Assembly (NCBI RefSeq): GCF_001586785.1
Contig: NZ_LUFH02000001.1
Coordinates: 1-64,000, forward strand
Source: Sphaerospermopsis aphanizomenoides BCCUSP55
Lineage (GTDB): Bacteria; Cyanobacteriota; Cyanobacteriia; Cyanobacteriales; Nostocaceae
Direction: 5' to 3'
DNA length: 64,000 nucleotides
The position numbers were made by a program, and so were the translations under genes. Under the pieces are notes generated by a model. It did not search any database. It worked only from the letters and a program-made list of their open reading frames with translations, and was not told where the DNA came from. Position 1 is the first letter of the stretch. The number at the start of each line of letters is the position of its first letter. Shown here in pieces: positions 1 through 64,000 of this stretch.

Positions 1-98
1 GTGGGGTGTGGGGTGTGGGGTGTGGATAAAGAATTTTCTCCCCTGCTCCGAAAGCTCCCCTGCTCCCCTGCTCCGAAAGCTCACCTATTACCTATTAC
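1..98. repeat. Heptameric tandem repeats (STRR-like)
   Basis: The first 25 bases are tandem copies of a GTGGGGT heptamer, followed by short copies of CCCTGCT-like and CTATTAC-like heptamers. Such degenerate 7-bp tandem arrays are typical of intergenic DNA in heterocystous cyanobacteria. The array may continue beyond the left edge. Confidence 0.7.
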
Positions 99-488
99 CT
101 ATTTACGATTTAATCTTATAGGTTCACTGGCAAACCATAATTCCTCTAATTCAGCTTCAGTAAAGTTATAGCCAAGAGTGGCAGCAAAATTAACTATTTT
201 TTTGGTATCCCAATGACAACTATCAAAGACTCCTTGCTGACAGCATTTTTTACAGTATAGTTCATAAAGAGTTGGTTCTGAACTCAACATTTCATAAAAA
301 CTTTCAACTTGTTGTAAAGACATATATCGTATAAAAAGAGTTGAATTGGATGTGGTAGTTATCAATGGATAATTGACAATTGATAATTGGTTAATTTTGT
401 TTAAAACCTCTCTTTTTAAAGAGAAAGAGCCAGAAAAACCTGTCCTGACTTTCAATTCTTGACCCTTGAGGGAGAGGTAATTTTCCAT
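99..488 (-). CDS. Hypothetical protein with a repeat-derived N-terminus
   Basis: I do not recognise this protein of about 129 residues. An ATG at 488 is preferred to the in-frame TTG at 494. The C-terminal two thirds are soluble, acidic and contain a Cys-Cys pair (around residue 82, 'KKCCQQG'), with no known catalytic motif. The N-terminal 40 or so codons lie inside a dispersed repeat whose second copy sits at about 16440-16535. The original gene therefore probably started further downstream, for example at the internal Met of 'MSLQQVESF', or the repeat has replaced the original 5' end. There is no obvious operon partner. It could be a decaying gene. Confidence 0.4.
   Translation of the reverse strand: MENYLSLKGQELKVRTGFSGSFSLKREVLNKINQLSIVNYPLITTTSNSTLFIRYMSLQQVESFYEMLSSEPTLYELYCKKCCQQGVFDSCHWDTKKIVNFAATLGYNFTEAELEELWFASEPIRLNRK
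366..478. repeat. Dispersed repeat, copy 1 (partner at 16440-16535)
   Basis: On the + strand this reads an AATTGAYAATTG-type tandem followed by TTGGTTAATTTTGTTTAAAA, a CTCTTTTT run, CCAGAAAAACCT and ACTTTCAAT. The same order of blocks with scattered substitutions occurs at 16440-16535. Here it overlaps the 5' end of the small minus-strand gene. Confidence 0.65.
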
Positions 489-650
489 TGTCAATTTTTT
501 AACCCCAGATAGTAAACACTAAAATTGGTTGTTTACTTAGCTCAAAACTTATAAAGTGAAAAATGCGAAATGATTATAACACTAATGCCAGGACAACAAA
601 AACTACTTCATACTTATGGTCAAAAATGGCGATCGCACAATAAACACTTG

Positions 651-681
651 AAAAAACCCGGCTAATACAAATAACCGGGTT
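651..681 (-). terminator. Rho-independent terminator of clpB
   Basis: Read on the minus strand, a 7-bp AACCCGG/CCGGGTT stem with a 13-nt loop is followed immediately by a run of six T. It lies 25 bases after the clpB stop codon. Confidence 0.85.
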
Positions 682-705
682 GATAAGTTGAATTGAACAG
701 TTAAA

Positions 706-3324
706 TTAACTGCTAAACACTTCCACCGGTAAACGACTAAAGGCTAGACGTTCGTTTTGGACATCGACAAAAATTGTGTCACCGTCGTTAAATTCACCTC
801 GTAAAATTGCTTTGGCAATTTGAGTTTCTAATTCCCGTTGAATGGCACGTTTTAATGGTCTTGCACCAAATACAGGATCATAACCAACTTCTGCTAAAAA
901 GTCTAAAGCAGCACCAGACAGTCGCAGAGACATTTTTTTGTCACTCAATCTTTGTCTGAGTCTATCTACTTGCAACTGCACAATTTGCCGTAATTCTGAT
1001 TTCTGCAAACTGTGGAAGATGATAACTTCATCAATGCGGTTTAAGAATTCAGGACGGAAACTATTCCGCATTGCTTCCATGACTCGATGACGCATTTCAT
1101 CGTAACGGGAATCATCACCAGCGACATCTAGAATATATTGAGAACCGATGTTACTGGTCATGATGATAATGGTGTTTTTGAAGTCCACCGTTCTACCTTG
1201 GGAATCGGTGACGCGACCATCATCGAGAATTTGCAGGAAAATATTAAATACGTCGGGGTGAGCTTTTTCGATTTCGTCGAATAAAATTACCGCGTAAGGA
1301 CGACGACGAATGGCTTCGGTTAATTGTCCCCCTTCTTCATAACCAACATAACCTGGAGGTGCGCCAATTAATCGAGAAACTGTATGTTTCTCCATATATT
1401 CTGACATATCAATTCTCACTAAAGCCTCTTCTGTATCAAACATATAAGCAGCTAAAGCTTTAGCTAATTCTGTTTTACCCACACCTGTCGGACCAAGGAA
1501 AATAAAACTCGCAATGGGACGGTTGGGATCAGCAAGTCCAGCGCGGGAACGTTGAATGGCATCGGCTACGGCGGTTACAGCTTCGGCTTGACCGATAACA
1601 CGGTGGTGTAGTTCATCTTCTAAATGCAGTAATTTTTCTTTTTCAGATTCTACTAATTTACTAATAGGAATTCCTGTCCACTTAGAAATGATTTCTGCAA
1701 TATCAGCTTCGGTGACTTCTTCCCGTAATAAAGATTTTCCTGTTCCTTGGGCGTTGGCTAGTTCTCTTTCTACGGCTTCTAATTGTCGATGTAAATCGGT
1801 AAGTTTGCCATATTTCAACTCAGCAGCGCGGTTGAGATCGTAGTTTCTTTCTGCTTGCTGAATTTCTAAGTTCACTCGATCAATTTCTTCTTTGATAGAT
1901 TGAATTTTGGTGATAATATCTTTTTCAGATTGCCATTGAATCCTCAAAGTGCTTTGTTCTTCTTTGAAGTCAGCCAGTTCTTTTTCTAATCTTTCTAATC
2001 GTTCACGGGAAGCTAAGTCACTTTCTTTTTGTAAGGAAAGTTTCTCCATTTCTAATTGAAGGATTTTGCGATCAATTTCGTCTAGTTCTTCTGGTTTGGA
2101 GGTAATCTCCATTTTTAATTTAGCTGCGGCTTCGTCTACCAAGTCAATGGCTTTATCTGGGAGGAAGCGATCGCTAATATAACGACTCGATAAAGTAGCA
2201 GCAGCAACTAAGGAACTATCAGAAATTTTTACCCCGTGATGCACTTCATACCGTTCTTTCAAACCCCGCAAAATAGAAATCGTATCGGCAACATCTGGTT
2301 GATCTACATAAACTTGTTGGAAGCGTCTTTCTAAAGCTGCATCTTTTTCTATATATTTGCGATATTCATCTAAAGTTGTCGCCCCAATACAACGCAACTC
2401 ACCTCTAGCTAACATGGGTTTTAATAAGTTACCGGCATCCATCGCACCTTGGGTTGCACCTGCACCAACAACGGTATGAATTTCATCAATAAATAATACA
2501 ATATTGCCACCAGATTCAGTAACTTCTTTTAATACTGCTTTCAGGCGTTCTTCAAATTCACCCCGGAATTTTGCCCCAGCAATTAACGCCCCCATATCTA
2601 AAGCAATCAGTTTTCTATCTTTGAGAGATTGGGGAACATCACCCGCAACTATCCGCTGTGCTAAACCTTCAGCAATTGCGGTTTTACCAACTCCAGGTTC
2701 ACCAATTAATACCGGGTTGTTTTTTGTCCGACGGGAGAGAATTTGGATGGTTCTTCTAATTTCATCATCCCGACCAATCACAGGATCTAATTGTCCTTGA
2801 CGTGCTGCTTCTGTTAAATCACGTCCGTATTTTTCTAAAGATTGATATTTTCCTTCTGGACTTTGGTCTGTCACTTTTTGACTCCCACGAATTTGTTTAA
2901 TAATATTCTTTAATTTGCCTTCGTCTAAACCAATTTCTTTGAGTAGACTTTTACCAAAACGATCATCTTTAGCGTATCCTAGCAGGATGTGTTCAACGGA
3001 AATATATTCATCTTTAAATTCTTGGCGATATTTTTCTGCTCTGTCTAATAATGTATCTAAACTGCGTCCTAAATATACAGAACTGCTGCTACCTGATACT
3101 TTTGGTTGACGTAAAATAAATTGATCTGTGTAGTCCCTAATTTTCTGGATATTTGCGCCAGCTTTGGTGAAAATCGCAGTACCTAGTCCTTCTTGTTCCA
3201 GCAGTGCTTTCATTAAATGTTCGCTTTCTAGCTGCTGTTGCTGGTACTGCTTGGCGATATCGGGAGTATGGGCGATCGCTTCCCAGGCTTTTTCTGTAAA
3301 TTGGTTCGGATTAGTCGGTTGCAT
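706..3324 (-). CDS. clpB: ATP-dependent disaggregase ClpB (Hsp100)
   Basis: ClpB is a hexameric AAA+ unfoldase that, with DnaK, pulls polypeptides out of cytosolic aggregates. The 872-residue product is full length for the family. It has the N-terminal Clp repeat domain (about 1-150), first AAA+ module with Walker A GEPGVGKT at 208-215, the middle coiled-coil (roughly 400-540, Glu/Lys/Arg/Leu-rich), a second AAA+ module with GPTGVGKT near 612, and the C-terminal small domain. The 'GYVG' pore loop after 'IGAPP' is present. No IGF/L-type ClpP-docking loop was noted, consistent with ClpB rather than ClpA/C. It is monocistronic, with its own terminator. Cyanobacteria usually carry two ClpB paralogues (ClpB1 and ClpB2), and I cannot tell which this is. 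No CIRCE operator is visible upstream. Confidence 0.97.
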
Positions 3325-4075
3325 AGATTTTTTTGATAAATTACTCTCATATCGTCATTGTAAAAAGGGAGCAGTGTTTACCTGGATCGGTCTTCACATC
3401 TTGATAATGTAGTATTATCAGCAAAGCTGTGATGTCTTTATATAAGTTTTTTAAATCTCACTTTTTCAAAATATGTGGGTTCTGAGGGTTTTCGCAAAAA
3501 GCCATTGTCTATTCTCAATAATATTGCAAGTTTTTCTCAATTATCAACGAGTTTTCGTCGTTTCAGGATTGATATTGACCTATAAATTTTTTGTGGTATG
3601 ATGGGTGTATAATTCTGAGGAATAGTGTAATAAAAAAACGCAGAGGAACGCGGAGGTAAGCGCGGAGTTTCGCAGAGTTTTGTTTACACTACAGGTACAA
3701 AATTTAAGTAAAATTCTTATACTAACTTGCAAGTTTTCAAAAGGTTTAACTTACCTTTGGGGGTGAAAATCCCCTACTTCTACAAGCAGCGGGTTTTGCG
3801 TCGGCGTAAAATCCCCGTTGCAAAACGTAATTCTAAATTCTAAATTCTGCATTCTTTTAACAACCTGCTTCTGCATGATCTCCTCTGCTGTCTACTTTAA
3901 GTTTGCGTGTTTTTGCTGATAACATAGTGGAGCAGGATCAAAATCGGTCTTAACAGCCCAGGATAATAAATTTGTCAATCCTAATTATCACTAAATTATT
4001 ATTGATATCTTGCACAAGTTCTGCACAAATTTGCATTAGTCTATAAGATCATCAATTTTTTAGACTTCACTTGTC
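3325..4075. other. Gene-free region between clpB and the permease-kinase gene
   Basis: This 751-bp divergent intergenic region contains degenerate CGCAGAGG-type repeat units at about 3634-3680 and an ATTCTAA heptamer run near 3828-3855. It must hold the promoters of both flanking genes, but I could not assign -35/-10 boxes with confidence. No ORF, RNA gene or clear hairpin was recognised. Confidence 0.5.
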
Positions 4076-6961
4076 ATGCTTAATTCAGCATTTTCTTCAG
4101 GTAAACCATCTGTGGGGATGCGTTTAACTCGAACCATGAGTACCATCGAGACTTGGGGTTTTGGGTTAACTGGTCATATCCTCTGGATTGCTGTGATTCC
4201 GGCTATTCATGCTGAACTTAAATCACAAGCTATTTTTGTGTGGGTACCAGCAGTTTGCTTTGGGATGTTGTTAAATTATCAAGTTAAACATCTGGGAAGA
4301 AGCTGGCAAAATGTGGCTGGAGGCACGCCTAATTACGCTTGTCGGTTACTTAAACAATACCCTGGTTTAGCTCTCTATGCAGCTTTGGGGTATTTTTTTA
4401 GTTGGGTGTCAGTGTTGCCAGTTAATGCAATTGTGCTGACAGACTTGATTAAAGTTAATTTAGAAGCTGTCAACCTGACTTTACCTACGCCACTACTATC
4501 AATTGCTTTGACATTATTACCTTTCATTCTAGCATTTAGTGGCACGCGTGGTTTAAGTATCCTGCATTTATTTTTTGTGATTCCGGCAGTCGGGTTATTA
4601 CTGTTATTTACTGGCCAAGGTTTGGGTTGGTTATTGTTTTCCCCCAACAGTCCTGGTTTGTTTCCTGAACAGATGACAGTACCAGGTTTTGCTGATTGGG
4701 CTAAGTGGTTTTTATATGTTAGTTATGCCACCTACGCTTGCGAAACAGCTTCTGCTTTTGTTGCTGACAGCATACATCCCACAAAAACTCTCTCCTTTCT
4801 TTCCATTGCTAGTTGGTTGATGATACCTATTTACATAGGTGCTTCTTGGGTGGAAACAAGGTTAGGAACATCTATCAATACAGACAATGGGGCGTTTTTA
4901 AGCTTGTTGGTTTCTTCCCAACACTTTTGGGGAAAATATGCTGGTCTTTTAGTCACCTTTTTATTGGCAGCTTCCTGTTTATTGGCATCTGCAACAGTTG
5001 TTTCTAACTGTCCTCGAATTCTCTATCAACTTGCTGTTGATAAATATTTGTCATCTGTATTCGCGGTTGTATCTCGTCGAGGTGTATTCGGTCCAGCGTT
5101 AACATTGACGTTAATTCTTAGCCTAGCCTGTTTAATTTGGGGTAACGTTCCTCAAATTCTTGTAGTTGGAAATTTGGGCTGGTTTATTTCTATCATGGCT
5201 GTACATTTGGGAATATGCTTGAGAAGTGATAAACCACAGGTTTTGTTTCCCCGGTTAACATTGGTTTTATTTTTATTAGAAATATCTGTACTCCTGATAG
5301 GAGGAATAGCTTGGGGTTGGCAAGATTTTCTAATTGGGTTGTTTGTTCCGGTAGGGATTATCGCTATAGATCAACTGATTCGTCGCTTGCGGTTGCCTCT
5401 ATTTAATGCTAATTGGTGGGTACAAAAATATAATTATCGTCCCTGGATTAATGTCCATGAATCACTTATTTACCAAGTAATTACTCTTATCTCTCTACTG
5501 AGTAGTGCAGTAGTTATTGGTTGGTTATTTGGGCGTAAATTCAATACTTTATATGATCAAGGAACAGAGAATTTAATAGTTGTTTTACTGATGATAGTGG
5601 TGTTTGTGGGTGTGGCGATCGCCTGTTGGACAAGTCTACCACAAGTTGTCTCTATGGCAGAAGCACAATCAGCCGCAGAACACTTATTTAACTTTGCCCA
5701 AGATGGCATTTTAGTAGTTGATGAAGAAGGTATTATTCGTCAGGCTAATGCAGCTACTACTAGTTTTTTCGGGATACAATCATCAGATTTATTAGGAACT
5801 TGTTTGCAAATATGGCTGGTAGATTTAGACCCTTACCCGTTTAATTGGCCAACTCGTAGTGAACACACTATTATTCAAATATCTCATGTCAAAACTGTGG
5901 AAGTTTCTGTGTCTGACCAACCACATCAAGACTTTCAAGAGTATATTGTAATTTTGCATGACATTACCCAGCGCAAGCAAGCAGAAGAACTCTTAATCAA
6001 CTCAGAAGCAGAACTTAAACATAAAGCTCAAAAATTAGCTGCCCAATTAGTCCAAAGTGAAAAAATGTCTAGTTTAGGACAGTTAGTAGCTGGTGTAGCA
6101 CACGAAATTAATAACCCAGTTAGCTTTATTTATGGCAATCTTGACCCTGCTGATGAATACATTAGAGATTTAATTAGATTAATAAATCTTTATCAACATC
6201 ACTATCCTCAGCCAGTTAGAGAAATTACCAACTTAGCAGAAGAAATTGATTTAAATTATATGCTTAATGACTTGCCTAAGTTGCTAAATTCTATAAAAAT
6301 GGGTAGTCAAAGAATCAAAGACATTGTTTTATCTTTACGTAATTTTTCCCGTTTAGATGAAGCAGAAATTAAACTAGTGAATCTCCATGAAGGTATTGAA
6401 AGCACGTTACTAATTTTGCAAAATCGTCTGAAAGCCAATAATAAACGACCCGCGCTTACCGTAATTAAAAAATATGCAGAATTACCTTTAATAGAATGTT
6501 ATCCTGGGCAACTTAATCAAGTATTTATGAATCTTTTGGTCAATGCCATTGATGCCCTTGATGATGCCTTTGTTAACCATAAAAAACATCAAGAACCGCA
6601 AATTAATATCCAAACCACCATCACAACTGATCATCAAGTTTGCATTACTATTACTGATAATGGTCGTGGTATTCCAGAAGATAGCCAAAAACATTTATTT
6701 GAACCTTTTTTCACAACTAAACCTGTTGGTAAAGGCACTGGTTTGGGATTATCCATTAGTTATCAAATTATCGCAGAAAAACATGATGGTAGTTTAGAAT
6801 GCTTTTCAGAGGTTGGTCAAGGCACAAAATTTGTAATTACTATTCCTCTGCAACAAAAAAAATCTAACTCCAAATTTCAAAATCAATTATCCGATAAACT
6901 TTACGTCAAGCCTGCGGCATACCAGAAAAGCACAGTTCCTCTGCAAGATGTACAAAATTAA
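4076..6961 (+). CDS. Amino-acid permease / PAS / histidine kinase fusion
   Basis: This 961-residue protein joins an integral-membrane transporter-like module to a sensor kinase. Residues of about 15-510 form some 12-14 hydrophobic segments resembling the APC (amino acid-polyamine-organocation) superfamily, starting with '[15 protein letters not shown]'. Residues of about 530-640 are a PAS domain ('[20 protein letters not shown]') followed by '[12 protein letters not shown]'. A short coiled coil leads to a HisKA motif '[17 protein letters not shown]' with the predicted phospho-His at 676. A complete HATPase_c follows (N box '[10 protein letters not shown]', G1 'DNGRGIP', G2 'GKGTGLGLS'). The architecture suggests a transporter-derived receptor (transceptor) that phosphorylates a partner regulator, but no regulator gene is adjacent. 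Its kinase core closely resembles that of the GAF kinase at 51628-53601. The ligand is unknown, and whether it still transports is unknown. Confidence 0.85.
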
Positions 6962-6982
6962 AAATTAGTAGTTAATAATTCA

Positions 6983-7175
6983 GGAGTTACGCAAAATCAG
7001 GAAAAAATGCTCCCGTGCAAGCAACTTCATAAGCGTCAGACCGAAAAATAGTTTCAAACCTCTTCTCTGTTTGATAGAATTTTAGGACTTACGTAAGATT
7101 GAACTCAAAACCTGATTCTTGCGTAGAGGTAATTCATGAATTACCCCTACTTCCGTTCTGTTTTGCGTAAGTCCT
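6983..7175. mobile_element. MITE-like inverted-repeat element(s)
   Basis: AGGACTTACGTAAGA at 7084-7098 faces TTTTGCGTAAGTCCT at 7161-7175, giving imperfect terminal inverted repeats around a 92-bp unit without coding capacity. A further direct partial end (AGGAGTTACGCAAAA, 6983-6997) lies upstream, so the whole may be a nested or composite insertion. The same ends bound the element at 7505-7655. Confidence 0.65.
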
Positions 7176-7198
7176 GAATTTATCAGAATTTAATTTAT

Positions 7199-7245
7199 CT
7201 GTGGAATTAATCCAAAATCTAAAATCCAAAATCCAAAATCCAAAA
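7199..7245. repeat. CCAAAAT heptamer tandem repeat
   Basis: Four to five degenerate copies of a (T)CCAAAAT heptamer. The same motif recurs at about 42141-42163 and 55739-55778. Confidence 0.65.
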
Positions 7246-7257
7246 TTCTGATCACCA

Positions 7258-7560
7258 ATGCCTAAAAAACAAAAGTTTCCTTATTTACTAGGTTCTAAGT
7301 GGACAGCACAACAAAAAGTTGATGGTTGGCGACATTTTCAAGTCATTAACCGCAAAAATCAGGGTAAATGGGTATATGCCGAAATGGTTGCTGCTTGTGA
7401 CCCAAATGTGCGCTTTTGGATCAATGCCAAATTATTACAAGATAATTCTCAATGGCACGCCGGCTGGCAAACTTTACAGGAAATCAATGCCATTGAAAAA
7501 AATCAGGACTTACGCACAGAATCTTTCGTCAGGGCTGGGTGTAAGGGTGTAGGGGTGTAG
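7258..7560 (+). CDS. Trp-rich small conserved protein (TIGR02450-like), C-terminus altered by a MITE
   Basis: This 100-residue soluble protein has evenly spaced tryptophans ('SKWTAQQ', 'DGWRHF', 'GKWVYAEM', 'RFWINAK', 'QWHAGWQTL'). That pattern matches the small Trp-rich conserved family (TIGR02450) of cyanobacteria and marine bacteria, which has no established function. Family homology seems to end near residue 82. From nucleotide 7505 the frame runs into a MITE-like element, which supplies the last 18 codons and the stop; these read low-complexity 'VRAGCKGVGV'. The conserved core is intact, so the gene may still function. The ATG at 7258 gives the expected N-terminus. Confidence 0.7.
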   Translation: MPKKQKFPYLLGSKWTAQQKVDGWRHFQVINRKNQGKWVYAEMVAACDPNVRFWINAKLLQDNSQWHAGWQTLQEINAIEKNQDLRTESFVRAGCKGVGV

Positions 7561-7655
7561 GGGTGTAGGGGTTTTCCTCTTCTCGACCTTGATTTTTATA
7601 TCACTTTATCCCTTTGCCCAAACCCTTGTTTTTTCGTTTTTTTGCGTAAGTTCCT
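7505..7655. mobile_element. 151-bp MITE-like element capping the upstream gene
   Basis: The terminal inverted repeats are AGGACTTACGCA (7505-7516) and TGCGTAAGTTCCT (7643-7655). The interior is non-coding and contains a GGGTGTA heptamer array (about 7538-7571). The ends match those of the element at 7084-7175. No clear target-site duplication was visible. Confidence 0.65.
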
Positions 7656-8355
7656 AAAAATTAATAATTATACACGAAAGTTATCTCTGTCATGATTTAA
7701 TTAACTTTAGTCAGATATTTGATTATTTAATAATAATTTACAACTATGATAGCTGACACTCAGATTTTACCTACAAACTCAAATCACTCCACCTGGTCTA
7801 AAGAGTCAAAAACCTTAAATTTATCGAAACAATGGGGTCTAAAACCTAGTCTTTAAAGGCGAAAAGTTTTTGGAGCGGTGTATAAATACCCCTTACAAAA
7901 ACGGCCTCCTGCCCCCTGCCTCCTGCCTTCGTTAAATATTTGCAATCCCTATTCTGCTGGTATGCAATAGCAAAATTTCTGGTTTTGACTATTAGCAGAT
8001 TATTTGCTGAATATAAGCTGTCTTTATCATCAGCTATTTCTATGCAAACCATTATTAAAAGCAGATTTCAGTATTTTGTATTTTGTAACTATTTTTATAT
8101 TAAAAACTGATAAATTTATAAAAAATAGATTTATAGAGTTTTTAGTTAGTTTTACAGCTATTTTTAATTGAAAAAATATATTTTAATCTTAATTAATTCA
8201 TTTAAAGTCAATTTACAGATTGACAGCCCCTTTCTTTTCCAGAAACTTTAGACAATAATGGCACTCACATACCTCACACATCGCTGACTCAGCCTAGTTG
8301 AAAGACAAATGTTTGAGCCGCGAGTTTGAAAAGAAACTATAAGAGGCGAACAACA
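7656..8355. other. Leader region upstream of chlL
   Basis: About 700 bp, mostly very AT-rich. It contains a dispersed repeat (7821-7935) and a 36-codon reading frame (7746-7856) that runs into that repeat and looks like a gene remnant or chance ORF. The 8060-8230 stretch is more than 75% A/T by eye. The chlL promoter must lie here, but no specific operator was recognised. Confidence 0.5.
7821..7935. repeat. Dispersed repeat of about 115 bp, copy 1 (partner at 23624-23745)
   Basis: It starts TTATCGAAACAATGGGGTCT and contains GGCGAAAAGTTTTTGG, a short GTATAAATACCCC inverted block, CAAAAACGGCC, a CTGCCT heptamer run and ends CTTCGTTAA. The block order is identical in the second copy 16 kb away, with a few substitutions and a different heptamer count. 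Confidence 0.8.
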
Positions 8356-9222
8356 GTGAAACTAGCAGTTTACGGAAAAGGCGGAATCGGCAAATCTACT
8401 ACCAGCTGTAATATCTCCGTCGCATTAGCCAAACGCGGTAAAAAAGTCCTGCAAATTGGTTGTGACCCCAAACACGACAGCACCTTTACTCTCACCGGGT
8501 TTTTGATTCCCACCATTATCGACACCCTGCAAGAAAAGGATTATCACTACGAAGATGTTTGGCCTGAAGATGTTATTTACAAAGGCTATGGTGGAGTTGA
8601 CTGCGTTGAAGCTGGTGGTCCCCCAGCCGGTGCAGGATGTGGTGGCTATGTAGTAGGTGAAACAGTCAAACTGTTAAAAGAACTTAACGCTTTTGATGAG
8701 TACGATGTAATTTTATTTGATGTTCTAGGTGACGTTGTGTGTGGTGGTTTTGCCGCACCTCTCAACTATGCTGATTACTGTATGATTGTCACCGATAACG
8801 GCTTTGATGCTTTATTTGCTGCCAACCGTATTGCTGCATCTGTCCGTGAAAAAGCCCGAACCCACCCCCTACGTCTAGCTGGGTTAATCGGTAATCGTAC
8901 TGCTAAACGCGATTTAATTGAGAAATACGTAGAAGCCGTACCAATGCCAGTTTTAGAAGTATTACCTTTAATTGAAGATATCCGTGTTTCCCGCGTGAAA
9001 GGCAAAACTCTGTTTGAGATGGCAGAGTCAGATCCTTCCCTAGACTACGTTTGCGACTATTACTTAAATATCGCTGACCAAATCTTATCTCGTCCTGAAG
9101 GTGTCGTTCCGAACGATGCCCCTGATCGTGAACTTTTTTCTCTGTTGTCAGATTTTTATTTAAATCCGAGTAAACAACCAGCCACTATTGCAGAAGAGGA
9201 ATTAGACTTGATGATTGTATAA
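8356..9222 (+). CDS. chlL: Light-independent protochlorophyllide reductase, iron protein ChlL
   Basis: ChlL is the nitrogenase NifH-like homodimeric ATPase that passes electrons to the ChlN/ChlB catalytic component, reducing protochlorophyllide to chlorophyllide without light. I chose the GTG at 8356, which gives the 288-residue length and '[14 protein letters not shown]' N-terminus of the family; AGAGG lies about ten bases upstream. A TTG at 8326 would add ten atypical residues. The P-loop GKGGIGKST lies at residues 8-16. The Cys ligands of the inter-subunit [4Fe-4S] cluster fall in '[12 protein letters not shown]' and '[10 protein letters not shown]'. The DUF5331 gene starts 32 bases downstream and chlN follows; chlB is not in the window. 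Confidence 0.97.
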
Positions 9223-9253
9223 AACAATTTACCTCTTCAGGATGGGGGAACCT

Positions 9254-10084
9254 ATGGCTTTCTTTGATAGTTTTACCGATTCAATCAAACAAAAGTGGTT
9301 GCAGTTCTTTCAGGTGAACCGAGACTGGATTATCCTGCAAATGGCAATCGAATCAGTTTATACCCCCGATGGCGGGAAACGACCATCTTCTTACCTCATC
9401 CTGGGAGTAGTAAATGCCCTGGAACCCAAACTAGCCCAGTTGATGTTTCCTTTTGCTAAGTTAAATCCCGACGCTGATACTCTTATTGAAGTATTAGGAC
9501 TGCATTTTGACCCAGATATTGTCCTTGGTAATCGCTTAAGTCCCACCACAGAACCAGAAAGATACACCAGTTTTTCCCAGGTGGTGACAGAAGATATCCA
9601 GGAAGATGTGTCTGATCATGACCAATCTGCGATCGCTGATTTCAGGAATGCAGAGGAAGAAGTCATGGATCCAGATTTTTCAAGAGGAATTGATACCACT
9701 GAAAATAGCTGGGATGAAGATAATGCACTGGGAAACGGAAATGGTTTCCATGATATTTCCGCCTCTGACAACAGTATCTCCGAGGAGTCTGGAGAATTTG
9801 CTTCAGCAATGGGAGATGAATTTGAGGGAATATCATTTGATCCAATCAATTTAACTGAAAGCTTCGACAACGATGCTTTAGGTGATGTGAATTTGTCTGA
9901 TGCCAATGGGTTTGATGATTTAAGTCAACCTGATGAAAGTGAATTTAGAGATGTGTTGTCTGATGTTTGGGGAGATGAAACATCTCTCAGTGAAATTGAA
10001 GACAATAACGATCTTTTGGGGGAAGAATTGCCATCAGAGGTTTTTGATGAATCAGAAATGGCACGTCTTTTCCCCAACAATTAA
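9254..10084 (+). CDS. DUF5331 protein encoded between chlL and chlN
   Basis: The ATG at 9254 follows a GGATGGGGG ribosome-binding stretch, giving 276 residues. The N-terminal 95 residues ('FFDSFTDSIKQKWLQFFQVNRDWI...', then 'GGKRPSSYLILGVVNALEP') form a conserved helical domain seen in cyanobacterial genomes at this position (DUF5331). The remaining 180 residues are strikingly acidic and low in complexity, rich in Asp, Glu, Ser and Asn, and probably disordered. No transmembrane segment or catalytic motif is visible. Its position suggests a role with the dark-operative reductase (assembly, oxygen protection or regulation), but this is inference only. Co-transcription with chlL is likely from the 31-base gap. 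Confidence 0.8.
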   Translation: MAFFDSFTDSIKQKWLQFFQVNRDWIILQMAIESVYTPDGGKRPSSYLILGVVNALEPKLAQLMFPFAKLNPDADTLIEVLGLHFDPDIVLGNRLSPTTEPERYTSFSQVVTEDIQEDVSDHDQSAIADFRNAEEEVMDPDFSRGIDTTENSWDEDNALGNGNGFHDISASDNSISEESGEFASAMGDEFEGISFDPINLTESFDNDALGDVNLSDANGFDDLSQPDESEFRDVLSDVWGDETSLSEIEDNNDLLGEELPSEVFDESEMARLFPNN

Positions 10085-10091
10085 ATCAGTT

Positions 10092-10126
10092 ATCAGGGAA
10101 TAGGGAATAGGGAATAGGGAATAGGC
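10092..10126. repeat. AGGGAAT heptamer tandem repeat
   Basis: About four tandem copies of AGGGAAT between the DUF5331 gene and chlN. The complementary unit ATTCCCT forms the 16-copy array at 47958-48069. Confidence 0.8.
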
Positions 10127-10226
10127 GCAGTCAATTCAAAATTCAACATTAAAAAATCCTGTCTCCTGGCCTGAATTCCTTAATTCCTAAATTCCTGATC
10201 ACTGCCTTTTACGCCTTAAAAATTAA

Positions 10227-11645
<1,419 letters not shown>

Positions 11646-11670
11646 GTTTTGGGTTTTCTTCGGCAATTTT

Positions 11671-11703
11671 GGGGCGAATCTTTTGGGGTTCGTCCTTTTT
11701 TTT
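11671..11703 (+). terminator. Putative terminator of chlN
   Basis: GGGCGAA and TTCGTCC can pair (one G-U) around a ten-base loop and are followed by eight T. It starts 26 bases after the chlN stop. Confidence 0.75.
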
Positions 11704-11710
11704 AATAACG

Positions 11711-11734
11711 TTCGCAAAGCGTGGCGTTAGCCAT
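11711..11734. repeat. Small dispersed repeat (SDR), intergenic copy
   Basis: TTCGCAAAGCGTGGCGTTAG followed by CCAT. A 24-bp copy with three substitutions lies inside tnpB at 19946-19969. Confidence 0.7.
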
Positions 11735-11816
11735 ACCGCAGAGGCGCAGAGGACGCAGAGGAAGAGAATATGCTAGAATATGATTGATTAAAAAGAATAT
11801 ATTATCAGGTGATGTA

Positions 11817-12077
11817 ATGCCCGAAGTTTGCCGTTTTTTAGGAATTATTATTACCATGTATTATAATGATCATCCTCCACCACATTTTCACGTCCGTTAT
11901 AATCAACAAAAGGCAATTATTGATATAGAAACATTATCAATTTTAGAAGGTAAACTTACTCCTAGAGTTTTAGGTTTAGTAATTGAATGGGCAGCAATGC
12001 ACAAATCAGAACTTCTCAAAAACTGGAACTTGGCTAGACAAAATAATTCTTTAGAGAAAATCGAACCATTAGAGTAA
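11817..12077 (+). CDS. DUF4160 domain protein
   Basis: An 86-residue protein starting at the ATG 11817; an upstream in-frame start would add eleven residues of no family similarity. The 'YYNDHPPPHFHVRY' block, then 'GKLTPRVLGLVIEWAAMHKSELLKNWNLAR', is diagnostic for DUF4160, a small family often paired with DUF2442 and proposed to be toxin-antitoxin-like. No activity is established. It is followed after three bases by the DUF2442 gene, so the two are almost certainly co-transcribed. Confidence 0.85.
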   Translation: MPEVCRFLGIIITMYYNDHPPPHFHVRYNQQKAIIDIETLSILEGKLTPRVLGLVIEWAAMHKSELLKNWNLARQNNSLEKIEPLE

Positions 12078-12080
12078 ATT

Positions 12081-12371
12081 ATGTTGAAAGATATTATAGA
12101 AGTCATTTCTCAAGATAACTATCAACTCTATCAGAAATTTGAAGATGGAAAAGAAGGTATTGTTGATATTAGTCAGTTAATTGAATTTACTGGTGTTTTT
12201 CAACCTTTACAAGATTTAGCATTTTTTAAAACAGTGAACGTTAACCCTGAATGGGGAACAATTTATTGGGATAATGGTGCAGATTTAGAGACCCATGATC
12301 TATATTCTGTAATTACTGGTGAACCTATTTCTACCTATCATGGAAATAAATATATGGAAATTACTCACTAA
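12081..12371 (+). CDS. DUF2442 domain protein
   Basis: A 96-residue acidic protein with the pattern 'YQLYQKFEDGKEGIVDISQLIEFTGVFQPL ... VNPEWGTIYWDNGADLETHDLY', split here by dots and typical of DUF2442. These proteins commonly sit beside DUF4160 genes; the pair is suspected to be a toxin-antitoxin-like module, but the direction of antagonism is not known. The start codon lies three bases after the preceding stop. The 3' end directly abuts a partial antitoxin-like reading frame. Confidence 0.85.
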   Translation: MLKDIIEVISQDNYQLYQKFEDGKEGIVDISQLIEFTGVFQPLQDLAFFKTVNVNPEWGTIYWDNGADLETHDLYSVITGEPISTYHGNKYMEITH

Positions 12372-12378
12372 CTTAGCA

Positions 12379-12570
12379 TTTATCACACCAAAACCAGCTT
12401 TATTACAACCTAAAAAGCCTTTTCCAGTAACTAAGTTGGAGGATGTAGCAGGTTGTTTGAAATATGATGGTGAACCTGCAACGCTGGAAGATATGGAAGA
12501 TGCTATTCATCAAGGTGTTGAGGTATTTGATATTAGTAATTATGATGACGTTTATGAGAATATTAGATAG
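12379..12570 (+). pseudogene. Remnant of an AbrB/MazE-type antitoxin (C-terminal part)
   Basis: The reading frame contains 'ALLQPKKPFPVTKLEDVAGC' and then 'GEPATLEDMEDAIHQGV'. This resembles the C-terminal tail of cyanobacterial AbrB/MazE/SpoVT-fold antitoxins (typically '...LLKPKKPFPvTtLeeVAGCL...'). The N-terminal swapped-hairpin DNA-binding domain and a convincing start codon are missing; the nearest ATG (12319) lies inside the DUF2442 gene in another frame. The last 15 residues diverge from the family. I read it as a decayed antitoxin gene. Confidence 0.55.
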
Positions 12571-12626
12571 ATATATGTTATTATATTAATCGTTTATTAT
12601 TTATAATTAACCAAATTTTACCATAT

Positions 12627-14297
12627 ATGAAACGTCTTTACTACGGTGATAATATCCAAATGCTTAGAGAAAATATTCCTAATGAATCTATTGATCTAAT
12701 TTACCTTGATCCGCCTTTTAATTCTAAAGCTAATTATAATATTCTCTTTAAAAATGCCACGGGTGAAGGTTCAGAAGCGCAAATTACAGCTTTTGAAGAT
12801 ACCTGGACTTGGGGAATTGAATCAGAAAGATTTTTAGACGAAATTCAGGAAAAGAAAGGTGAATTATATCAATTATTAGATTTATTAGTCAGAACATTAG
12901 GAAAAAATTCATTATCAGCTTATTTGGTAATGATGGCAATTAGATTAATAGAACTACATCGAGTTCTGAAATCTACAGGCAGTTTATATTTACATTGTGA
13001 TACTACCGCAAGTCATTATTTAAAAATGATTTTAGATTTAATATTTGATGCCAGAAATTATCGTAATCAAATTACTTGGAAACGTACTAGCAGTCATAGT
13101 GATGCTAAAAAATATGCTAGAATTACAGATATTATTTTCTACTATGTCAAATCTAACAAATTTACTTGGAATCCTCAACGGTTGAGTTATTCTGAAGAAT
13201 ATATCAAACAATATTATTGTAATATTGATAGCGACGGGAGAAGATTTCAATTTGATAATTTAACCAACCCGAAAACTAGCAAAGGTTATTTTTATAAACT
13301 GTTAGATTGTGATCCTCCTGAGAACGGTTGGAGAATGCCAGAATCTCGCGCCGAAGAGTGGCTAAGTCAAGGTAAAATTGCTATACCATCAACAGGGAAA
13401 ACACCACGTTATAAACGTTATTTAGATGAGGTGCAAGGTAAAGTCATTCCTGATATTTGGGATGATATACCACCTATTAATTCTCAAGCTAAGGAAGCTT
13501 TAGGATATCCTACCCAAAAACCACTATCATTGTTAGAAAGAATTATTCAAGTTAGTAGTAACCAAGATGATATAATTCTTGATCCATTCTGTGGATGTGG
13601 AACAGCAATACACGCAGCAGAAAATTTAGGCAGAAATTGGATCGGTATTGATATTACTCATTTAGCAATTTCTTTAATAGAAAAAAGATTAAGAGATGCT
13701 TTTCCAAGTAAATTTATTGAAGACGAAAATAAAAATCAAAAATTAGTACCAGGGATAGAATTTGAAGTTGAAGGTACACCGAAAGATTTAGCCGCAGCAA
13801 TAGATTTATTTAACAGAGATGCTTATCAATTTCAATGGTGGGCGTGTTCTTTGGTAAATGCACAACCATATAAAGATAAAAAGAAAGGTGCAGATGGGGG
13901 AATAGATGGTTTAATCTTTTTTGAAGATATCATAGATATCAAAAAATCAAATAAAACCGCAGTTAAAAAAATCATTGTTAGTGTGAAAGGTGGAAAAAAT
14001 ATTAACGCATCTATGATTAGAGATTTGCGGGGTACAATGGAAACCAATAAAGCTGATATTGGATTATTTCTTACTCTCACACCTCCCACTCAACCAATGA
14101 TTAAAGAAGCTGCATCTTCTGGTTTTTATAAAGCAGGAAATGGCAGAAATTACGCGAAAATTCAGATTTTAACTATTGAGGAATTATTAACAGGAGAAAA
14201 ACGACCAGAATTTTTTGATATGAAACAGGGAGAGTTGACATTTAAAAAAGCACAACGGGAAAATCAAGATATAGCGGAACAGGGAGAATTGTTTTAG
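12627..14297 (+). CDS. DNA methyltransferase fused to an Mrr-like nuclease domain
   Basis: The 556-residue product starts with a beta-class N4/N6 methyltransferase: catalytic DPPF at residues 28-31, a long target-recognition region, then the SAM-binding 'DPFCGCGTAIHAAENLGRNW' beginning at residue 319. After about residue 390 comes a second module with 'GADGGIDG' (421-428) and 'VSVKGG' (451-456). Their spacing matches the D...(Q/E)xK core of Mrr-type PD-(D/E)xK endonucleases. It could be a single-chain restriction-modification enzyme or a modification enzyme with a DNA-binding Mrr-like tail. The acidic residue of the ExK half is replaced by Ser-Val-Lys, so cleavage activity is uncertain. No separate restriction or specificity gene is adjacent. 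Upstream DNA is AT-rich and holds toxin-antitoxin-like genes, suggesting horizontal gain. Confidence 0.85.
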   Translation: MKRLYYGDNIQMLRENIPNESIDLIYLDPPFNSKANYNILFKNATGEGSEAQITAFEDTWTWGIESERFLDEIQEKKGELYQLLDLLVRTLGKNSLSAYLVMMAIRLIELHRVLKSTGSLYLHCDTTASHYLKMILDLIFDARNYRNQITWKRTSSHSDAKKYARITDIIFYYVKSNKFTWNPQRLSYSEEYIKQYYCNIDSDGRRFQFDNLTNPKTSKGYFYKLLDCDPPENGWRMPESRAEEWLSQGKIAIPSTGKTPRYKRYLDEVQGKVIPDIWDDIPPINSQAKEALGYPTQKPLSLLERIIQVSSNQDDIILDPFCGCGTAIHAAENLGRNWIGIDITHLAISLIEKRLRDAFPSKFIEDENKNQKLVPGIEFEVEGTPKDLAAAIDLFNRDAYQFQWWACSLVNAQPYKDKKKGADGGIDGLIFFEDIIDIKKSNKTAVKKIIVSVKGGKNINASMIRDLRGTMETNKADIGLFLTLTPPTQPMIKEAASSGFYKAGNGRNYAKIQILTIEELLTGEKRPEFFDMKQGELTFKKAQRENQDIAEQGELF

Positions 14298-14312
14298 TAT
14301 CATTATCGTGAA

Positions 14313-14760
14313 TTGACACTCCCCTGCCTAAAGGCGAGGGGATTCTTGGTTCACAGACTCGCCATTAGACGACAGGTTGACACCAATCGCCCAAGAGGGC
14401 AAATCTCCCCAAGCGTAGCTTCCGGCGTGTCCCGCCGTAGTTAATCCCAGCTTTAGGATATTTATACTGGCATTGATATCTCTATCTTCAACGAACCCAC
14501 AATGAGTACAAACATGGGTTCTAGTTGATAGAGATTTTTGTACTTTCTGGCCACAATTAGAACAATTTTGAGAAGTGTTATGAGGAGGAACTGCAACAGT
14601 TACCTTTCCATATTTATGTCCAAAATATTCTAACCATTGCCTAAAGTACGTATAAGTTTTTCCGCCACGCTCCAAAACTTAACCGTTCGGCTGACGCTCA
14701 CGGCGAAGCCTCAAGGGTTTTCATCTGTTTTCTTATAAATCTCTATGTAAAAAACCTACC
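14313..14760 (-). pseudogene. Truncated IS200/IS605-type tnpB with right-end/omega-RNA region
   Basis: The open part (14328-14675) encodes only the last 115 residues of a TnpB-like RNA-guided nuclease: 'FGHKYGKVTVAVPPHNTSQ', zinc-finger cysteines in 'CSNCG ... CTHCG', and the third RuvC motif 'DRDINASIN'. The N-terminal two thirds, including the first two RuvC acidic residues, are absent. Upstream bases to about 14760 show residual frame-disrupted tnpB-like sequence mixed with a GC-rich small repeat (14685-14712). The downstream end (14313-14352) has a CTCCCC...GGGGA hairpin typical of these elements' right ends, which in intact elements is part of the guide RNA. This copy is inactive. Confidence 0.8.
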
Positions 14761-14843
14761 CCTGTGAGGCAGGAGAGCAGGGGAGGCAGGGGAAGAAAAA
14801 TTAATTCTTTACTCATTACTCAATACTCAGAACTCGGTACTCT

Positions 14844-16382
14844 TTACTGCTGAGAACGTCCACCACGCCCACCACCACCCATACCAGGAAAAACACCACC
14901 TCTCGGTGTTGATTGTGGTCTTGAACCTGGTGGAAAGCTGAGTAAAACTCTTTCTTCTCCTTTCAATCCCGATTTGACTTCAGTGAAATTATTCACTGTC
15001 ACACCAGTCTCAATACGAGTAAAAATAGGTTTATTACCCTCTCCGGCTACAAATACACCTGTGGCACGTTCTCGACGTACAACTGCTGCGGTGGGAACAA
15101 CTATGGCATTCTCCAACTTACCCACTTGAAAGTCTACTGTTACATTCATCCCCGACCGCAATAGCTTTTGAGAATCCGAGAGAGTTACTTTCACCTCAAA
15201 ACTAGTGACGTTCTGCTCTATAGTTGCTTGGGATGCAATTTGATTCACTTGACCTGTAAAGGTTTTTCCTGGGTAAGCATCTGCCTTAATTGTGACTTTT
15301 TGACCAATGTGGATTTTCGGAATATTTGTTTCGGCTAAATTGGCTACCACTTCATTAACAGTAGCCAAGGACAAAATAGAAGCAGAAAGAGATGAAGAAA
15401 CGGAACTAGCCGCAGTTGTTGGGGTAACAAAAGCACCAGGATCAGCATATTTCTTCGTCACCAGACCATTAAAAGGCGCTCTAATAATCGTGTCATTGAT
15501 TTGAGCTTGAACACTCTGTAATGAACCACGAGCAGAAATTACCTGCGCTTGGGCTTGGTCAATATCTTCTTGGCGAGAACCTGCTTTCAGAAGTTCTAAA
15601 GCTAGTTGTCGTTGCCTCACAGTTGCCCGTGCTTGTTCAATATCTTCTGGACGAGAACCTGCTTTTTGTAATCCTAAAGCTTCCTGGGCTTCATTCACTT
15701 GAGCTTGGGCGCTATCACGATCTGCTAATTTTTGGTTAACTGTTTGCAGGGAAATTCCTCCGGCATTGAACAACTGCTGATTACGACGAAAATCATCTTC
15801 CGCTTTTCTGAAATTAGCTTGGGCGCTGTTTAAACGTGCCTGTGCTTGAGCAATATCTTGGGGACGATTACCAATTTCTACCTTCCGCAAATTTGCCACA
15901 GCATCATCCAACTGTGCCTGTGCTTGAGCAATATCTTGAGGACGATTACCAGCTTGTAATTTACGCAGATTAGCCTCAGCTTGTGCTAATTGTCCCCGTG
16001 CTTGGGTGAGTTGTCCTTGTAAATTGGAATCATCCATGTAAGCAATTACCTGCCCCTGTTGGACAAAATCTCCTTCTTGCACCAGCAACTTTTTGACTAA
16101 GCCTGAATTTTTAGGACTGACATTGATTGAACGTTCAGGTTTAACAGTTCCATTCGCAGAAATGCTGATAGGTAGGCTTTGTCTCTCTACAGGCCGGGTC
16201 AGAACACGATTTTTTGTTTGCTGATTTGGGATCACAACTAACTGGAGATAAGCTACATAGCCGATTCCAGCCATTAGTCCCAAGACAATTAGCCAAGGCA
16301 ACCAATAATTTCTGGTTTTTTTCCTCTTGACTTCTGGAACTAATACTGATGAATCTACTGAATTTGGTGTATCAATTGCCAT
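14844..16382 (-). CDS. Membrane-fusion (periplasmic adaptor) protein of an efflux pump
   Basis: A 512-residue HlyD/RND-type adaptor. Residues of about 27-47 form one inner-membrane anchor ('LPWLIVLGLMAGIGYVAY'). It is followed by a lipoyl half-motif ('GTVKPERSINVSPKNSGLV'), a long coiled-coil hairpin, the second lipoyl half ('FNGLVTKKYADPGAFV') and beta-barrel/membrane-proximal domains. The coiled coil contains four near-repeats of a 'G(N/S)R(P/Q)(Q/E)DI(A/E/D)QA' motif about 37-67 residues apart, suggesting internal duplication. The tail is Gly/Arg-rich. It should link an inner-membrane ABC or RND transporter to an outer-membrane TolC-like channel, but no permease or ATPase gene is adjacent, so the partner is unknown. 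Confidence 0.9.
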   Translation of the reverse strand: MAIDTPNSVDSSVLVPEVKRKKTRNYWLPWLIVLGLMAGIGYVAYLQLVVIPNQQTKNRVLTRPVERQSLPISISANGTVKPERSINVSPKNSGLVKKLLVQEGDFVQQGQVIAYMDDSNLQGQLTQARGQLAQAEANLRKLQAGNRPQDIAQAQAQLDDAVANLRKVEIGNRPQDIAQAQARLNSAQANFRKAEDDFRRNQQLFNAGGISLQTVNQKLADRDSAQAQVNEAQEALGLQKAGSRPEDIEQARATVRQRQLALELLKAGSRQEDIDQAQAQVISARGSLQSVQAQINDTIIRAPFNGLVTKKYADPGAFVTPTTAASSVSSSLSASILSLATVNEVVANLAETNIPKIHIGQKVTIKADAYPGKTFTGQVNQIASQATIEQNVTSFEVKVTLSDSQKLLRSGMNVTVDFQVGKLENAIVVPTAAVVRRERATGVFVAGEGNKPIFTRIETGVTVNNFTEVKSGLKGEERVLLSFPPGSRPQSTPRGGVFPGMGGGGRGGRSQQ

Positions 16383-16907
16383 ATTTTGTAAATTTATAAA
16401 AGCAACTTCTCATATCAAGTTCGGATGATAATTGACAATTGACAATTGATAATTGACAATTGGTTAATTTGGTTTAAAACGTCTCTTTTTGAAGGGAAAA
16501 AATCTAGAAAAACCTTTCCTTACTTTCAATCCTCTACCTTTTTAGTTGGAAGTCCCTAGGTTGCGCTGCACCAGTGTTTAACAGTCTTTCATTACCTCAT
16601 CGAATAAAAATCATGTCAGTAATTATCGAATAAAAAGTCTACGTCTCATACATGACAAAAGTCACTAGTAACTGCAAACTTCTGTGTTACCAAAGTCATC
16701 AGTTGAGAAACAGTGTGCGATGTAGAATGTAGAGTATACGGAGAAAAACTTCTACTTGCTATTCATTACTCAGCACTCAGCACTCAGCACTCGGTACTCA
16801 GCACTCACCACTCGATACTAACTACTGTTAAGTTTCTCTTTCGTCTCCAGCAAAGATAGTTTAAGCTATCTGAAAGATTCTTTGATTTGTGGTCAAGAGG
16901 CGGTATA
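16383..16907. other. Gene-free region with repeats
   Basis: This divergent intergenic region holds the second copy of the AATTGAYAATTG repeat (16425-16535) and a run of CACTCAG/CACTCGG-like heptamers (about 16770-16820). No RNA gene was recognised. Confidence 0.5.
16425..16535. repeat. Dispersed repeat, copy 2 (partner at 366-478)
   Basis: It carries the same block order as 366-478: AATTGACAATTGATAATTG, TTGGTTAATTTGGTTTAAAA, a CTCTTTTT run, CTAGAAAAACCT and ACTTTCAAT. This copy has one extra AATTGAC heptamer set and is intergenic. Confidence 0.65.
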
Positions 16908-17792
16908 GTGCCGAAACACATTCGTTTGATTTCTTTTCTGGTTGCCTGTAGTTTGTGTAGTCTGCCCAAAACAGCTGCCGCTCAGGCGCTAATACCTTAT
17001 ACACTGCAACTTGATACAGCGAAGTTGGAAAAGCAGGGGTTGAGTTTAGCTCAAGAAGCGGCTCAACTAGCACAATTTCAACAAATTGATTTAGCCTTGC
17101 CAAGAGCGAGATTAGCTACTCAATTAGCTCCTCAAAATGATAAGGTATGGCTGCTCTTAGGTGGATTACATTTACAAACTAAGGATTTTGGTGCGGCAAT
17201 TAGCGCCTTACAAAAAGCCCAGGCGCTGAATCCCAAAAACCCTGACGTTTTATTTGCGTTGGGTTCAGCTAATTTCCAGCAGCAAAATTATCAGGCTTCT
17301 GTAGCCAACTATCAAGCAGGTTTGCTGTTAAAACCTAATGATCCAGAAGGCTTGTTTGACTTGGGTAATGCTTACTATATGTTGGGTCGTTTGCCAGATG
17401 CGATCGCTCAGTTTAATCAAGCTATTTCCCAAGATCAAAAATTCTGGCCGGCAATTAACAACATTGGCTTAATCAAATATGAACAGGGTGATATTCAAGG
17501 TGCGATTAAGCAATGGCAAGAATCAGTTGCTATTGATAAGCAAGCCGCAGAACCTTTATTAGCATTAGCAGTAGCATTGTATACTAAAGGTGATCAACAA
17601 CAAGGTTTAGCTCTGGGAGAAGCTGCAATTCGCATCGATCAACGCTATGCTGATTTAGATTTTCTCAAACAAAATCTTTGGGGTACACGCTTGTTGGTTG
17701 ATACAAAAAAATTCTTAGAATTGCCCCGTATTCAATCGGCTTTAAATCCCCCAGAAGGTGTATTAATACCTGAACAAAAACCTGCTCAATAG
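16908..17792 (+). CDS. Secreted TPR-repeat protein
   Basis: The GTG at 16908, preceded by AGAGGCGG, gives a 294-residue protein with a good signal peptide ('RLISFLVACSLCSLPKTAAA', cleavage after AQA likely), so the mature chain should be periplasmic or thylakoid-lumenal. A TTG at 16887 would put seven extra residues before the basic N-region. The mature part contains about six tetratricopeptide repeats, for example 'VWLLLGGLHLQTKDFGAAIS', 'DVLFALGSANFQQQNYQASV' and 'EGLFDLGNAYYMLGRLPDAI'. TPR proteins scaffold protein complexes; the partner cannot be told from the neighbours. Confidence 0.85.
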   Translation: MPKHIRLISFLVACSLCSLPKTAAAQALIPYTLQLDTAKLEKQGLSLAQEAAQLAQFQQIDLALPRARLATQLAPQNDKVWLLLGGLHLQTKDFGAAISALQKAQALNPKNPDVLFALGSANFQQQNYQASVANYQAGLLLKPNDPEGLFDLGNAYYMLGRLPDAIAQFNQAISQDQKFWPAINNIGLIKYEQGDIQGAIKQWQESVAIDKQAAEPLLALAVALYTKGDQQQGLALGEAAIRIDQRYADLDFLKQNLWGTRLLVDTKKFLELPRIQSALNPPEGVLIPEQKPAQ

Positions 17793-17975
17793 AATTTGTG
17801 TTAATTGGTAATTGGTATTTAATTTTACCATTACCAGTTTTTCATTCATACTTGCCTAATGTAGCCCGTTTATAGTACATATATTCTATTTGGGTATACA
17901 AGTCGCCCAAAATATTCAAAAATAAAACATTTAAAATATTTATGGGTGGACTTTTATGACATCAGCTATCAATTT

Positions 17976-18380
17976 TCAGGAATCAGTTTGAGGGAGAAGA
18001 GCGATGATCTGATCAACAAATTGTTGATGATCAACAACGGGTTTTGAGATGTAGCCATCAGCACCACTTTGCTTGAGAAAGTTCTCCCGATCGCCTTCCA
18101 TAGCGTGTGCAGTTACTAAAATCACAGGTAAAGATGCTGTTTGTGGATCAGATTTTAACATCTGTGTAATTTTGATCCCATCAACAGACTTACCTTGATA
18201 TATACTGCGAGAGAGAGAAACATCCATTAAAATCAAGTCAGCCTCTCCTGCTTGGGCAATTTTCATCACTTCTTCTACGTCCTCTGTGTGTTTTACCCCC
18301 AAGCCACCCCGCTTGGTCAAAATCTTGGAAAAAACACGAGCATTAATCAGATCATCTTCGACAATTAAAACGGTTTTCAT
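17976..18380 (-). CDS. Single-domain response regulator (CheY-like)
   Basis: A 134-residue receiver domain with no output domain. The acidic pocket is 'VEDD' (residues 8-10), the phospho-acceptor is Asp53 in 'LILMDVSLS', and the conserved Thr/Lys switch residues lie in 'VILVTAHAM' and 'GYISKPV'. An 'RSIYQGKSVDG' insertion follows the phospho-Asp loop, as in several cyanobacterial DivK-like regulators. No histidine kinase gene is adjacent, so it is an orphan that probably receives phosphate from a distant or hybrid kinase. Confidence 0.92.
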   Translation of the reverse strand: MKTVLIVEDDLINARVFSKILTKRGGLGVKHTEDVEEVMKIAQAGEADLILMDVSLSRSIYQGKSVDGIKITQMLKSDPQTASLPVILVTAHAMEGDRENFLKQSGADGYISKPVVDHQQFVDQIIALLPQTDS

Positions 18381-18394
18381 GAGAACTTAACTTA

Positions 18395-18545
18395 TGAGGT
18401 TGACACTCCCCAGCATAAATGGACGGGGATTCTTGGTTCAATGAGACTACTTAAACTAGATTCCTGGCGTTACCTAGTCTAGAGGTGGAACTCTCCCCAA
18501 GCGTTAACTTTCCAGATGCCCGACCGTAGTTGCATTGCTGCAAGT
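18395..18545 (-). mobile_element. Decayed IS200/IS605-type right end (omega-RNA-like), no gene left
   Basis: From TTGACACTCCCC through the GGGGATTCTTGGTTCA hairpin and on to CTCCCCAAGCGT and CGTAGTT, the order of blocks matches the end of the truncated tnpB at 14313-14450 in the same orientation. No tnpB coding sequence remains beyond about 18545. Confidence 0.65.
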
Positions 18546-18924
18546 GCTGTTTCACTTGAAACCAGAAAGTTGCAAAATTCTGATTAGTTTAGCTCCTTCT
18601 CATTTTTTACCTACTGCCAGGAGGAAACTAAAACAATGTAGTAGAACCGCATAGATAAGGCAGTGCTGTCCTGGGGTCTCCCCAATTAGAGCAACTGCCG
18701 TTGAATTGTCAAGGTACAGATTGCTGTTAGGCAGTTAGGTTTTTATACAGGTTGATTACCATTTCTGTTCAAAACAGGATAACACAAAATGTCAGTGGAG
18801 GATAAATCCCCCATAGGGTTAGTAGCTAGTTACTGTTTTCTTAACTAACACTAACAAATACTGACATTTGCCCAAAATTTCCACTCATCTGCTCTTGATG
18901 AGAGAATTACAGTAAAATCGCTGT
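18546..18924. other. Region between the decayed IS end and tnpB
   Basis: About 380 bp without a gene. Short GC-rich blocks near 18650-18710 have no recognised identity. The last 80 bases before the tnpB ATG, including the CATCTGCTCTTGATGAGAG hairpin at 18887-18905, may be the left end of the tnpB element. Confidence 0.4.
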
Positions 18925-20139
18925 ATGCTACTAGGATTGAAAACCCAACTCAAAGTCAACAAGCAACAACGACTACTACTAGCGCAACACGCAGGAGTAG
19001 CTAGACACGCTTGGAATCAAGGGTTAGCACTTTGTCAACAGGTATTATTACATAACAAACTTAATCCTGAAGATAAAATCAAATTTCCCACAGCCATAGA
19101 TTTACATAAATGGTTAGTAGCAGCCATTAAATCTACCCATCTTTGGTATTATGACGTATCGAAATGCGCTCCTCAATACGCATTAAGATATTTGTCAGAT
19201 GCCTTTAAATCCTTCTTCAAAAAAAGTAAAGGATTTCCTAAGTTTAAGAAAAAAGGCCAACATGATTCTTTTACCTTAGATGGTGCAATTCATATTGACT
19301 ATAGAAAAATCAAAATTCCTGTCATTGGTTGGCTGAAAACTTATGAAATTCTCCCTATAGGATATAAACCGAAATCTGTCACCATCAGTAAACAAGCTGA
19401 TCAGTGGTTTATATCTTGGAAAATGGAGGTGAAAGCCAATGAAACACAGAAAAATCAAGAGTTTGTAGGAGTTGACTTAGGAATAAATCATCTAGCAACG
19501 TTATCAACAGGAGAAATATTCAATGGCGTAAAAAGCTATAAAAAATATGAATCTAAATTAGCAAGAATGCAATATTTGAACCGCCATAAACTCATTGGTT
19601 CAAATAACTATAGAAAAGCGCAAATCAAAATAGCGAGATTACACCAAAAAATAGCCAACATCAGAAAAGATACATTACACAAAATCACCACCTATATTAG
19701 CAAAAACCACGCGGTTATAGGTATAGAAGATTTGAATGTATCAGGGATGTTAGCAAATGGGAAGTTATCAAAAGCTATATCAGATATGGGCTTTTATGAA
19801 TTTAGGAGGCAGCTAGAATATAAAACACAACTATATGGCAGTAAGTTAGTAATTGTGGATAGATTTTATCCCAGTAGTAAGACTTGCTCTAGTTGTGGTG
19901 AGAAGAAAACATCACTGTCATTGTCTCAAAGAGTGTTTAAATGTGTTCGCGCAGCGTGGCGTAAGCCATTAGTTGTGGCTTTGAGTGTGACTCCAGATTT
20001 AAACGCTGCGATGAATTTAAGACAAGAAGCGGTCAGATTGACCGTGTTAGCCTGTGGACTAGATAGTGCCGACACTTCTAGGCGGTCAGTGAGCGCAGTC
20101 GAACTGGTGAAACAGGAAGAAAAAGCTGGCTCTTGTTAG
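18925..20139 (+). CDS. tnpB: TnpB-family RNA-guided nuclease (IS605 OrfB) with disrupted zinc finger
   Basis: A 404-residue TnpB, the guide-RNA-dependent nuclease encoded by IS200/IS605-type elements and ancestor of Cas12. It has the N-terminal helix-turn-helix region ('HAGVARHAWNQGLALC'), a wedge region with 'KGFPKFKKKG', and all three RuvC acidic residues: Asp184 in 'GVDLGIN', Glu268 in 'GIEDLNV' and Asp358 in 'DLNAAMNL'. The zinc finger keeps Cys321, Cys324 and Cys340, but the fourth Cys is lost: a small dispersed repeat (19946-19970) sits between Cys340 and RuvC III and replaces the expected 'CxxCG'. The ORF remains in frame. No tnpA is nearby, so the element would be non-autonomous for transposition. 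Activity is doubtful. Confidence 0.85.
   Translation: MLLGLKTQLKVNKQQRLLLAQHAGVARHAWNQGLALCQQVLLHNKLNPEDKIKFPTAIDLHKWLVAAIKSTHLWYYDVSKCAPQYALRYLSDAFKSFFKKSKGFPKFKKKGQHDSFTLDGAIHIDYRKIKIPVIGWLKTYEILPIGYKPKSVTISKQADQWFISWKMEVKANETQKNQEFVGVDLGINHLATLSTGEIFNGVKSYKKYESKLARMQYLNRHKLIGSNNYRKAQIKIARLHQKIANIRKDTLHKITTYISKNHAVIGIEDLNVSGMLANGKLSKAISDMGFYEFRRQLEYKTQLYGSKLVIVDRFYPSSKTCSSCGEKKTSLSLSQRVFKCVRAAWRKPLVVALSVTPDLNAAMNLRQEAVRLTVLACGLDSADTSRRSVSAVELVKQEEKAGSC
19946..19970 (+). repeat. Small dispersed repeat inserted in the tnpB zinc finger
   Basis: TTCGCGCAGCGTGGCGTAAG followed by CCAT differs at three of 24 positions from the intergenic copy at 11711-11734. Removing 19948-19970 in silico joins TGT GTT to AGT TGT GGC, restoring a CVSCG zinc-finger half. 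A further one-base change before the DLNAA codons is then needed to keep the frame. Confidence 0.65.
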
Positions 20140-20156
20140 CATTAGTTAGCTTTTTT
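20120..20156 (+). terminator. Possible terminator or right-end hairpin after tnpB
   Basis: AAAAAGCT and AGCTTTTT can pair across a 20-base loop and end in six T; the structure spans the tnpB stop codon. Confidence 0.45.
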
Positions 20157-20375
20157 GTATCGGCTTTCATCCTCGACTTAAAAGACATTAGAACCTTAAT
20201 ACAAGTGAAGTTTTGCAATACCGACGATGGGGTATTGGGCATTGGGCATTAGAGTAAATTAGTAATTACGAATTACGAATTTTTGTGAGTAATCCTATTT
20301 CATCCGTGATGCTGTGGTTGCTACAGTAGTAAGTTCCAGCAACTTTTGTATAGTTAAATTTCAGGGAAAAAACTC

Positions 20376-22862
20376 ATGGCACAACAGTTAAACCTGCTCT
20401 CAACAGGACAAGTCATCACAACAGCCCTGCACACCGAGATGCAAAGGTCTTATCTTGAATATGCCATGAGCGTGATAGTTGGGCGGGCATTACCAGACGT
20501 GCGTGATGGTTTAAAGCCCGTGCATCGGCGGATTTTATATGCTATGCACGAACTTGGTTTAACACCAGACAGACCTTATCGGAAATGCGCTCGTGTAGTT
20601 GGTGACGTATTAGGTAAGTACCATCCCCATGGTGATCAAGCGGTTTATGATGCTTTAGTCCGGTTGGTACAGGATTTTTCCAGCCGCTACCCCTTACTAG
20701 CAGGACATGGTAACTTTGGTAGCGTGGATAATGACCCACCAGCAGCGATGCGTTATACAGAAACTCGCCTCGCATCAGTAAGTCATGAGGGAATGCTGGC
20801 AGAAATTGGGGAAGAAACGGTGGAATTTATCGGTAACTTCGATAACTCCCAACAAGAACCAACCGTATTACCTGCTCAGTTACCATTCCTCTTGCTGAAT
20901 GGTTGTGCCGGTATTGCTGTGGGGATGGCGACAAATATTCCACCGCACAACCTAGGGGAAATTGTCGATGGCTTAATAGCTTTAATTGACAACCCAGATT
21001 TGACTGATGAAAAGTTATTTGAGATCATTCCGGGGCCTGACTTTCCCACAGGTGGCGAAATAGTTGGTAATTCAGGAATTCGGGAAGCATACACCACAGG
21101 CAAAGGCGGAATTATACTGCGGGGTGTAGCAACCTTAGAAGAAATACCAGCCAGTAGGGGTAGCAAACGACGGACAGCAATTGTAATCACAGAATTGCCT
21201 TATCAAGTGAATAAGGCTGGCTGGATTGAAAAAGTAGCAGATTTGGTGAATCAAGGACGCTTACAAGGCATTTCTGATTTGCGGGATGAGAGCGATCGGG
21301 AAGGAATGCGAGTAGTCATTGAACTCAAACGCGATACCAACCCCCAAGAAGTTCTCCAGCATTTGTATCATCAAACCGCCTTACAAACTACCTTTGGAGC
21401 CATTCTTTTAGCGTTGGTGGATGGACAACCACGCCAGTTAAGTCTACGGCAAACGTTGCAGGAATTTCTCAATTTCCGAGAACACACTCTCAACCGTCGC
21501 TACAGTTATGAATTAGGCAAGGCTGAAAACCGGATCAATATTGTCGCTGGCTTGTTGACAGCTTTATCTAACCTAGATGATGTAATTACCATTTTAAGGC
21601 AAGCAGCCGATGGTAGTACAGCCAAAATGACCCTTTGTAGCCAACTGAATTTGAGTGAAGTACAAGCGGATGCAATTCTAGCAATGCCATTACGCCGTCT
21701 CACCAGTTTAGAGCAGCGCAATTTGCAGCAGGAATTTGACGATCTCAATCAGCAAATTATCTCATTGCGGAGATTACTAGAAGACAGAAGGGAATTACTG
21801 AAGGCTTTAAAAAAAGATTTGCGAAGTCTCAAACGTAAATACGGCGACTCTCGACGTACCAAAATTTTACAGGTCAGCGATATCCCAGTTAAACAAGAAC
21901 AGGGAAAAACAGAAAGACAGGAAAATCTAAAATCGGAACAGCCACCAGAAGAAGCAGTTCTCGAATTTACCCAGCGCGGTTATGTGCGTCGTCTCTCCCC
22001 TACAGGGAAAAAGCCGAAAGCGGAAAACGGTTTGCATGAAAACGACTTTATTATTCAAACCGAGTCAACAGACACCGAAAAAGATTTGCTGATTTTGAAT
22101 ACTGGAGGCAAAGTTTACCCTGTGAAGGTGGGAGAAATTCCTGCAGTAACTGGTCGTTCTCCACGCGGAACACCATTAATCACCATGCTCACTAGTACGG
22201 CACAAGGCAACGTAGAAGGCATTGTCAGTCGCTTTGTCCTGCCAGAATATCCAGAAACATCTCAGATGGTTCTCCTCACTAAACAAGGACGAATTAAGCG
22301 TATATCTTTGGAAGAATTCACCAACCTCAGCCGACGTGGGGTGACAATTTTAAAACTCAAAGATGACGATGAATTGTCTTTTAATCAGTTCACAACCACA
22401 GGTCAACATCTGATTTTAGCTAGTTCTAGTGGTCGTTTGCTGCGATTTGCAGTCAATGAGGAACAACTACCGATCATGGGTCGTGCAGCAATGGGGTTAC
22501 AAGCATTTCGACTGTTGAAGAATCAACAAATGGTGGGTTGTATTACTGTCAGCAAGGACGACCAGTTATTGCTGGTTACTCAGGAAGGATATGCCAAGTG
22601 CATACCTGCAAGTGGTTTAAGAGCAGCTAATCGCGGTGATTTGGGTATCCAAATGCTGAAGTTCCATAACAAAACTGATAACCTAGCGGCTATGGTACGT
22701 GCTACTCCTGGTTCAGAAGTGGCGCTAGTGACTAATAAAGAGCGAGTGGTCAAAATATCTGTGGATACAGTCCCAACCCTAGACAGAGATGCTAAGGGTG
22801 AAAGTCTGTTGCAAGTCAACCGGGATGAGAAAATTATTAACGTTGTTGAAGTACGAACATAA
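20376..22862 (+). CDS. gyrA: DNA gyrase subunit A
   Basis: GyrA is the breakage-reunion subunit of the A2B2 enzyme that introduces negative supercoils. In this 828-residue protein, '[20 protein letters not shown]' and '[14 protein letters not shown]' mark the winged-helix DNA-gate. The catalytic tyrosine is Tyr127 in '[12 protein letters not shown]'. A long tower/coiled-coil region (about 365-500) precedes a six-bladed C-terminal DNA-wrapping domain with blade signatures such as '[15 protein letters not shown]' and '[14 protein letters not shown]'. No clear QRRGGKG-type GyrA box is visible, so a topoisomerase IV-like role is possible on sequence alone; the gyrB gene 3 kb away supports gyrase. 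The ATG at 20376 follows CAGGGAAA. Confidence 0.93.
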
Positions 22863-23088
22863 AAATTAGGTTTTTTGTTACCGGAACAAGGGTTTAGCGG
22901 TAAAGAAAAAGTCAAGTCAAAAGTTCATGAGTTTCTCCTGAACTTCTTGTTCAATTTATTTATTGATGGGGTACACCGCTTAACTGAGCAGTATGGGGTG
23001 TGATCCTCCCTGCTCTTCTGCCTATTGTTGACATTTCTTCATAAATCGCTACAAAAACATCAACTAATGTTGCATTTATGAAAAAATT
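22863..23088. other. gyrA-hli intergenic region
   Basis: Non-coding. A weak inverted repeat (TTACCG at about 22879, CGGTAA at about 22900) may be the gyrA terminator, but its T-run is poor. Nothing else was recognised. Confidence 0.35.
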
Positions 23089-23106
23089 GTTATATTGGTT
23101 TACATA
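23089..23106 (+). promoter_or_regulatory. HLR1-like RpaB box upstream of the hli gene
   Basis: GTTATATTGGTTTACATA fits the direct-repeat HLR1 consensus (G/T)TTACA(T/A)(T/A)NN(G/T)TTACA(T/A)(T/A) with one mismatch (ATA for ACA in the first half). RpaB binds HLR1 sites in hli promoters of other cyanobacteria. The site lies 41 bases before the start codon. Confidence 0.55.
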
Positions 23107-23146
23107 AAGCAATAAAGCTTAGTAAACATTTTTTGGAGTGCGAACC

Positions 23147-23326
23147 ATGACTAATGCAACAAAAACTATTACTTCCGTAGTAGAAGATCGTAACGCTTGG
23201 CGTTGGGGCTTCACCCCACAAGCAGAAATTTGGAATGGTCGCTTGGCAATGATTGGCTTTTTAGCAGCAACTTTAATCGAGTTGTTTTCCGGCCAAGGCT
23301 TCCTACACTTCTGGGGTATTCTATAG
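23147..23326 (+). CDS. High-light-inducible protein (Hlip/Scp), one-helix
   Basis: A 59-residue single-helix member of the light-harvesting-like superfamily. These thylakoid proteins bind chlorophyll and carotenoid, associate with photosystem II assembly intermediates and dissipate energy during stress. The diagnostic chlorophyll-binding motif '[16 protein letters not shown]' spans the membrane helix (ExxNxR with Glu and Arg/Asn ligands). The ATG at 23147 has a GGAG seven bases upstream; a GTG at 23138 is less likely. An HLR1-like box precedes it and a strong terminator-like hairpin lies 130 bases downstream, so it is probably a stress-induced monocistronic gene. Confidence 0.95.
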
Positions 23327-23330
23327 CAAA

Positions 23331-23361
23331 GTACCGAGTACCGAGTACCGAGTACCGAGTT
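23331..23361. repeat. GTACCGA heptamer tandem repeat
   Basis: Four consecutive copies of GTACCGA directly after the hli stop codon. Confidence 0.85.
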
Positions 23362-23454
23362 TTAAGTACAAACCTAGTGGTTTTCTGGCTTTAAGCCATC
23401 AAAAACTTCCTAATGCCATATAAACTTTTTGAGACGCAAAATTTTTTCTAAACT

Positions 23455-23491
23455 AAAAAACCTGGTGGTTTTAATAACTACCAGGTTTTTT
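23455..23491 (+). terminator. Strong bidirectional terminator hairpin
   Basis: AACCTGGTGGTT pairs with AACTACCAGGTT (one G-U) across a short TTAAT loop, flanked by A6 and T6. It would end hli transcription and could also work on the minus strand. Confidence 0.85.
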
Positions 23492-23509
23492 ATTCAGTTA
23501 CCAGTTATA

Positions 23510-23544
23510 ACAGGTGACAGGTGACAGGTGACAGGTGACAGTTG
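23510..23544. repeat. GGTGACA heptamer tandem repeat
   Basis: About four copies of GGTGACA. The same unit recurs at 32303-32350, 42061-42076, 48491-48513 and, inverted, at 48077-48100 and 53680-53708. Confidence 0.85.
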
Positions 23545-23623
23545 TAAAAGCCTTTGAGTGTCTAAGTTTTAGTTGTGGTTAATGTCCTAACCGCCTTGTC
23601 TCCGGCTATATCAGTTATAGTTT

Positions 23624-23745
23624 TTATCGAAACAATCGGGTCTAAAACCTGGCCTTTTAAGGCGAAAAGTTTTTGGCGCGGGGTATAAATCCCCGTTACA
23701 AAAACGGCCTTCTGCCTTCTGCCTTCTGCCTCCTGCCTTCGTTAA
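23624..23745. repeat. Dispersed repeat of about 120 bp, copy 2 (partner at 7821-7935)
   Basis: It begins TTATCGAAACAATCGGGTCT, passes through GGCGAAAAGTTTTTGG, an inverted GGGGTATAAATCCCC block, CAAAAACGGCC and a CTTCTGC heptamer run, and ends CTTCGTTAA, as in copy 1. It lies just beyond the 3' end of sigA. Confidence 0.8.
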
Positions 23746-23779
23746 CACAACTGACCACCGACTACTGACTACTGACTAA

Positions 23780-24952
23780 TTAACGAATATATTCCTTGAG
23801 GACGCTGTTACGATTGGGATGGCGTAATTTACGGAGTGCTTTGGCCTCAATTTGACGAATTCGTTCACGGGTAACGTTGAAAATCTGACCAATTTCTTCC
23901 AGGGTTTTCATCCGTCCGTCATCTAAACCGTAGCGGAGTCTAAGAACATCTCGTTCACGAGGACTTAGACTGTCGAGGACTTTTTCTAGGTCTTCACGGA
24001 GTAGATTCTTGGAAACTTGATCTTCTGGTGTTTCTCCATCAGATTCAATAAAATCACCCAAACGAGAATCTTCTTCTTTACCAATTGGTGTTTCCAGTGA
24101 AATTGGCAACTGGGCAGATTTGGCAATAAACCGCAGTTTCTCGATGGTCATTTCCATGCGAGTAGCAATTTCTTCTTCAGTGGGTTTGCGACCCATTTCT
24201 TGAGATAAAAGTTTGGTAGTTTTCTTGATTCGTGATATGGTTTCATAGAGATGAACCGGTAGACGAATAGTGCGAGATTGATCAGCGATCGCTCTAGTAA
24301 TTGCCTGACGAATCCACCATGTAGCGTAGGTAGAAAACTTATAACCTTTTTCGTGGTCGAACTTTTCAGCTGCCCGAATCAAACCTAGACTTCCTTCTTG
24401 AATCAAGTCTTGGAAAGATAAGCCACGATTCATGTATTTTTTGGCGATTGAAACCACTAGACGCAGGTTCGATTGCACCATTTTATCTTTCGCCCTGCGG
24501 CCAACGTGGAGGCGATAACGGAAAGTTGGTAATGGCAGTTGTACCGCTTCTGCCCATTCCTTGAATTGGGGTTCTCGCTCTAGCTGTTCGTACAGTCTAT
24601 CGCGCACCCTTTCCAATTCCAGTAGATCCGCGATTTTCCGTGCCAGTTCAATTTCTTCGTCTGCCCGCAATAGACGAATACGACCAATTTCTTGCAGATA
24701 AAGACGAATCGAGTCTTCAGTGTAGTGCTTTTTCTTGCTTTGTGTCCGACGACGCGATTTAGCGGCTTTTCCAGACTTTGCGTCGTCCTCATCAGACTGA
24801 GGCTCTAAAAAATCATCAATTTCGCCGTCATCGGTCAGCAATAAGTCCTCTTCATCCTCAATCAATAAGAGTTCTTCTTCGATCTCAGGCGGATTTATCA
24901 TTTCTAGGTCAGGCTGATAAATGCTATCGAGTACGTTGTTAGCCTGGTTCAT
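23780..24952 (-). CDS. sigA: Principal RNA polymerase sigma factor SigA (RpoD, group 1)
   Basis: The primary sigma-70 factor directs RNA polymerase to housekeeping promoters. At 390 residues it matches the compact cyanobacterial SigA. The N-terminal region is acidic. Region 1.2/2.1 follows from '[21 protein letters not shown]', region 2 carries '[20 protein letters not shown]' and '[20 protein letters not shown]' (core binding, -10 recognition), region 3 is '[19 protein letters not shown]', and region 4 carries '[15 protein letters not shown]' plus '[18 protein letters not shown]' (-35 recognition). It stands alone on the minus strand. The GTTCATGCC start context has no strong Shine-Dalgarno. 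A roughly 1-kb leader/intergenic region lies upstream. Confidence 0.97.
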
Positions 24953-25573
24953 GCCGCGTTCCTCATGCTCCTTGCAGAATCAATTACTCAAGATGTGGTT
25001 ACTGCTCTTTGTATCGAGCTTATTTTTGACCGAAAATAGGCTTTTGGCTAATTTACCTATTTTGTTTCCGGTAGTATTGCCTTTCTAGAAGGCCAAAGTT
25101 TTTACTTTAGTGGCAACTATCACTTGGATGTAATTTGCTCAAAGAAAGTAAAATTCATCGCTGTCGCCGTTGTACACAACTGCTGATTAACTGGTTTCAA
25201 ACCAGAAGCACCTTCATCAAGAAAACTACCATCTCAGACATTATGGATGTGACTGCTGGCAGATTTACTTGTCAAGACTGTTCCGATTGTAGCCTGTTTC
25301 ACAGAAATTGCACTCTTTTTGTGTCTTAATTACGAACTCATTCAGCAAGGTGAAGCCACTTTTATCAAAAAGACATTAAAAACGGTAGTCACACCATTAA
25401 ATCTTGTCGAAAACTTTTTGGTTTTGCAGTGGCATTCTCATTAAATTAAAAGGTAGGCACACTTGCTCCTGGGAAATTCTAGGTTTTAAGTACAACAATA
25501 GTTTTCACAGCAACAGAAGATTAGATGTTAACTCAAGTTAGCAGTACAAATGCACCCGTTTTTACAATTCGTT
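24953..25573. other. Non-coding region upstream of sigA
   Basis: About 620 bp between sigA and the candidate RNA. A 64-codon TTG-initiated frame (25135-25329) with six cysteines exists but has no convincing start or ribosome-binding site; I do not call it a gene. The region probably holds the sigA promoters. Confidence 0.4.
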
Positions 25574-25579
25574 TATAAA
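25574..25579 (+). promoter_or_regulatory. -10 box of the candidate 6S RNA
   Basis: TATAAA in an AT-rich context, about seven bases before the start of the structured GC-richer segment. No obvious -35 box. Confidence 0.4.
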
Positions 25580-25585
25580 TTGCTG

Positions 25586-25755
25586 ATTTGAGAGCAAAGA
25601 CGGGCTAACCGCCGGGTAGATAGGGCCATAGTGCAGCCGTGGTGGTGCTTTTTTCCTGGCAGTGAGCCTTGTATATGCTAGGCCAATAACCTGAACTAAG
25701 GAGTTAAGGTTGTGGCAGAATGAGCCGATTCACAGATGATTTTAACTTTCCCTGA
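25586..25755 (+). ncRNA. Candidate 6S RNA
   Basis: This GC-richer island of about 170 bases in an AT-rich intergenic region has no ORF but shows paired segments. GCCATA (25625-25630) pairs with TGTGGC (25711-25716), AACCT pairs with AGGTT around a CTAAGGAGTT loop (25688-25710), GCCTTG/TAGGCC flank another hairpin, and CGGGCT pairs with AGCCG near the ends. The order of a terminal 'ACCTGAAC..AAGG..GTTAAGGTT' hairpin after a 'GTGAGC' segment resembles bacterial 6S RNA, which binds sigma-70 holoenzyme. Length and adjacency to sigA fit, but I identify it by pattern only; another structured RNA or leader is possible. Confidence 0.45.
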
Positions 25756-25960
25756 TTTCGGCCTTATTCACACATTAGCGTAATGCCGAGATTTCTACCC
25801 TATGCAACTTGACAAACTGTTTTTATTGTATACAACGATATTTTAATTAGTCGAGAAATAATTTTTCATGGGAGATAGGGAACAGGCAAACAGGGAACAG
25901 GGAACAGGAAAAAGATAATTTATTGATTCATCCCATTACCCCATTACCCCATCACCCCAA
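25756..25960. repeat. gyrB 3' flank with heptamer repeats
   Basis: The last 90 bases hold GGGAACA-type heptamers (25880-25912) and CCCCATTA/CCCCATCA repeats (25928-25958), ending at the gyrB stop codon. Confidence 0.6.
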
Positions 25961-28900
25961 TTAGATATCCAATTCGGTCAGGTTCAGTTTAGAACCATAG
26001 GTTTCAATGAATTCGCGTCGGGGTGCAACGCGATCGCCCATCAAAATGGTAAATATCCGGTCTGCTTCTGCTGCGTCTTCAATTTCCACTTGTTTTAGAG
26101 TCCTGGTTTCTGGGTTCATTGTGGTTGTCCACAGTTGTTCTGGCATCATTTCCCCTAAACCTTTAAAACGCTGGATGGTGTAGTTGGCGTTTGCTGGTAG
26201 AGTAGCCAGGTGCTGTTGCAATTCCCGATCGCTATAACAATACTGGTAATTTTTTCCTCTTTCTACTTTATAAAGTGGTGGACAAGCGATATAGATAAAA
26301 CCTTGTTCAATGAGCGATCGCTGATAACGATAGAAGAAAGTTAACAACAATGTCCGGATGTGCGCCCCATCTACGTCCGCGTCAGTCATAATTACTACAC
26401 GATGATACCGTAATTGTGAGGCATCAAATTCTTCACCTTTTACGCCTAAACCCAGCGCTGTAATTAAGGATTGAACTTCATTGTTCTTATAGATTTTAGA
26501 GTCGTCGGTTTTTTCAATGTTTAATATTTTACCGCGCAAAGGCAGGATTGCTTGCGTCCGGCGATCGCGTCCTTGCTTCGCGCTATTGTGGACGAATACG
26601 CCACAGGCTAAAGCGAAGTTGTGGGTTTCAGGAACTTCGATATCGTAAACGTCTACCTGTTCCGTTAAACGTTCAATGCTAACAATGCGGTGGTTGTAAT
26701 TAGCAACAGCTTCATAAGCTAACGCTTGATTACCATCAAAGTAACGTTGACAGAAACTATCAAACCGCAATAAAGATTTGTCTTTTGTCTGTTGACGGTA
26801 GGCGTTATAAGCATCTAAATCAAGCTGCCCTTGCTCAATTTCAATTTGCTTGAGGACAGCAATAGTTTTGCGATAGTAGGTTTGTTGCAAAGCTGCCTGG
26901 CGTTGGGCGCGAAATTCAGGTGTCCATTGCTGTTGTGTTTTTTCTCGTCGCCATGCTAACAAAGCTTCATCTTGCCATTGTTCCTTGGCCAAAAGTGATT
27001 GAGTTTCACGGGCTTTGGGATTATTCGCAAAATAGTTGCTGACTCTTTGGGCTTGGGCTAAACGGTTGGCCTCATCATTCCAATGGTCTTGCTGTGCTTG
27101 ATGAAGGCGTTCATGGTTTTGCTGACGATAAGTTTCGTTATTGTCATAAAACTCGCGCCACCTGCCAAGCATATAGCTTTTATAAGTTTCAGAAGCCCAC
27201 TGTTCCTTAGCTTGTTGAGACAAAATCTGGCGCGTTTCCGGATGCTGCATTCTTTGGCTCATCTTGGCACGGAATTCGTGACTTTGACGAGTTTTGCGGC
27301 TCTTTTCAATTGCATCCTGACGATGTAATGTTTTTTCAACGTGAGCGCGATGTAAAGCTAAGTGTTCCTCAACCGATAAACGCTGTAAATTCGTGGGGTT
27401 ATTATTGCGCTTGTTGAAATCAATATGATGGCAATGTTCTCCGTCTGTTAGTTTGTAAACACCTAAAGAACGGTTATACCAATCAGCTAATGTATGAGTG
27501 AACAGCCAAGAATCAGAACGCGGATTCCAAACCATTTCATAACCATCAATGGTAATCCCTGGATTGCTTATATCTGATATTTGCCGATACAGAGGCATGA
27601 GGGAATCATTAGGTGTTAACAACCCAGCCTGTTTGTAGCTGCCATCACGTAACATGAAGCGATGGTCGGGTGTGCAAATAATTGTTTCCCCATTGTCTAA
27701 AGTCACCTTGATGACTTCAGCATTGGCTTTAGTCATGCGGGGGTTGATAATACGTTCTATGCCAATAGTGCCATCATTACGAATGGTGTAACAGAAATGT
27801 TCTTTTCCTATGGCTTGTTCGGCGACGATTTCTTTAAAACTGAGCGATCGCCCATCAGCTAGTGCTACCAGTGTATCACCATGAAAACAGCCACCCGCTG
27901 AATCACCTTCCACGATGAAAATCTCTGATTCTGAGGGATCACGGGAACTACAATCTGCTAATTTACCGGGTAAAGGAGAGGATTCTAGGACTGATTTGCG
28001 TCTGACTAACTCCCGTGCATGACGGGCTGCTTCTGCGGCTTTGTAGGCTTGAATGGCTTTATCTAGAATAGAATCAGCGATACCAGGGTGAAATTCTAGA
28101 TATTCGGTGAGGACTTCACCCACAAAAGAATCAACGATACCGCGAACTTCTGTATTACCAAGTTTGGTTTTGGTTTGTCCTTCAAATTCGGGGTCAGGGA
28201 CTTTAACGGAAATAACTGCTGTTAAACCTTCGCGGACGTGTTCACCACTGAGGTTAGATTCATTTTCTTTAATTTTATTCCGCTTGCGAGCGATCGCATT
28301 TAATGTCCGAGTTAAAACTGCTTTTAAACCTTCTAAGTGAGTACCACCATCAATAGTACGAATATTATTAGCAAAACCTAGGACATTATCAGTGTAAGCG
28401 TCAGTACACCATTGTAGTGAAACTTCCACTTGCACATTATTACGTTCTCCCTGTACATAAATAATTTCTTCGTGTAAAGGCTGCTTCTCACGATTCATGT
28501 AGGCGATATACTCTTTAATCCCACCCTTGTATTCGTAAGTTTCTACCTTGGGTGTATCGCTTTTGAGGACTTCCAAGCGATGATCAGTGAAGGTAATTTT
28601 TACACCTGCATTCAGATACGCTAATTCACGCAACCTACCAGCTAAAGTGATATAATCAAACTCAGTACCAGTAGTAAAAATTTGCTCATCCGGCTTAAAG
28701 GTGACAGATGTTCCTTTTCTGCCTTCTTTATCAGGTTGGGCTTGCAGTTCCGTGACTGGTACACCTCTTTCATATCTTTGGATATGTGCTTTTTTATCTC
28801 GCCAAACAGTGACTTCCACAAATTCAGACAAGGCGTTAACTACAGAAATACCTACCCCGTGTAAACCTCCAGATACTTTGTAGCCACCACCGCCAAACTT

Positions 28901-29203
28901 ACCTCCGGCGTGAAGTACAGTCAGTACAGTTTCTAAAGCTGATTTTCCGGTTTTTGGGTGAATATCAGTGGGAATACCTCGCCCATCATCTGTTACTGTA
29001 CAAGAACCATTAGCGTTAAGATCCACCTCAACATGAGTACAGTAACCAGCTAAAGCCTCGTCAACCGAGTTATCCACTACCTCGTAAACTAAATGGTGGA
29101 GTCCTCGCGGGCCAGTAGAACCGATATACATCCCTGGTCGTTTGCGGACGGCTTCCAGACCTTCCAGAACCTGAATCTGATCGGCACTGTAACTGCTCGT
29201 CAT
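25961..29203 (-). CDS. gyrB: DNA gyrase subunit B with an in-frame intein
   Basis: GyrB is the ATPase half of gyrase. The 1080-residue precursor consists of a 438-residue N-extein, a 435-residue intein and a 207-residue C-extein, so the spliced protein is 645 residues, normal for GyrB. The GHKL ATPase is complete ('EVVDNSVDEALAGY', 'TDDGRGIPTD', 'GGLHGVGISVVNALSE'). The intein interrupts the TOPRIM acidic motif directly after 'EGDSAGG' and splicing would join it to 'SAKQGRDR'. The remaining TOPRIM motif 'IMTDADVDGAHIRTLLLTF' and the C-terminal 'RFKGLGEM' are intact. Splicing must occur for gyrase activity. No neighbouring gene overlaps. Confidence 0.97.
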   Translation of the reverse strand: MTSSYSADQIQVLEGLEAVRKRPGMYIGSTGPRGLHHLVYEVVDNSVDEALAGYCTHVEVDLNANGSCTVTDDGRGIPTDIHPKTGKSALETVLTVLHAGGKFGGGGYKVSGGLHGVGISVVNALSEFVEVTVWRDKKAHIQRYERGVPVTELQAQPDKEGRKGTSVTFKPDEQIFTTGTEFDYITLAGRLRELAYLNAGVKITFTDHRLEVLKSDTPKVETYEYKGGIKEYIAYMNREKQPLHEEIIYVQGERNNVQVEVSLQWCTDAYTDNVLGFANNIRTIDGGTHLEGLKAVLTRTLNAIARKRNKIKENESNLSGEHVREGLTAVISVKVPDPEFEGQTKTKLGNTEVRGIVDSFVGEVLTEYLEFHPGIADSILDKAIQAYKAAEAARHARELVRRKSVLESSPLPGKLADCSSRDPSESEIFIVEGDSAGGCFHGDTLVALADGRSLSFKEIVAEQAIGKEHFCYTIRNDGTIGIERIINPRMTKANAEVIKVTLDNGETIICTPDHRFMLRDGSYKQAGLLTPNDSLMPLYRQISDISNPGITIDGYEMVWNPRSDSWLFTHTLADWYNRSLGVYKLTDGEHCHHIDFNKRNNNPTNLQRLSVEEHLALHRAHVEKTLHRQDAIEKSRKTRQSHEFRAKMSQRMQHPETRQILSQQAKEQWASETYKSYMLGRWREFYDNNETYRQQNHERLHQAQQDHWNDEANRLAQAQRVSNYFANNPKARETQSLLAKEQWQDEALLAWRREKTQQQWTPEFRAQRQAALQQTYYRKTIAVLKQIEIEQGQLDLDAYNAYRQQTKDKSLLRFDSFCQRYFDGNQALAYEAVANYNHRIVSIERLTEQVDVYDIEVPETHNFALACGVFVHNSAKQGRDRRTQAILPLRGKILNIEKTDDSKIYKNNEVQSLITALGLGVKGEEFDASQLRYHRVVIMTDADVDGAHIRTLLLTFFYRYQRSLIEQGFIYIACPPLYKVERGKNYQYCYSDRELQQHLATLPANANYTIQRFKGLGEMMPEQLWTTTMNPETRTLKQVEIEDAAEADRIFTILMGDRVAPRREFIETYGSKLNLTELDI
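26585..27889 (-). mobile_element. GyrB intein with HNH homing endonuclease (435 residues)
   Basis: It begins with Cys (codon 439 of the precursor) and ends '...FVHN' before Ser+1, the class-1 splice residues. Block A is 'CFHGDTLVALADG', block B 'TPDHRF' (Thr73, His76 of the intein), block F 'VDVYDIEVPETHNFA' and block G 'GVFVHN'. The centre carries an HNH nuclease signature 'GEHCHHIDFNKRNNNPTNLQ' (intein 150-169) and downstream repeated basic motifs of the 'RAKMSQRMQHPETR' kind that resemble nuclease-associated DNA-binding repeats (NUMOD3). Insertion site, length and HNH type match the GyrB intein known from Synechocystis PCC 6803. All splice residues look intact. Confidence 0.95.
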
Positions 29204-29402
29204 GAAAATTCTCCTGATATCTGGGGTTGAACTTGCAAAAAACTTGCAAAAAAATTAAAAAAGTCAAATCACCCCAAAATTATAACACAAAAGCCTTGTT
29301 GCCGTCTGTAGCGCAATTTAATGATAAGTTTAGACAGGGGATGCAACCCTTTATTCATTAAAAATTACCTTTTTAATTTTTAATTTTTCATTTTTAATTG
29401 CA

Positions 29403-30326
29403 ATGAAGCGACTAATGACTAAATTAATTGTAATTTGTGGGGCTACAGCAACGGGTAAATCTGGTTTAGCTTTGAGTTTAGCTAGAAAGTTGGGTTCAGT
29501 AATTCTCAGCGCCGATTCTCGTCAAGTATACCGTGAGTTTGATATTGGCACAGCTAAACCGAATGTAGAAGAACAGAAATTAGTACCACATTATTTGGTA
29601 GATATCTGTGATCCAACTGAAACTATGACAGTAGCAGATTACCAAGAGCAAGCACAAGCTTTAATAGCTAGTCTTGGTGTTTCTCCATTGTTGTTGGTTG
29701 GTGGTACTGGGTTATATATCCGTTCTATTGTGCAGGGGATGAAGATTCCCAGGGTATCACCACAACCTGAATTGCGATCGCAATTAGAATCTCTTGGTCA
29801 AAATCAACTTTACCCGATGTTGCAACAAGTTGATCCCATTGCTGCACAGAAAATTCACGCTAATGATTTGGTGCGGACTTTAAGAGCTTTAGAAGTATAT
29901 TATGTTACAGGATGTCCAATTTCTGAACAGCAAGGGGAAAATCCACCGAAATATCCGATTTTGCAAATTTGTTTAGATTGTGAACCGGAAATTTTAGATG
30001 TGAGAATTCGCAGACGTACTGAACAAATGATTGCAGATGGGTTAGTCGCGGAAGTTGAATATTTATGTCAAAAATATGGTGCTGATTTACCTTTATTGAA
30101 TACTTTGGGATATCAAGAGATAAAACAATATTTAGCTGGTGAAATTTCTTTAGATGAAGCTACTGATTTAATTGCTTTGCATACTAGACAGTTTGCAAAA
30201 CGTCAACGGACTTGGTTTAGACAAGCGCCTAATCTTGAATATTTTAATGTTGATAATCCTGATTTATTAGCACAGGTTTTTAATAGAATTAATGAATTTG
30301 TCAGAATCAGGATATCCAGGATTTAA
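29403..30326 (+). CDS. miaA: tRNA dimethylallyltransferase MiaA
   Basis: MiaA transfers the dimethylallyl group to N6 of A37 in tRNAs reading UNN codons. The 307-residue product has the P-loop 'CGATATGKSG' near residue 13, 'SADSRQVYREFDIGTAKP' (catalytic Asp and substrate threading), 'LVGGTGLYIRSIVQG', and 'NTLGYQEI' followed by 'TRQFAKRQRTWFR' (tRNA-binding). The family is normally about 295-315 residues. The last eight or so codons ('VRIRISRI') are encoded by the first unit of a 98-bp tandem repeat, so the native C-terminus has been replaced or extended slightly. The ATG at 29403 has no strong ribosome-binding site; an internal ATG six codons on is an alternative. Confidence 0.95.
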   Translation: MKRLMTKLIVICGATATGKSGLALSLARKLGSVILSADSRQVYREFDIGTAKPNVEEQKLVPHYLVDICDPTETMTVADYQEQAQALIASLGVSPLLLVGGTGLYIRSIVQGMKIPRVSPQPELRSQLESLGQNQLYPMLQQVDPIAAQKIHANDLVRTLRALEVYYVTGCPISEQQGENPPKYPILQICLDCEPEILDVRIRRRTEQMIADGLVAEVEYLCQKYGADLPLLNTLGYQEIKQYLAGEISLDEATDLIALHTRQFAKRQRTWFRQAPNLEYFNVDNPDLLAQVFNRINEFVRIRISRI

Positions 30327-30525
30327 GGATGTACAGGATGTGATGATTTGCAAGTTCAGGATTTATCAAATTCAAACATTTTCAGGATGTTGTTATTGTC
30401 AGAATCAGGATGTCCAGGATTTAAGGATTTTCAGGATGTGATTATTCGCAAGTTCAGGATTTATCAAATTCTCTAATTTTCATGATGTTGTGATTGTCAG
30501 AATCAGGATATCCTGATTCTGACAA
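30301..30525. repeat. 98-bp tandem duplication ending in a 32-bp perfect palindrome
   Basis: Units begin with TCAGAATCAGGATRTCC at 30301, 30399 and 30497, an exact 98-base period. The third unit is short and forms a perfect 32-base inverted repeat at 30494-30525 centred on GATATC. The sequence is rich in the CAGGATTT/CAGGATGT heptamer-octamer family. Confidence 0.9.
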
Positions 30526-30548
30526 ATAACATCCTTAAAAATCAAAGT

Positions 30549-30950
30549 TCAAATAAACAAACTTGGAGAAACTTTAAAATATTCTCCCAAGGCTTTTGCT
30601 TGTGCTTTACTAATGGAACGTTTACCATTAACCATTTCAGAAACCACACCACTACTAGAACCAAGAATACGTACTAAGTCAGCTTGACGAAGACCGCTAG
30701 ATTCCATGATGTGTTGTAAAATTTCATGAGGTGTAGATTCATCCATTGGATAATTTTCTTCCTCATAATCTTCAATTAATTTCACAAGCAATTTATCTAA
30801 TTTTCGCTCCTCTGGAGTAAGATTTTTTTTAAAAGTTAGAAATTCAGCAACTTTTAAAAGACGTTCATACTCTTCCTCTGTTTCAATTACTTGAGGAGCG
30901 ACTTCTGCTAGTAATTGACTATAGGTTTTATTGTCAAAAGTGAGGGTCAT
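30549..30950 (-). CDS. higA: HigA-type antitoxin (HTH, XRE family)
   Basis: This 133-residue protein has an N-terminal helical toxin-neutralising region ('EEYERLLKVAEFLTFKKNLT') and a C-terminal Cro/C1-type helix-turn-helix ('GLRQADLVRILGSSSGVVSE'). HigA binds and inhibits HigB and represses the operon. Its start codon overlaps the end of the toxin gene by 17 bases, in the toxin-first order that characterises higBA loci. Confidence 0.9.
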   Translation of the reverse strand: MTLTFDNKTYSQLLAEVAPQVIETEEEYERLLKVAEFLTFKKNLTPEERKLDKLLVKLIEDYEEENYPMDESTPHEILQHIMESSGLRQADLVRILGSSSGVVSEMVNGKRSISKAQAKALGEYFKVSPSLFI

Positions 30951-31233
30951 TTTTCCATTTATTTTTACTGTATTCGGCGTGAGTTAGCAAGTATTTGTAG
31001 AAAACCTTCTGTGTTGCATAATTAATCCCGACAATTAAACGGTAATCATTACCTTTGATATTGAAAACAGTAAAATTACCAACAGCTTCAGCATCACGGT
31101 AAATTTTACGCACATCCTCTAAATTTTGCCATTCTGCTTTTTTAACAATTTCATACCAGCTATCAATTTGTTTTTTGATATCAGGATATTTTGCAGCATC
31201 ATTGCGGAGGGTGCGAATTGAAATTAAATTCAT
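30934..31233 (-). CDS. higB: HigB-type toxin (RelE-like mRNA interferase)
   Basis: The ATG at 31233 gives 99 residues; an upstream start at 31281 would add 16 residues without family similarity. 'MNLISIRTLRNDAAKYPD', 'WYEIVKKAEWQNLEDVRK', 'VFNIKGNDYRLIVGINY' and 'KVFYKYLLTHAEYSKNKW' match the HigB branch of the RelE superfamily, which cleaves mRNA on the ribosome. The catalytic-type Arg/Lys/Tyr residues of the C-terminal strand are present. Overlap with higA indicates translational coupling. Confidence 0.9.
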   Translation of the reverse strand: MNLISIRTLRNDAAKYPDIKKQIDSWYEIVKKAEWQNLEDVRKIYRDAEAVGNFTVFNIKGNDYRLIVGINYATQKVFYKYLLTHAEYSKNKWKNDPHF

Positions 31234-31464
31234 ATATTCTAGGTTTGAAATGATAGTGATTGGTGTACATAGGTTTGACAATCCTTATTTGTGATATTTA
31301 TATTCTCTCAAAACGAGAGCAAGATGTCAAGAGTGAATTTAGGACTTATGCAAAATCTCTCTTAAACTCTCTTCCCTTCGTGTCCTTTGCGTCCTTCGTG
31401 GTTCATTCCTCTTTTATTCCCAAACTCTTGACTCCCAACCGACATAAATGTATGATTTATATCG

Positions 31465-31624
31465 AATCGAAGGGGAGTAGCTGCTGGCGCGACATAAAAA
31501 GCCAGCGCATTTGAATCAACATACTGGCGATGAGCCTGGTTCAGATGGCGAATAACAAAGTATTTGAAAGCGAGACCTTCACTGAGTTCACACAAAAAGA
31601 GTGTGTGAGCTTCAGTGAGGTCAT
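31465..31624 (+). promoter_or_regulatory. yybP-ykoY manganese riboswitch
   Basis: The two conserved Mn-binding loops are recognisable. AGGGGAGTAGC is followed by a CTGGCGC...GCGCCAG-like arm and then by CAACATACTGGC; GCCTGGTT and GAGACCTT complete the consensus. The 3' part (31573-31623) forms a long hairpin GACCTTCACTGA...TCAGTGAGGTC, containing the expression platform. It lies 55 bases upstream of a UPF0016/GDT1 transporter gene, the usual target. Binding of Mn2+ normally turns the downstream exporter on. Confidence 0.92.
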
Positions 31625-31678
31625 TAAACACTCATTAGAAGCTCCACACGGTAAAAAACCCTTAAGGAGCAACAAAGA

Positions 31679-32302
31679 GTGTTAACAGCATTTACAGCAG
31701 GTTTACTATTAATTACAATTTCCGAACTAGGTGATAAAACCTTTTTTATCGCTGTAATTTTGTCAATGCAGCACCCACGACGAGTAGTGTTTGCTGGTGT
31801 AACAGCAGCCTTAGCAGCAATGACGATTTTATCAGTGATATTTGGACAATTGCTGTCTGCTTTAACACAAGGCTCAAAAATTTATGTTTATTACGCCGAA
31901 ATAGTTTTGTTTATAGCCTTTGGCTTAAAACTGCTCTACGATGCTTGGAAAATGCCCGCTAAACCTGACGAAGAAGTCATAGAAGAAGCAAAAGAAGCCA
32001 TAGAAAAAGCAGATTTAGACAATCAGCAAAAAAGCTTGTGGTCAATATTACTGAAATCATTTGTATTAACATTTATAGCAGAATGGGGCGATCGCACACA
32101 ATTTGCTACCATTGCTTTAGCCGCGAGTAACAACGCCATTGGTGTAACAGCGGGTGCAATTTTAGGACATTCAATATGTGCAGCGATCGCAGTTATTGGT
32201 GGTAGATTAATCGCAGGTAAAATTTCCGAACGACAAATCACCTTCGTAGGCGGCTTTCTGTTTATTATCTTCGGTATCGTCGCCGCCATAGAAGGAAGTT
32301 GA
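31679..32302 (+). CDS. mnx: GDT1/TMEM165/UPF0016-family manganese exporter
   Basis: This 207-residue membrane protein has six predicted helices and the two diagnostic inverted repeats 'ELGDKT' and 'EWGDRT' (E-x-G-D-K/R-T), separated by an acidic loop ('DEEVIEEAKEAIEKA'). The family exports Mn2+ (and possibly Ca2+) from the cytosol to the thylakoid lumen or periplasm; the Synechocystis homologue is Mnx/SynPAM71 of nearly the same length. The start is GTG 31679, eleven bases after AAGGAG. The Mn riboswitch upstream makes a Mn detoxification or supply role very likely. Confidence 0.9.
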   Translation: MLTAFTAGLLLITISELGDKTFFIAVILSMQHPRRVVFAGVTAALAAMTILSVIFGQLLSALTQGSKIYVYYAEIVLFIAFGLKLLYDAWKMPAKPDEEVIEEAKEAIEKADLDNQQKSLWSILLKSFVLTFIAEWGDRTQFATIALAASNNAIGVTAGAILGHSICAAIAVIGGRLIAGKISERQITFVGGFLFIIFGIVAAIEGS

Positions 32303-32391
32303 GGTGACAGGTGACAGGTGACAGGTGACAGGTGATAGGTGACAGGTGAGAGTTAATTATTTATTCTCCCCATCTCCCTATCTCCCCATCT
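32303..32391. repeat. GGTGACA heptamer repeat between convergent genes
   Basis: Six to seven copies of GGTGACA, one of them GGTGATA, followed by CCCCATCTCCCTATCTCCCC. No coding potential. Confidence 0.85.
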
Positions 32392-33291
32392 TCATGGACT
32401 AGGTGTACTTTCCGGTGATGGTGATGTGCTGGGTGAAGCAGACGGGGTGGGAGTTGGTATTCCTGCTGCCTTGTTAATTTCATCTTTATACTGAGCAGGT
32501 GCTAAAGCTATGGCGCTTTCAAACAAAGGTTTTGCTTCGTCAACTTTGCCCTGTTCTTTTAAAAGCATAGCCTTTGCTAACACAGGACGAAAATCCTGGG
32601 TATCTTTCTTAATTGCTTGCTCGTATATTGAGATAGCTTCCACATCTTTTTTCTGATAAGCATAGACGCTGCCCAATAGCACCTGTACAGCAACTACATC
32701 AACACTTCCAGGCTGAATAGTATTAGCTTGAGCAGCAGCAGATAAAGTATCTTGCAGCAAGCCAATAGCAGCTTCTGGGCGTTCCTGACTTAGTTGTAAA
32801 TTTACCATCCCCTGTAAAGCTTTCAGATCTCCTGGTTTTGTTGCTAAAATGGAGCGATAAGTTTGGGCGGCTCCTTCATTATCACCAATCTGCTGCTTTG
32901 CTTGTGCTAGTAGCACAGCGTACTCAGATTGTTGTGGATTTAATTTAGCCAACTTTTCTAAAGGTTCAATTACCCCTTGAATATCAGCAGGTTTTACTTC
33001 ACCTCTGCCTTTTTGACTGAGTAATTGTAGCCGTGCTTGTACAAGCCCTTTGAGAGCAGTTTGATTTTCTGGTTCTCGTTGCAAAACTAGTTCATAACCC
33101 CGAACTTCATCTGCTATTTGTGATTTTTGGTTAGATGTAGGAGAACTGCTAGGATTGCTGGTAGTATTTTCGGATACTGATTGGGGATTATTCAAAGCAC
33201 CAAAGATGGGAATCACAGAAACTCCAATAAAAGCCGCAACAGCTAAAACTAGAACGACTTGAATGATCCACCGATTACGGGGTTGAGACAC
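32392..33291 (-). CDS. Membrane-anchored TPR protein
   Basis: A 299-residue protein with one N-terminal membrane anchor ('[20 protein letters not shown]'), a Ser/Asn-rich linker, about five tetratricopeptide repeats between residues 60 and 265 ('[20 protein letters not shown]', '[19 protein letters not shown]'-like) and a Pro/Ser/Thr-rich tail ('[18 protein letters not shown]'). This layout is common in cyanobacteria, and homologues are assumed to scaffold complexes at the thylakoid or plasma membrane. Function is unknown. The gene is convergent with the Mn exporter. Confidence 0.8.
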
Positions 33292-33682
33292 AATTTTTTC
33301 CTTATGATAAATTTGAACAAGATGAATTGAGATTAATATTTACACAGATTGCAAAGTTAAGATTTTCCAAAACTTTGCGGAATACGGTTATTTCACTGTG
33401 AATTTTATAACAAATAACTATCTACACTGCTAAAGTAAGTGATGACTTTGGGAGGAGCATTCAGAATTTTAGCTATGCTATGCTTCCAAAACTAGTGTCA
33501 AGGCGCTAAATTACACATTTAGTCTCTAAATGCAAAATTTCGCGCCTTTCTGTTCGCAAAGGGCGCTATAGGATGGCTAGATGAAAAGGAAATATACTTT
33601 TATCATCAGCCGCACCAACGCTCTTTCCAGATGCCTTGATTAAATCCCACAATGGGATGTGTCTCCGCCGCAAGGAGTTTTT
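33292..33682. other. Divergent intergenic region
   Basis: About 390 bp separating the TPR gene and the next + strand gene. A GC-rich stretch with CGCGCCTTT and GGGCGCTATA (33540-33575) is visible, and AAGGAG at 33672 is the ribosome-binding site of the downstream gene. No RNA gene was recognised. Confidence 0.4.
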
Positions 33683-34702
33683 ATGAATTCCGACCTGATG
33701 CCGTCTCCTGAATCTTCCAGTTCTACAGCTTCTAAGGAAGCTCCAGCTAAAATTGACTTAGTAACTAAGTCCCCGAAACCAGATAATTCACCCGTTAACC
33801 CTAGTGCAACTGATGGCAATGGGAATTTACCGAATCGCCAACAACCGATTCCACCTCCCAGCGAACCATTACAGTACCGAGCAATTGGGTTAGTCAGGGG
33901 ATGCTACATTGCCAGCAGTGAACAGTTTACTCAAGGAACTTTGGTAACAACTGATGGTGTAGAACTCAATGCCGTCCTTTTAGGTCGGATTATGAGTTTA
34001 GTCAAGAATCATCTGGACTTAGAAAAACAACATCTGTGGGTGGTTTATCCGCGAACCAGACAAGAAAATGACTCTCTCCACATCCAAATTGTGGGAGTTT
34101 GGGAGCCAGAAAATCTGGCTAAAAATTCCTCAGATGATGATGGACAAGCTTCAATTGCACAAGCTTTAGAGAGACCAGAAAATGGTGCAACCAAGAAATC
34201 GGCTCGCCAAACAGCTGCTAAAGAAGAAATTTCCCAACCTCTCAAAGTTTCGTCAGAAATACCGGATGGGGAATTTTCTGTGCGTGGTGAGGTAGTTTAC
34301 CAATCTTTTGATGCCAAGAGTTTAGTCGTTAAAATCAAACAAGCACCACGAAAACCAACTGAAAAACCGAAGTATTTTAAGTTGAAAATGCGGGGTGTTT
34401 TGGCTACTAAAGCTGTGGGTAAGTTTTGGGATTTCAAAGTCAAGCGAGAAGCTGACATTTTGGTGGTAGAAACTGCCGAAGCGATCGCTGATTTGCCTAA
34501 AAAACGTAAACCGCCATTTGCTAGAAGCGGTCCCCGTCCTGGTGGTGGCCCCGGTAGAAGACCATTTACGCCCAGACGCAATGGAGAAACTCCGCGTCCT
34601 GTTAAGAAAATAGGTGGTGATCCCGCAGCGGTTTCTAAACCAGTGCCAAAAACCCCTGCTCCTAAGCCAGTCAAGAAGCCAAAACCCCAGGATAATTCGT
34701 AA
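33683..34702 (+). CDS. Conserved cyanobacterial protein with basic Pro-rich tail
   Basis: I do not recognise a named family. The ATG at 33683 with AAGGAG six bases upstream is preferred over a GTG at 33659, giving 339 residues. The N-terminal 60 residues are disordered (Ser/Pro/Lys). Residues of about 65-150 form a folded domain ('LQYRAIGLVRGCYIASSEQF', 'LLGRIMSLVKNHLDLEKQHL'), and a second beta-rich domain spans about 200-275 ('SVRGEVVYQSFDAKSLVVKI'). The tail (about 275-339) is very basic with RPGGGPGRRPF- and PKPVKKPK-like stretches, suggesting nucleic-acid binding. No membrane segment. Single gene, convergent with the DUF39 gene. Confidence 0.7.
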   Translation: MNSDLMPSPESSSSTASKEAPAKIDLVTKSPKPDNSPVNPSATDGNGNLPNRQQPIPPPSEPLQYRAIGLVRGCYIASSEQFTQGTLVTTDGVELNAVLLGRIMSLVKNHLDLEKQHLWVVYPRTRQENDSLHIQIVGVWEPENLAKNSSDDDGQASIAQALERPENGATKKSARQTAAKEEISQPLKVSSEIPDGEFSVRGEVVYQSFDAKSLVVKIKQAPRKPTEKPKYFKLKMRGVLATKAVGKFWDFKVKREADILVVETAEAIADLPKKRKPPFARSGPRPGGGPGRRPFTPRRNGETPRPVKKIGGDPAAVSKPVPKTPAPKPVKKPKPQDNS

Positions 34703-34707
34703 TTTAT

Positions 34708-34758
34708 AATTCGTAATTCGTAATTGAATTTTTAATTATGAATTACGAATTACGAATT
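34708..34758. terminator. 18-bp stem hairpin between convergent genes
   Basis: AATTCGTAATTCGTAATT (34708-34725) is the exact reverse complement of 34741-34758, with a 15-base loop. There is no T-run, but the position six bases after one stop and ten before the other suggests a bidirectional transcript end. The half-unit is an AATTCGT heptamer repeat also found near 20265 and 51555. Confidence 0.55.
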
Positions 34759-34767
34759 AGTAATTAT

Positions 34768-35937
34768 TTAAAAGTCCGTCCAACGGTCTTGGGGTAGAAA
34801 AGCACGTTCCATAGGAATGGAAGCAACGGGTTCTGTGAGGGTAAATGTGCCTGCTTCTATCCATTGTTTCAACTCTAGGGCAACTTGCCGTGAAAGAAAC
34901 ATACTGGCTAAAGGAGCAACTCGCACCGCTTTACCCTCGATGGTGATTTTTCCCGATTTCAATTGAGCGTAACTGACTAAACCAAAGGTGGGACGGACAC
35001 GACGGGGAATGGAAAAGTCTACTATTGGCGCTACTAAGTCTTTATCTTGGACAGCACAACGTTCAATTACTGTTTCATTTAAAACCGGAAGTGGGACACC
35101 TACTCCCAACATTAAAGAAGGTCCGTAACTTTTGAAGTAACAACCCCGCACCCACCGCTCATCCATTTGTTTGGCATCACCAATTAAGGCTAAAGTGGCT
35201 GAGGGTCCTATGGGTGTACGATTAGCTAATCGCTTTTGTAAGGGGAAGTGCTGTGTACCTTCCCAGGCTACATAACCAATTCCACCACCTAAAAATATTC
35301 GCGTTCCAATCCCCACTAATTGTAATTCGGGATCATTGAGTAGTGGGGAAACTGCACCGGGGTTGGAGTAAACAGCATTACCTAACCGTGGTTGCAGGGG
35401 TCCGAGATATGTATGAAGTAGGCGATCGCCTCCATTTACGCCAATAATAAAATTTTGATAAAGGTTGCGCGGATTAAATAAATAAAACTGATTGATAGTT
35501 TCACGGGTGACGGTGGTTTCAAAAGTTGCCCTTGGGTAACAGTCGGTAACTTGTCCTAATGCGCGTACTTGTACGGGTTTACCTGCAATTAAATCTTGGA
35601 TGACGTGGCCACCACCACGTTCTCGGAGTTCTTCTCCGTCCATCGCTTCTACAGCACAACTAGCACCCAAGTATAAATCTACTGCACCAAAACCAGAATA
35701 TGCTGGCACTCCGTCTATCCAACAACGACGAATTTTGATGGGTGGGTCTGTGTGTCCGAGATTAATAATTGCACCGCTTGACTCCATTGGTTCAAAAGTG
35801 CCGGTGGTAATGACATCAACTTCTTTAGCAGCTTTGGTGATACCGATTTCTGCTACTCGTGTTTTTAATTCTTCAACCGTCCACACTACGGCACGTTTCT
35901 GGTTGATTTTTTCGTTAATTTCCGCAATAGTTGGCAT
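34768..35937 (-). CDS. Homocysteine biosynthesis protein (DUF39, aspartate-semialdehyde sulfurtransferase-like)
   Basis: This 389-residue protein matches the DUF39/HcyBio family ('TIAEINEKINQKRAVVWTVEE', here a 21-residue start abbreviated to its first part, then 'SSGAIINLGHTDPPIKIRR', 'GASCAVEA' and 'GVNGGDRLLHTYLGPLQPR'). In methanogens the family, with a ferredoxin-like partner, makes homocysteine directly from aspartate semialdehyde and sulfide. The conserved Cys in 'LGASCAVEAMDG' is the likely catalytic thiol. Some archaeal members carry C-terminal CBS domains; this cyanobacterial form does not. It is a stand-alone gene. Its role in cyanobacteria is not established. Confidence 0.85.
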   Translation of the reverse strand: MPTIAEINEKINQKRAVVWTVEELKTRVAEIGITKAAKEVDVITTGTFEPMESSGAIINLGHTDPPIKIRRCWIDGVPAYSGFGAVDLYLGASCAVEAMDGEELRERGGGHVIQDLIAGKPVQVRALGQVTDCYPRATFETTVTRETINQFYLFNPRNLYQNFIIGVNGGDRLLHTYLGPLQPRLGNAVYSNPGAVSPLLNDPELQLVGIGTRIFLGGGIGYVAWEGTQHFPLQKRLANRTPIGPSATLALIGDAKQMDERWVRGCYFKSYGPSLMLGVGVPLPVLNETVIERCAVQDKDLVAPIVDFSIPRRVRPTFGLVSYAQLKSGKITIEGKAVRVAPLASMFLSRQVALELKQWIEAGTFTLTEPVASIPMERAFLPQDRWTDF

Positions 35938-36217
35938 TTTGATATCTCACGCAGCGGCGCAAAGACGCAGAGAGGGTTAACAGCTAAGTAGGGTTGAAAA
36001 TTGTCATTATGGCAAGGCAAGAGGCAAGAGGCAAAAGGCAAGAGGGAAGGGACTTTTAGCAAGTTTACATCTTGTTACATACCTCTGTTTTTTCACACCG
36101 ACTTACTTAGTCTAGCCGTGATATTGGGAAAACTATCAATATAGGCAGATCACATCTTGCACGAAAAAATTGATGTCATAAACTTTTCATTTTCAGCCCG
36201 TTGATCGGTTTCTAATG
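35938..36217. other. Intergenic region
   Basis: It contains a CGCAGCGGCGCAAAGACGCAG repeat block next to the DUF39 start (an instance of the CGCAGAGG family, 35948-35972) and GGCAAGA heptamers (about 36010-36042). No gene. Confidence 0.45.
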
Positions 36218-37555
36218 CTAGGGGATCAATACAGGGTTTGGTTGTGGGTTGCAAGCTGAATTTATCCCTTGTCCCAATTGCCCATCTTCATTGCTACCCC
36301 AAGTATAAACAGTGCGGCTATTAGCTCCAAATACGGCATTAGACCAGTGAGCAGCTGCAATACTCTGTAATGTAAAAGTGGACAAGAGGACAGGTCGAGT
36401 GACTTGATTAGGTTTTTTGCCACAGACACTGACACGGTTATTTGACTGTCCATAACGGTTATCACCCCAACCCCACACCCGTCTTGTAGTATCAATTGCA
36501 ATTACTTGGGGACCTTCAGCATCTACGCTTTGGATAGCTGAAATAGATAGACCTTGAAATTGAACCAAGACCGGAGTAGATTGAAAATCTGTTGTGGTGC
36601 CATCTCCTCGCTGACCAAAGGTTCCTCGCCCCCAGGAATAGACTTTTCCATTTTTAGTGATGGCAAGAGAGTTTTCTCCACCTGCTGCTATTTGGGAGAT
36701 ATTGGCAAGGCTATTGACTAAGACGGGGTAGGCAGTGTTAGTAACTTGAGGGGGCTGTCCAATTTGTCCATAATAGTTAGAGCCAAGGGCCCAGACGGTT
36801 CCATCATCTCGCAAAAGGAGGGTGTGGTGGTCGCCACCCGCCCCTTGAACGAATCCTGTGTAGGGATAGCCATAGCTGTCAATTAACAGTCTGGGAATAG
36901 ATACGTTCTGTCCAGATGGCTCACCTACCTGTTTGTCGTTGTTTTTTCCCCATAGATAGACATAGTTCTTGCCATCAGGGTGACGGACAATTACCCCACC
37001 ATGATGTCCTCCTTCAAACAGGGAAACTATTATGCTATTACTATGCCAACTGCGAATGACAGCTGCTGGAGTGTCCTGAAAACCTCCGGTGAAACCAACT
37101 CCGAGTTCACCATTTTTGTTAGTACCCCAACTTAGCACTCGATCACCAACAACAGCAAGTGAAAACCCTTGTCCAGCGGCAATAGCTGTTACTCCTGATA
37201 CGAGTGTTTTGATAGGAACATTGGAATTAATTCTATTTCTATTCCCTAGTTGGCCTCCTTCATTGCCACCCCAGGCCCAGACATCACCATTTGATAGCAA
37301 TACGAGGTAATGATTACCTCCCCCTGACAATGCAGTTACGGTTGGTTGAGAGGTTTGTGCAATTAGAGATTTTTGAGAATTAAACTTTGGATTTCTATAG
37401 TCCAACTTTGTTTCAATTCGGCAGGGAGGTTTGGAAAGAGGAAGACCAAATCTGGCATCACAACTAACTACTGCTGCTGATACCTTTACTGGACTCAGAA
37501 AAACTGAAATTGTAGATAATAAACAGACCCCAAGTGTTGAATTTTTAAGCTGCAT
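36218..37555 (-). CDS. Secreted RCC1-repeat beta-propeller protein
   Basis: A 445-residue protein with a signal peptide ('LGVCLLSTISVFLSPVKVSA', cleavage after AAV likely) and a seven-bladed RCC1 propeller. Each blade has the V(W/Y)xWGxNxxGQLG type signature: 'VWAWGGNEGGQLG', 'VLSWGTNKNGELG', 'VYLWGKNNDKQVG', 'VWALGSNYYGQIG', 'VYSWGRGTFGQRG', 'VWGWGDNRYGQS' and 'VYTWGSNEDGQLG'. Four cysteines suggest disulphides outside the cytosol. Bacterial RCC1 proteins have varied or unknown roles; adhesion or binding of a surface partner is possible. It has no operon partner. Confidence 0.9.
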   Translation of the reverse strand: MQLKNSTLGVCLLSTISVFLSPVKVSAAVVSCDARFGLPLSKPPCRIETKLDYRNPKFNSQKSLIAQTSQPTVTALSGGGNHYLVLLSNGDVWAWGGNEGGQLGNRNRINSNVPIKTLVSGVTAIAAGQGFSLAVVGDRVLSWGTNKNGELGVGFTGGFQDTPAAVIRSWHSNSIIVSLFEGGHHGGVIVRHPDGKNYVYLWGKNNDKQVGEPSGQNVSIPRLLIDSYGYPYTGFVQGAGGDHHTLLLRDDGTVWALGSNYYGQIGQPPQVTNTAYPVLVNSLANISQIAAGGENSLAITKNGKVYSWGRGTFGQRGDGTTTDFQSTPVLVQFQGLSISAIQSVDAEGPQVIAIDTTRRVWGWGDNRYGQSNNRVSVCGKKPNQVTRPVLLSTFTLQSIAAAHWSNAVFGANSRTVYTWGSNEDGQLGQGINSACNPQPNPVLIP

Positions 37556-37915
37556 AGACTTATTCTTGACGTAGTTGGCAATAGCCTAATTAGAAAGACA
37601 TAAGTACGTCATAACCAGTACATTTGTCTAACAACCTCTTCCCGTCTACCTGCTACTTTCTGCTTCCTTTCTGGTCATAACGAATATGTTTAAAAACAGT
37701 ATACTTAGTGATTTATCTGTAATTATATAGAATCAAGCTGCGTAGCAGCTTAAATACGCAACAAATTTTTGTAGGTAATGCTATAACCAAAGCAAAGACC
37801 AAGGGAAAACCCTTACACCCTTAATACCCAGTCTTCACAGATAACTTCTGTGGGTAAGTCCTGTTATGATTAACTACAGAAACGTAATTAAATCGGTAAC
37901 AGGCTATACTTCTCA
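37556..37915. other. Divergent intergenic region
   Basis: 360 bp between the RCC1 and EamA genes. No RNA, repeat array or operator recognised. Confidence 0.4.
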
Positions 37916-38902
37916 ATGACCATAGAACTCAATAATGACTCTCAAAGATCATCAAACAATCTCCATGCTTGGGGTATAGCCGTCTTGTTGATTGTCACTG
38001 CTATCTGGGGTACAAGCTACCCGCTTCTCAAGGAAGTCGTCGGTAGTCTTTCTCCATCGGCTATATTTGCAACGCGCTTTATAGTAGCAGCATTACCTTT
38101 TACCCCCTATTTGCGTTTCCTAAATCTTTCCTTACTACGGGATGGCGCTTTATTAGGACTAATCATTTTTTGTACTTTGAATCTTCAAACATTTGGTTTG
38201 GAGACTACTTCAGCTGATCGTGCAGCTTTTATTGCCAGTTTTAATGTGATTATAGTTCCTTTACTGGGACAATTGCTGGGTCGGCAAGTATTACTAAAAA
38301 CCTTCCTCGCCGCAGCACTAGCTATCTTTGGTATAGGGGTGATGTGTTGGGAAAGTGGAGAGATAGTAATTGGCGATTTATTGATGTTAGGTAACGCCTT
38401 CCTTTATTCTATCTACATTCTCAGGCTTGAGTCGATCAGCCAGCGCCACCCGGTTTTACCACTAGCAGCAGTCCAGCTTTGGGTAATAGCCATAGTGTCT
38501 TTAATCTGGGGCGCACCAGACTTATTTAGACAGCATGAGATCATCAGTGCCAACTTTGGTGTACTGTTATATCTTGGTTTGGTTGATACTGCTGGTACTA
38601 TTGTTCTGCAAGTATTAGCTCAACGATGGGTTAACGCTTATGAAACGGCGTTAATGTATACCCTTGAACCAATTTTTGGGGCGGTTTTCTCGTTTCTACT
38701 ACTGGGAGAGAAACTGGGAATACGCGGTTTGATCGGAGCAGTTTTTATATTAGTGGCAATGGTTTTGGGTCAAAGCAAATCTCAGGATACTGAGGAGAAT
38801 AGCAAAAAACTATTTGAAGAACCAATTGTTACCACTCTATCAACTGCGGATACTGAGCCAGTTGTAAGTATTCAGCCTTCAGCTATCAGCTTTCAAGATT
38901 GA
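37916..38902 (+). CDS. EamA/DMT-superfamily transporter
   Basis: A 328-residue inner-membrane protein with ten predicted helices in two EamA halves. The first half carries 'TAIWGTSYPLLKEVVGSLSP' and 'FATRFIVAALPF', and the second 'LEPIFGAVFSFLLLGEKLG', the classical drug/metabolite transporter end signature. DMT members export amino acids, sugars or metabolites; the substrate here is unknown. The C-terminal 40 residues are hydrophilic. Single gene; the ATG at 37916 gives a short polar N-terminus before helix 1. Confidence 0.9.
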   Translation: MTIELNNDSQRSSNNLHAWGIAVLLIVTAIWGTSYPLLKEVVGSLSPSAIFATRFIVAALPFTPYLRFLNLSLLRDGALLGLIIFCTLNLQTFGLETTSADRAAFIASFNVIIVPLLGQLLGRQVLLKTFLAAALAIFGIGVMCWESGEIVIGDLLMLGNAFLYSIYILRLESISQRHPVLPLAAVQLWVIAIVSLIWGAPDLFRQHEIISANFGVLLYLGLVDTAGTIVLQVLAQRWVNAYETALMYTLEPIFGAVFSFLLLGEKLGIRGLIGAVFILVAMVLGQSKSQDTEENSKKLFEEPIVTTLSTADTEPVVSIQPSAISFQD

Positions 38903-39115
38903 AATACAAAGAAAGGTAAAAAATCAGGAGTGTGTAACTTGATTTTGTAACTTGTCTGAAATTAATAATTATCAATCTTTACTCTTGCTGTTATTAGCTG
39001 ATTACTGATTACTGATAGCTGAATGCTTACAGCCAGTTTAATGTTCTAGTGTCACTTCTTAATACCAACTTCATTAAATCAGAATGCGATTTGTAATCTC
39101 TGCTAGGAAAGAATC

Positions 39116-39595
39116 ATGAACAGTGATGTATACGTCAAAGTGACACATAAAGGAAAAAGTGTTTTTGCTAACCGATGTTTCCGTCAAGGTGAGACTGTAG
39201 TAGTAGGACAAAGAGTAGAAATTCTCTCAGAAAGAACTATGCACTCTTTTCAAATGGACTTTGACTTACATATAGAATTAGATGAACCAGGAAGATTAAT
39301 CAATCATTCTTGTAGCCCAAATACGGGAGTTTGCAATAATCAATTTGGAGGCTACAATTTTGTAGCATTAGTTGATATTGATGCCGGAACGGAAATTACA
39401 TGGGATTACGAGACAACAGAATATATTAGTATTGCCGTTCCACAATGTTCTTGTGGTTCTCCCCAATGTCGATTAAATATTCGTGGATTCAAATTTCTTC
39501 CGGTCGAAATCCAGAGAAAGTATGGTGAGTTTGTAGCTGATTATCTCAAAGTAACTTCACCTGAAAATTCTACAATATTGGCTGTTAAATCATAA
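39116..39595 (+). CDS. SET-domain protein with post-SET zinc motif
   Basis: A 159-residue minimal SET domain, the fold of eukaryotic lysine methyltransferases. The pseudoknot is complete: 'RLINHSCSPN' (NHSC at residues 63-66) and 'GTEITWDYETTEY' with the catalytic-type Tyr. The post-SET 'CSCGSPQC' (Cys111, 113, 118) together with Cys66 would bind zinc. N-terminal strands 'KGKSVFANRCFRQGE' match the SET-N region. Cyanobacterial SET proteins exist but substrates are not known; a ribosomal, histone-like or other lysine may be modified. It stands alone, with repeats downstream. Confidence 0.85.
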   Translation: MNSDVYVKVTHKGKSVFANRCFRQGETVVVGQRVEILSERTMHSFQMDFDLHIELDEPGRLINHSCSPNTGVCNNQFGGYNFVALVDIDAGTEITWDYETTEYISIAVPQCSCGSPQCRLNIRGFKFLPVEIQRKYGEFVADYLKVTSPENSTILAVKS

Positions 39596-39760
39596 ATAGT
39601 ATGTAAGCATTCAGCTATCAGCGGTCAGTAGTCAGCTTTTTAAAGGTTACGCCAAAAATCACGCTAGTGATAATCTACGGTTTGATTAAATAATCTGACT
39701 TCTGACTCCTGACTCCTGAATTCTTAAGGTTTTTACTCTCCACTTACCTGTGAGTTATTA

Positions 39761-40873
39761 TTATTCTTCCGGTGATGTAACTTCCATCTCCTCAGTTTCA
39801 TTATTATCAATAGATTCTGAAATCATGACAAATTCAGTATCTTGATGATGATTACACCTCCATTGATCTAATACATCTTTAACTAATACTTCTTGTACCC
39901 AAATTTTAGCCACAACAGTTAAAGGTAATGCTAAAAATAATCCTAAAAAGCCAAAAAAGGTAACAAAAAATAATTGAGAAATTAATGTAACTGCTGGTAG
40001 TAAAGATACCTGATGTGCCATGACAACAGGCGTGATGAAATTACTTTCAGTTTGTTGAATGAAAAAATAAAGAATCAAGACAAAAATCGGTTTCCAGGGA
40101 GAATCTAACAAAGCTATTGCCATTGCTGGGACTACGCTCATTGTCGGTCCTAGGTTGGGAATTAGATTCATAAATCCTGCTAAAACTCCCAGTGCTAAAG
40201 CTGCTTTTACACCTAAAATTGACAAGCCGATCAAACTCATTAACCCCACTACCAATACAGCAATAAAAGCCCCTGTCACCCATCTTTCTAAGGAAATTTC
40301 ACACTGGCTTAAAATTCCTTCTACTCTGCGGCGATAAAAGGATGGAAATAGCCTCACAAATACTTTTCGATAAGCATTGGGATTAGCTAAAAACATCCCC
40401 GTCAAAACTAACACTAATAAAATATTTAGGAGTATTACTAAAGAGCCAGAAACAAAAGCAAAAGAGTTTCCTAATACACGATTAATCAAAGGTTGTGCTT
40501 CGGCAATGAGGTTATTAATATCTGGAATTAAGGGTTCTAATTGCTCAGGAATATTTGTTCTCTGTTCATCAATCCAAGTATTAATGCGCTCAAATCCTTG
40601 GGGGACTCGATAGGTTAATTCTTGAAATTGCTGGGCAAAAGGTGGGACAATCAACCAGAAAAAGCCAATTACACCAGCGAAAAAAATAGTCACTGACAAG
40701 AAAACAGCAACTCCACGTTTCATCCCCAAGCTTTGGAAACTGCGTGCTAACCGATTTAAGGTAGTTGCTAAGACAACAGCAGCAAATATCAGCAGTAGCA
40801 CTTCGCGCAGTTGCCACAATATATATAAGGATAAAACTAAGGCGATTAAACCAATCCATTGACCCAGTTTCAC
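39761..40873 (-). CDS. AI-2E family (PerM/UPF0118) transporter
   Basis: A 370-residue membrane protein with a family-typical layout: two N-terminal helices, a third after 'KRGVAVFLSVTIFFAGVIGF', an extracytoplasmic helical domain (about 85-145), then a cluster of C-terminal helices including 'LALGVLAGFMNLIPNLGPTM' and 'QQTESNFITPVVMAHQVSLL' (the family signature), ending in an acidic tail. Family members have been linked to autoinducer-2 or ion export, but most, including this one, have no assigned substrate. Confidence 0.92.
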   Translation of the reverse strand: MKLGQWIGLIALVLSLYILWQLREVLLLIFAAVVLATTLNRLARSFQSLGMKRGVAVFLSVTIFFAGVIGFFWLIVPPFAQQFQELTYRVPQGFERINTWIDEQRTNIPEQLEPLIPDINNLIAEAQPLINRVLGNSFAFVSGSLVILLNILLVLVLTGMFLANPNAYRKVFVRLFPSFYRRRVEGILSQCEISLERWVTGAFIAVLVVGLMSLIGLSILGVKAALALGVLAGFMNLIPNLGPTMSVVPAMAIALLDSPWKPIFVLILYFFIQQTESNFITPVVMAHQVSLLPAVTLISQLFFVTFFGFLGLFLALPLTVVAKIWVQEVLVKDVLDQWRCNHHQDTEFVMISESIDNNETEEMEVTSPEE

Positions 40874-40986
40874 AGATTAACTCCCAAAACTTGGTGAGAC
40901 TCAATTGTTTAGCTATGCAGCTAGGTTAACTGACAACCTCTAACCTCATTCTAAATCTCGCTTTTAGCTGACTGGTGACTGCGGCT

Positions 40987-41178
40987 TTAATTTTGCTTCT
41001 GTGCTGGAAGTCGCGCAAGCAAGACAGGGATCATAATCACAGTAGGTAACAAAACCAAAATTAACGCGTTTAATGATGTAGCTGGAACTAACAGCATTGG
41101 TCCAGCATACTTAATCAAAAACGAGATAAAAGTTGAGAGTAGAAGTAGTTTGAGCAGAAAACCTAGTTGATTTTTCAT
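40987..41178 (-). CDS. Small two-helix membrane protein
   Basis: Starting at the ATG 41178 the product is 63 residues, with two hydrophobic helices ('FLLKLLLLSTFISFLIKYAG' and 'LNALILVLLPTVIMIPVLLA'). A longer start at 41217 would prepend 13 polar residues. Small proteins of this kind are conserved among cyanobacteria without known function. No ribosome-binding site decides the start. Confidence 0.55.
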   Translation of the reverse strand: MKNQLGFLLKLLLLSTFISFLIKYAGPMLLVPATSLNALILVLLPTVIMIPVLLARLPAQKQN

Positions 41179-41387
41179 AAAAGTACGGCAAGACACATTT
41201 TTTGGTTGGGTATACACTAATTTAGATTCAACGATTCTGTCTCTAGAATAGAAAACAGATACAAAACTTTACTTGTCCACCTTTTACACCTGTAAACATA
41301 CACAAGATTAATTTCAATGTCTTTAAAATGTGGAAATAAACACATTTTCGATTTAGTTGGAGATTTTCAATCTATTTTCTCATCCCC

Positions 41388-42056
41388 ATGATCTATCTAC
41401 CAGTTTCATTACTGTTATTTCTCGCGTTGTTACTGTTGCTGCCATTTATTTGGTTTGCTGTTGCAGTAGATGTTGTAGAAGTTGCGGTAGCTAAGTTGGG
41501 GTTTTCTCCTAACATTGCCTTTCTATTGTTCGTGCTAGTAATTATTACCAGTACAATCAATATTCCTCTCTACCGTCTAGAAACTCCCGTTCAATTAGCA
41601 GATGATTTTGCTGCACTTTGGTTAAGGGAATTTTGGGGAATTCCGTTAAGGAAATTGACAAGTTCTACGGTAGTGGCTTTGAATTTAGGCGGTGGATTAA
41701 TACCTATAGCTTTGGCATTATACCAATTTTCTCACGGTAATGGGCTGGCAATTGTGTTAGTTACTGCCATTGTGACTGTTGTCAGTTACTTTGCAGCGCG
41801 AGTAGTGCCAGGAATTGGGATTCAGATGAATCCATTGCTTGCACCACTGACTGCGGCTTTATCAGCAATGTTAATAGCTTCACCCCATGCTGCACCTGTC
41901 GCTTTTGCTGGTGGTGTTCTCGGTACTTTGATTGGTGCTGATTTATTACATCTTAAAGATATTCAAGGAATGAGTGCGGGGGTGTTGAGTATTGGAGGTG
42001 CTGGTGTATTTGATGGAATTGCTTTGTGTGGACTATTTGCTTTGTTGTTAAGTTGA
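41388..42056 (+). CDS. DUF1614 membrane protein
   Basis: A 222-residue protein with about six to seven membrane helices. 'TSTINIPLYRLETP', the Gly-rich 'NLGGGLIPIALALYQF', 'RVVPGIGIQMNPLLAPLTAA' and the terminal 'GGAGVFDGIALCGLFALLL' are characteristic of DUF1614, a family found in cyanobacteria and archaea. Function is unknown; ion or metabolite transport is a guess. It ends 146 bases before ftsH, with repeats between. Confidence 0.85.
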   Translation: MIYLPVSLLLFLALLLLLPFIWFAVAVDVVEVAVAKLGFSPNIAFLLFVLVIITSTINIPLYRLETPVQLADDFAALWLREFWGIPLRKLTSSTVVALNLGGGLIPIALALYQFSHGNGLAIVLVTAIVTVVSYFAARVVPGIGIQMNPLLAPLTAALSAMLIASPHAAPVAFAGGVLGTLIGADLLHLKDIQGMSAGVLSIGGAGVFDGIALCGLFALLLS

Positions 42057-42060
42057 GAAA

Positions 42061-42170
42061 AGGTGACAGGTGACAGTGTAAGAGGGAATAGGGAATAGGG
42101 CAGAAAATTTGAGATTTTAGATTGTATTTGGTGAAATAAAATCCAAAATCCAAAATCCAAAATTGCATCA
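42061..42170. repeat. Mixed heptamer repeats upstream of ftsH
   Basis: Short runs of GGTGACA (42061-42076), AGGGAAT (42083-42099) and CCAAAAT (about 42140-42163) units in succession, all families seen elsewhere in the window. Confidence 0.7.
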
Positions 42171-42202
42171 CCAATTACCAAATTTTATTGAGGTAAATTA
42201 TC

Positions 42203-44140
42203 ATGCCTGTAGAAACTAATAATAATAACAAGATGAAAACTCCGAAGATTCGGCAGTTTGGTGGTAGCTTCCTAATTTTATTGACTTTTTTACTATTGCT
42301 GAATTTGATAGTTCCCAATTTTTTTGGACAACGTTTACAGCAAGTTCCTTATAGCGATTTTATCGCTCAGGTAAAAGCTGGTAAAGTGGATAAAGCAATT
42401 GTAGGGAGCGATCGCATTGAATATGCAATCAAAACCCAAACTCCTGAAGGTAAAACTGTTGAACAGGTATTTAGAACTACTCCTGTAGCGATTGACTTGG
42501 ATTTACCCAAAATTCTCCGCGACAATAATGTAGAGTTTGCCGCACCTCCACCAGCGGAAAATGCCTGGATTGGCACTGTATTGAGTTGGGTTGCACCCCC
42601 CTTAATTTTCTTCGGGATTTGGGCTTTTTTAATGAATCGTCAAGGTGGTGGCCCTGCTGCGTTGACGGTAGGTAAAAGCAAAGCGCGGATTTATTCTGAA
42701 GGTAGCACTGGGGTAAAATTCCCAGATGTTGCGGGTGTGGATGAAGCGAAAGCAGAATTAGAAGAAATCGTTGATTTTCTCAAAAATGCGACCAAATACA
42801 CCAACTTAGGAGCGAAAATTCCCAAAGGTGTGCTGTTAGTTGGCCCTCCAGGAACTGGTAAAACATTATTAGCAAAAGCGATCGCAGGTGAAGCTGGTGT
42901 TCCTTTCTTCAGTATTTCCGGTTCTGAATTTATTGAATTATTTGTTGGTGTGGGTGCTGCACGAGTTAGAGATTTATTTGAACAAGCTAAACAACAAGCA
43001 CCCTGTATTGTCTTCATTGATGAATTAGACGCTTTAGGTAAATCTCGTGGTGGTGCTGGTGGTTTCGTCGGTGGTAACGATGAACGGGAACAAACCCTCA
43101 ACCAGTTACTAACAGAAATGGATGGTTTTGACGCAAACACTGGTGTCATTATCATCGCTGCTACCAACCGTCCCGAAGTTCTCGATCCTGCTTTACGTCG
43201 TCCTGGTCGTTTTGACCGTCAAATTGTGGTGGATAGACCTGATAAAATTGGTCGAGAAGCAATTCTTAAAGTTCACGCTAGAAATGTGAAATTAGCAGAA
43301 GATGTAGATTTAGGAATTATTGCTACTCGCACACCTGGTTTTGCTGGTGCAGATTTAGCTAACTTAGTAAATGAAGCAGCTTTATTAGCAGCAAGAAATA
43401 ATCGTCAAGCAGTATTAATGGCAGATTTTAATGAGGCCATTGAACGTCTAATTGCAGGTTTAGAAAAACGTTCTCGTGTGTTAAATGAAGTCGAGAAAAA
43501 GACCGTTGCTTATCACGAAGTTGGTCACGCTATCATCGGTGCTTTAATGCCTGGTGCTGGTAAAGTGGAAAAAATTTCTGTTGTTCCTCGTGGTGTCGGT
43601 GCTTTGGGTTATACCATTCAAATGCCAGAAGAAGACCGTTTCTTAATGGTAGAAGATGAAATTCGTGGACGCATTGCTACTTTATTAGGTGGACGTTCTT
43701 CGGAAGAAATTGTGTTTGGTAAAGTTTCTACCGGCGCTTCTGATGATATTCAAAAAGTCACTGATTTAGCGGAACGGGCAATTACAATTTATGGTATGAG
43801 TGATAAACTCGGGCCAGTTGCTTTTGAAAAAGTCCAACAACAGTTTATCGAAGGTTATGGAAATCCTCGACGTTCAATTAGTCCGCAAATGACGGCGGAA
43901 ATTGACCGGGAAGTGAAGGAAATTGTCGATAATGCTCACCACATTGCTTTAAGTATTCTGCACAATAACCGCGATTTATTAGAAGAAATTGCCCAGGAAT
44001 TGTTGCAAAAAGAAATTCTTGAAGGTGTGTATTTACGGGAACGTCTAAAGGCAGCCAAAGCACCAACGGAAATGGATGAATGGTTAAGAACTGGTAAGTT
44101 AGATGCTGATAAACCTTTGCTGCAAACGCTTTTGGTTTAG
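42203..44140 (+). CDS. ftsH: ATP-dependent zinc metalloprotease FtsH
   Basis: FtsH is the membrane-anchored AAA+ protease that in cyanobacteria degrades damaged photosystem II D1 and regulatory proteins. The 645-residue product has two membrane helices (about 22-40 and 122-143) around a lumenal/periplasmic domain, Walker A GPPGTGKT at 214-221, Walker B '[11 protein letters not shown]' (268-278), second region of homology '[20 protein letters not shown]', and the zinc-binding HEVGH at 438-442 with the distal Asp in '[15 protein letters not shown]'. A GAGG nine bases before the ATG supports the start at 42203. There are four paralogues in many cyanobacteria; which this is cannot be told. Confidence 0.97.
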
Positions 44141-44159
44141 GGTTTTTTAAACGCAGAGG

Positions 44160-44204
44160 AACACAGAGGTAACGCGGAGAGTTTCTTCTGTGTTTCTTTT
44201 TTTT
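44160..44204 (+). terminator. ftsH terminator built from CGCAGAGG-type repeat
   Basis: AACACAGA (44160-44167) pairs with TCTGTGTT (44187-44194), followed by a C and eight or nine T. The left arm belongs to the CGCAGAGG repeat family. It starts 19 bases after the ftsH stop. Confidence 0.7.
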
Positions 44205-44760
44205 AACCAAAACTCAACCAACCAAAAATTTCTGAAACTGTTAATTCTAAATCAATGCCTGCAAGTATTGGTAATTTATCATCACTTTGATATAGTTCGA
44301 TTTTTTGTCCAGGAAATATAGCTAATACACTTTCTTCTTCTGGGTTCATTAACCAGCCTAATTCTGTGCCATGACGCGAACAATGTAATAATTTAGTTAA
44401 TACCTTTTTTTGTTGTTGGTCTGGGGAAAGAATTTCAATTACCCAGTCAGGATGAATTTGAAAGCGGTTAGCAACTTTTCCTGATGCAGTTTTGGGTATT
44501 CTTTCCCAACGAAATACAGCTACATCCGGTACAATAGTGTCACCACCAAAGGTACAGCGTAGTTCTGAAAAAGCTATGGCAATTTTTTGAGTTCTAGCTT
44601 TGCCATTAATTACTTCAATTAAAGTGGTCTGAAGTAAGCTATGTTCACCCTGTGGCATAGGTTTTTGTATAATTTCCCCATGAATAAATTCTGATGCTGG
44701 TTTGGTTTCCGGTAGATTGAGAAATTCTTCTAAGGTAATTTGGCGGCTGGCTATAGTCAT
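44203..44760 (-). CDS. Uma2-family (DUF820) restriction-endonuclease-fold protein
   Basis: The 185-residue product belongs to the Uma2/DUF820 family, which is greatly expanded in cyanobacteria and adopts a PD-(D/E)xK nuclease fold. The core is visible: 'TLEEFLNLPETKPASEFIHGEI', here one residue trimmed in reading, then 'FGGDTIVPDVAVFRWERIP' (the PD motif), 'HPDWVIEILSPDQ' (the ExxSP half) and 'ELGWLMNPEEESVLAIFPG'. Target and function are unknown; many copies are thought to derive from mobile elements. It is convergent with ftsH and ends in the ftsH terminator. Confidence 0.88.
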   Translation of the reverse strand: MTIASRQITLEEFLNLPETKPASEFIHGEIIQKPMPQGEHSLLQTTLIEVINGKARTQKIAIAFSELRCTFGGDTIVPDVAVFRWERIPKTASGKVANRFQIHPDWVIEILSPDQQQKKVLTKLLHCSRHGTELGWLMNPEEESVLAIFPGQKIELYQSDDKLPILAGIDLELTVSEIFGWLSFG

Positions 44761-44799
44761 CGTGGGTAATGATAAAGCATAGTTATTTTATCAGCTATA

Positions 44800-44850
44800 A
44801 TATATTTTTTTAAACGCAGAGGCTCGCAGAGGTTACGCAGAGTTACACAG
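44800..44850. repeat. CGCAGAGG-type dispersed repeat
   Basis: AAACGCAGAGG, CTCGCAGAGG, TTACGCAGAG and TTACACAGAGG in succession. Related blocks lie at 3634-3680, 11738-11764, 35948-35972 and 44150-44180. Confidence 0.75.
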
Positions 44851-44905
44851 AGGGGTTGACGGGTGTGATTTTGGGGTTAATTTGGGGTTAACTTGGGGGT
44901 TCAAT

Positions 44906-46711
44906 TTAGCTTCTCTGCCAAATTTTAATGGTTTTATCTAAACTCCCACTCACCAACATTTCACCGGAGTTTGTAAAGGCTAAAGCTGTGACTGTTTTTG
45001 CGTGACCTGTGAATGTTCCTAACAGTTCTCCGGTTTCTAAATGCCACAGTTTGATTGTTTTATCAGCACTGCCACTGGCAATAATTTGTTTATTAGGACT
45101 TAGGGCTACAGCATAAATTCCATCTCTGTGACTTTTGAGAGTGTGAACTAATTGCCCATTAACTAAATTCCAAACTCTAATGGTTTTATCTTGACTCCCA
45201 CTAATTAAAAATTCACCATCAGCACTCATAGCCAGGGAATTAACAATATGGGTATGACCCATTAAGGTATGTATTGGTTTGATTTCTTGCTGGTTTTTCT
45301 TATTGAAGTCAGATGTTAACTGCCAAACTTTGATTTTGCGATAGCTGCCTGTAATCAAAATTTTTCCATCTCGACTTATTACCATTGAATGGGCTGCTGT
45401 ATCATCCAAAGATAAGGTATTTTCTACTTGGCGATCGCGCAAATTCCAAAACAGTATTCTTCGATCATCTCCCCCAGTAGCTACTGTCTTACCATCCGGG
45501 GTAAAAGCAACACAGCGTACACTACCATTATGTTTATGCAAGATATCAATTAAATCTAGTGCGCCGGTATGCCAAATTTTGATTGTTGAATCTGCACCAA
45601 CACTCACTAAAGTTTGTCCATCTGCACTCAAAGCTAAGGAATTAATCTCATCTACTTTACCTGAAACCGACCATTGATATTCTGATAAAGTTTCAATTAA
45701 TTCACCTTTGGACAAATCCCATAATTTTGTCTCTCCACGACTACCACTAGCTAGTATCGGTACGGTTTTATTGTATTTACAACCAGCAGCTTTAACTTTT
45801 AGATTTTTCACTGTATAAGCTAAACAGTTAATCCCTCTGGTATGTCCTTTTAATGTTTGCCAGCATTCCCAATCACCAATAATATTTTTTTGAGGATGCT
45901 CTGATGGTAAGGTTTGAATTGTCTCTACTATCGTTGCTTCGTCAGCTAAGTTTAAATCATCTTGTTTGCTAGTTAGCGATTCTAAATACCAAGTTAATCC
46001 TCCTGCATATAACAAGCTACTGGGAGTAAGATTGATTTTAGCTTCGGGAAATTCTAGTTGATTTGTGGGTAAAAAACCAGTAATAATAGTTTGCTTTTCG
46101 TAGCCTAATTTAGTCGTTCCAGGATAAAACAAACACAGAAAAATTAATACTTGATGATTTTTTACATCTTCTTGAGTCACTGACCAACGGATTTTATCTT
46201 TTTTAATGCCGTTAAAACTTTCTCCATCGGCTACATGAATCTGAATACTGATTTTTGGGTTATTAGTTAACCAATAAGTAAACTTACTTTCACTACGTAA
46301 ATTTCCTTCATCATCTAACACCATATTTTCTAAGGTGTCATGATGAGCTTTTTTTACTAATTTACCCAAACGTTCTGTAATGACTCGATCTACAATTTGT
46401 TCACGCACCAAATAATCTTCCGCTTGACTCTGAAAATATCTAGGAAAGGGAATTGTCCAATCTGGTGGTTCAGGATATTCAGGTGGTATTGGTGGTGGGT
46501 TTTTCGCCAAAATTTCCGCTTGTTGACGAGAACATTCCAAAATTGTCGCCAATGGTTCACCCCAAAATGCCATAATTTCACTATGACAACCTTTAACTTG
46601 ACCTTCCAGGAGAGATAAATCAGCGGTCTTGGGTTTTTTCACTCTTTGAAGGAAGTCAGTTTGTTGCGCTTTAAGTAAACTAATCCAATCCATCTGCATG
46701 ATAGTTGTCAA
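44906..46711 (-). CDS. WD40 beta-propeller protein with a novel N-terminal region
   Basis: Residues of about 285-601 form seven WD40 repeats, ending with 'DKTIRVWNL', 'DKTIKLWHL' and 'DKTIKIWQRS', so the propeller can close. The N-terminal 285 residues are a separate, mostly soluble region with a Pro-rich segment ('NPPPIPPEYPEPPDW') and a mixed alpha/beta part ('YFQSQAEDYLVREQIVDRVI'); I do not recognise a family. WD40 proteins with such N-termini are numerous in Nostocales and are presumed scaffolds. No kinase or caspase-like domain is present. The start ATG is at 46711 or two codons earlier upstream of 'MQMDW'. Confidence 0.85.
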   Translation of the reverse strand: MTTIMQMDWISLLKAQQTDFLQRVKKPKTADLSLLEGQVKGCHSEIMAFWGEPLATILECSRQQAEILAKNPPPIPPEYPEPPDWTIPFPRYFQSQAEDYLVREQIVDRVITERLGKLVKKAHHDTLENMVLDDEGNLRSESKFTYWLTNNPKISIQIHVADGESFNGIKKDKIRWSVTQEDVKNHQVLIFLCLFYPGTTKLGYEKQTIITGFLPTNQLEFPEAKINLTPSSLLYAGGLTWYLESLTSKQDDLNLADEATIVETIQTLPSEHPQKNIIGDWECWQTLKGHTRGINCLAYTVKNLKVKAAGCKYNKTVPILASGSRGETKLWDLSKGELIETLSEYQWSVSGKVDEINSLALSADGQTLVSVGADSTIKIWHTGALDLIDILHKHNGSVRCVAFTPDGKTVATGGDDRRILFWNLRDRQVENTLSLDDTAAHSMVISRDGKILITGSYRKIKVWQLTSDFNKKNQQEIKPIHTLMGHTHIVNSLAMSADGEFLISGSQDKTIRVWNLVNGQLVHTLKSHRDGIYAVALSPNKQIIASGSADKTIKLWHLETGELLGTFTGHAKTVTALAFTNSGEMLVSGSLDKTIKIWQRS

Positions 46712-47223
46712 CTATTGCATACCTAAGATAACGTATAATTAGAAAGCAAGACTACTTCTTGCTGGAGACAGGAAGTAAAAACCTTTTTCTGAGAAGGTTT
46801 CTCTGGTAGGCATTTTACATTTATTTCACATTTAATTTTGTCTGCCTAATTACCAAGACGTTTAGCCAATTTTATAACCTGAAATGAAAGGAAATTATCG
46901 TAATTGTCACAGTCTTATAAAAATCAAAGCTACAGTCAATTCTAGGTAAATGAACTACATACATAAAAAATTAGAAAACCATGCTTAATGAAGGTTTTAC
47001 TGCCGACTGTTGACTACTGATAACTGCTGTATTTAGATGATTTCTAGAAATTCTAACCAACTTAAGCAATAATTTACTGTTTCTATAGAAACAGTTATGG
47101 CAATAAATGAAGTGTATTATTTACCAGTTAATTATTTTTTCTAATAATGTGATGTCTGAAATTGAGCAAACCAAGATATATTAATTATTTGTGTAACCTT
47201 TGCATCTATCTGAGAAAATATTT
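46712..47223. other. Divergent intergenic region
   Basis: About 510 AT-rich bp. A possible hairpin AACCTT...AAGGTT lies near 46780-46798, followed by TTCTC rather than a T-run. No RNA gene or ORF recognised. Confidence 0.4.
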
Positions 47224-47904
47224 ATGTCAAATACATCTTACATCTTTGTTGCTGGAGCAAGTCGCGGTGTTGGTCAAGAAATCGCCAAATATTTAACAAA
47301 CCAAGATACAAAGGTAAAAGCACTGTTGAGAACAGAAGTTGCTGCTAAGGAATTAGAAACTATCGGTGTTTATCCAGTTTTAGGGGATGCTTTGAATGTG
47401 GATGAGGTTGAGAGGGCAATTTTAGGAGATGACCCTATACAAGCTGTTATCAGTACAATTGGTGGTTTACCGACAAATGATGTTAACCCAGATTTTATTG
47501 GTAATAAAAACCTCATTGATGCCGCAGTTAAAGCAGGAGTACAAAAGTTTATTTTGGTGACATCTATTGGCTGTGGTGATAGTGTAGGTGCGCTACCTCC
47601 CCCAGCTTTAGAAGCTCTAAAACCAGTTTTAATTCTCAAAGAACAAGCTGAACAATACTTGATTAATAGCGGACTCAATTACACAATTATTCGTCCTGGC
47701 GGATTAAAATCAGAACCAGCAACAGGAAATGGTATTTTAACCGCAGACTCGCGTATTGTTGGTAGTATTCATCGTGCAGATGTGGCTCAATTAGTTTGTC
47801 GCTGTTTAAATTCTACTAATGCTAATCATCAAGTTTTGTCAGCATTAGATAAAAATATGATTTATCCAGGTTTACCAGAATTCACAGAATTTAATTTTGG
47901 GTAA
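47224..47904 (+). CDS. NAD(P)-binding Rossmann protein (NmrA/SDR-like)
   Basis: The ATG at 47224 gives 226 residues; an upstream TTG would add eight. 'FVAGASRGVGQEIAKYL' is the dinucleotide-binding glycine motif of atypical short-chain dehydrogenases, followed by 'VKALLRTEVAAKELE' and 'GDALNVDEVERAI' (NADP-type contacts), 'KFILVTSIGCGDS' and 'NYTIIRPGGLKSEP' (NmrA-like). Such proteins include chaperones of photosystem assembly (Ycf39 type) and quinone-linked reductases. The YxxxK catalytic pair of classical SDRs is not evident. Function unknown. Confidence 0.85.
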   Translation: MSNTSYIFVAGASRGVGQEIAKYLTNQDTKVKALLRTEVAAKELETIGVYPVLGDALNVDEVERAILGDDPIQAVISTIGGLPTNDVNPDFIGNKNLIDAAVKAGVQKFILVTSIGCGDSVGALPPPALEALKPVLILKEQAEQYLINSGLNYTIIRPGGLKSEPATGNGILTADSRIVGSIHRADVAQLVCRCLNSTNANHQVLSALDKNMIYPGLPEFTEFNFG

Positions 47905-47957
47905 TGGATAATAGATAATGGGTAATGGGTGATTGGTAATTGGTAATTCTTCTCATA

Positions 47958-48069
47958 ATTCCCTATTCCCTATTCCCTATTCCCTATTCCCTATTCCCTA
48001 TTCCCTATTCCCTATTCCCTATTCCCTATTCCCTATTCCCTATTCCCTATTCCCTATTCCCTATTCCCT
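47958..48069. repeat. 16-copy ATTCCCT tandem array
   Basis: Sixteen uninterrupted, identical copies of the heptamer ATTCCCT. It is flanked by GGTAATT units on the left and inverted GGTGACA units (CACCTGT, 48077-48100) on the right. Because the period is 7, each strand gives open frames of low-complexity IPYSLF-type peptide, which are not genes. Confidence 0.97.
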
Positions 48070-48104
48070 ATTACATTGTCACCTGTCACCTGTCATCTAT
48101 GCCT

Positions 48105-48482
48105 TTACAATCCCAAGACTTGCTTTGATTTTTCCAGCACTTCTTTAGGGCGAAATGGTTTAGTCAAATATAAATCTGCACCTACCTCAATTCCTTTTTG
48201 TTTATCGAATTCCTGTCCTTTAGCTGTCAATATGATTATGTAAATATCATTCATTTGTAAGTCATTTTTTACAATTTGGCAGACTTGCAAACCATTCATT
48301 TTCGGCATCATCACATCAAGAAAGACTAGATTCGGCTGTTCAGTTTTGATGGTTTCCAGTGCCTCTTCTCCATTTCTAGCTGTTAGGAGTTCAACTCCCT
48401 CATCTTCTAATTCTTCTAGGGCTTGTTCCATCAAAATTAAGATATTCGGTTCATCATCAACAATGAGAATTTTTTGAGACAT
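48105..48482 (-). CDS. Single-domain response regulator
   Basis: A 125-residue CheY-like receiver. Phospho-acceptor Asp56 lies in 'LVFLDVMMPKMNG', the acidic pair in 'VDDEPN', the switch residues in 'IILTAKGQEFDKQKG' and 'LTKPF'. It directly follows, on the same strand, the large hybrid kinase whose own second receiver is truncated, so it is a likely phosphorelay partner (inference). The last codons abut CACCTGT repeats. Confidence 0.92.
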   Translation of the reverse strand: MSQKILIVDDEPNILILMEQALEELEDEGVELLTARNGEEALETIKTEQPNLVFLDVMMPKMNGLQVCQIVKNDLQMNDIYIIILTAKGQEFDKQKGIEVGADLYLTKPFRPKEVLEKSKQVLGL

Positions 48483-48551
48483 AAGGAATTAGGTGACAGG
48501 TGACAGGTGACAGTGTAAGAGACAATAGTAATTGATTCTCAGTTTACGCGA

Positions 48552-51545
48552 TTATCTATCAGATAACATAATAAAGACTACATTCTCTAATCCCTTCTCA
48601 AAGCGCAGGGCTTTCACCAAGTCACCTTCTTGAGAGAGGATAGAATCAATGATGATCATATCTGGTTTATTTGACAAAGCTTTATTAATACATTCTTGAG
48701 GATCGGAAGCTTCAATTACGCTATATCCTTGGGTTTGTAGTACATCTGATATAGTTTTTAAGGTTGAGGCATTTTTATCAACAACCAATACTTTTTTATT
48801 GGAAGTAACTTGAGAAAGCAGTGAGCCAATTTCGCTCAGTAGTTGTTCTGTATCTATGGGTTTAGTGAGATAGCGGTCAATACCTATGTGATAGCCTCGT
48901 TCCTTATTTTCAACAATTGACAAAATAATGATTGGAATATCTGCGGTCTGAGGATCATTTTTGAGAACGGCTGCCACATCAAACCCGTTGATTTGGGGCA
49001 TCATTACATCTAGGAGAATCAAATCAGGACGATGGGCTTTGATTTGATGAATTGCATCCACACCGTCTTTTGCTTCCCGGACGTTATAATTTTCATTTTC
49101 TAGTTGTTGACGCAGTAGTTCTCGAATGTTGGCATCATCATCAACCACCAAAATAGTTTTGTGGTTTTCGTTTTCTACCGTATTTTTGGTGATGACGTGA
49201 TCTTTGAGTTGTTTAACTAGGGCATCTAAATTCAGGCTGGTACTGGTTTGCTGTTTGCTGGCATAGGTAGGAACAGTAAAGGAGAATGTGCTGCCTTTAC
49301 CCGGTTCACTTTCTACCCAAATTTTACCGCCGTGATGGTCGATGATTTGTTTACAAATCGGTAGTCCTAACCCTGTACCTTTGGGTTTATCGGTCAGGGT
49401 ATCGCCAACTTGCCGGAATTTCTCGAATACTTTTGATTGGTCTTCTGGGGCAATGCCAACGCCTGTATCAATGACGCTGATACAAACCCTATCTTTTTCT
49501 TGTCTAACGCGACAGGTAACACAACCGGATGTGGTGAATTTAACGGCATTGGAAATTAGGTTGATCAAGACTTGTAACAGTCGGTGGCGATCGCCTATTA
49601 TCTGCGGTAGTCCTGGTTCAATTTCTTTCGCCAATTGCAAGTTATTGGTTTCAAATAAGGCTGCTGTGGAATTGGTTGCCCAATCTAATAATTCGCTGGC
49701 ATCAAGGCGCTGCATTTGCCATTCCACTTTTCCTGCTTCCATTTTGGCGATATCTAAGACATCGTTAATCAAAGATGTCAGCCGTTCTGCTTCCGCAACA
49801 ATAATGTTGAGATTGTCAGATACTCGTTTAATCGTTTTTTGCAGCTTGCGGTCTTCGGTAGAAATCATTGGGAAAACACTAGTTTCCAGCTTTTCTTTAA
49901 TAATGGAGGCAAAACCAAGGACAGAAGTAAGCGGTGTTCGCAACTCATGGGAAACTGTGGAAATAAAGTCGGTTTTCATCTTGTCAACTTCTTTTTCTGC
50001 CGTTATATCCCGAATTAGCAAGGCTGAACCAAAACAAATAGCGGGTTCGTTGTCTGCTGTTTTCTTAAAGACGGCGGTAGCCACTGCTTGGCCAATGCGT
50101 TCTTTTGCTAGTGGAACTTCCGATGCAAACACTTCTCCGGGATGGCTTTGAGTGCGTTCCACCAACTCTGCCAAACCTGATATCGGCAGTTCCTGATAAT
50201 GTCCATTCATGGTGTTGGCTGTCAACCCATACATGGCTAAAAAAGCAGGATTGAAGTGAGTAATGATGCCGTTAGTATCTATAACTAATAAGCCATCGGC
50301 TAAGTTATCCAAAATGGCGTTTAAACCCTGTGCTTCTGCTAGGGTATTTTGCAGGGCGGCTGTTCTTTCTATCACTCTGGCTTCTAGTTTTTGATTGAGT
50401 TCCCGCAAAGCGATTTCTGCTTGTTTGCGTGCAGTAATATCGGTATTAATTTCTAAGGTGGCGCATGGTTGGCCAGATAAATCTCGTTGCACTGTCCAAC
50501 GACTCTGAACAATGATTGATCTGCCATCGCGGGTGGTGTGTTGTAGTTCACCTTCCCAAATACCCTGTTGCCAACACTCGGCCTCGATTTGTTCCAAAGG
50601 GTGAGGAAATACTGTTTTTAGCAATTTATAACTGATAGCTTGGTTTTTGACTTCGTTAGCAGTCCAACCATAAAGCCGTTCTGCCCCCTGACTCCAGTGT
50701 ATGATTTTGTCGGTGAAGTCTCTTACAATCACAGCATCACTAGAATTATTTAACATATCCAAGAGACGGTGATATTCGGCTTCTGCCAACTTGCGGTCAT
50801 GAATATCGGTGCAAGTACCAATCCATTCCCGGACACTGCCATCTGCTGCTAGGACGGGCGCACCACAAACAAAGAAGTGACGGTAATTTCCATCTTTGCT
50901 ACGAATTCTATATTCAACTTCATAGAGGGTGCGGTTGGCTACAGCCTCACCCCAGACTTTGCCAGTACGTTCCCGGTCTTCAGGATGAACAGCATTAATC
51001 CATCCGCCATTAGCACCTTCCTCTAAAGTTTGACCTGTATAGGCTATCCAACTTTCCAACTCAAAGCAAATTCCTTCTGGAGAAGATACCCAAACAATTT
51101 GTGTAGTCGCTGTCACTAAAGAACGGTATCTTGCCTCACTCTGTTTGAGAGTAGCTTCAGCATTTCGCTGTTCTTGTTTGGCGTGTTGGATAATGCTTAA
51201 ATTTTCCACGCTACACCAAAGTAGGCGCTCGCCATTTTTCTCTATCATTACACCGGAAATTCTCACCGGCACTAGATGTCCGTCTTTATGGATATACTCT
51301 TTTTCATAAGGCCCATAGCGATCTGTTGGTGCTAAATTCTCTACCATAGCTTGCTCACTGGCAACATATTTTTCAGCAGTAATCTGCCAGTGATTAAGAT
51401 TCAAAGCTTCGGAAACTGTACGTCCTAAAATATCAGCATAGGCAGGATTAATATCAATCAGCGTCCCATCTGTTCGACAGAGTAAAAGACCAACTTGACA
51501 TTGTTCAAATAGCTGACGATTATATTGATCCATTTGCTTGGGCAT
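48552..51545 (-). CDS. Multi-PAS hybrid sensor histidine kinase
   Basis: A 997-residue cytosolic kinase without membrane segments. Four PAS domains are visible (about 8-125, 135-250, 260-375, 405-520), three of them followed by PAC-like 'TDITARKQAE'-type endings. The HisKA phospho-site is His533 in 'STVSHELRTPLTSVLGF', and HATPase boxes include 'LINLISNAVKFT', 'VIDTGVGIAPEDQ' and 'GTGLGLPICK'. A complete receiver follows ('TILVVDDDANI', 'LILLDVMMPQING'). A second receiver ('KVLVVDKNASTLKTI', 'MIIIDSIL') stops after about 80 residues at 'FIMLSDR', lacking the last third and the KP motif. Its gene neighbours are a response regulator downstream and a GAF kinase upstream. Confidence 0.93.
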   Translation of the reverse strand: MPKQMDQYNRQLFEQCQVGLLLCRTDGTLIDINPAYADILGRTVSEALNLNHWQITAEKYVASEQAMVENLAPTDRYGPYEKEYIHKDGHLVPVRISGVMIEKNGERLLWCSVENLSIIQHAKQEQRNAEATLKQSEARYRSLVTATTQIVWVSSPEGICFELESWIAYTGQTLEEGANGGWINAVHPEDRERTGKVWGEAVANRTLYEVEYRIRSKDGNYRHFFVCGAPVLAADGSVREWIGTCTDIHDRKLAEAEYHRLLDMLNNSSDAVIVRDFTDKIIHWSQGAERLYGWTANEVKNQAISYKLLKTVFPHPLEQIEAECWQQGIWEGELQHTTRDGRSIIVQSRWTVQRDLSGQPCATLEINTDITARKQAEIALRELNQKLEARVIERTAALQNTLAEAQGLNAILDNLADGLLVIDTNGIITHFNPAFLAMYGLTANTMNGHYQELPISGLAELVERTQSHPGEVFASEVPLAKERIGQAVATAVFKKTADNEPAICFGSALLIRDITAEKEVDKMKTDFISTVSHELRTPLTSVLGFASIIKEKLETSVFPMISTEDRKLQKTIKRVSDNLNIIVAEAERLTSLINDVLDIAKMEAGKVEWQMQRLDASELLDWATNSTAALFETNNLQLAKEIEPGLPQIIGDRHRLLQVLINLISNAVKFTTSGCVTCRVRQEKDRVCISVIDTGVGIAPEDQSKVFEKFRQVGDTLTDKPKGTGLGLPICKQIIDHHGGKIWVESEPGKGSTFSFTVPTYASKQQTSTSLNLDALVKQLKDHVITKNTVENENHKTILVVDDDANIRELLRQQLENENYNVREAKDGVDAIHQIKAHRPDLILLDVMMPQINGFDVAAVLKNDPQTADIPIIILSIVENKERGYHIGIDRYLTKPIDTEQLLSEIGSLLSQVTSNKKVLVVDKNASTLKTISDVLQTQGYSVIEASDPQECINKALSNKPDMIIIDSILSQEGDLVKALRFEKGLENVVFIMLSDR

Positions 51546-51627
51546 AATTATTAATTATTAATTCGTAATTCGTAATTCGTAATTATTTATTTTCTCCTCT
51601 GCACCCTGCACCCTGCACCCCTTTTTA
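51546..51627. repeat. Heptamer repeats between the two kinases
   Basis: AATTCGT/ATTAATT units (51548-51588) and CACCCTG units (51601-51620) fill the gap. Confidence 0.7.
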
Positions 51628-53601
51628 TTAATCAATTTCCGTCGGACAATAGAACCCAGATAATAAAGTGGTGTAAAGCTTTAAGGAAATTGGGTAATGT
51701 TGAAACATCTGGTAAATTGGCTCAGTTGATGCCGCTGCAATTTGTGTATTTTGTTGTGCAAGTCGGCGAATCAATTGAGCATGACGGATGAGTAAATCTG
51801 TTGGTTTGAGGATAGGAGTTGTGGAAGGAATGAATCCATCAGCATCGGGTGTGGGCAATGATTCAGTGTTGGTAATTGGTATTAGAGTTCCTACATGGAG
51901 AATAGAGTTAATGCCATTGTGTTCTTGAGAATTGGCTACTTCTATACAACTTACAGGAATCTGTATCCAGAATTCTGTCCCTTCTCCTGGTTGAGAACGA
52001 CATTTGAGAACTCCTCTGTGTCCATCCACAACTATTTGATGGCTGATAGACATACCTAACCCTGTTCCTTTACCTACCTCTTTGGTGGTGAAGAAAGGGT
52101 CATACATCCGTTGCATTACCTCTTCTTTCATCCCTTGTCCGTTGTCTGTAATGCGAACTACCACCCACTCGTCTTCGAGAATTTTGGTGCGAATAGTGAT
52201 TTGAGGAATATAGGTAGATATTTTGTCATGCTCCATTTTTGCCTCCAAGGCATCAACGGCATTTGACAGGATATTCATAAATACCTGATTCAATTGTCCG
52301 GGGTAACATTCAATCAGGGGGAGTTGGGCATAATCTTTAACAATTTCAATTTCCGGACGGTGAATTGCTGCTTTCAGACGATGGCGAAGAATCATCAACG
52401 TTCCATCAATACCATCGTGAATATTGACGGTTTTCATTTGCGCTTCGTCATGGCGAGAAAAGTTTTTCAGAGATTGGACAATTTCTACTATGCGGTCAGT
52501 ACCTAACTTCATCGAATCCAGAAGTTTAGGAAGATCCTGCATAATAAATTCCAAGTCTATTTTGTCTAACTCTGATTGCAAAGTTGGCGGAGCAACAGGT
52601 AATAATTTCTGATAGTCTTGTAGCAAATTTAATAAGTCTTTGGCGTATTCTGCAACATACCTTAAATTTCCACAAATGAAGTTGAGCGGGTTATTGATTT
52701 CGTGGGCGACTCCAGCTACAAGTTGCCCTAAACTGGACATTTTTTCGCTTTGAATTAACTGGGTTTGTGCTAGTTGTAAGTCACGGAGAGCTTGCTGAAG
52801 TTTCTGGGCTTGGGCTTGAGCTTCTTGTGCGACATGAGTGCTTTGTTCATAAAGTAAGGCTTTTTCAATGGCGATCGCTGTTTGGGTGGCAAAGATACTG
52901 ACTAATTTCAGATGTTCGGCTTTGTATACGTCTGTTTTATCTATGCCAATGGCGATCGCTCCCAGTACCTTTTCCTTAGCTTTTAACGGTACACAAATCA
53001 AAGCTTTAACGTTTTTCTGCTTTTTTAATCGCGGATCACTTTGGACATCATTAATTAGTTCTGCTCGACCAGATTGCACAATGCTACCAATAATTCCCTG
53101 ACCAGGTTCTGGTTGAGAATGATGAAAAAATACGCCAAATTCAGCAATAATTTCAAATGTCTTTCCATCTGGACTCAGTAGTAAAATTAACCCCGCCGAG
53201 GATTCAATTAATTGACTCATTTCCTGAAGTACAAGTTGGGCAATTTGCCTTGTCTTCAAACTCGTTGTTAATTGAGTTGAAATGTCCTCAAATAAATCTA
53301 TTTCTTGGTATCTTTCCAGCAATTCTTTAGCTAATTCTTTTTTTTCTGCTTCCTGCTTGGCCTGTAATGAAAGTAAATTCGCTAATATAGTTGCCTGTTG
53401 TTCTCCCACCACCCAACCAATAATTTCTCCTGACACCTCAATTGGATATCTATTCTCTGACGTTTTCTCTCCCATACTCATCAGTATCGTGCCGTCTACC
53501 AGTTCAATCTCAACTGCAATATGCAACTGATTTACTAAGTCTTGAATCAGAGATAGTAACTCTTTTTTGTGAAGAATCTTTTTGAGGTTCACTGTAGGCA
53601 T
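51628..53601 (-). CDS. GAF-domain sensor histidine kinase
   Basis: The 657-residue protein has a short N-terminal sensory module (about 1-75, 'VEIELVDGTILMSMGEKTSE'), a coiled coil, a GAF domain (about 105-255), another coiled coil, HisKA with His300 in '[17 protein letters not shown]', and HATPase_c (N box 'NILSNAVDAL', 'DNGQGMKEE', 'GKGTGLGMSIS'). The C-terminal 110 residues have no known domain. No membrane segment, so it senses a cytosolic cue. The HisKA and HATPase core is strikingly similar to the permease-kinase at 4076-6961. Same strand and 82 bases from the hybrid kinase, so possibly one operon. Confidence 0.93.
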   Translation of the reverse strand: MPTVNLKKILHKKELLSLIQDLVNQLHIAVEIELVDGTILMSMGEKTSENRYPIEVSGEIIGWVVGEQQATILANLLSLQAKQEAEKKELAKELLERYQEIDLFEDISTQLTTSLKTRQIAQLVLQEMSQLIESSAGLILLLSPDGKTFEIIAEFGVFFHHSQPEPGQGIIGSIVQSGRAELINDVQSDPRLKKQKNVKALICVPLKAKEKVLGAIAIGIDKTDVYKAEHLKLVSIFATQTAIAIEKALLYEQSTHVAQEAQAQAQKLQQALRDLQLAQTQLIQSEKMSSLGQLVAGVAHEINNPLNFICGNLRYVAEYAKDLLNLLQDYQKLLPVAPPTLQSELDKIDLEFIMQDLPKLLDSMKLGTDRIVEIVQSLKNFSRHDEAQMKTVNIHDGIDGTLMILRHRLKAAIHRPEIEIVKDYAQLPLIECYPGQLNQVFMNILSNAVDALEAKMEHDKISTYIPQITIRTKILEDEWVVVRITDNGQGMKEEVMQRMYDPFFTTKEVGKGTGLGMSISHQIVVDGHRGVLKCRSQPGEGTEFWIQIPVSCIEVANSQEHNGINSILHVGTLIPITNTESLPTPDADGFIPSTTPILKPTDLLIRHAQLIRRLAQQNTQIAAASTEPIYQMFQHYPISLKLYTTLLSGFYCPTEID

Positions 53602-53679
53602 AGCACACTTTATACCACTTAAAAATTAAAAATTAAAAATTAAAAACTAAACCTAGGTAATTGGTAATTTAGATAATTT

Positions 53680-53708
53680 TCACCTGTCACCTGTCACCTG
53701 TCACCTGT
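53680..53708. repeat. CACCTGT heptamer repeat overlapping the yjbQ 3' end
   Basis: Four CACCTGT units, the reverse complement of GGTGACA. The last coding residues of the minus-strand gene ('QVTGDR') and its stop codon are read from this repeat. Confidence 0.8.
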
Positions 53709-54127
53709 AAAAATACTGTTCGCTTACGCGCACCATCTAATTCAAAAAATAAAACGGATTGCCAAGTTCCTAATCCTAATTTTCCATCCACAATCGGAAT
53801 TACTTCACTGGTAGTTAACATCATTGCCATGAGGTGAGAGTGGGCGTTGATTGGTTCATCTTCAGGAACATCTCTTAAATGCAAGTCATTGTGTAAATAT
53901 TTGTCGTTTTCTGGTGCTATTTTTTGTAAAAATACTTTGACATCTGCCAACAATCTCACCTCATTTTCGTTGATAGCTAAAGCCGTTGTTGTATGCCGAG
54001 AAAATACTAATACTTGACCGTTTTTAATTCCTGTTTCCTCTACAAAATCTTGGATTTGTGGAGTGATATTATGAATATTAATTCCCGGTTCGGTTGTGAT
54101 TTCGATGAATTTGTGAATAATTGCCAT
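53687..54127 (-). CDS. yjbQ: YjbQ/UPF0047 family protein
   Basis: This 146-residue protein carries the family signature 'VFSRHTTTALAINENE', the conserved 'HNDLHLRDVPEDEPINAHSH' and 'LGLGTWQSVLFFELDGARK'. The conserved histidines form a metal-binding site. E. coli YjbQ has thiamine-phosphate synthase side activity, and the physiological role is unsettled. The last five residues and the stop lie in a CACCTGT heptamer array, so the C-terminus may have been changed by repeat expansion; the conserved core is complete. Confidence 0.93.
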   Translation of the reverse strand: MAIIHKFIEITTEPGINIHNITPQIQDFVEETGIKNGQVLVFSRHTTTALAINENEVRLLADVKVFLQKIAPENDKYLHNDLHLRDVPEDEPINAHSHLMAMMLTTSEVIPIVDGKLGLGTWQSVLFFELDGARKRTVFLQVTGDR

Positions 54128-54205
54128 GATTTTATTTGGGGATTTTAGATATTAAACCGCAGATAAACACAGATAATATCGGCGTGCATCCGCGTCCATC
54201 TGCGT

Positions 54206-55372
54206 TTATGATAAGATAAGTTGTAATCCTTTGACTAATCTTTCTATTCCCGCTTTTGCTGTATCTTGTTGCAATGCACCATAAGCGACACGCAAATAAC
54301 AACCTTCTTCCATCCCAGATGTTGTACCTGGGATAACTGCTACTTTATATTCTTGAATTAATTTTTTTACTAATTCAAAAGCATCTATATGGCTATGCAC
54401 TTTTAAGAAAAAGTAGAAAGCACCATTTGCAGGTGTGATGGTACATAAACCTTGGAGTTGCTTGAGTGCATTAATAACTATTTGCCGAGTTTGGGCAATT
54501 GCTTGGATATTATCTTGTAAATAATCTTCTTTTGCTTGTAATGCTCCCAAAGCTGCATACTGGGAAACAACAGGAGGACATATTAATATCGTATCTTGTA
54601 CTTTTTTGACTGCATTTAATAGATGTTGGGGAATTACCATATAGCCAATACGCCAACTAGCAAAACCATAAGCTTTAGAAAGGCTATAAAGCGAAATTGT
54701 ATATGCACTACTTCCCGGAAATGCACCAGGGGAAATGTGCTTTACGTCTTCATAAGTAAAATATTCATAGGCTTCATCGCTGATGTGATAGATTCCTTTT
54801 TTTTGACAAATTTCATTAACTTGTTTTAATGCTGTTTCTGAATAGACTACACCTGTGGGATTATTAGGTGAAATTGTCACAACAGCGCGGGTTTTTGGGG
54901 TAATAGCTTTAGCTATATTTCCAGGAATTAATTGATAATTTTCGTCTGTCCCTACTAACACTGGATGACAACCTGCCATTGTAATTGCCATTTCATGATT
55001 GAAATAGTAAGGCGTGTTTAATATAATTTCATCACCTGGAGAAGTAATAGCTAAAATGGCGTTCATAAAGCCCATATTGCTGCCTGCTGTGACGACAATG
55101 CAATTTTCTTTGTTAATATCTATGCCGTTAAATGTTGATAATTTTGCTGTTAATGCTGCTAATAAAATGGGAATACCTTCAACGGCTTTGTAAAGATGAT
55201 TTGTTGAATCGTTCAGGAATTTTGGTAATAGTTCTATCGCTTCTGGTGGAGGGCTATAGTGAACTACACCTTGTCCCAAGGAAATGGTCTCAGGAGAGTT
55301 TTTGATTAATTCCCCAACCACGGGAATAATTGGTGATTGTACCGCCATCATGCGGGAGAATTCATGATTCAT
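54206..55372 (-). CDS. Class I/II pyridoxal-phosphate aminotransferase
   Basis: A 388-residue fold-type I aminotransferase. The PLP-binding Lys is Lys233 in 'SLYSLSKAYGFASWRIGY', the Asn/Asp contacts lie in 'TISPNNPTGVVYSE' and 'YHISDEAYEYFTY', and the C-terminal substrate-carboxylate Arg in 'YLRVAYGALQ'. It is close to aspartate/aromatic aminotransferases (AspC-like), but substrate specificity cannot be read from the sequence. It lies just downstream of the BMC-domain gene, 13 bases apart, so both may be co-transcribed. Confidence 0.93.
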   Translation of the reverse strand: MNHEFSRMMAVQSPIIPVVGELIKNSPETISLGQGVVHYSPPPEAIELLPKFLNDSTNHLYKAVEGIPILLAALTAKLSTFNGIDINKENCIVVTAGSNMGFMNAILAITSPGDEIILNTPYYFNHEMAITMAGCHPVLVGTDENYQLIPGNIAKAITPKTRAVVTISPNNPTGVVYSETALKQVNEICQKKGIYHISDEAYEYFTYEDVKHISPGAFPGSSAYTISLYSLSKAYGFASWRIGYMVIPQHLLNAVKKVQDTILICPPVVSQYAALGALQAKEDYLQDNIQAIAQTRQIVINALKQLQGLCTITPANGAFYFFLKVHSHIDAFELVKKLIQEYKVAVIPGTTSGMEEGCYLRVAYGALQQDTAKAGIERLVKGLQLILS

Positions 55373-55384
55373 AATTCGTCAGTT

Positions 55385-55744
55385 TTAATTACTTAATGGG
55401 GGAGGGAAGCGGATGTCAGAATTGAATTGGGCAATATTTCTACTTTGATAAATTGGTAAAACATATTCTAAATTTTCATGGGGACGGGGAATAATATGAT
55501 GAGATAGTAGTTCACCGCCATTAACTCTTAAAACAGATTCAAGTCCCTGATTTACTGCCATATTTACTTCACCCACATCACCGCGAATTAATATGGTTAT
55601 TCTCCCTAAATCTGTATTTTCATAACCGACAAAGGTGATGCGGGCAGCTTTACACATTGCGTCTGCTGCTTCCACTGCGGCGGGAACACCGTATACTTCT
55701 ATCATGCCTAATGCTAATGTCAATTTTTCTTCGCTCCAATCCAA
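55385..55744 (-). CDS. Bacterial microcompartment (carboxysome) shell protein, CcmK-like
   Basis: A 119-residue BMC-domain protein that assembles as hexamers tiling the carboxysome shell. The core 'ALGMIEVYGVPAAVEAADAM', 'KAARITFVGYENTDLGRITI', 'IRGDVGEVNMAVNQGLESV' and 'HIIPRPHENLEYVLPI' is very close to CcmK1/K2. The pore loop, usually K-I-G-S or similar after 'VGYE', reads Asn-Thr-Asp-Leu-Gly here, an unusual pore. The N-terminus is seven residues longer than in CcmK2. It is separate from any ccmKLMNO cluster in this window and could be one of the accessory CcmK types (K5/K6-like). Transport selectivity of the pore may differ. Confidence 0.9.
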   Translation of the reverse strand: MDWSEEKLTLALGMIEVYGVPAAVEAADAMCKAARITFVGYENTDLGRITILIRGDVGEVNMAVNQGLESVLRVNGGELLSHHIIPRPHENLEYVLPIYQSRNIAQFNSDIRFPPPLSN

Positions 55745-55780
55745 AATCTACAATCCAAAATCCAAAATCCAAAATCCACA
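55739..55780. repeat. CCAAAAT heptamer repeat
   Basis: Five degenerate CCAAAAT units between the shell-protein start and the DUF3318 gene end; the shell-protein TTG/ATG start region is close by. Confidence 0.7.
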
Positions 55781-55786
55781 ATTGAA

Positions 55787-56398
55787 TTATCCATTTCCAA
55801 TTTTACGTTCTGGAATTCCTACAGGTGATAAAAGAGCGATCGCTCTCAAGTTTTGACAACGAATTAATTCGCTAAAATCTAAACCAGAACGCCCTTCAAT
55901 TTTTGCTACTGTCTCAATGGCTGTTAACAAATGTTGGGCGGCTTCTACTTCTGAATAATTGCGTCTTTGGGCGATGCGAATAGCTGTTTTATCGGCGTTT
56001 AATTCCGCTTCTTGCGATTGGTTCATACGCCAGATTCTTACACCAGCTACAGCACTTAATCCCCCAGCAATAATTACACCTACCACATCAGACTGGGCAA
56101 CTTCTACTACACCACCTAACAACCCTGCTAATACCAGTCCTTGATAAATATCTGGTTGCAACCACTTCACCCCAGTTAACCAGCTAACCTGATATAGCAG
56201 TAGTAAATCTCGTTGCGGCTTAGTTAAGCGTCGCCACAAATCAAAATTAATATATATTGGTCGTTCCTGACTCCAGGGTAAGGGAAAAGCCGCATCTATA
56301 ACCTTTTTTTGTTCTGGTCTACTGACGATTTTAGTCGTCATGCGTCCAGAAGCAGGCATTACATCTAACAAACGGCGAATTTCAATATTTGGCTCCAT
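55787..56398 (-). CDS. DUF3318 membrane-associated protein
   Basis: A 203-residue protein typical of the cyanobacterial family DUF3318. It has a soluble start ('NIEIRRLLDVMPASGRMTTK'), 'RPIYINFDLWRRLTKPQRDL', then two hydrophobic segments ('PDIYQGLVLAGLLGGVVEVA' and 'VVGVIIAGGLSAVAGVRIWR'), an acidic 'SQEAELNADKTAIRIAQRR' helix reminiscent of M48 peptidase-linked domains, and a C-terminal helical part. Function unknown. It is divergent from the small Cys-rich gene at 56472. Confidence 0.85.
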   Translation of the reverse strand: MEPNIEIRRLLDVMPASGRMTTKIVSRPEQKKVIDAAFPLPWSQERPIYINFDLWRRLTKPQRDLLLLYQVSWLTGVKWLQPDIYQGLVLAGLLGGVVEVAQSDVVGVIIAGGLSAVAGVRIWRMNQSQEAELNADKTAIRIAQRRNYSEVEAAQHLLTAIETVAKIEGRSGLDFSELIRCQNLRAIALLSPVGIPERKIGNG

Positions 56399-56471
56399 TG
56401 TCTTTAATTATTGGTCATAATATATGTATATTAATTTACTACTAAGACTTCACTCCAAAGATTTAAATTAC

Positions 56472-56711
56472 ATGGATGCTTTTGCTCCCACTCCCCCAGA
56501 ATGGATAGATCAGGCGATTCACGCATATCAGTTTTGCTGTCCCAAGTGCCACTCCAGTAGTCGAGAAGCTTTAGAAGTTTGGCTAAATAGGCGATCGCCT
56601 GTCACCACAGTAGACCATCGTCGTAAGTGGCAAGAATTCTACCATTGTCATTGCGGTTGCGCTTGGTGGGCTTGGAGTAATGACAGACCACCCACAAACC
56701 CACAAGTTTGA
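56472..56711 (+). CDS. Small Cys/Trp-rich putative zinc protein
   Basis: The ATG at 56472 gives 79 residues; an upstream in-frame start at 56424 would add sixteen. 'FCCPKCHSSSREALEVWLN' and 'QEFYHCHCGCAWWAWSNDRP' provide two CxxC-type pairs (CPKC and CHCGC), likely a small zinc ribbon. The rest is Trp/Arg-rich. I do not recognise a named family; it resembles small conserved cyanobacterial proteins. Single gene, upstream of tRNA-Pro on the opposite strand. Confidence 0.65.
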   Translation: MDAFAPTPPEWIDQAIHAYQFCCPKCHSSSREALEVWLNRRSPVTTVDHRRKWQEFYHCHCGCAWWAWSNDRPPTNPQV

Positions 56712-56783
56712 TCTAGGTTGTCAACTTCACAAGCGCAAGTTTTAACCAAGTAGCAATGGCTGAGATATTTAGGTTTTGATAAA

Positions 56784-56857
56784 TCGGAGCGGCGGGATTC
56801 GAACCCACGACCTCCACTACCCCAAAGTGGCGCGCTACCAAGCTGCGCTACGCCCCG
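56784..56857 (-). tRNA. tRNA-Pro (anticodon GGG)
   Basis: Minus strand, 74 bases. The acceptor stem CGGGGCG pairs with CGCTCCG (one G-U); the anticodon arm is CCACT-TTGGGGT-AGTGG with anticodon GGG; the T arm is GTGGG-TTCGAAT-CCCGC; the discriminator base is A. CCA is not encoded. No intron. Confidence 0.97.
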
Positions 56858-56983
56858 TTTACTTAATTTTGGATTTTAGATTTTGGATTTTGGATTGGGG
56901 ATTTTTCCAAATTTGAGAATCTAAACTTAATTAAGTCACTTTTCTAAATTTATCAAAAGTTGAAGGAAAAAGCAAGGGGTTTT

Positions 56984-57349
56984 TCAAAAAACTTTTAGCG
57001 TTGCCGCAGCTTGCAGTAATCCTGGTACAGTATCAGCATTCCATTCTCCTTCTGCACAACGCCCTGTATTGAGGATAAAGCGCAAACTGTAGGAATGGGG
57101 ATAACCTTCTGCTTCCATCCATAATAAATCGCTTTCTGCTTCACAGGCAATTTTTTCTTCATCCATTAATTCTGTTGCTAAATGCTTCATTGTGTCTGCA
57201 AGCTGGTTTAGTAAGCGACAAAAATCGTCTAATTCCAATTCTGTCAATTCAATCGCCCAATTATCTGTACCAACCAAGCCTTTAAATTTTGGTGCGTCGG
57301 GATTCCAACCTATACGCCAACCAGTTCCGCTTTTAATTACTTTTTCCAT
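56984..57349 (-). CDS. DUF1818 protein
   Basis: A 121-residue soluble protein of the cyanobacteria-and-plastid-restricted DUF1818 family ('SGTGWRIGWNPDAPKFKGLV', 'NWAIELTELELDDFCRLLNQ', 'GRCAEGEWNADTVPGLLQAA'). It folds as a small alpha/beta domain and has been loosely associated with light-harvesting or chlorophyll functions only by phyletic pattern. Function unknown. It lies between tRNA-Pro and the giant kinase gene, which is on the opposite strand. Confidence 0.85.
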   Translation of the reverse strand: MEKVIKSGTGWRIGWNPDAPKFKGLVGTDNWAIELTELELDDFCRLLNQLADTMKHLATELMDEEKIACEAESDLLWMEAEGYPHSYSLRFILNTGRCAEGEWNADTVPGLLQAAATLKVF

Positions 57350-57545
57350 TAGTTATTAGCCTATAATCCTTATCCCCAATATGTTTCCGGCATTTTTAAT
57401 AAGTTATTTTTCAATGCAGTGTGAAAAACCGGAATCTATAGAATGTATATTTTATAAGGCTTTGAGAGTTGTGGTGAGAAATCCGAGACCAAGAGTGTTA
57501 AAATCTAGAATTTAGTCTTTTCAGTTTATTTTGTCACTCCAGTAG

Positions 57546-60500
57546 ATGATTTTACTGCCAGATATCACAATTGTCAGCCAAATTTACGAAAGTGCTAATT
57601 CACTTGTATACCAAGGCATCTTTAATAAAAATCGGCAACCTGTGATTTTGAAACTCCTCAAAGAAGATTATCCAACACCTGCCGAACTTTACCGCTATCA
57701 ACAAGAATATGAAATCACTCATAATCTTAACCTAGAGGAAACAATAAAAGCTTATGAGTTGAGAAAATACCAAAATACCCTACTCATGTTGTTGGAAGAT
57801 TTTGGAGGACAATCCTTAAAAATTATCCTGGAAAACCATCGCTTTTCTTTACCAGAATTTCTCCACCTTGCCATTCAAATTGTAGATGCTTTAGGCAAAA
57901 TTCATCATCATAAAATCATTCATAAAGATATTAATCCATCTAATATTGTTTTGAATCCCCAAACAGGACAATTAAAAATTATTGATTTTGGTCTATCTAC
58001 CCTTTTATCCCAAGAGAATATCACTCTACAAAGTCCTAATATTTTAGAAGGAACATTAGCTTATATTTCTCCAGAACAAACAGGAAGGATGAATCGTGCG
58101 CTTGACTACCGCACCGATTTTTATTCTTTAGGTGTCACTTTCTATGAATTGTTAACCAACCAGTTGCCTTTTGCATCTTTTGACGCACTTGAGTTAGTTC
58201 ATTGCCATATTGCCAAACAACCAATACCTCCTTATCTGTTAGGTGGAGAAGCAGGTGAGATAAATCAAATTGTCTCTGATATTGTCATGAAATTGATGGC
58301 AAAAACACCAGAAGAAAGATATAAAAGTGCTTGGGGAATCAAAGCAGATTTAGAAAATTGTCTGACTCAATATACAAACGGTACTATCCAAAGATTTACT
58401 TTGGGATGTCAAGATATTTCTCCTCAATTACAAATTCCAGAAAAACTTTATGGGAGAGAATCGCAGATTGAAAGTTTATTGAGCGCCTTTGAGCGTACAA
58501 GTCTTGGTCAAACTGAACTCATGTTAATTTCTGGATATTCTGGTATTGGTAAATCAGCTTTAGTCCACGAACTTTATCAGCTAATTACTGAAAAGCGCGG
58601 GTATTTTATTAGTGGAAAATTTGATCAGCTACACCGTGATATTCCCTATCAAGCTTTAGTTGCTGCGTTTCAAGAATTAGTGCGACAATTACTCACTGAA
58701 ACTGAAATACACTTACAACAGTGGCAAGAAAATATTCTAGCTGCATTAGGAGCAAACGGACAAATTATTATTGATGTTATTCCCGAAGTTGAATTGATTA
58801 TTGGTAAACAATCTGTTGTCCCCGAATTACCTCCCACAGAAGCCCAAAATCGGTTTAATTTAGTTTTTCAAAACTTTATTCAAGTATTTTGTCAAAAAGA
58901 ACATCCCCTCGTTATATTCCTAGATGATCTTCAGTGGACAGACAGTGCTACATTACAATTGCTCCAGTTGATAATGACCCATGCTAATACTCAATATCTG
59001 TTTTTGATTGGAGCTTATCGAGATAACGAAGTCAGTGCAACTCATCCTGCTATGCTGAGTGTAGCAGAAATGAATCAGCAGGGGTTAGTGGTTAATCATA
59101 TCTCCCTTTCACCTTTAAATTTTAATCAAGTTAATCAATTCATTGCAGATACACTCAAAACTAATTGTATCCATACCCAAAAATTAGCGGAATTAGTTGG
59201 GGAAAAAACCCAGGGAAATCCTTTTTTTATCAAGGAGTTTATTAAGTCACTTTATACAGAGCAATTGCTGAAATTTGATATCCCCACTGGTATGTGGTCT
59301 TGGGATTTAGAACAAATTATCAATAGAAGTATCACTGATAATGTTGTCGAATTAATGACAGAAAAAATTCAAAGATTATCAGATTCAGCACAAAAAGTTT
59401 TACAGTTAGCTGCTTGTATTGGTAACTCTTTTGATTTAAAAACCCTAGCAGTTATCAATGAAAAACCTGAAAAGGAAATGGCTCAGGAATTATGGAAGGC
59501 GATGCAAGCTGGATTGATATTACCTATCGGTGATGACTACAAGTTTCTACAAACAGATAGAGAAACTAATGAATTAAAAATTATTTATAAATTTGCTCAT
59601 GACCTAATTCAACAAGCTGCATATTTTCTCATTCCTACTGAAAAAAAGCAAGCCGTTCACTGGAAACTTGTACAACTGTTCTTACAAAATACTTCAATAC
59701 AATTACTCCCACAAAAAATTTTTGATATTGTTAATCAATTAAACTTAGGTATTGCAGCAATAAACTTTCAATTAGAACATGATAAACTTGCACAATTAGA
59801 ACGAGATAAAGTCGCTCAATTAAATCTCATTGCTGGTAAAAAAGCGAAAGCTTCAGCAGCTTGGAAAACTGCGGGAAATTACTTCAGAATTGGTAGAAAT
59901 TGTTTGAGTTTAGATAGTTGGAAAAGTGAGTATGATTTAACTTTGGCGTTATATGTCGAAGCTGCTGAGGTAGCAAGTTCCTATGGCAATTTTGAGGAAA
60001 TGGAGAATTTAGCCGATATAGTTTTACAGAAAGCTAATTCGTTACTAGATAAAGTCAAAGTCTATCAGGTAAAAATTCAATCTTACACAGCCCAAAACAA
60101 ACCCCTACAAGCTATTGAAACTGCACTATCAATATTAAAGATGTTGGGAATTAGCCTTTCCCAAAAGCCTCATAAACTAGATATTTTACTCAAGCTGGTA
60201 AGGACAAGATTAAATTTTGCAGGTAAACCTATTGAGAAGTTAATTGATTTACCAGAAATGACTAATCCTTATAAATTAGCAGCGATGCGGATTTTATCTG
60301 ATGTGACTGCGGCTGCTTATTTTGCAATCCCGGAACTTTTTGCTTTAATTGTGTTTGAACAGGTCAGTTTATCCCTGAAATATGGAAATACACCTACTTC
60401 CTGTTATGCTTATGCTACCTATGGATTGATTCTTGCAGGGGAAGTTGTTGGAGATATTGAATCTGGCTATCAATTCGGTCAACTTGCTCTAAAATTGTTA

Positions 60501-63500
60501 GATAAATTCAATGCTAAAGAACTGAAAGCGAGAACATTTTTTGTTGTTAATTTCTTTATTAAACATTGGAAAGAACATCTGAAAGCAACTTTAACTCCTT
60601 TACGGGATGCTTATGTAATTGGATTGGAAACTGGAGATTTAGAATACGCTGCTTATGCGGCAACTTCCTATACTCATCATTCTTATATTTTGGGTCAGGA
60701 ATTAGCAAAATTAGAACCAGAAATGGCTATGTATGCTAGTTCTCTCCAGCAATTTGGACAAGAAACAGGTTATTATTATATTGCAATTAATCGGCAATTA
60801 ATTTTAAATTTAATGGGGCAATCTGAAGATAAGTGTCGTTTAATTGGTGCAAGCTATGACGAAGATAAAATGTTGCCGATTCATCGTGAAGCTAATGCCC
60901 AAAATATTTGTCATTATCTATATTTTTATAAGATATTTCTGGGCTATTTATTTCAAGATTATCAGCAAGCTATAGAATATACTCGGTTAGTGGAAGAATC
61001 TAACGACAGTGCTGTGGGTAGTATTCATATGTCAGATTGTTACATATCTTTAATTTACTTGGCTATATATACTGATGTTTCTAAATCTGAACAAACCCGC
61101 ATTCAAAAACGGGTAAAAGCTAAGTTGAAAAATATTAAAAAATGGGCGCGTTTTGCACCGATGACTCATTTACAAAAATTTTATCTGGTGCAGGGGGAAT
61201 TACATCGAGTTTTGGGGGAAAATACTAAAGCTATTGATTGCTATGATCTGGCTATTGCTTTAGCTAAAGAACATGACTATGTGAATGAAGAGGCTTTAGC
61301 TAATGAATTGGCTGCTAAATTTTATCTAAATTGGGGAAAAGTGCAGGTTGCCCAAGGTTATTTGATTAATGCTTATCATTGCTATTTGCGTTGGGGTGCA
61401 ACTGCTAAAGTTAAGGATTTAGAACAGCAATATCCGCAACTTTTGCAGCGATTTATTAAAACTAATATGTCTTTAGATTCACGTAATAGTTTACCTAGTA
61501 CCTCTGGTAGTACCGCCGGTGAGGTGCTAGATTTAGCGGCGCTGATGAAAGCTGCTGTAGCAATTTCTAGTGAAATTGAACTGGATAAACTCCTGGCAAC
61601 TTTGATGCGAATTATGCTATCTAGTGCGGGCGCACAAACTGGTTATTTGATTTTAGAATCTCTGGAAGAATTACGAGTTGAAGCGTCTGGTGAGGCTAAT
61701 TCTGAGGAAGTTTTAGTATTACAATCTACTCCTATTGAAACTTGTTTACCTGCATCTATTATTTATTATGTTGCTAGGACTCAGGAAGGACTAATTGAAA
61801 GTAATGTTGCCCGTGAGGGTAGATTTACGCAAGATGTTTATATTAAAAAATATCAACCAAAATCAATTCTTTGTGCGCCGTTGTTGAATCAGGGGCAATT
61901 AATTGGGATTGTTTATTTAGAGAATAATTTAGCTGATGGAGTTTTTACACCGGAACGCCTGAAAGTAATACAAATGCTTTCCACACAAGCGGCGATCGCC
62001 CTGAATAATGCTAGACTTTATACTCAAATACAATCAACACAAAACCGCCTGAATAAATTTCTTAATGCTATTCCTTTGGGTATTTCTGTTCATGATGCTA
62101 AGGGAAAACTGGTTTATGCTAATCAAGTTTCACAACAGTTATTGAAAATTCAAGATTTAGTTAAAGCTGAAGCCGAACAACTTTCACAAGCCTATCGCAT
62201 ATATCGGGCAGAAACTAACCAGATGTATCCAGTAGAACAGTTGCCCATTGTGCGATCGCTGGGTGGTGAAAAAACACAGGCAGATGATTTGGAACTGCAC
62301 AACAATGAGGGAATTGTACCTTTAGAAGTCACCAGTACGCCAATTTTTGATGAGACTGGTAATGTAGAATATGCGATCGCTGCCTTTCAAGATATTAGCG
62401 ATCGCAAACAAGCAGAAAAAACCCTGATTGAAAATGTCCGTTTAGAACAGGAAATTAGCGAACGAAAAAAAATAGAAGCAGAACTTGAATGGGCTAAAGA
62501 GTCAGCCGAAACTGCCAACCGTGCTAAAAGCACATTTCTTGCTAATATGAGTCATGAATTGCGAACTCCCCTCAATGCTATTCTCGGTTTTTCTCAACTG
62601 ATGAACCAAGACGCAAATCTATCAAACGAACAAAAAGATAATCTTGACATTATCCATCGCAGTGGAGAGCATTTATTAACACTAATTAATCAAGTGCTGG
62701 ACTTGTCCAAAATTGAAGCCGGACGCATGGTTTTATCCACAGCTAACTTCGATTTGTATTACTTATTGGCTGATATCGAAGATATGTTTACTTTGAAAGC
62801 CAAAGATAAAAACTTGCAGCTAATATTTGAGCGATCTTTTGATGTTCCCCAATATATCTGCACTGATGAAATTAAGTTGCGACAAGTATTGATAAACTTG
62901 ATCAATAATGCCATTAAATTTACGGACTCTGGCAGTGTGCTGGTGAAAATTGGATTCAACGTCCAGATGCAGAAAAACAAGGAAGAAACAACTATTACCT
63001 TTGAGGTTGCAGATACGGGAGTTGGTATTGCGGCACAGGAACTGGAGAATTTATTTCAGCCCTTTGTACAAACAGCATCGGGACAGCAAGTGCAGCAAGG
63101 AACGGGATTAGGATTAACAATTAGCCGTGAATTTGTGCGCTTGATGGGAGGTGATATTACTGTTATTAGTCGTGGTCAAGTTTTCACCCCTGGAACTGCG
63201 CTAAAAAATGAGGCAGATAATAGGGAAGAGGGACAAAATTCGGGTATGATTTCTTCCTTATCTTCCTCACTTTCCTCTGGTACAAAATTTCAATTTGATA
63301 TCTTAGTAGGTATTGCGGAAACAAGGGAAATTGAGAATCAACCTCACGGCGATCGCATTATTGCCTTAGCTCCCAACCAACCTCAATATCGCATCTTGGT
63401 GGTGGATGATCAAGAATATAACCGCCAACTTTTAGTTAAACTTTTACAACCTGTTGGTTTTGATGTGCAAGAAGCTAATAATGGTGAAGAAGCCATTAAA

Positions 63501-64000
63501 ATTTGGCATGAATATTCACCCCATCTGATCTGGATGGATATGCGAATGCCAGTAATGGATGGTTATGAAGCCACCAAACGCATTAAAAGCACAACTAAAG
63601 GGCAAGAAACTGTAATTATTGCTGTAACTGCTAGTGCGTGGGAAGAAGAAAAGGCGGTAATTTTATCGGCTGGCTGTGATGATTTTGTGCGAAAACCATT
63701 TTACAAAGAAACCATATTTGAGATGATGGGTAAATATTTGGGAGTCCATTATATTTATCAGGAACAAGAGCCACAGTTTCACCCTTCTAATATGACTGAA
63801 GAACCGTTAAATTTAACTGATTTATTAGCAGCTATGCCAAAATCATGGATTGTAAATTTGCATGAAGCTGCCCTTGACGCAGATGCAGAATTAGTCACTC
63901 AAATCCTAGAGTCTGTTCCTGAATCTCATACTTTACTGCGTCAGACTTGCCAAGATTGGGTGAAGAAGTTTCAATTTGAAAAGATTTTGGATTTAACTGA
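57546..64000 (+). CDS. Giant Ser/Thr kinase - AAA ATPase - GAF - PAS - histidine kinase - receiver protein (partial, runs off the right edge)
   Basis: The frame stays open from ATG 57546 to the window end (2151 codons). Order of domains: Ser/Thr kinase (1-275) with Lys36, catalytic HKDINPSN (126-133, Asp128) and DFG (147-149); AAA_16-type ATPase with Walker A GYSGIGKSA (330-338) and Walker B 'IFLDDLQWTD' around 458-467; a long TPR-like helical region (about 560-1300); GAF (about 1328-1480); PAS (about 1495-1620); HisKA with His1670 in 'NMSHELRTPLNAILG'; HATPase ('LINLINNAIKF', 'GTGLGLTISR'); and a receiver with Asp1998 in 'LIWMDMRMPVMDG'. A histidine-phosphotransfer-like helical tail begins near 2090. 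This is the HstK-type dual kinase known in Nostocales. Both kinase catalytic sets are intact, so the protein could link Ser/Thr and His signalling. The ligand is unknown. Confidence 0.95.
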   Translation, partial: MILLPDITIVSQIYESANSLVYQGIFNKNRQPVILKLLKEDYPTPAELYRYQQEYEITHNLNLEETIKAYELRKYQNTLLMLLEDFGGQSLKIILENHRFSLPEFLHLAIQIVDALGKIHHHKIIHKDINPSNIVLNPQTGQLKIIDFGLSTLLSQENITLQSPNILEGTLAYISPEQTGRMNRALDYRTDFYSLGVTFYELLTNQLPFASFDALELVHCHIAKQPIPPYLLGGEAGEINQIVSDIVMKLMAKTPEERYKSAWGIKADLENCLTQYTNGTIQRFTLGCQDISPQLQIPEKLYGRESQIESLLSAFERTSLGQTELMLISGYSGIGKSALVHELYQLITEKRGYFISGKFDQLHRDIPYQALVAAFQELVRQLLTETEIHLQQWQENILAALGANGQIIIDVIPEVELIIGKQSVVPELPPTEAQNRFNLVFQNFIQVFCQKEHPLVIFLDDLQWTDSATLQLLQLIMTHANTQYLFLIGAYRDNEVSATHPAMLSVAEMNQQGLVVNHISLSPLNFNQVNQFIADTLKTNCIHTQKLAELVGEKTQGNPFFIKEFIKSLYTEQLLKFDIPTGMWSWDLEQIINRSITDNVVELMTEKIQRLSDSAQKVLQLAACIGNSFDLKTLAVINEKPEKEMAQELWKAMQAGLILPIGDDYKFLQTDRETNELKIIYKFAHDLIQQAAYFLIPTEKKQAVHWKLVQLFLQNTSIQLLPQKIFDIVNQLNLGIAAINFQLEHDKLAQLERDKVAQLNLIAGKKAKASAAWKTAGNYFRIGRNCLSLDSWKSEYDLTLALYVEAAEVASSYGNFEEMENLADIVLQKANSLLDKVKVYQVKIQSYTAQNKPLQAIETALSILKMLGISLSQKPHKLDILLKLVRTRLNFAGKPIEKLIDLPEMTNPYKLAAMRILSDVTAAAYFAIPELFALIVFEQVSLSLKYGNTPTSCYAYATYGLILAGEVVGDIESGYQFGQLALKLLDKFNAKELKARTFFVVNFFIKHWKEHLKATLTPLRDAYVIGLETGDLEYAAYAATSYTHHSYILGQELAKLEPEMAMYASSLQQFGQETGYYYIAINRQLILNLMGQSEDKCRLIGASYDEDKMLPIHREANAQNICHYLYFYKIFLGYLFQDYQQAIEYTRLVEESNDSAVGSIHMSDCYISLIYLAIYTDVSKSEQTRIQKRVKAKLKNIKKWARFAPMTHLQKFYLVQGELHRVLGENTKAIDCYDLAIALAKEHDYVNEEALANELAAKFYLNWGKVQVAQGYLINAYHCYLRWGATAKVKDLEQQYPQLLQRFIKTNMSLDSRNSLPSTSGSTAGEVLDLAALMKAAVAISSEIELDKLLATLMRIMLSSAGAQTGYLILESLEELRVEASGEANSEEVLVLQSTPIETCLPASIIYYVARTQEGLIESNVAREGRFTQDVYIKKYQPKSILCAPLLNQGQLIGIVYLENNLADGVFTPERLKVIQMLSTQAAIALNNARLYTQIQSTQNRLNKFLNAIPLGISVHDAKGKLVYANQVSQQLLKIQDLVKAEAEQLSQAYRIYRAETNQMYPVEQLPIVRSLGGEKTQADDLELHNNEGIVPLEVTSTPIFDETGNVEYAIAAFQDISDRKQAEKTLIENVRLEQEISERKKIEAELEWAKESAETANRAKSTFLANMSHELRTPLNAILGFSQLMNQDANLSNEQKDNLDIIHRSGEHLLTLINQVLDLSKIEAGRMVLSTANFDLYYLLADIEDMFTLKAKDKNLQLIFERSFDVPQYICTDEIKLRQVLINLINNAIKFTDSGSVLVKIGFNVQMQKNKEETTITFEVADTGVGIAAQELENLFQPFVQTASGQQVQQGTGLGLTISREFVRLMGGDITVISRGQVFTPGTALKNEADNREEGQNSGMISSLSSSLSSGTKFQFDILVGIAETREIENQPHGDRIIALAPNQPQYRILVVDDQEYNRQLLVKLLQPVGFDVQEANNGEEAIKIWHEYSPHLIWMDMRMPVMDGYEATKRIKSTTKGQETVIIAVTASAWEEEKAVILSAGCDDFVRKPFYKETIFEMMGKYLGVHYIYQEQEPQFHPSNMTEEPLNLTDLLAAMPKSWIVNLHEAALDADAELVTQILESVPESHTLLRQTCQDWVKKFQFEKILDLT

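Follow-up and report, generated by a model that had tools for sequence, protein, structure and literature searches.

A single reading frame in the window, by which we mean the whole 64,000-nucleotide stretch of Sphaerospermopsis aphanizomenoides DNA analysed here, joins a membrane domain of predicted APC fold to a PAS domain and a complete histidine kinase, and related cyanobacterial proteins carry this membrane domain in front of several other outputs. The best explanation, which we regard as probable, is that an APC-superfamily (SLC7/LAT-like) transporter has been repurposed here as the input domain of a membrane-bound sensor histidine kinase.

Domain layout and predicted fold of the fused protein

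The frame (4076-6961, + strand) begins with ATG and runs without interruption for 961 amino acids. Its features, with the evidence used to place each, are as follows.

4076..6961, + strand: APC-fold sensor histidine kinase gene, 961 aa (ORF, Pfam, genome-sample matches)
4115..5434, + strand: predicted APC/LAT-fold 12-helix domain, residues ~14-453 (VIA-align, AA_permease match, LysP profile match)
4724..4780, + strand: helix-6 family motif, residues 217-235 (Y217, Y220, C222, E223, F228, D231, P235; conservation in 126 distinct sequences)
5465..5632, + strand: predicted extra transmembrane hairpin outside the APC core, residues 464-519 (AlphaFold2 models, hydropathy)
5561..5695, + strand: predicted helix 496-540, leading from the last membrane segment to the PAS domain (DSSP of models)
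5624..5644, + strand: near-invariant CWTxLPQ at the membrane exit, residues 517-523 (conservation in 126 sequences)
5681..5965, + strand: PAS domain, residues ~536-630 (Pfam; AlphaFold2 strands 544-629)
6047..6346, + strand: HisKA/DHp helices, residues ~658-757, with His676 at 6101-6103 (Pfam, model, motif position)
6509..6853, + strand: HATPase_c domain, residues 812-926 (Pfam, 7.6e-27)

Pfam matched PAS at residues 536-577 (5.9e-6) and HisKA at residues 667-690 (1.2e-6) of the window protein. The motif HEINNP starts at residue 676 and supplies the phospho-acceptor His676, and the ATPase motifs NLLVNAID (819), DNGRGI (861) and GTGLGL (887) follow, so that both the acceptor histidine and the HATPase motifs of a HisKA histidine kinase are present. 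The sequence-only reading had described one uninterrupted frame with an APC-type membrane part, PAS, HisKA (His676) and HATPase, and the ORF, Pfam and motif evidence bears this out. Its estimate of about 500 residues of APC helices holds for the fold and not for the extent, which is ~14-453, residues 464-519 being an additional hairpin outside the APC matches.

The kinship of the membrane part to transporters is weak by single sequence and clear by profile. AA_permease was matched at residues 78-374 of the window protein (6.1e-5) with 22.3 bits, just below the 24.6-bit cut-off, and the scores of the window protein against it ranged from 22.3 to 24.3 bits, all under that cut-off. Since a single-sequence phmmer search of residues 1-520 found no match in the PDB, a family profile was needed; the profile of 48 members matched Pseudomonas aeruginosa LysP (E 8.7e-6), a LysP (9eyd) being its best PDB sequence match. 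Among the 48 members, 35 matched AA_permease and seven AA_permease_2 (E <= 0.1). Profile-profile comparison (hhalign) with 25 ordinary cyanobacterial APC permeases gave a probability of 98.2 % (E 4.9e-14); these controls are 25 of the 31 loci L183-L213, four of the larger frames (740-767 aa) and two sensors having been left out. The SSF (SLC5) family was not matched in Pfam at E <= 1 by the window protein or at E <= 0.1 by the 48 members, and the GerAB-type spore-permease profile was not among the four families that these members matched at E <= 0.1.

Structure prediction, proposed in the sequence-only reading for the joined protein, models the N-terminal part as a 12-helix APC/LeuT-type fold. 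An AlphaFold2 model of residues 1-660 built from 35 sequences (mean pLDDT 84.0, pTM 0.76) retrieved 196 PDB chains with Foldseek at E <= 0.001. VIA-align superposed this predicted model on y+LAT1 (8xyj; Z 34.9, 433 residues, rmsd 3.5 A), AdiC (3l1l; Z 34.3, 396 residues, 3.4 A) and ApcT (3gia; Z 33.5, 406 residues, 3.5 A), with fold matches spanning about model residues 13-453. The ion carriers NKCC1, KCC3 and KimA are also among the fold matches, so the fold does not by itself imply an amino-acid ligand. The domain belongs to the APC superfamily by its predicted fold and its profile matches; we file it there and not among the amino-acid permeases because the helix-1 feature described below was looked for and not found.

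Occurrence, genomic neighbourhood and outputs of the family

An APC-type sensor had been called rare in the sequence-only reading, which does not hold for cyanobacteria: a match was present in 39 of 386 genomes of a phylum sample (28 of 142 by genus), with at least one full-length copy in 34, and in 12 of 40 genomes of a sample of relatives, the window's genome being included in both samples. The phylum sample yielded 53 places, of which 43, in 34 genomes, are full-length, each in a frame of at least 822 aa; since at most three candidates were scored per genome, copies may have been missed and 43 is a lower bound. The remaining 10 places are partial or weak, and some are interrupted by stops. 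With at least 43 full-length places that are each one frame, the fused architecture is no chance product. Among the scored matches of the 386 genomes there was no full-length relative without a fusion; two weak partial matches sit in frames of 497 aa.

When genome_contigs (84,980 species) was scanned with a pattern, 229 relatives were confirmed, and the best 80 of these all have cyanobacterial names, going by record titles (Nostoc, Cylindrospermum, Tolypothrix, Calothrix, Leptolyngbya, Microcoleus, Oscillatoria and others). No match was found in 72,556 plasmid records. Copies may be multiple within one genome: G129 has three sensor copies in a row, and the window's genome has a second copy, 51 % identical, beside what we take to be the tmk and holB genes.

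In the window, the sensor gene lies next to a divergent upstream gene that we take to be clpB; downstream come a DUF2389 gene, a gene that we take to be chlL, and a DUF5331 gene. None of the direct neighbours was recognised as a response regulator, which makes a partner encoded elsewhere plausible, in agreement with the distant regulator proposed in the sequence-only reading. Genome G014 has the clpB-DUF2389-chlL locus in common with the window (clpB and chlL both 95.6 % identical) and holds only sensor pieces there, from which we conclude that the window's place is shared and that the copy decayed in G014. The remnant lies in L089 (G014:C1:2390000-2404000) at about 6253-7295. Partial sensor pieces occur also in L087, L088, L090, L091 and L092, and the pieces at L087-L092 suggest repeated loss of the sensor in the family.

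Receiver or receiver-kinase genes lie directly 3' of the sensor at L060, L061 and L046. At L060 (2052-14649, - strand), three tandem sensors are followed by one receiver-only and two receiver-kinase genes, a possible phosphorelay cluster. Two further gene arrangements were recorded. At L103 (10856-17378, + strand), genes for a periplasmic-binding-like receptor-domain protein and then for hydantoinase/oxoprolinase A and B lie 3' of the sensor. Many Nostoc copies have a similar arrangement nearby, and the hydantoinase A/B genes there were taken as carried gene order. Elsewhere in the window (12627-14297, + strand), one gene fuses N6/N4 DNA methylase and Mrr-type restriction endonuclease domains (Pfam), and its product is possibly a single-chain restriction-modification protein.

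The family is modular, a feature missed in the sequence-only reading. Behind the APC domain, the 131 full-length rows (47 from genome samples, 83 from public contigs and the window) carry a HisKA kinase in 104 cases, GGDEF-EAL in 14, a hybrid kinase-REC in 10, a SpoIIE phosphatase in two and a HisKA_2 kinase in one, as assigned by Pfam for 30 C-terminal halves (including 10 of 10 hybrids, six of 14 GGDEF-EAL, both SpoIIE and the HisKA_2) and by motif for the others, so that plain-kinase rows assigned by motif could hide a receiver. Three of the 104 kinase rows are incomplete, L156 being without a kinase in frame and L162 and L171 being cut short. Removal of five duplicates leaves 126 distinct rows (101, 12, 10, 2 and 1, in the same order). 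Pfam found no PAS in at least L072, L076 and L138 (kinase), L061 and L160 (hybrid) and L071 (GGDEF-EAL), and the APC part stays in all of these.

On a quick maximum-likelihood tree of the APC part from 78 representatives, the output label needs eight changes, the least possible being four, and well-supported branches force at least six changes for the kinase label and at least three for the hybrid label, gains and losses of outputs being indistinguishable on this tree. The GGDEF-EAL rows form one group, and the two SpoIIE rows are not sisters. The window copy has a long end branch (0.41, compared with 0.14 for its sister). Relaxed constraint in this copy was considered and set aside: it has four deviations at 89 conserved columns, the median being one and other copies having up to 12, which is not striking. 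The domain remains the same across swaps between unrelated outputs and was not seen in the sample as a full-length protein of its own, the pattern expected of a sensory input domain; the APC-fold part thus looks like a reusable sensory input module with several outputs.

The substrate site, the membrane exit and the proposed signalling path

The sequence-only reading had proposed a check of whether the APC substrate-binding residues of helices 1 and 6 are kept: the helix-1 Gly-x-Gly is not, and helix 6 carries a nearly invariant motif of its own. Each glycine of the helix-1 Gly-x-Gly is present in 17 of the 25 control permeases and absent from eight, and in the one profile alignment on which this comparison rests, the 126 sensor sequences have Ser (44), Leu (35), Gly (26) or Ala (12) at the first place and Trp (W37) in 122 at the second, with the next two control positions missing. 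In helix 6, conservation among the 126 sequences is 117 for Y217, 116 for Y220, 111 for C222, 122 for E223 (Asp in four), 124 for F228, 121 for D231 and 125 for P235, and the motif is nearly invariant across output classes. DSSP assigns helix 6 as helical to residue 231 in one model and to 228 in the other. R314, Q318 and D322 are invariant in the 126 sensors, in a stretch that we assume to resemble the conserved APC loop after helix 8. The helix-5 Lys of the Na2 site does not discriminate as a transport marker, being present in none of the 126 sensors and in only three of the 25 controls, and was not used as evidence because the controls are mostly without it too.

Helix 6 thus appears, from these alignments, to be strongly constrained, and helix 1 to have departed from the amino-acid permease pattern. 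Since the helix-1 Gly-x-Gly is not kept and the helix-6 motif is near-invariant, a receptor with its own ligand seems likelier than an ordinary uptake system.

Behind the predicted APC core, hydropathy indicates a hydrophobic hairpin of two helices (464-490 and 496-519), the second of which leads to the PAS domain, and the models place this hairpin where SLC5-STAC kinases carry the STAC bundle. The CWTxLPQ at its end is conserved in 119 (C517), 125 (W518), 126 (T519), 124 (L521), 123 (P522) and 126 (Q523) of the 126 sequences. The exit helix is continuous in the model of residues 1-660 and broken at 520, inside CWTxLPQ, in a full-length model, which was built from 25 sequences and is weaker (pLDDT 76.2, pTM 0.56). 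This break may be a hinge, although local confidence is low, the ten-residue means over 451-540 being 57-78 and 50-74 in the two models.

Under the preferred reading, a central pocket formed partly by helices 1 and 6 would bind a small solute, which is probably an amine or a derivative of an amino acid, and transport would have been lost or reduced. A transporter-type motion would then pass via the two-helix hairpin and the CWTxLPQ helix to the PAS domain and on to the DHp helices, where the change would alter autophosphorylation of His676; the phosphate would go to a response regulator encoded elsewhere in the window's genome. In other lineages, the same input would act on a receiver within the protein, on a regulator encoded next to it, on the turnover of c-di-GMP or on a SpoIIE phosphatase.

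An alternative is that the domain has a double function like that of CbrA, being a working transporter that also tunes its attached kinase. The predicted 12-helix fold is complete, and the SLC5 part of CbrA transports histidine and modulates the kinase according to passages of PMC7096432; the departure from Gly-x-Gly in helix 1 counts against it, as does the finding that the scored matches of the 386 genomes included no full-length relative without a fusion, and we judge such a double function unlikely.

A receptor for histidine or histamine would be compatible with the preferred reading. Inspection of 126 loci (the window, 45 genome stretches and 80 contigs, some with short fetched flanks) placed a histidine-decarboxylase-cluster (HDC) gene 63-996 bp from the sensor in 21, and three HDC-like proteins tested against NF002748 (NCBIfam) scored 536, 423 and 421 bits, above its cut-off of 305. 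All 14 GGDEF-EAL loci and kinase-type L126 have the gene downstream in convergent orientation; at six kinase-type loci it lies upstream on the same strand, with gaps of 221-261 bp. Identity between HDCs of these two groups is 46-49 %, the linkage occurs in two sensor clades and the trait needs two changes on the tree. It weighs against the lead that the loci are not independent, each clade counting as one event, with L170 and L173 duplicating L065 and L067 and with L125 and L131 coming from one strain. At L120 the HDC frame has just 237 aa, and one predicted ORF lies between sensor and HDC at L067, L069 and L173. In the 386-genome sample, HDC occurs in eight genomes and lies beside the sensor in six of these.

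Against a histidine or histamine ligand stand the lack of any HDC in the window's genome at E <= 1e-60 and in the fetched flanks, some of them short, of 105 of the 126 loci, together with the putative nature of the HDC activity: two examined HDCs of the GGDEF clade are missing the His of the SGHK motif and keep its Lys. HDC-like enzymes of this kind, of uncertain activity, are encoded at L047 (11794-12945, - strand) and L069 (13545-14696, - strand). A search of the open-access literature gave nothing relevant on cyanobacterial histidine decarboxylase among the matches listed. The sequence-only reading had proposed an amino acid or polyamine as the candidate ligand, and the HDC genes beside two other sensor clades are the one genomic lead to it. 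We hold HDC to be a ligand lead for the HDC-linked clades and no ligand assignment for the window sensor, and the histidine or histamine receptor to be a doubtful choice.

It is very improbable that the APC part does no more than anchor or scaffold the protein in the membrane while the PAS domain senses an internal signal. PAS does sit between membrane and kinase, and in CbrA the kinase can function in the absence of the transporter domain (PMC7096432), but an anchor would not need a helix-6 motif that is nearly invariant across output classes, and the APC part is kept at the loci above where no PAS was found.

Relation to known systems and possible meaning for cyanobacterial sensing

By design, the SLC5-STAC kinases CbrA, CrbS and RpuS are the closest systems, in that a LeuT-fold transporter domain is joined to a kinase, CbrA having the order PAS-DHp-CA. 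They differ in having an SLC5 domain and a soluble STAC bundle where the window family has an SLC7/APC-type domain, without an SSF match, and a predicted membrane hairpin. CbrA is a precedent for sensing by such folds in bacteria (PMC13022988, PMC7096432), and SLC5-STAC is also known with a diguanylate cyclase output (PMC7096432). Compared with these kinases, the window family is cyanobacterial and has EAL, SpoIIE and HisKA_2 outputs too.

By fold and role together, GerAB is closest, as a bacterial APC-superfamily receptor. It is the B subunit of the GerA germination receptor, and PMC8617281 gives evidence that it is an L-alanine receptor. Unlike the window protein, GerAB is a separate subunit that acts with GerAA and GerAC and has no kinase fusion, and its helices 1 and 6 both need Gly, whereas the cyanobacterial sensors do not keep the Gly-x-Gly of helix 1. 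LysP, which gave the family profile its best sequence match in the PDB, is a working transporter and a protein of its own; it signals to CadC (PMC7096432).

APC-superfamily proteins serve as nutrient sensors in eukaryotes as well. Yeast Ssy1 is one of them, and Ssy1, Gap1 and SLC38A9 are not known to be fused to two-component or c-di-GMP outputs. Excerpts of two papers describe yeast Gap1 (PMC11109136) and mammalian SLC38A9 (PMC8617281) in this role. One passage calls strict membrane transceptors oddities, ahead of that paper's own S-component case (PMC11109136), and the available part of a census of signalling proteins mentions a permease once, in its reference list (PMC1183210). A search of the open-access literature gave no description of a cyanobacterial APC-kinase fusion among the matches listed, which is no proof of absence. 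Taken together, the family would work like the SLC5-STAC and Ger receptors, but it forms a lineage of its own and has a wider range of output types.

We also considered, as a bolder and rather unlikely extension, that in cyanobacteria one APC transporter became a receptor dedicated to a single class of ligand (histidine, histamine or a related amine), wired to phosphorelay, c-di-GMP and protein-phosphatase outputs. If true, bacteria would have a family of APC-fold receptors in addition to the Ger receptors. Few bacterial cases in which a transporter fold has turned into a receptor have been worked out, and a family in which the fold is kept, the helix-1 site is changed and the outputs are swapped offers many naturally occurring variants in which to study how motion of the LeuT fold is turned into a signal. 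It points to a candidate sense for nutrients or amines in cyanobacteria resembling Nostoc and Oscillatoria.
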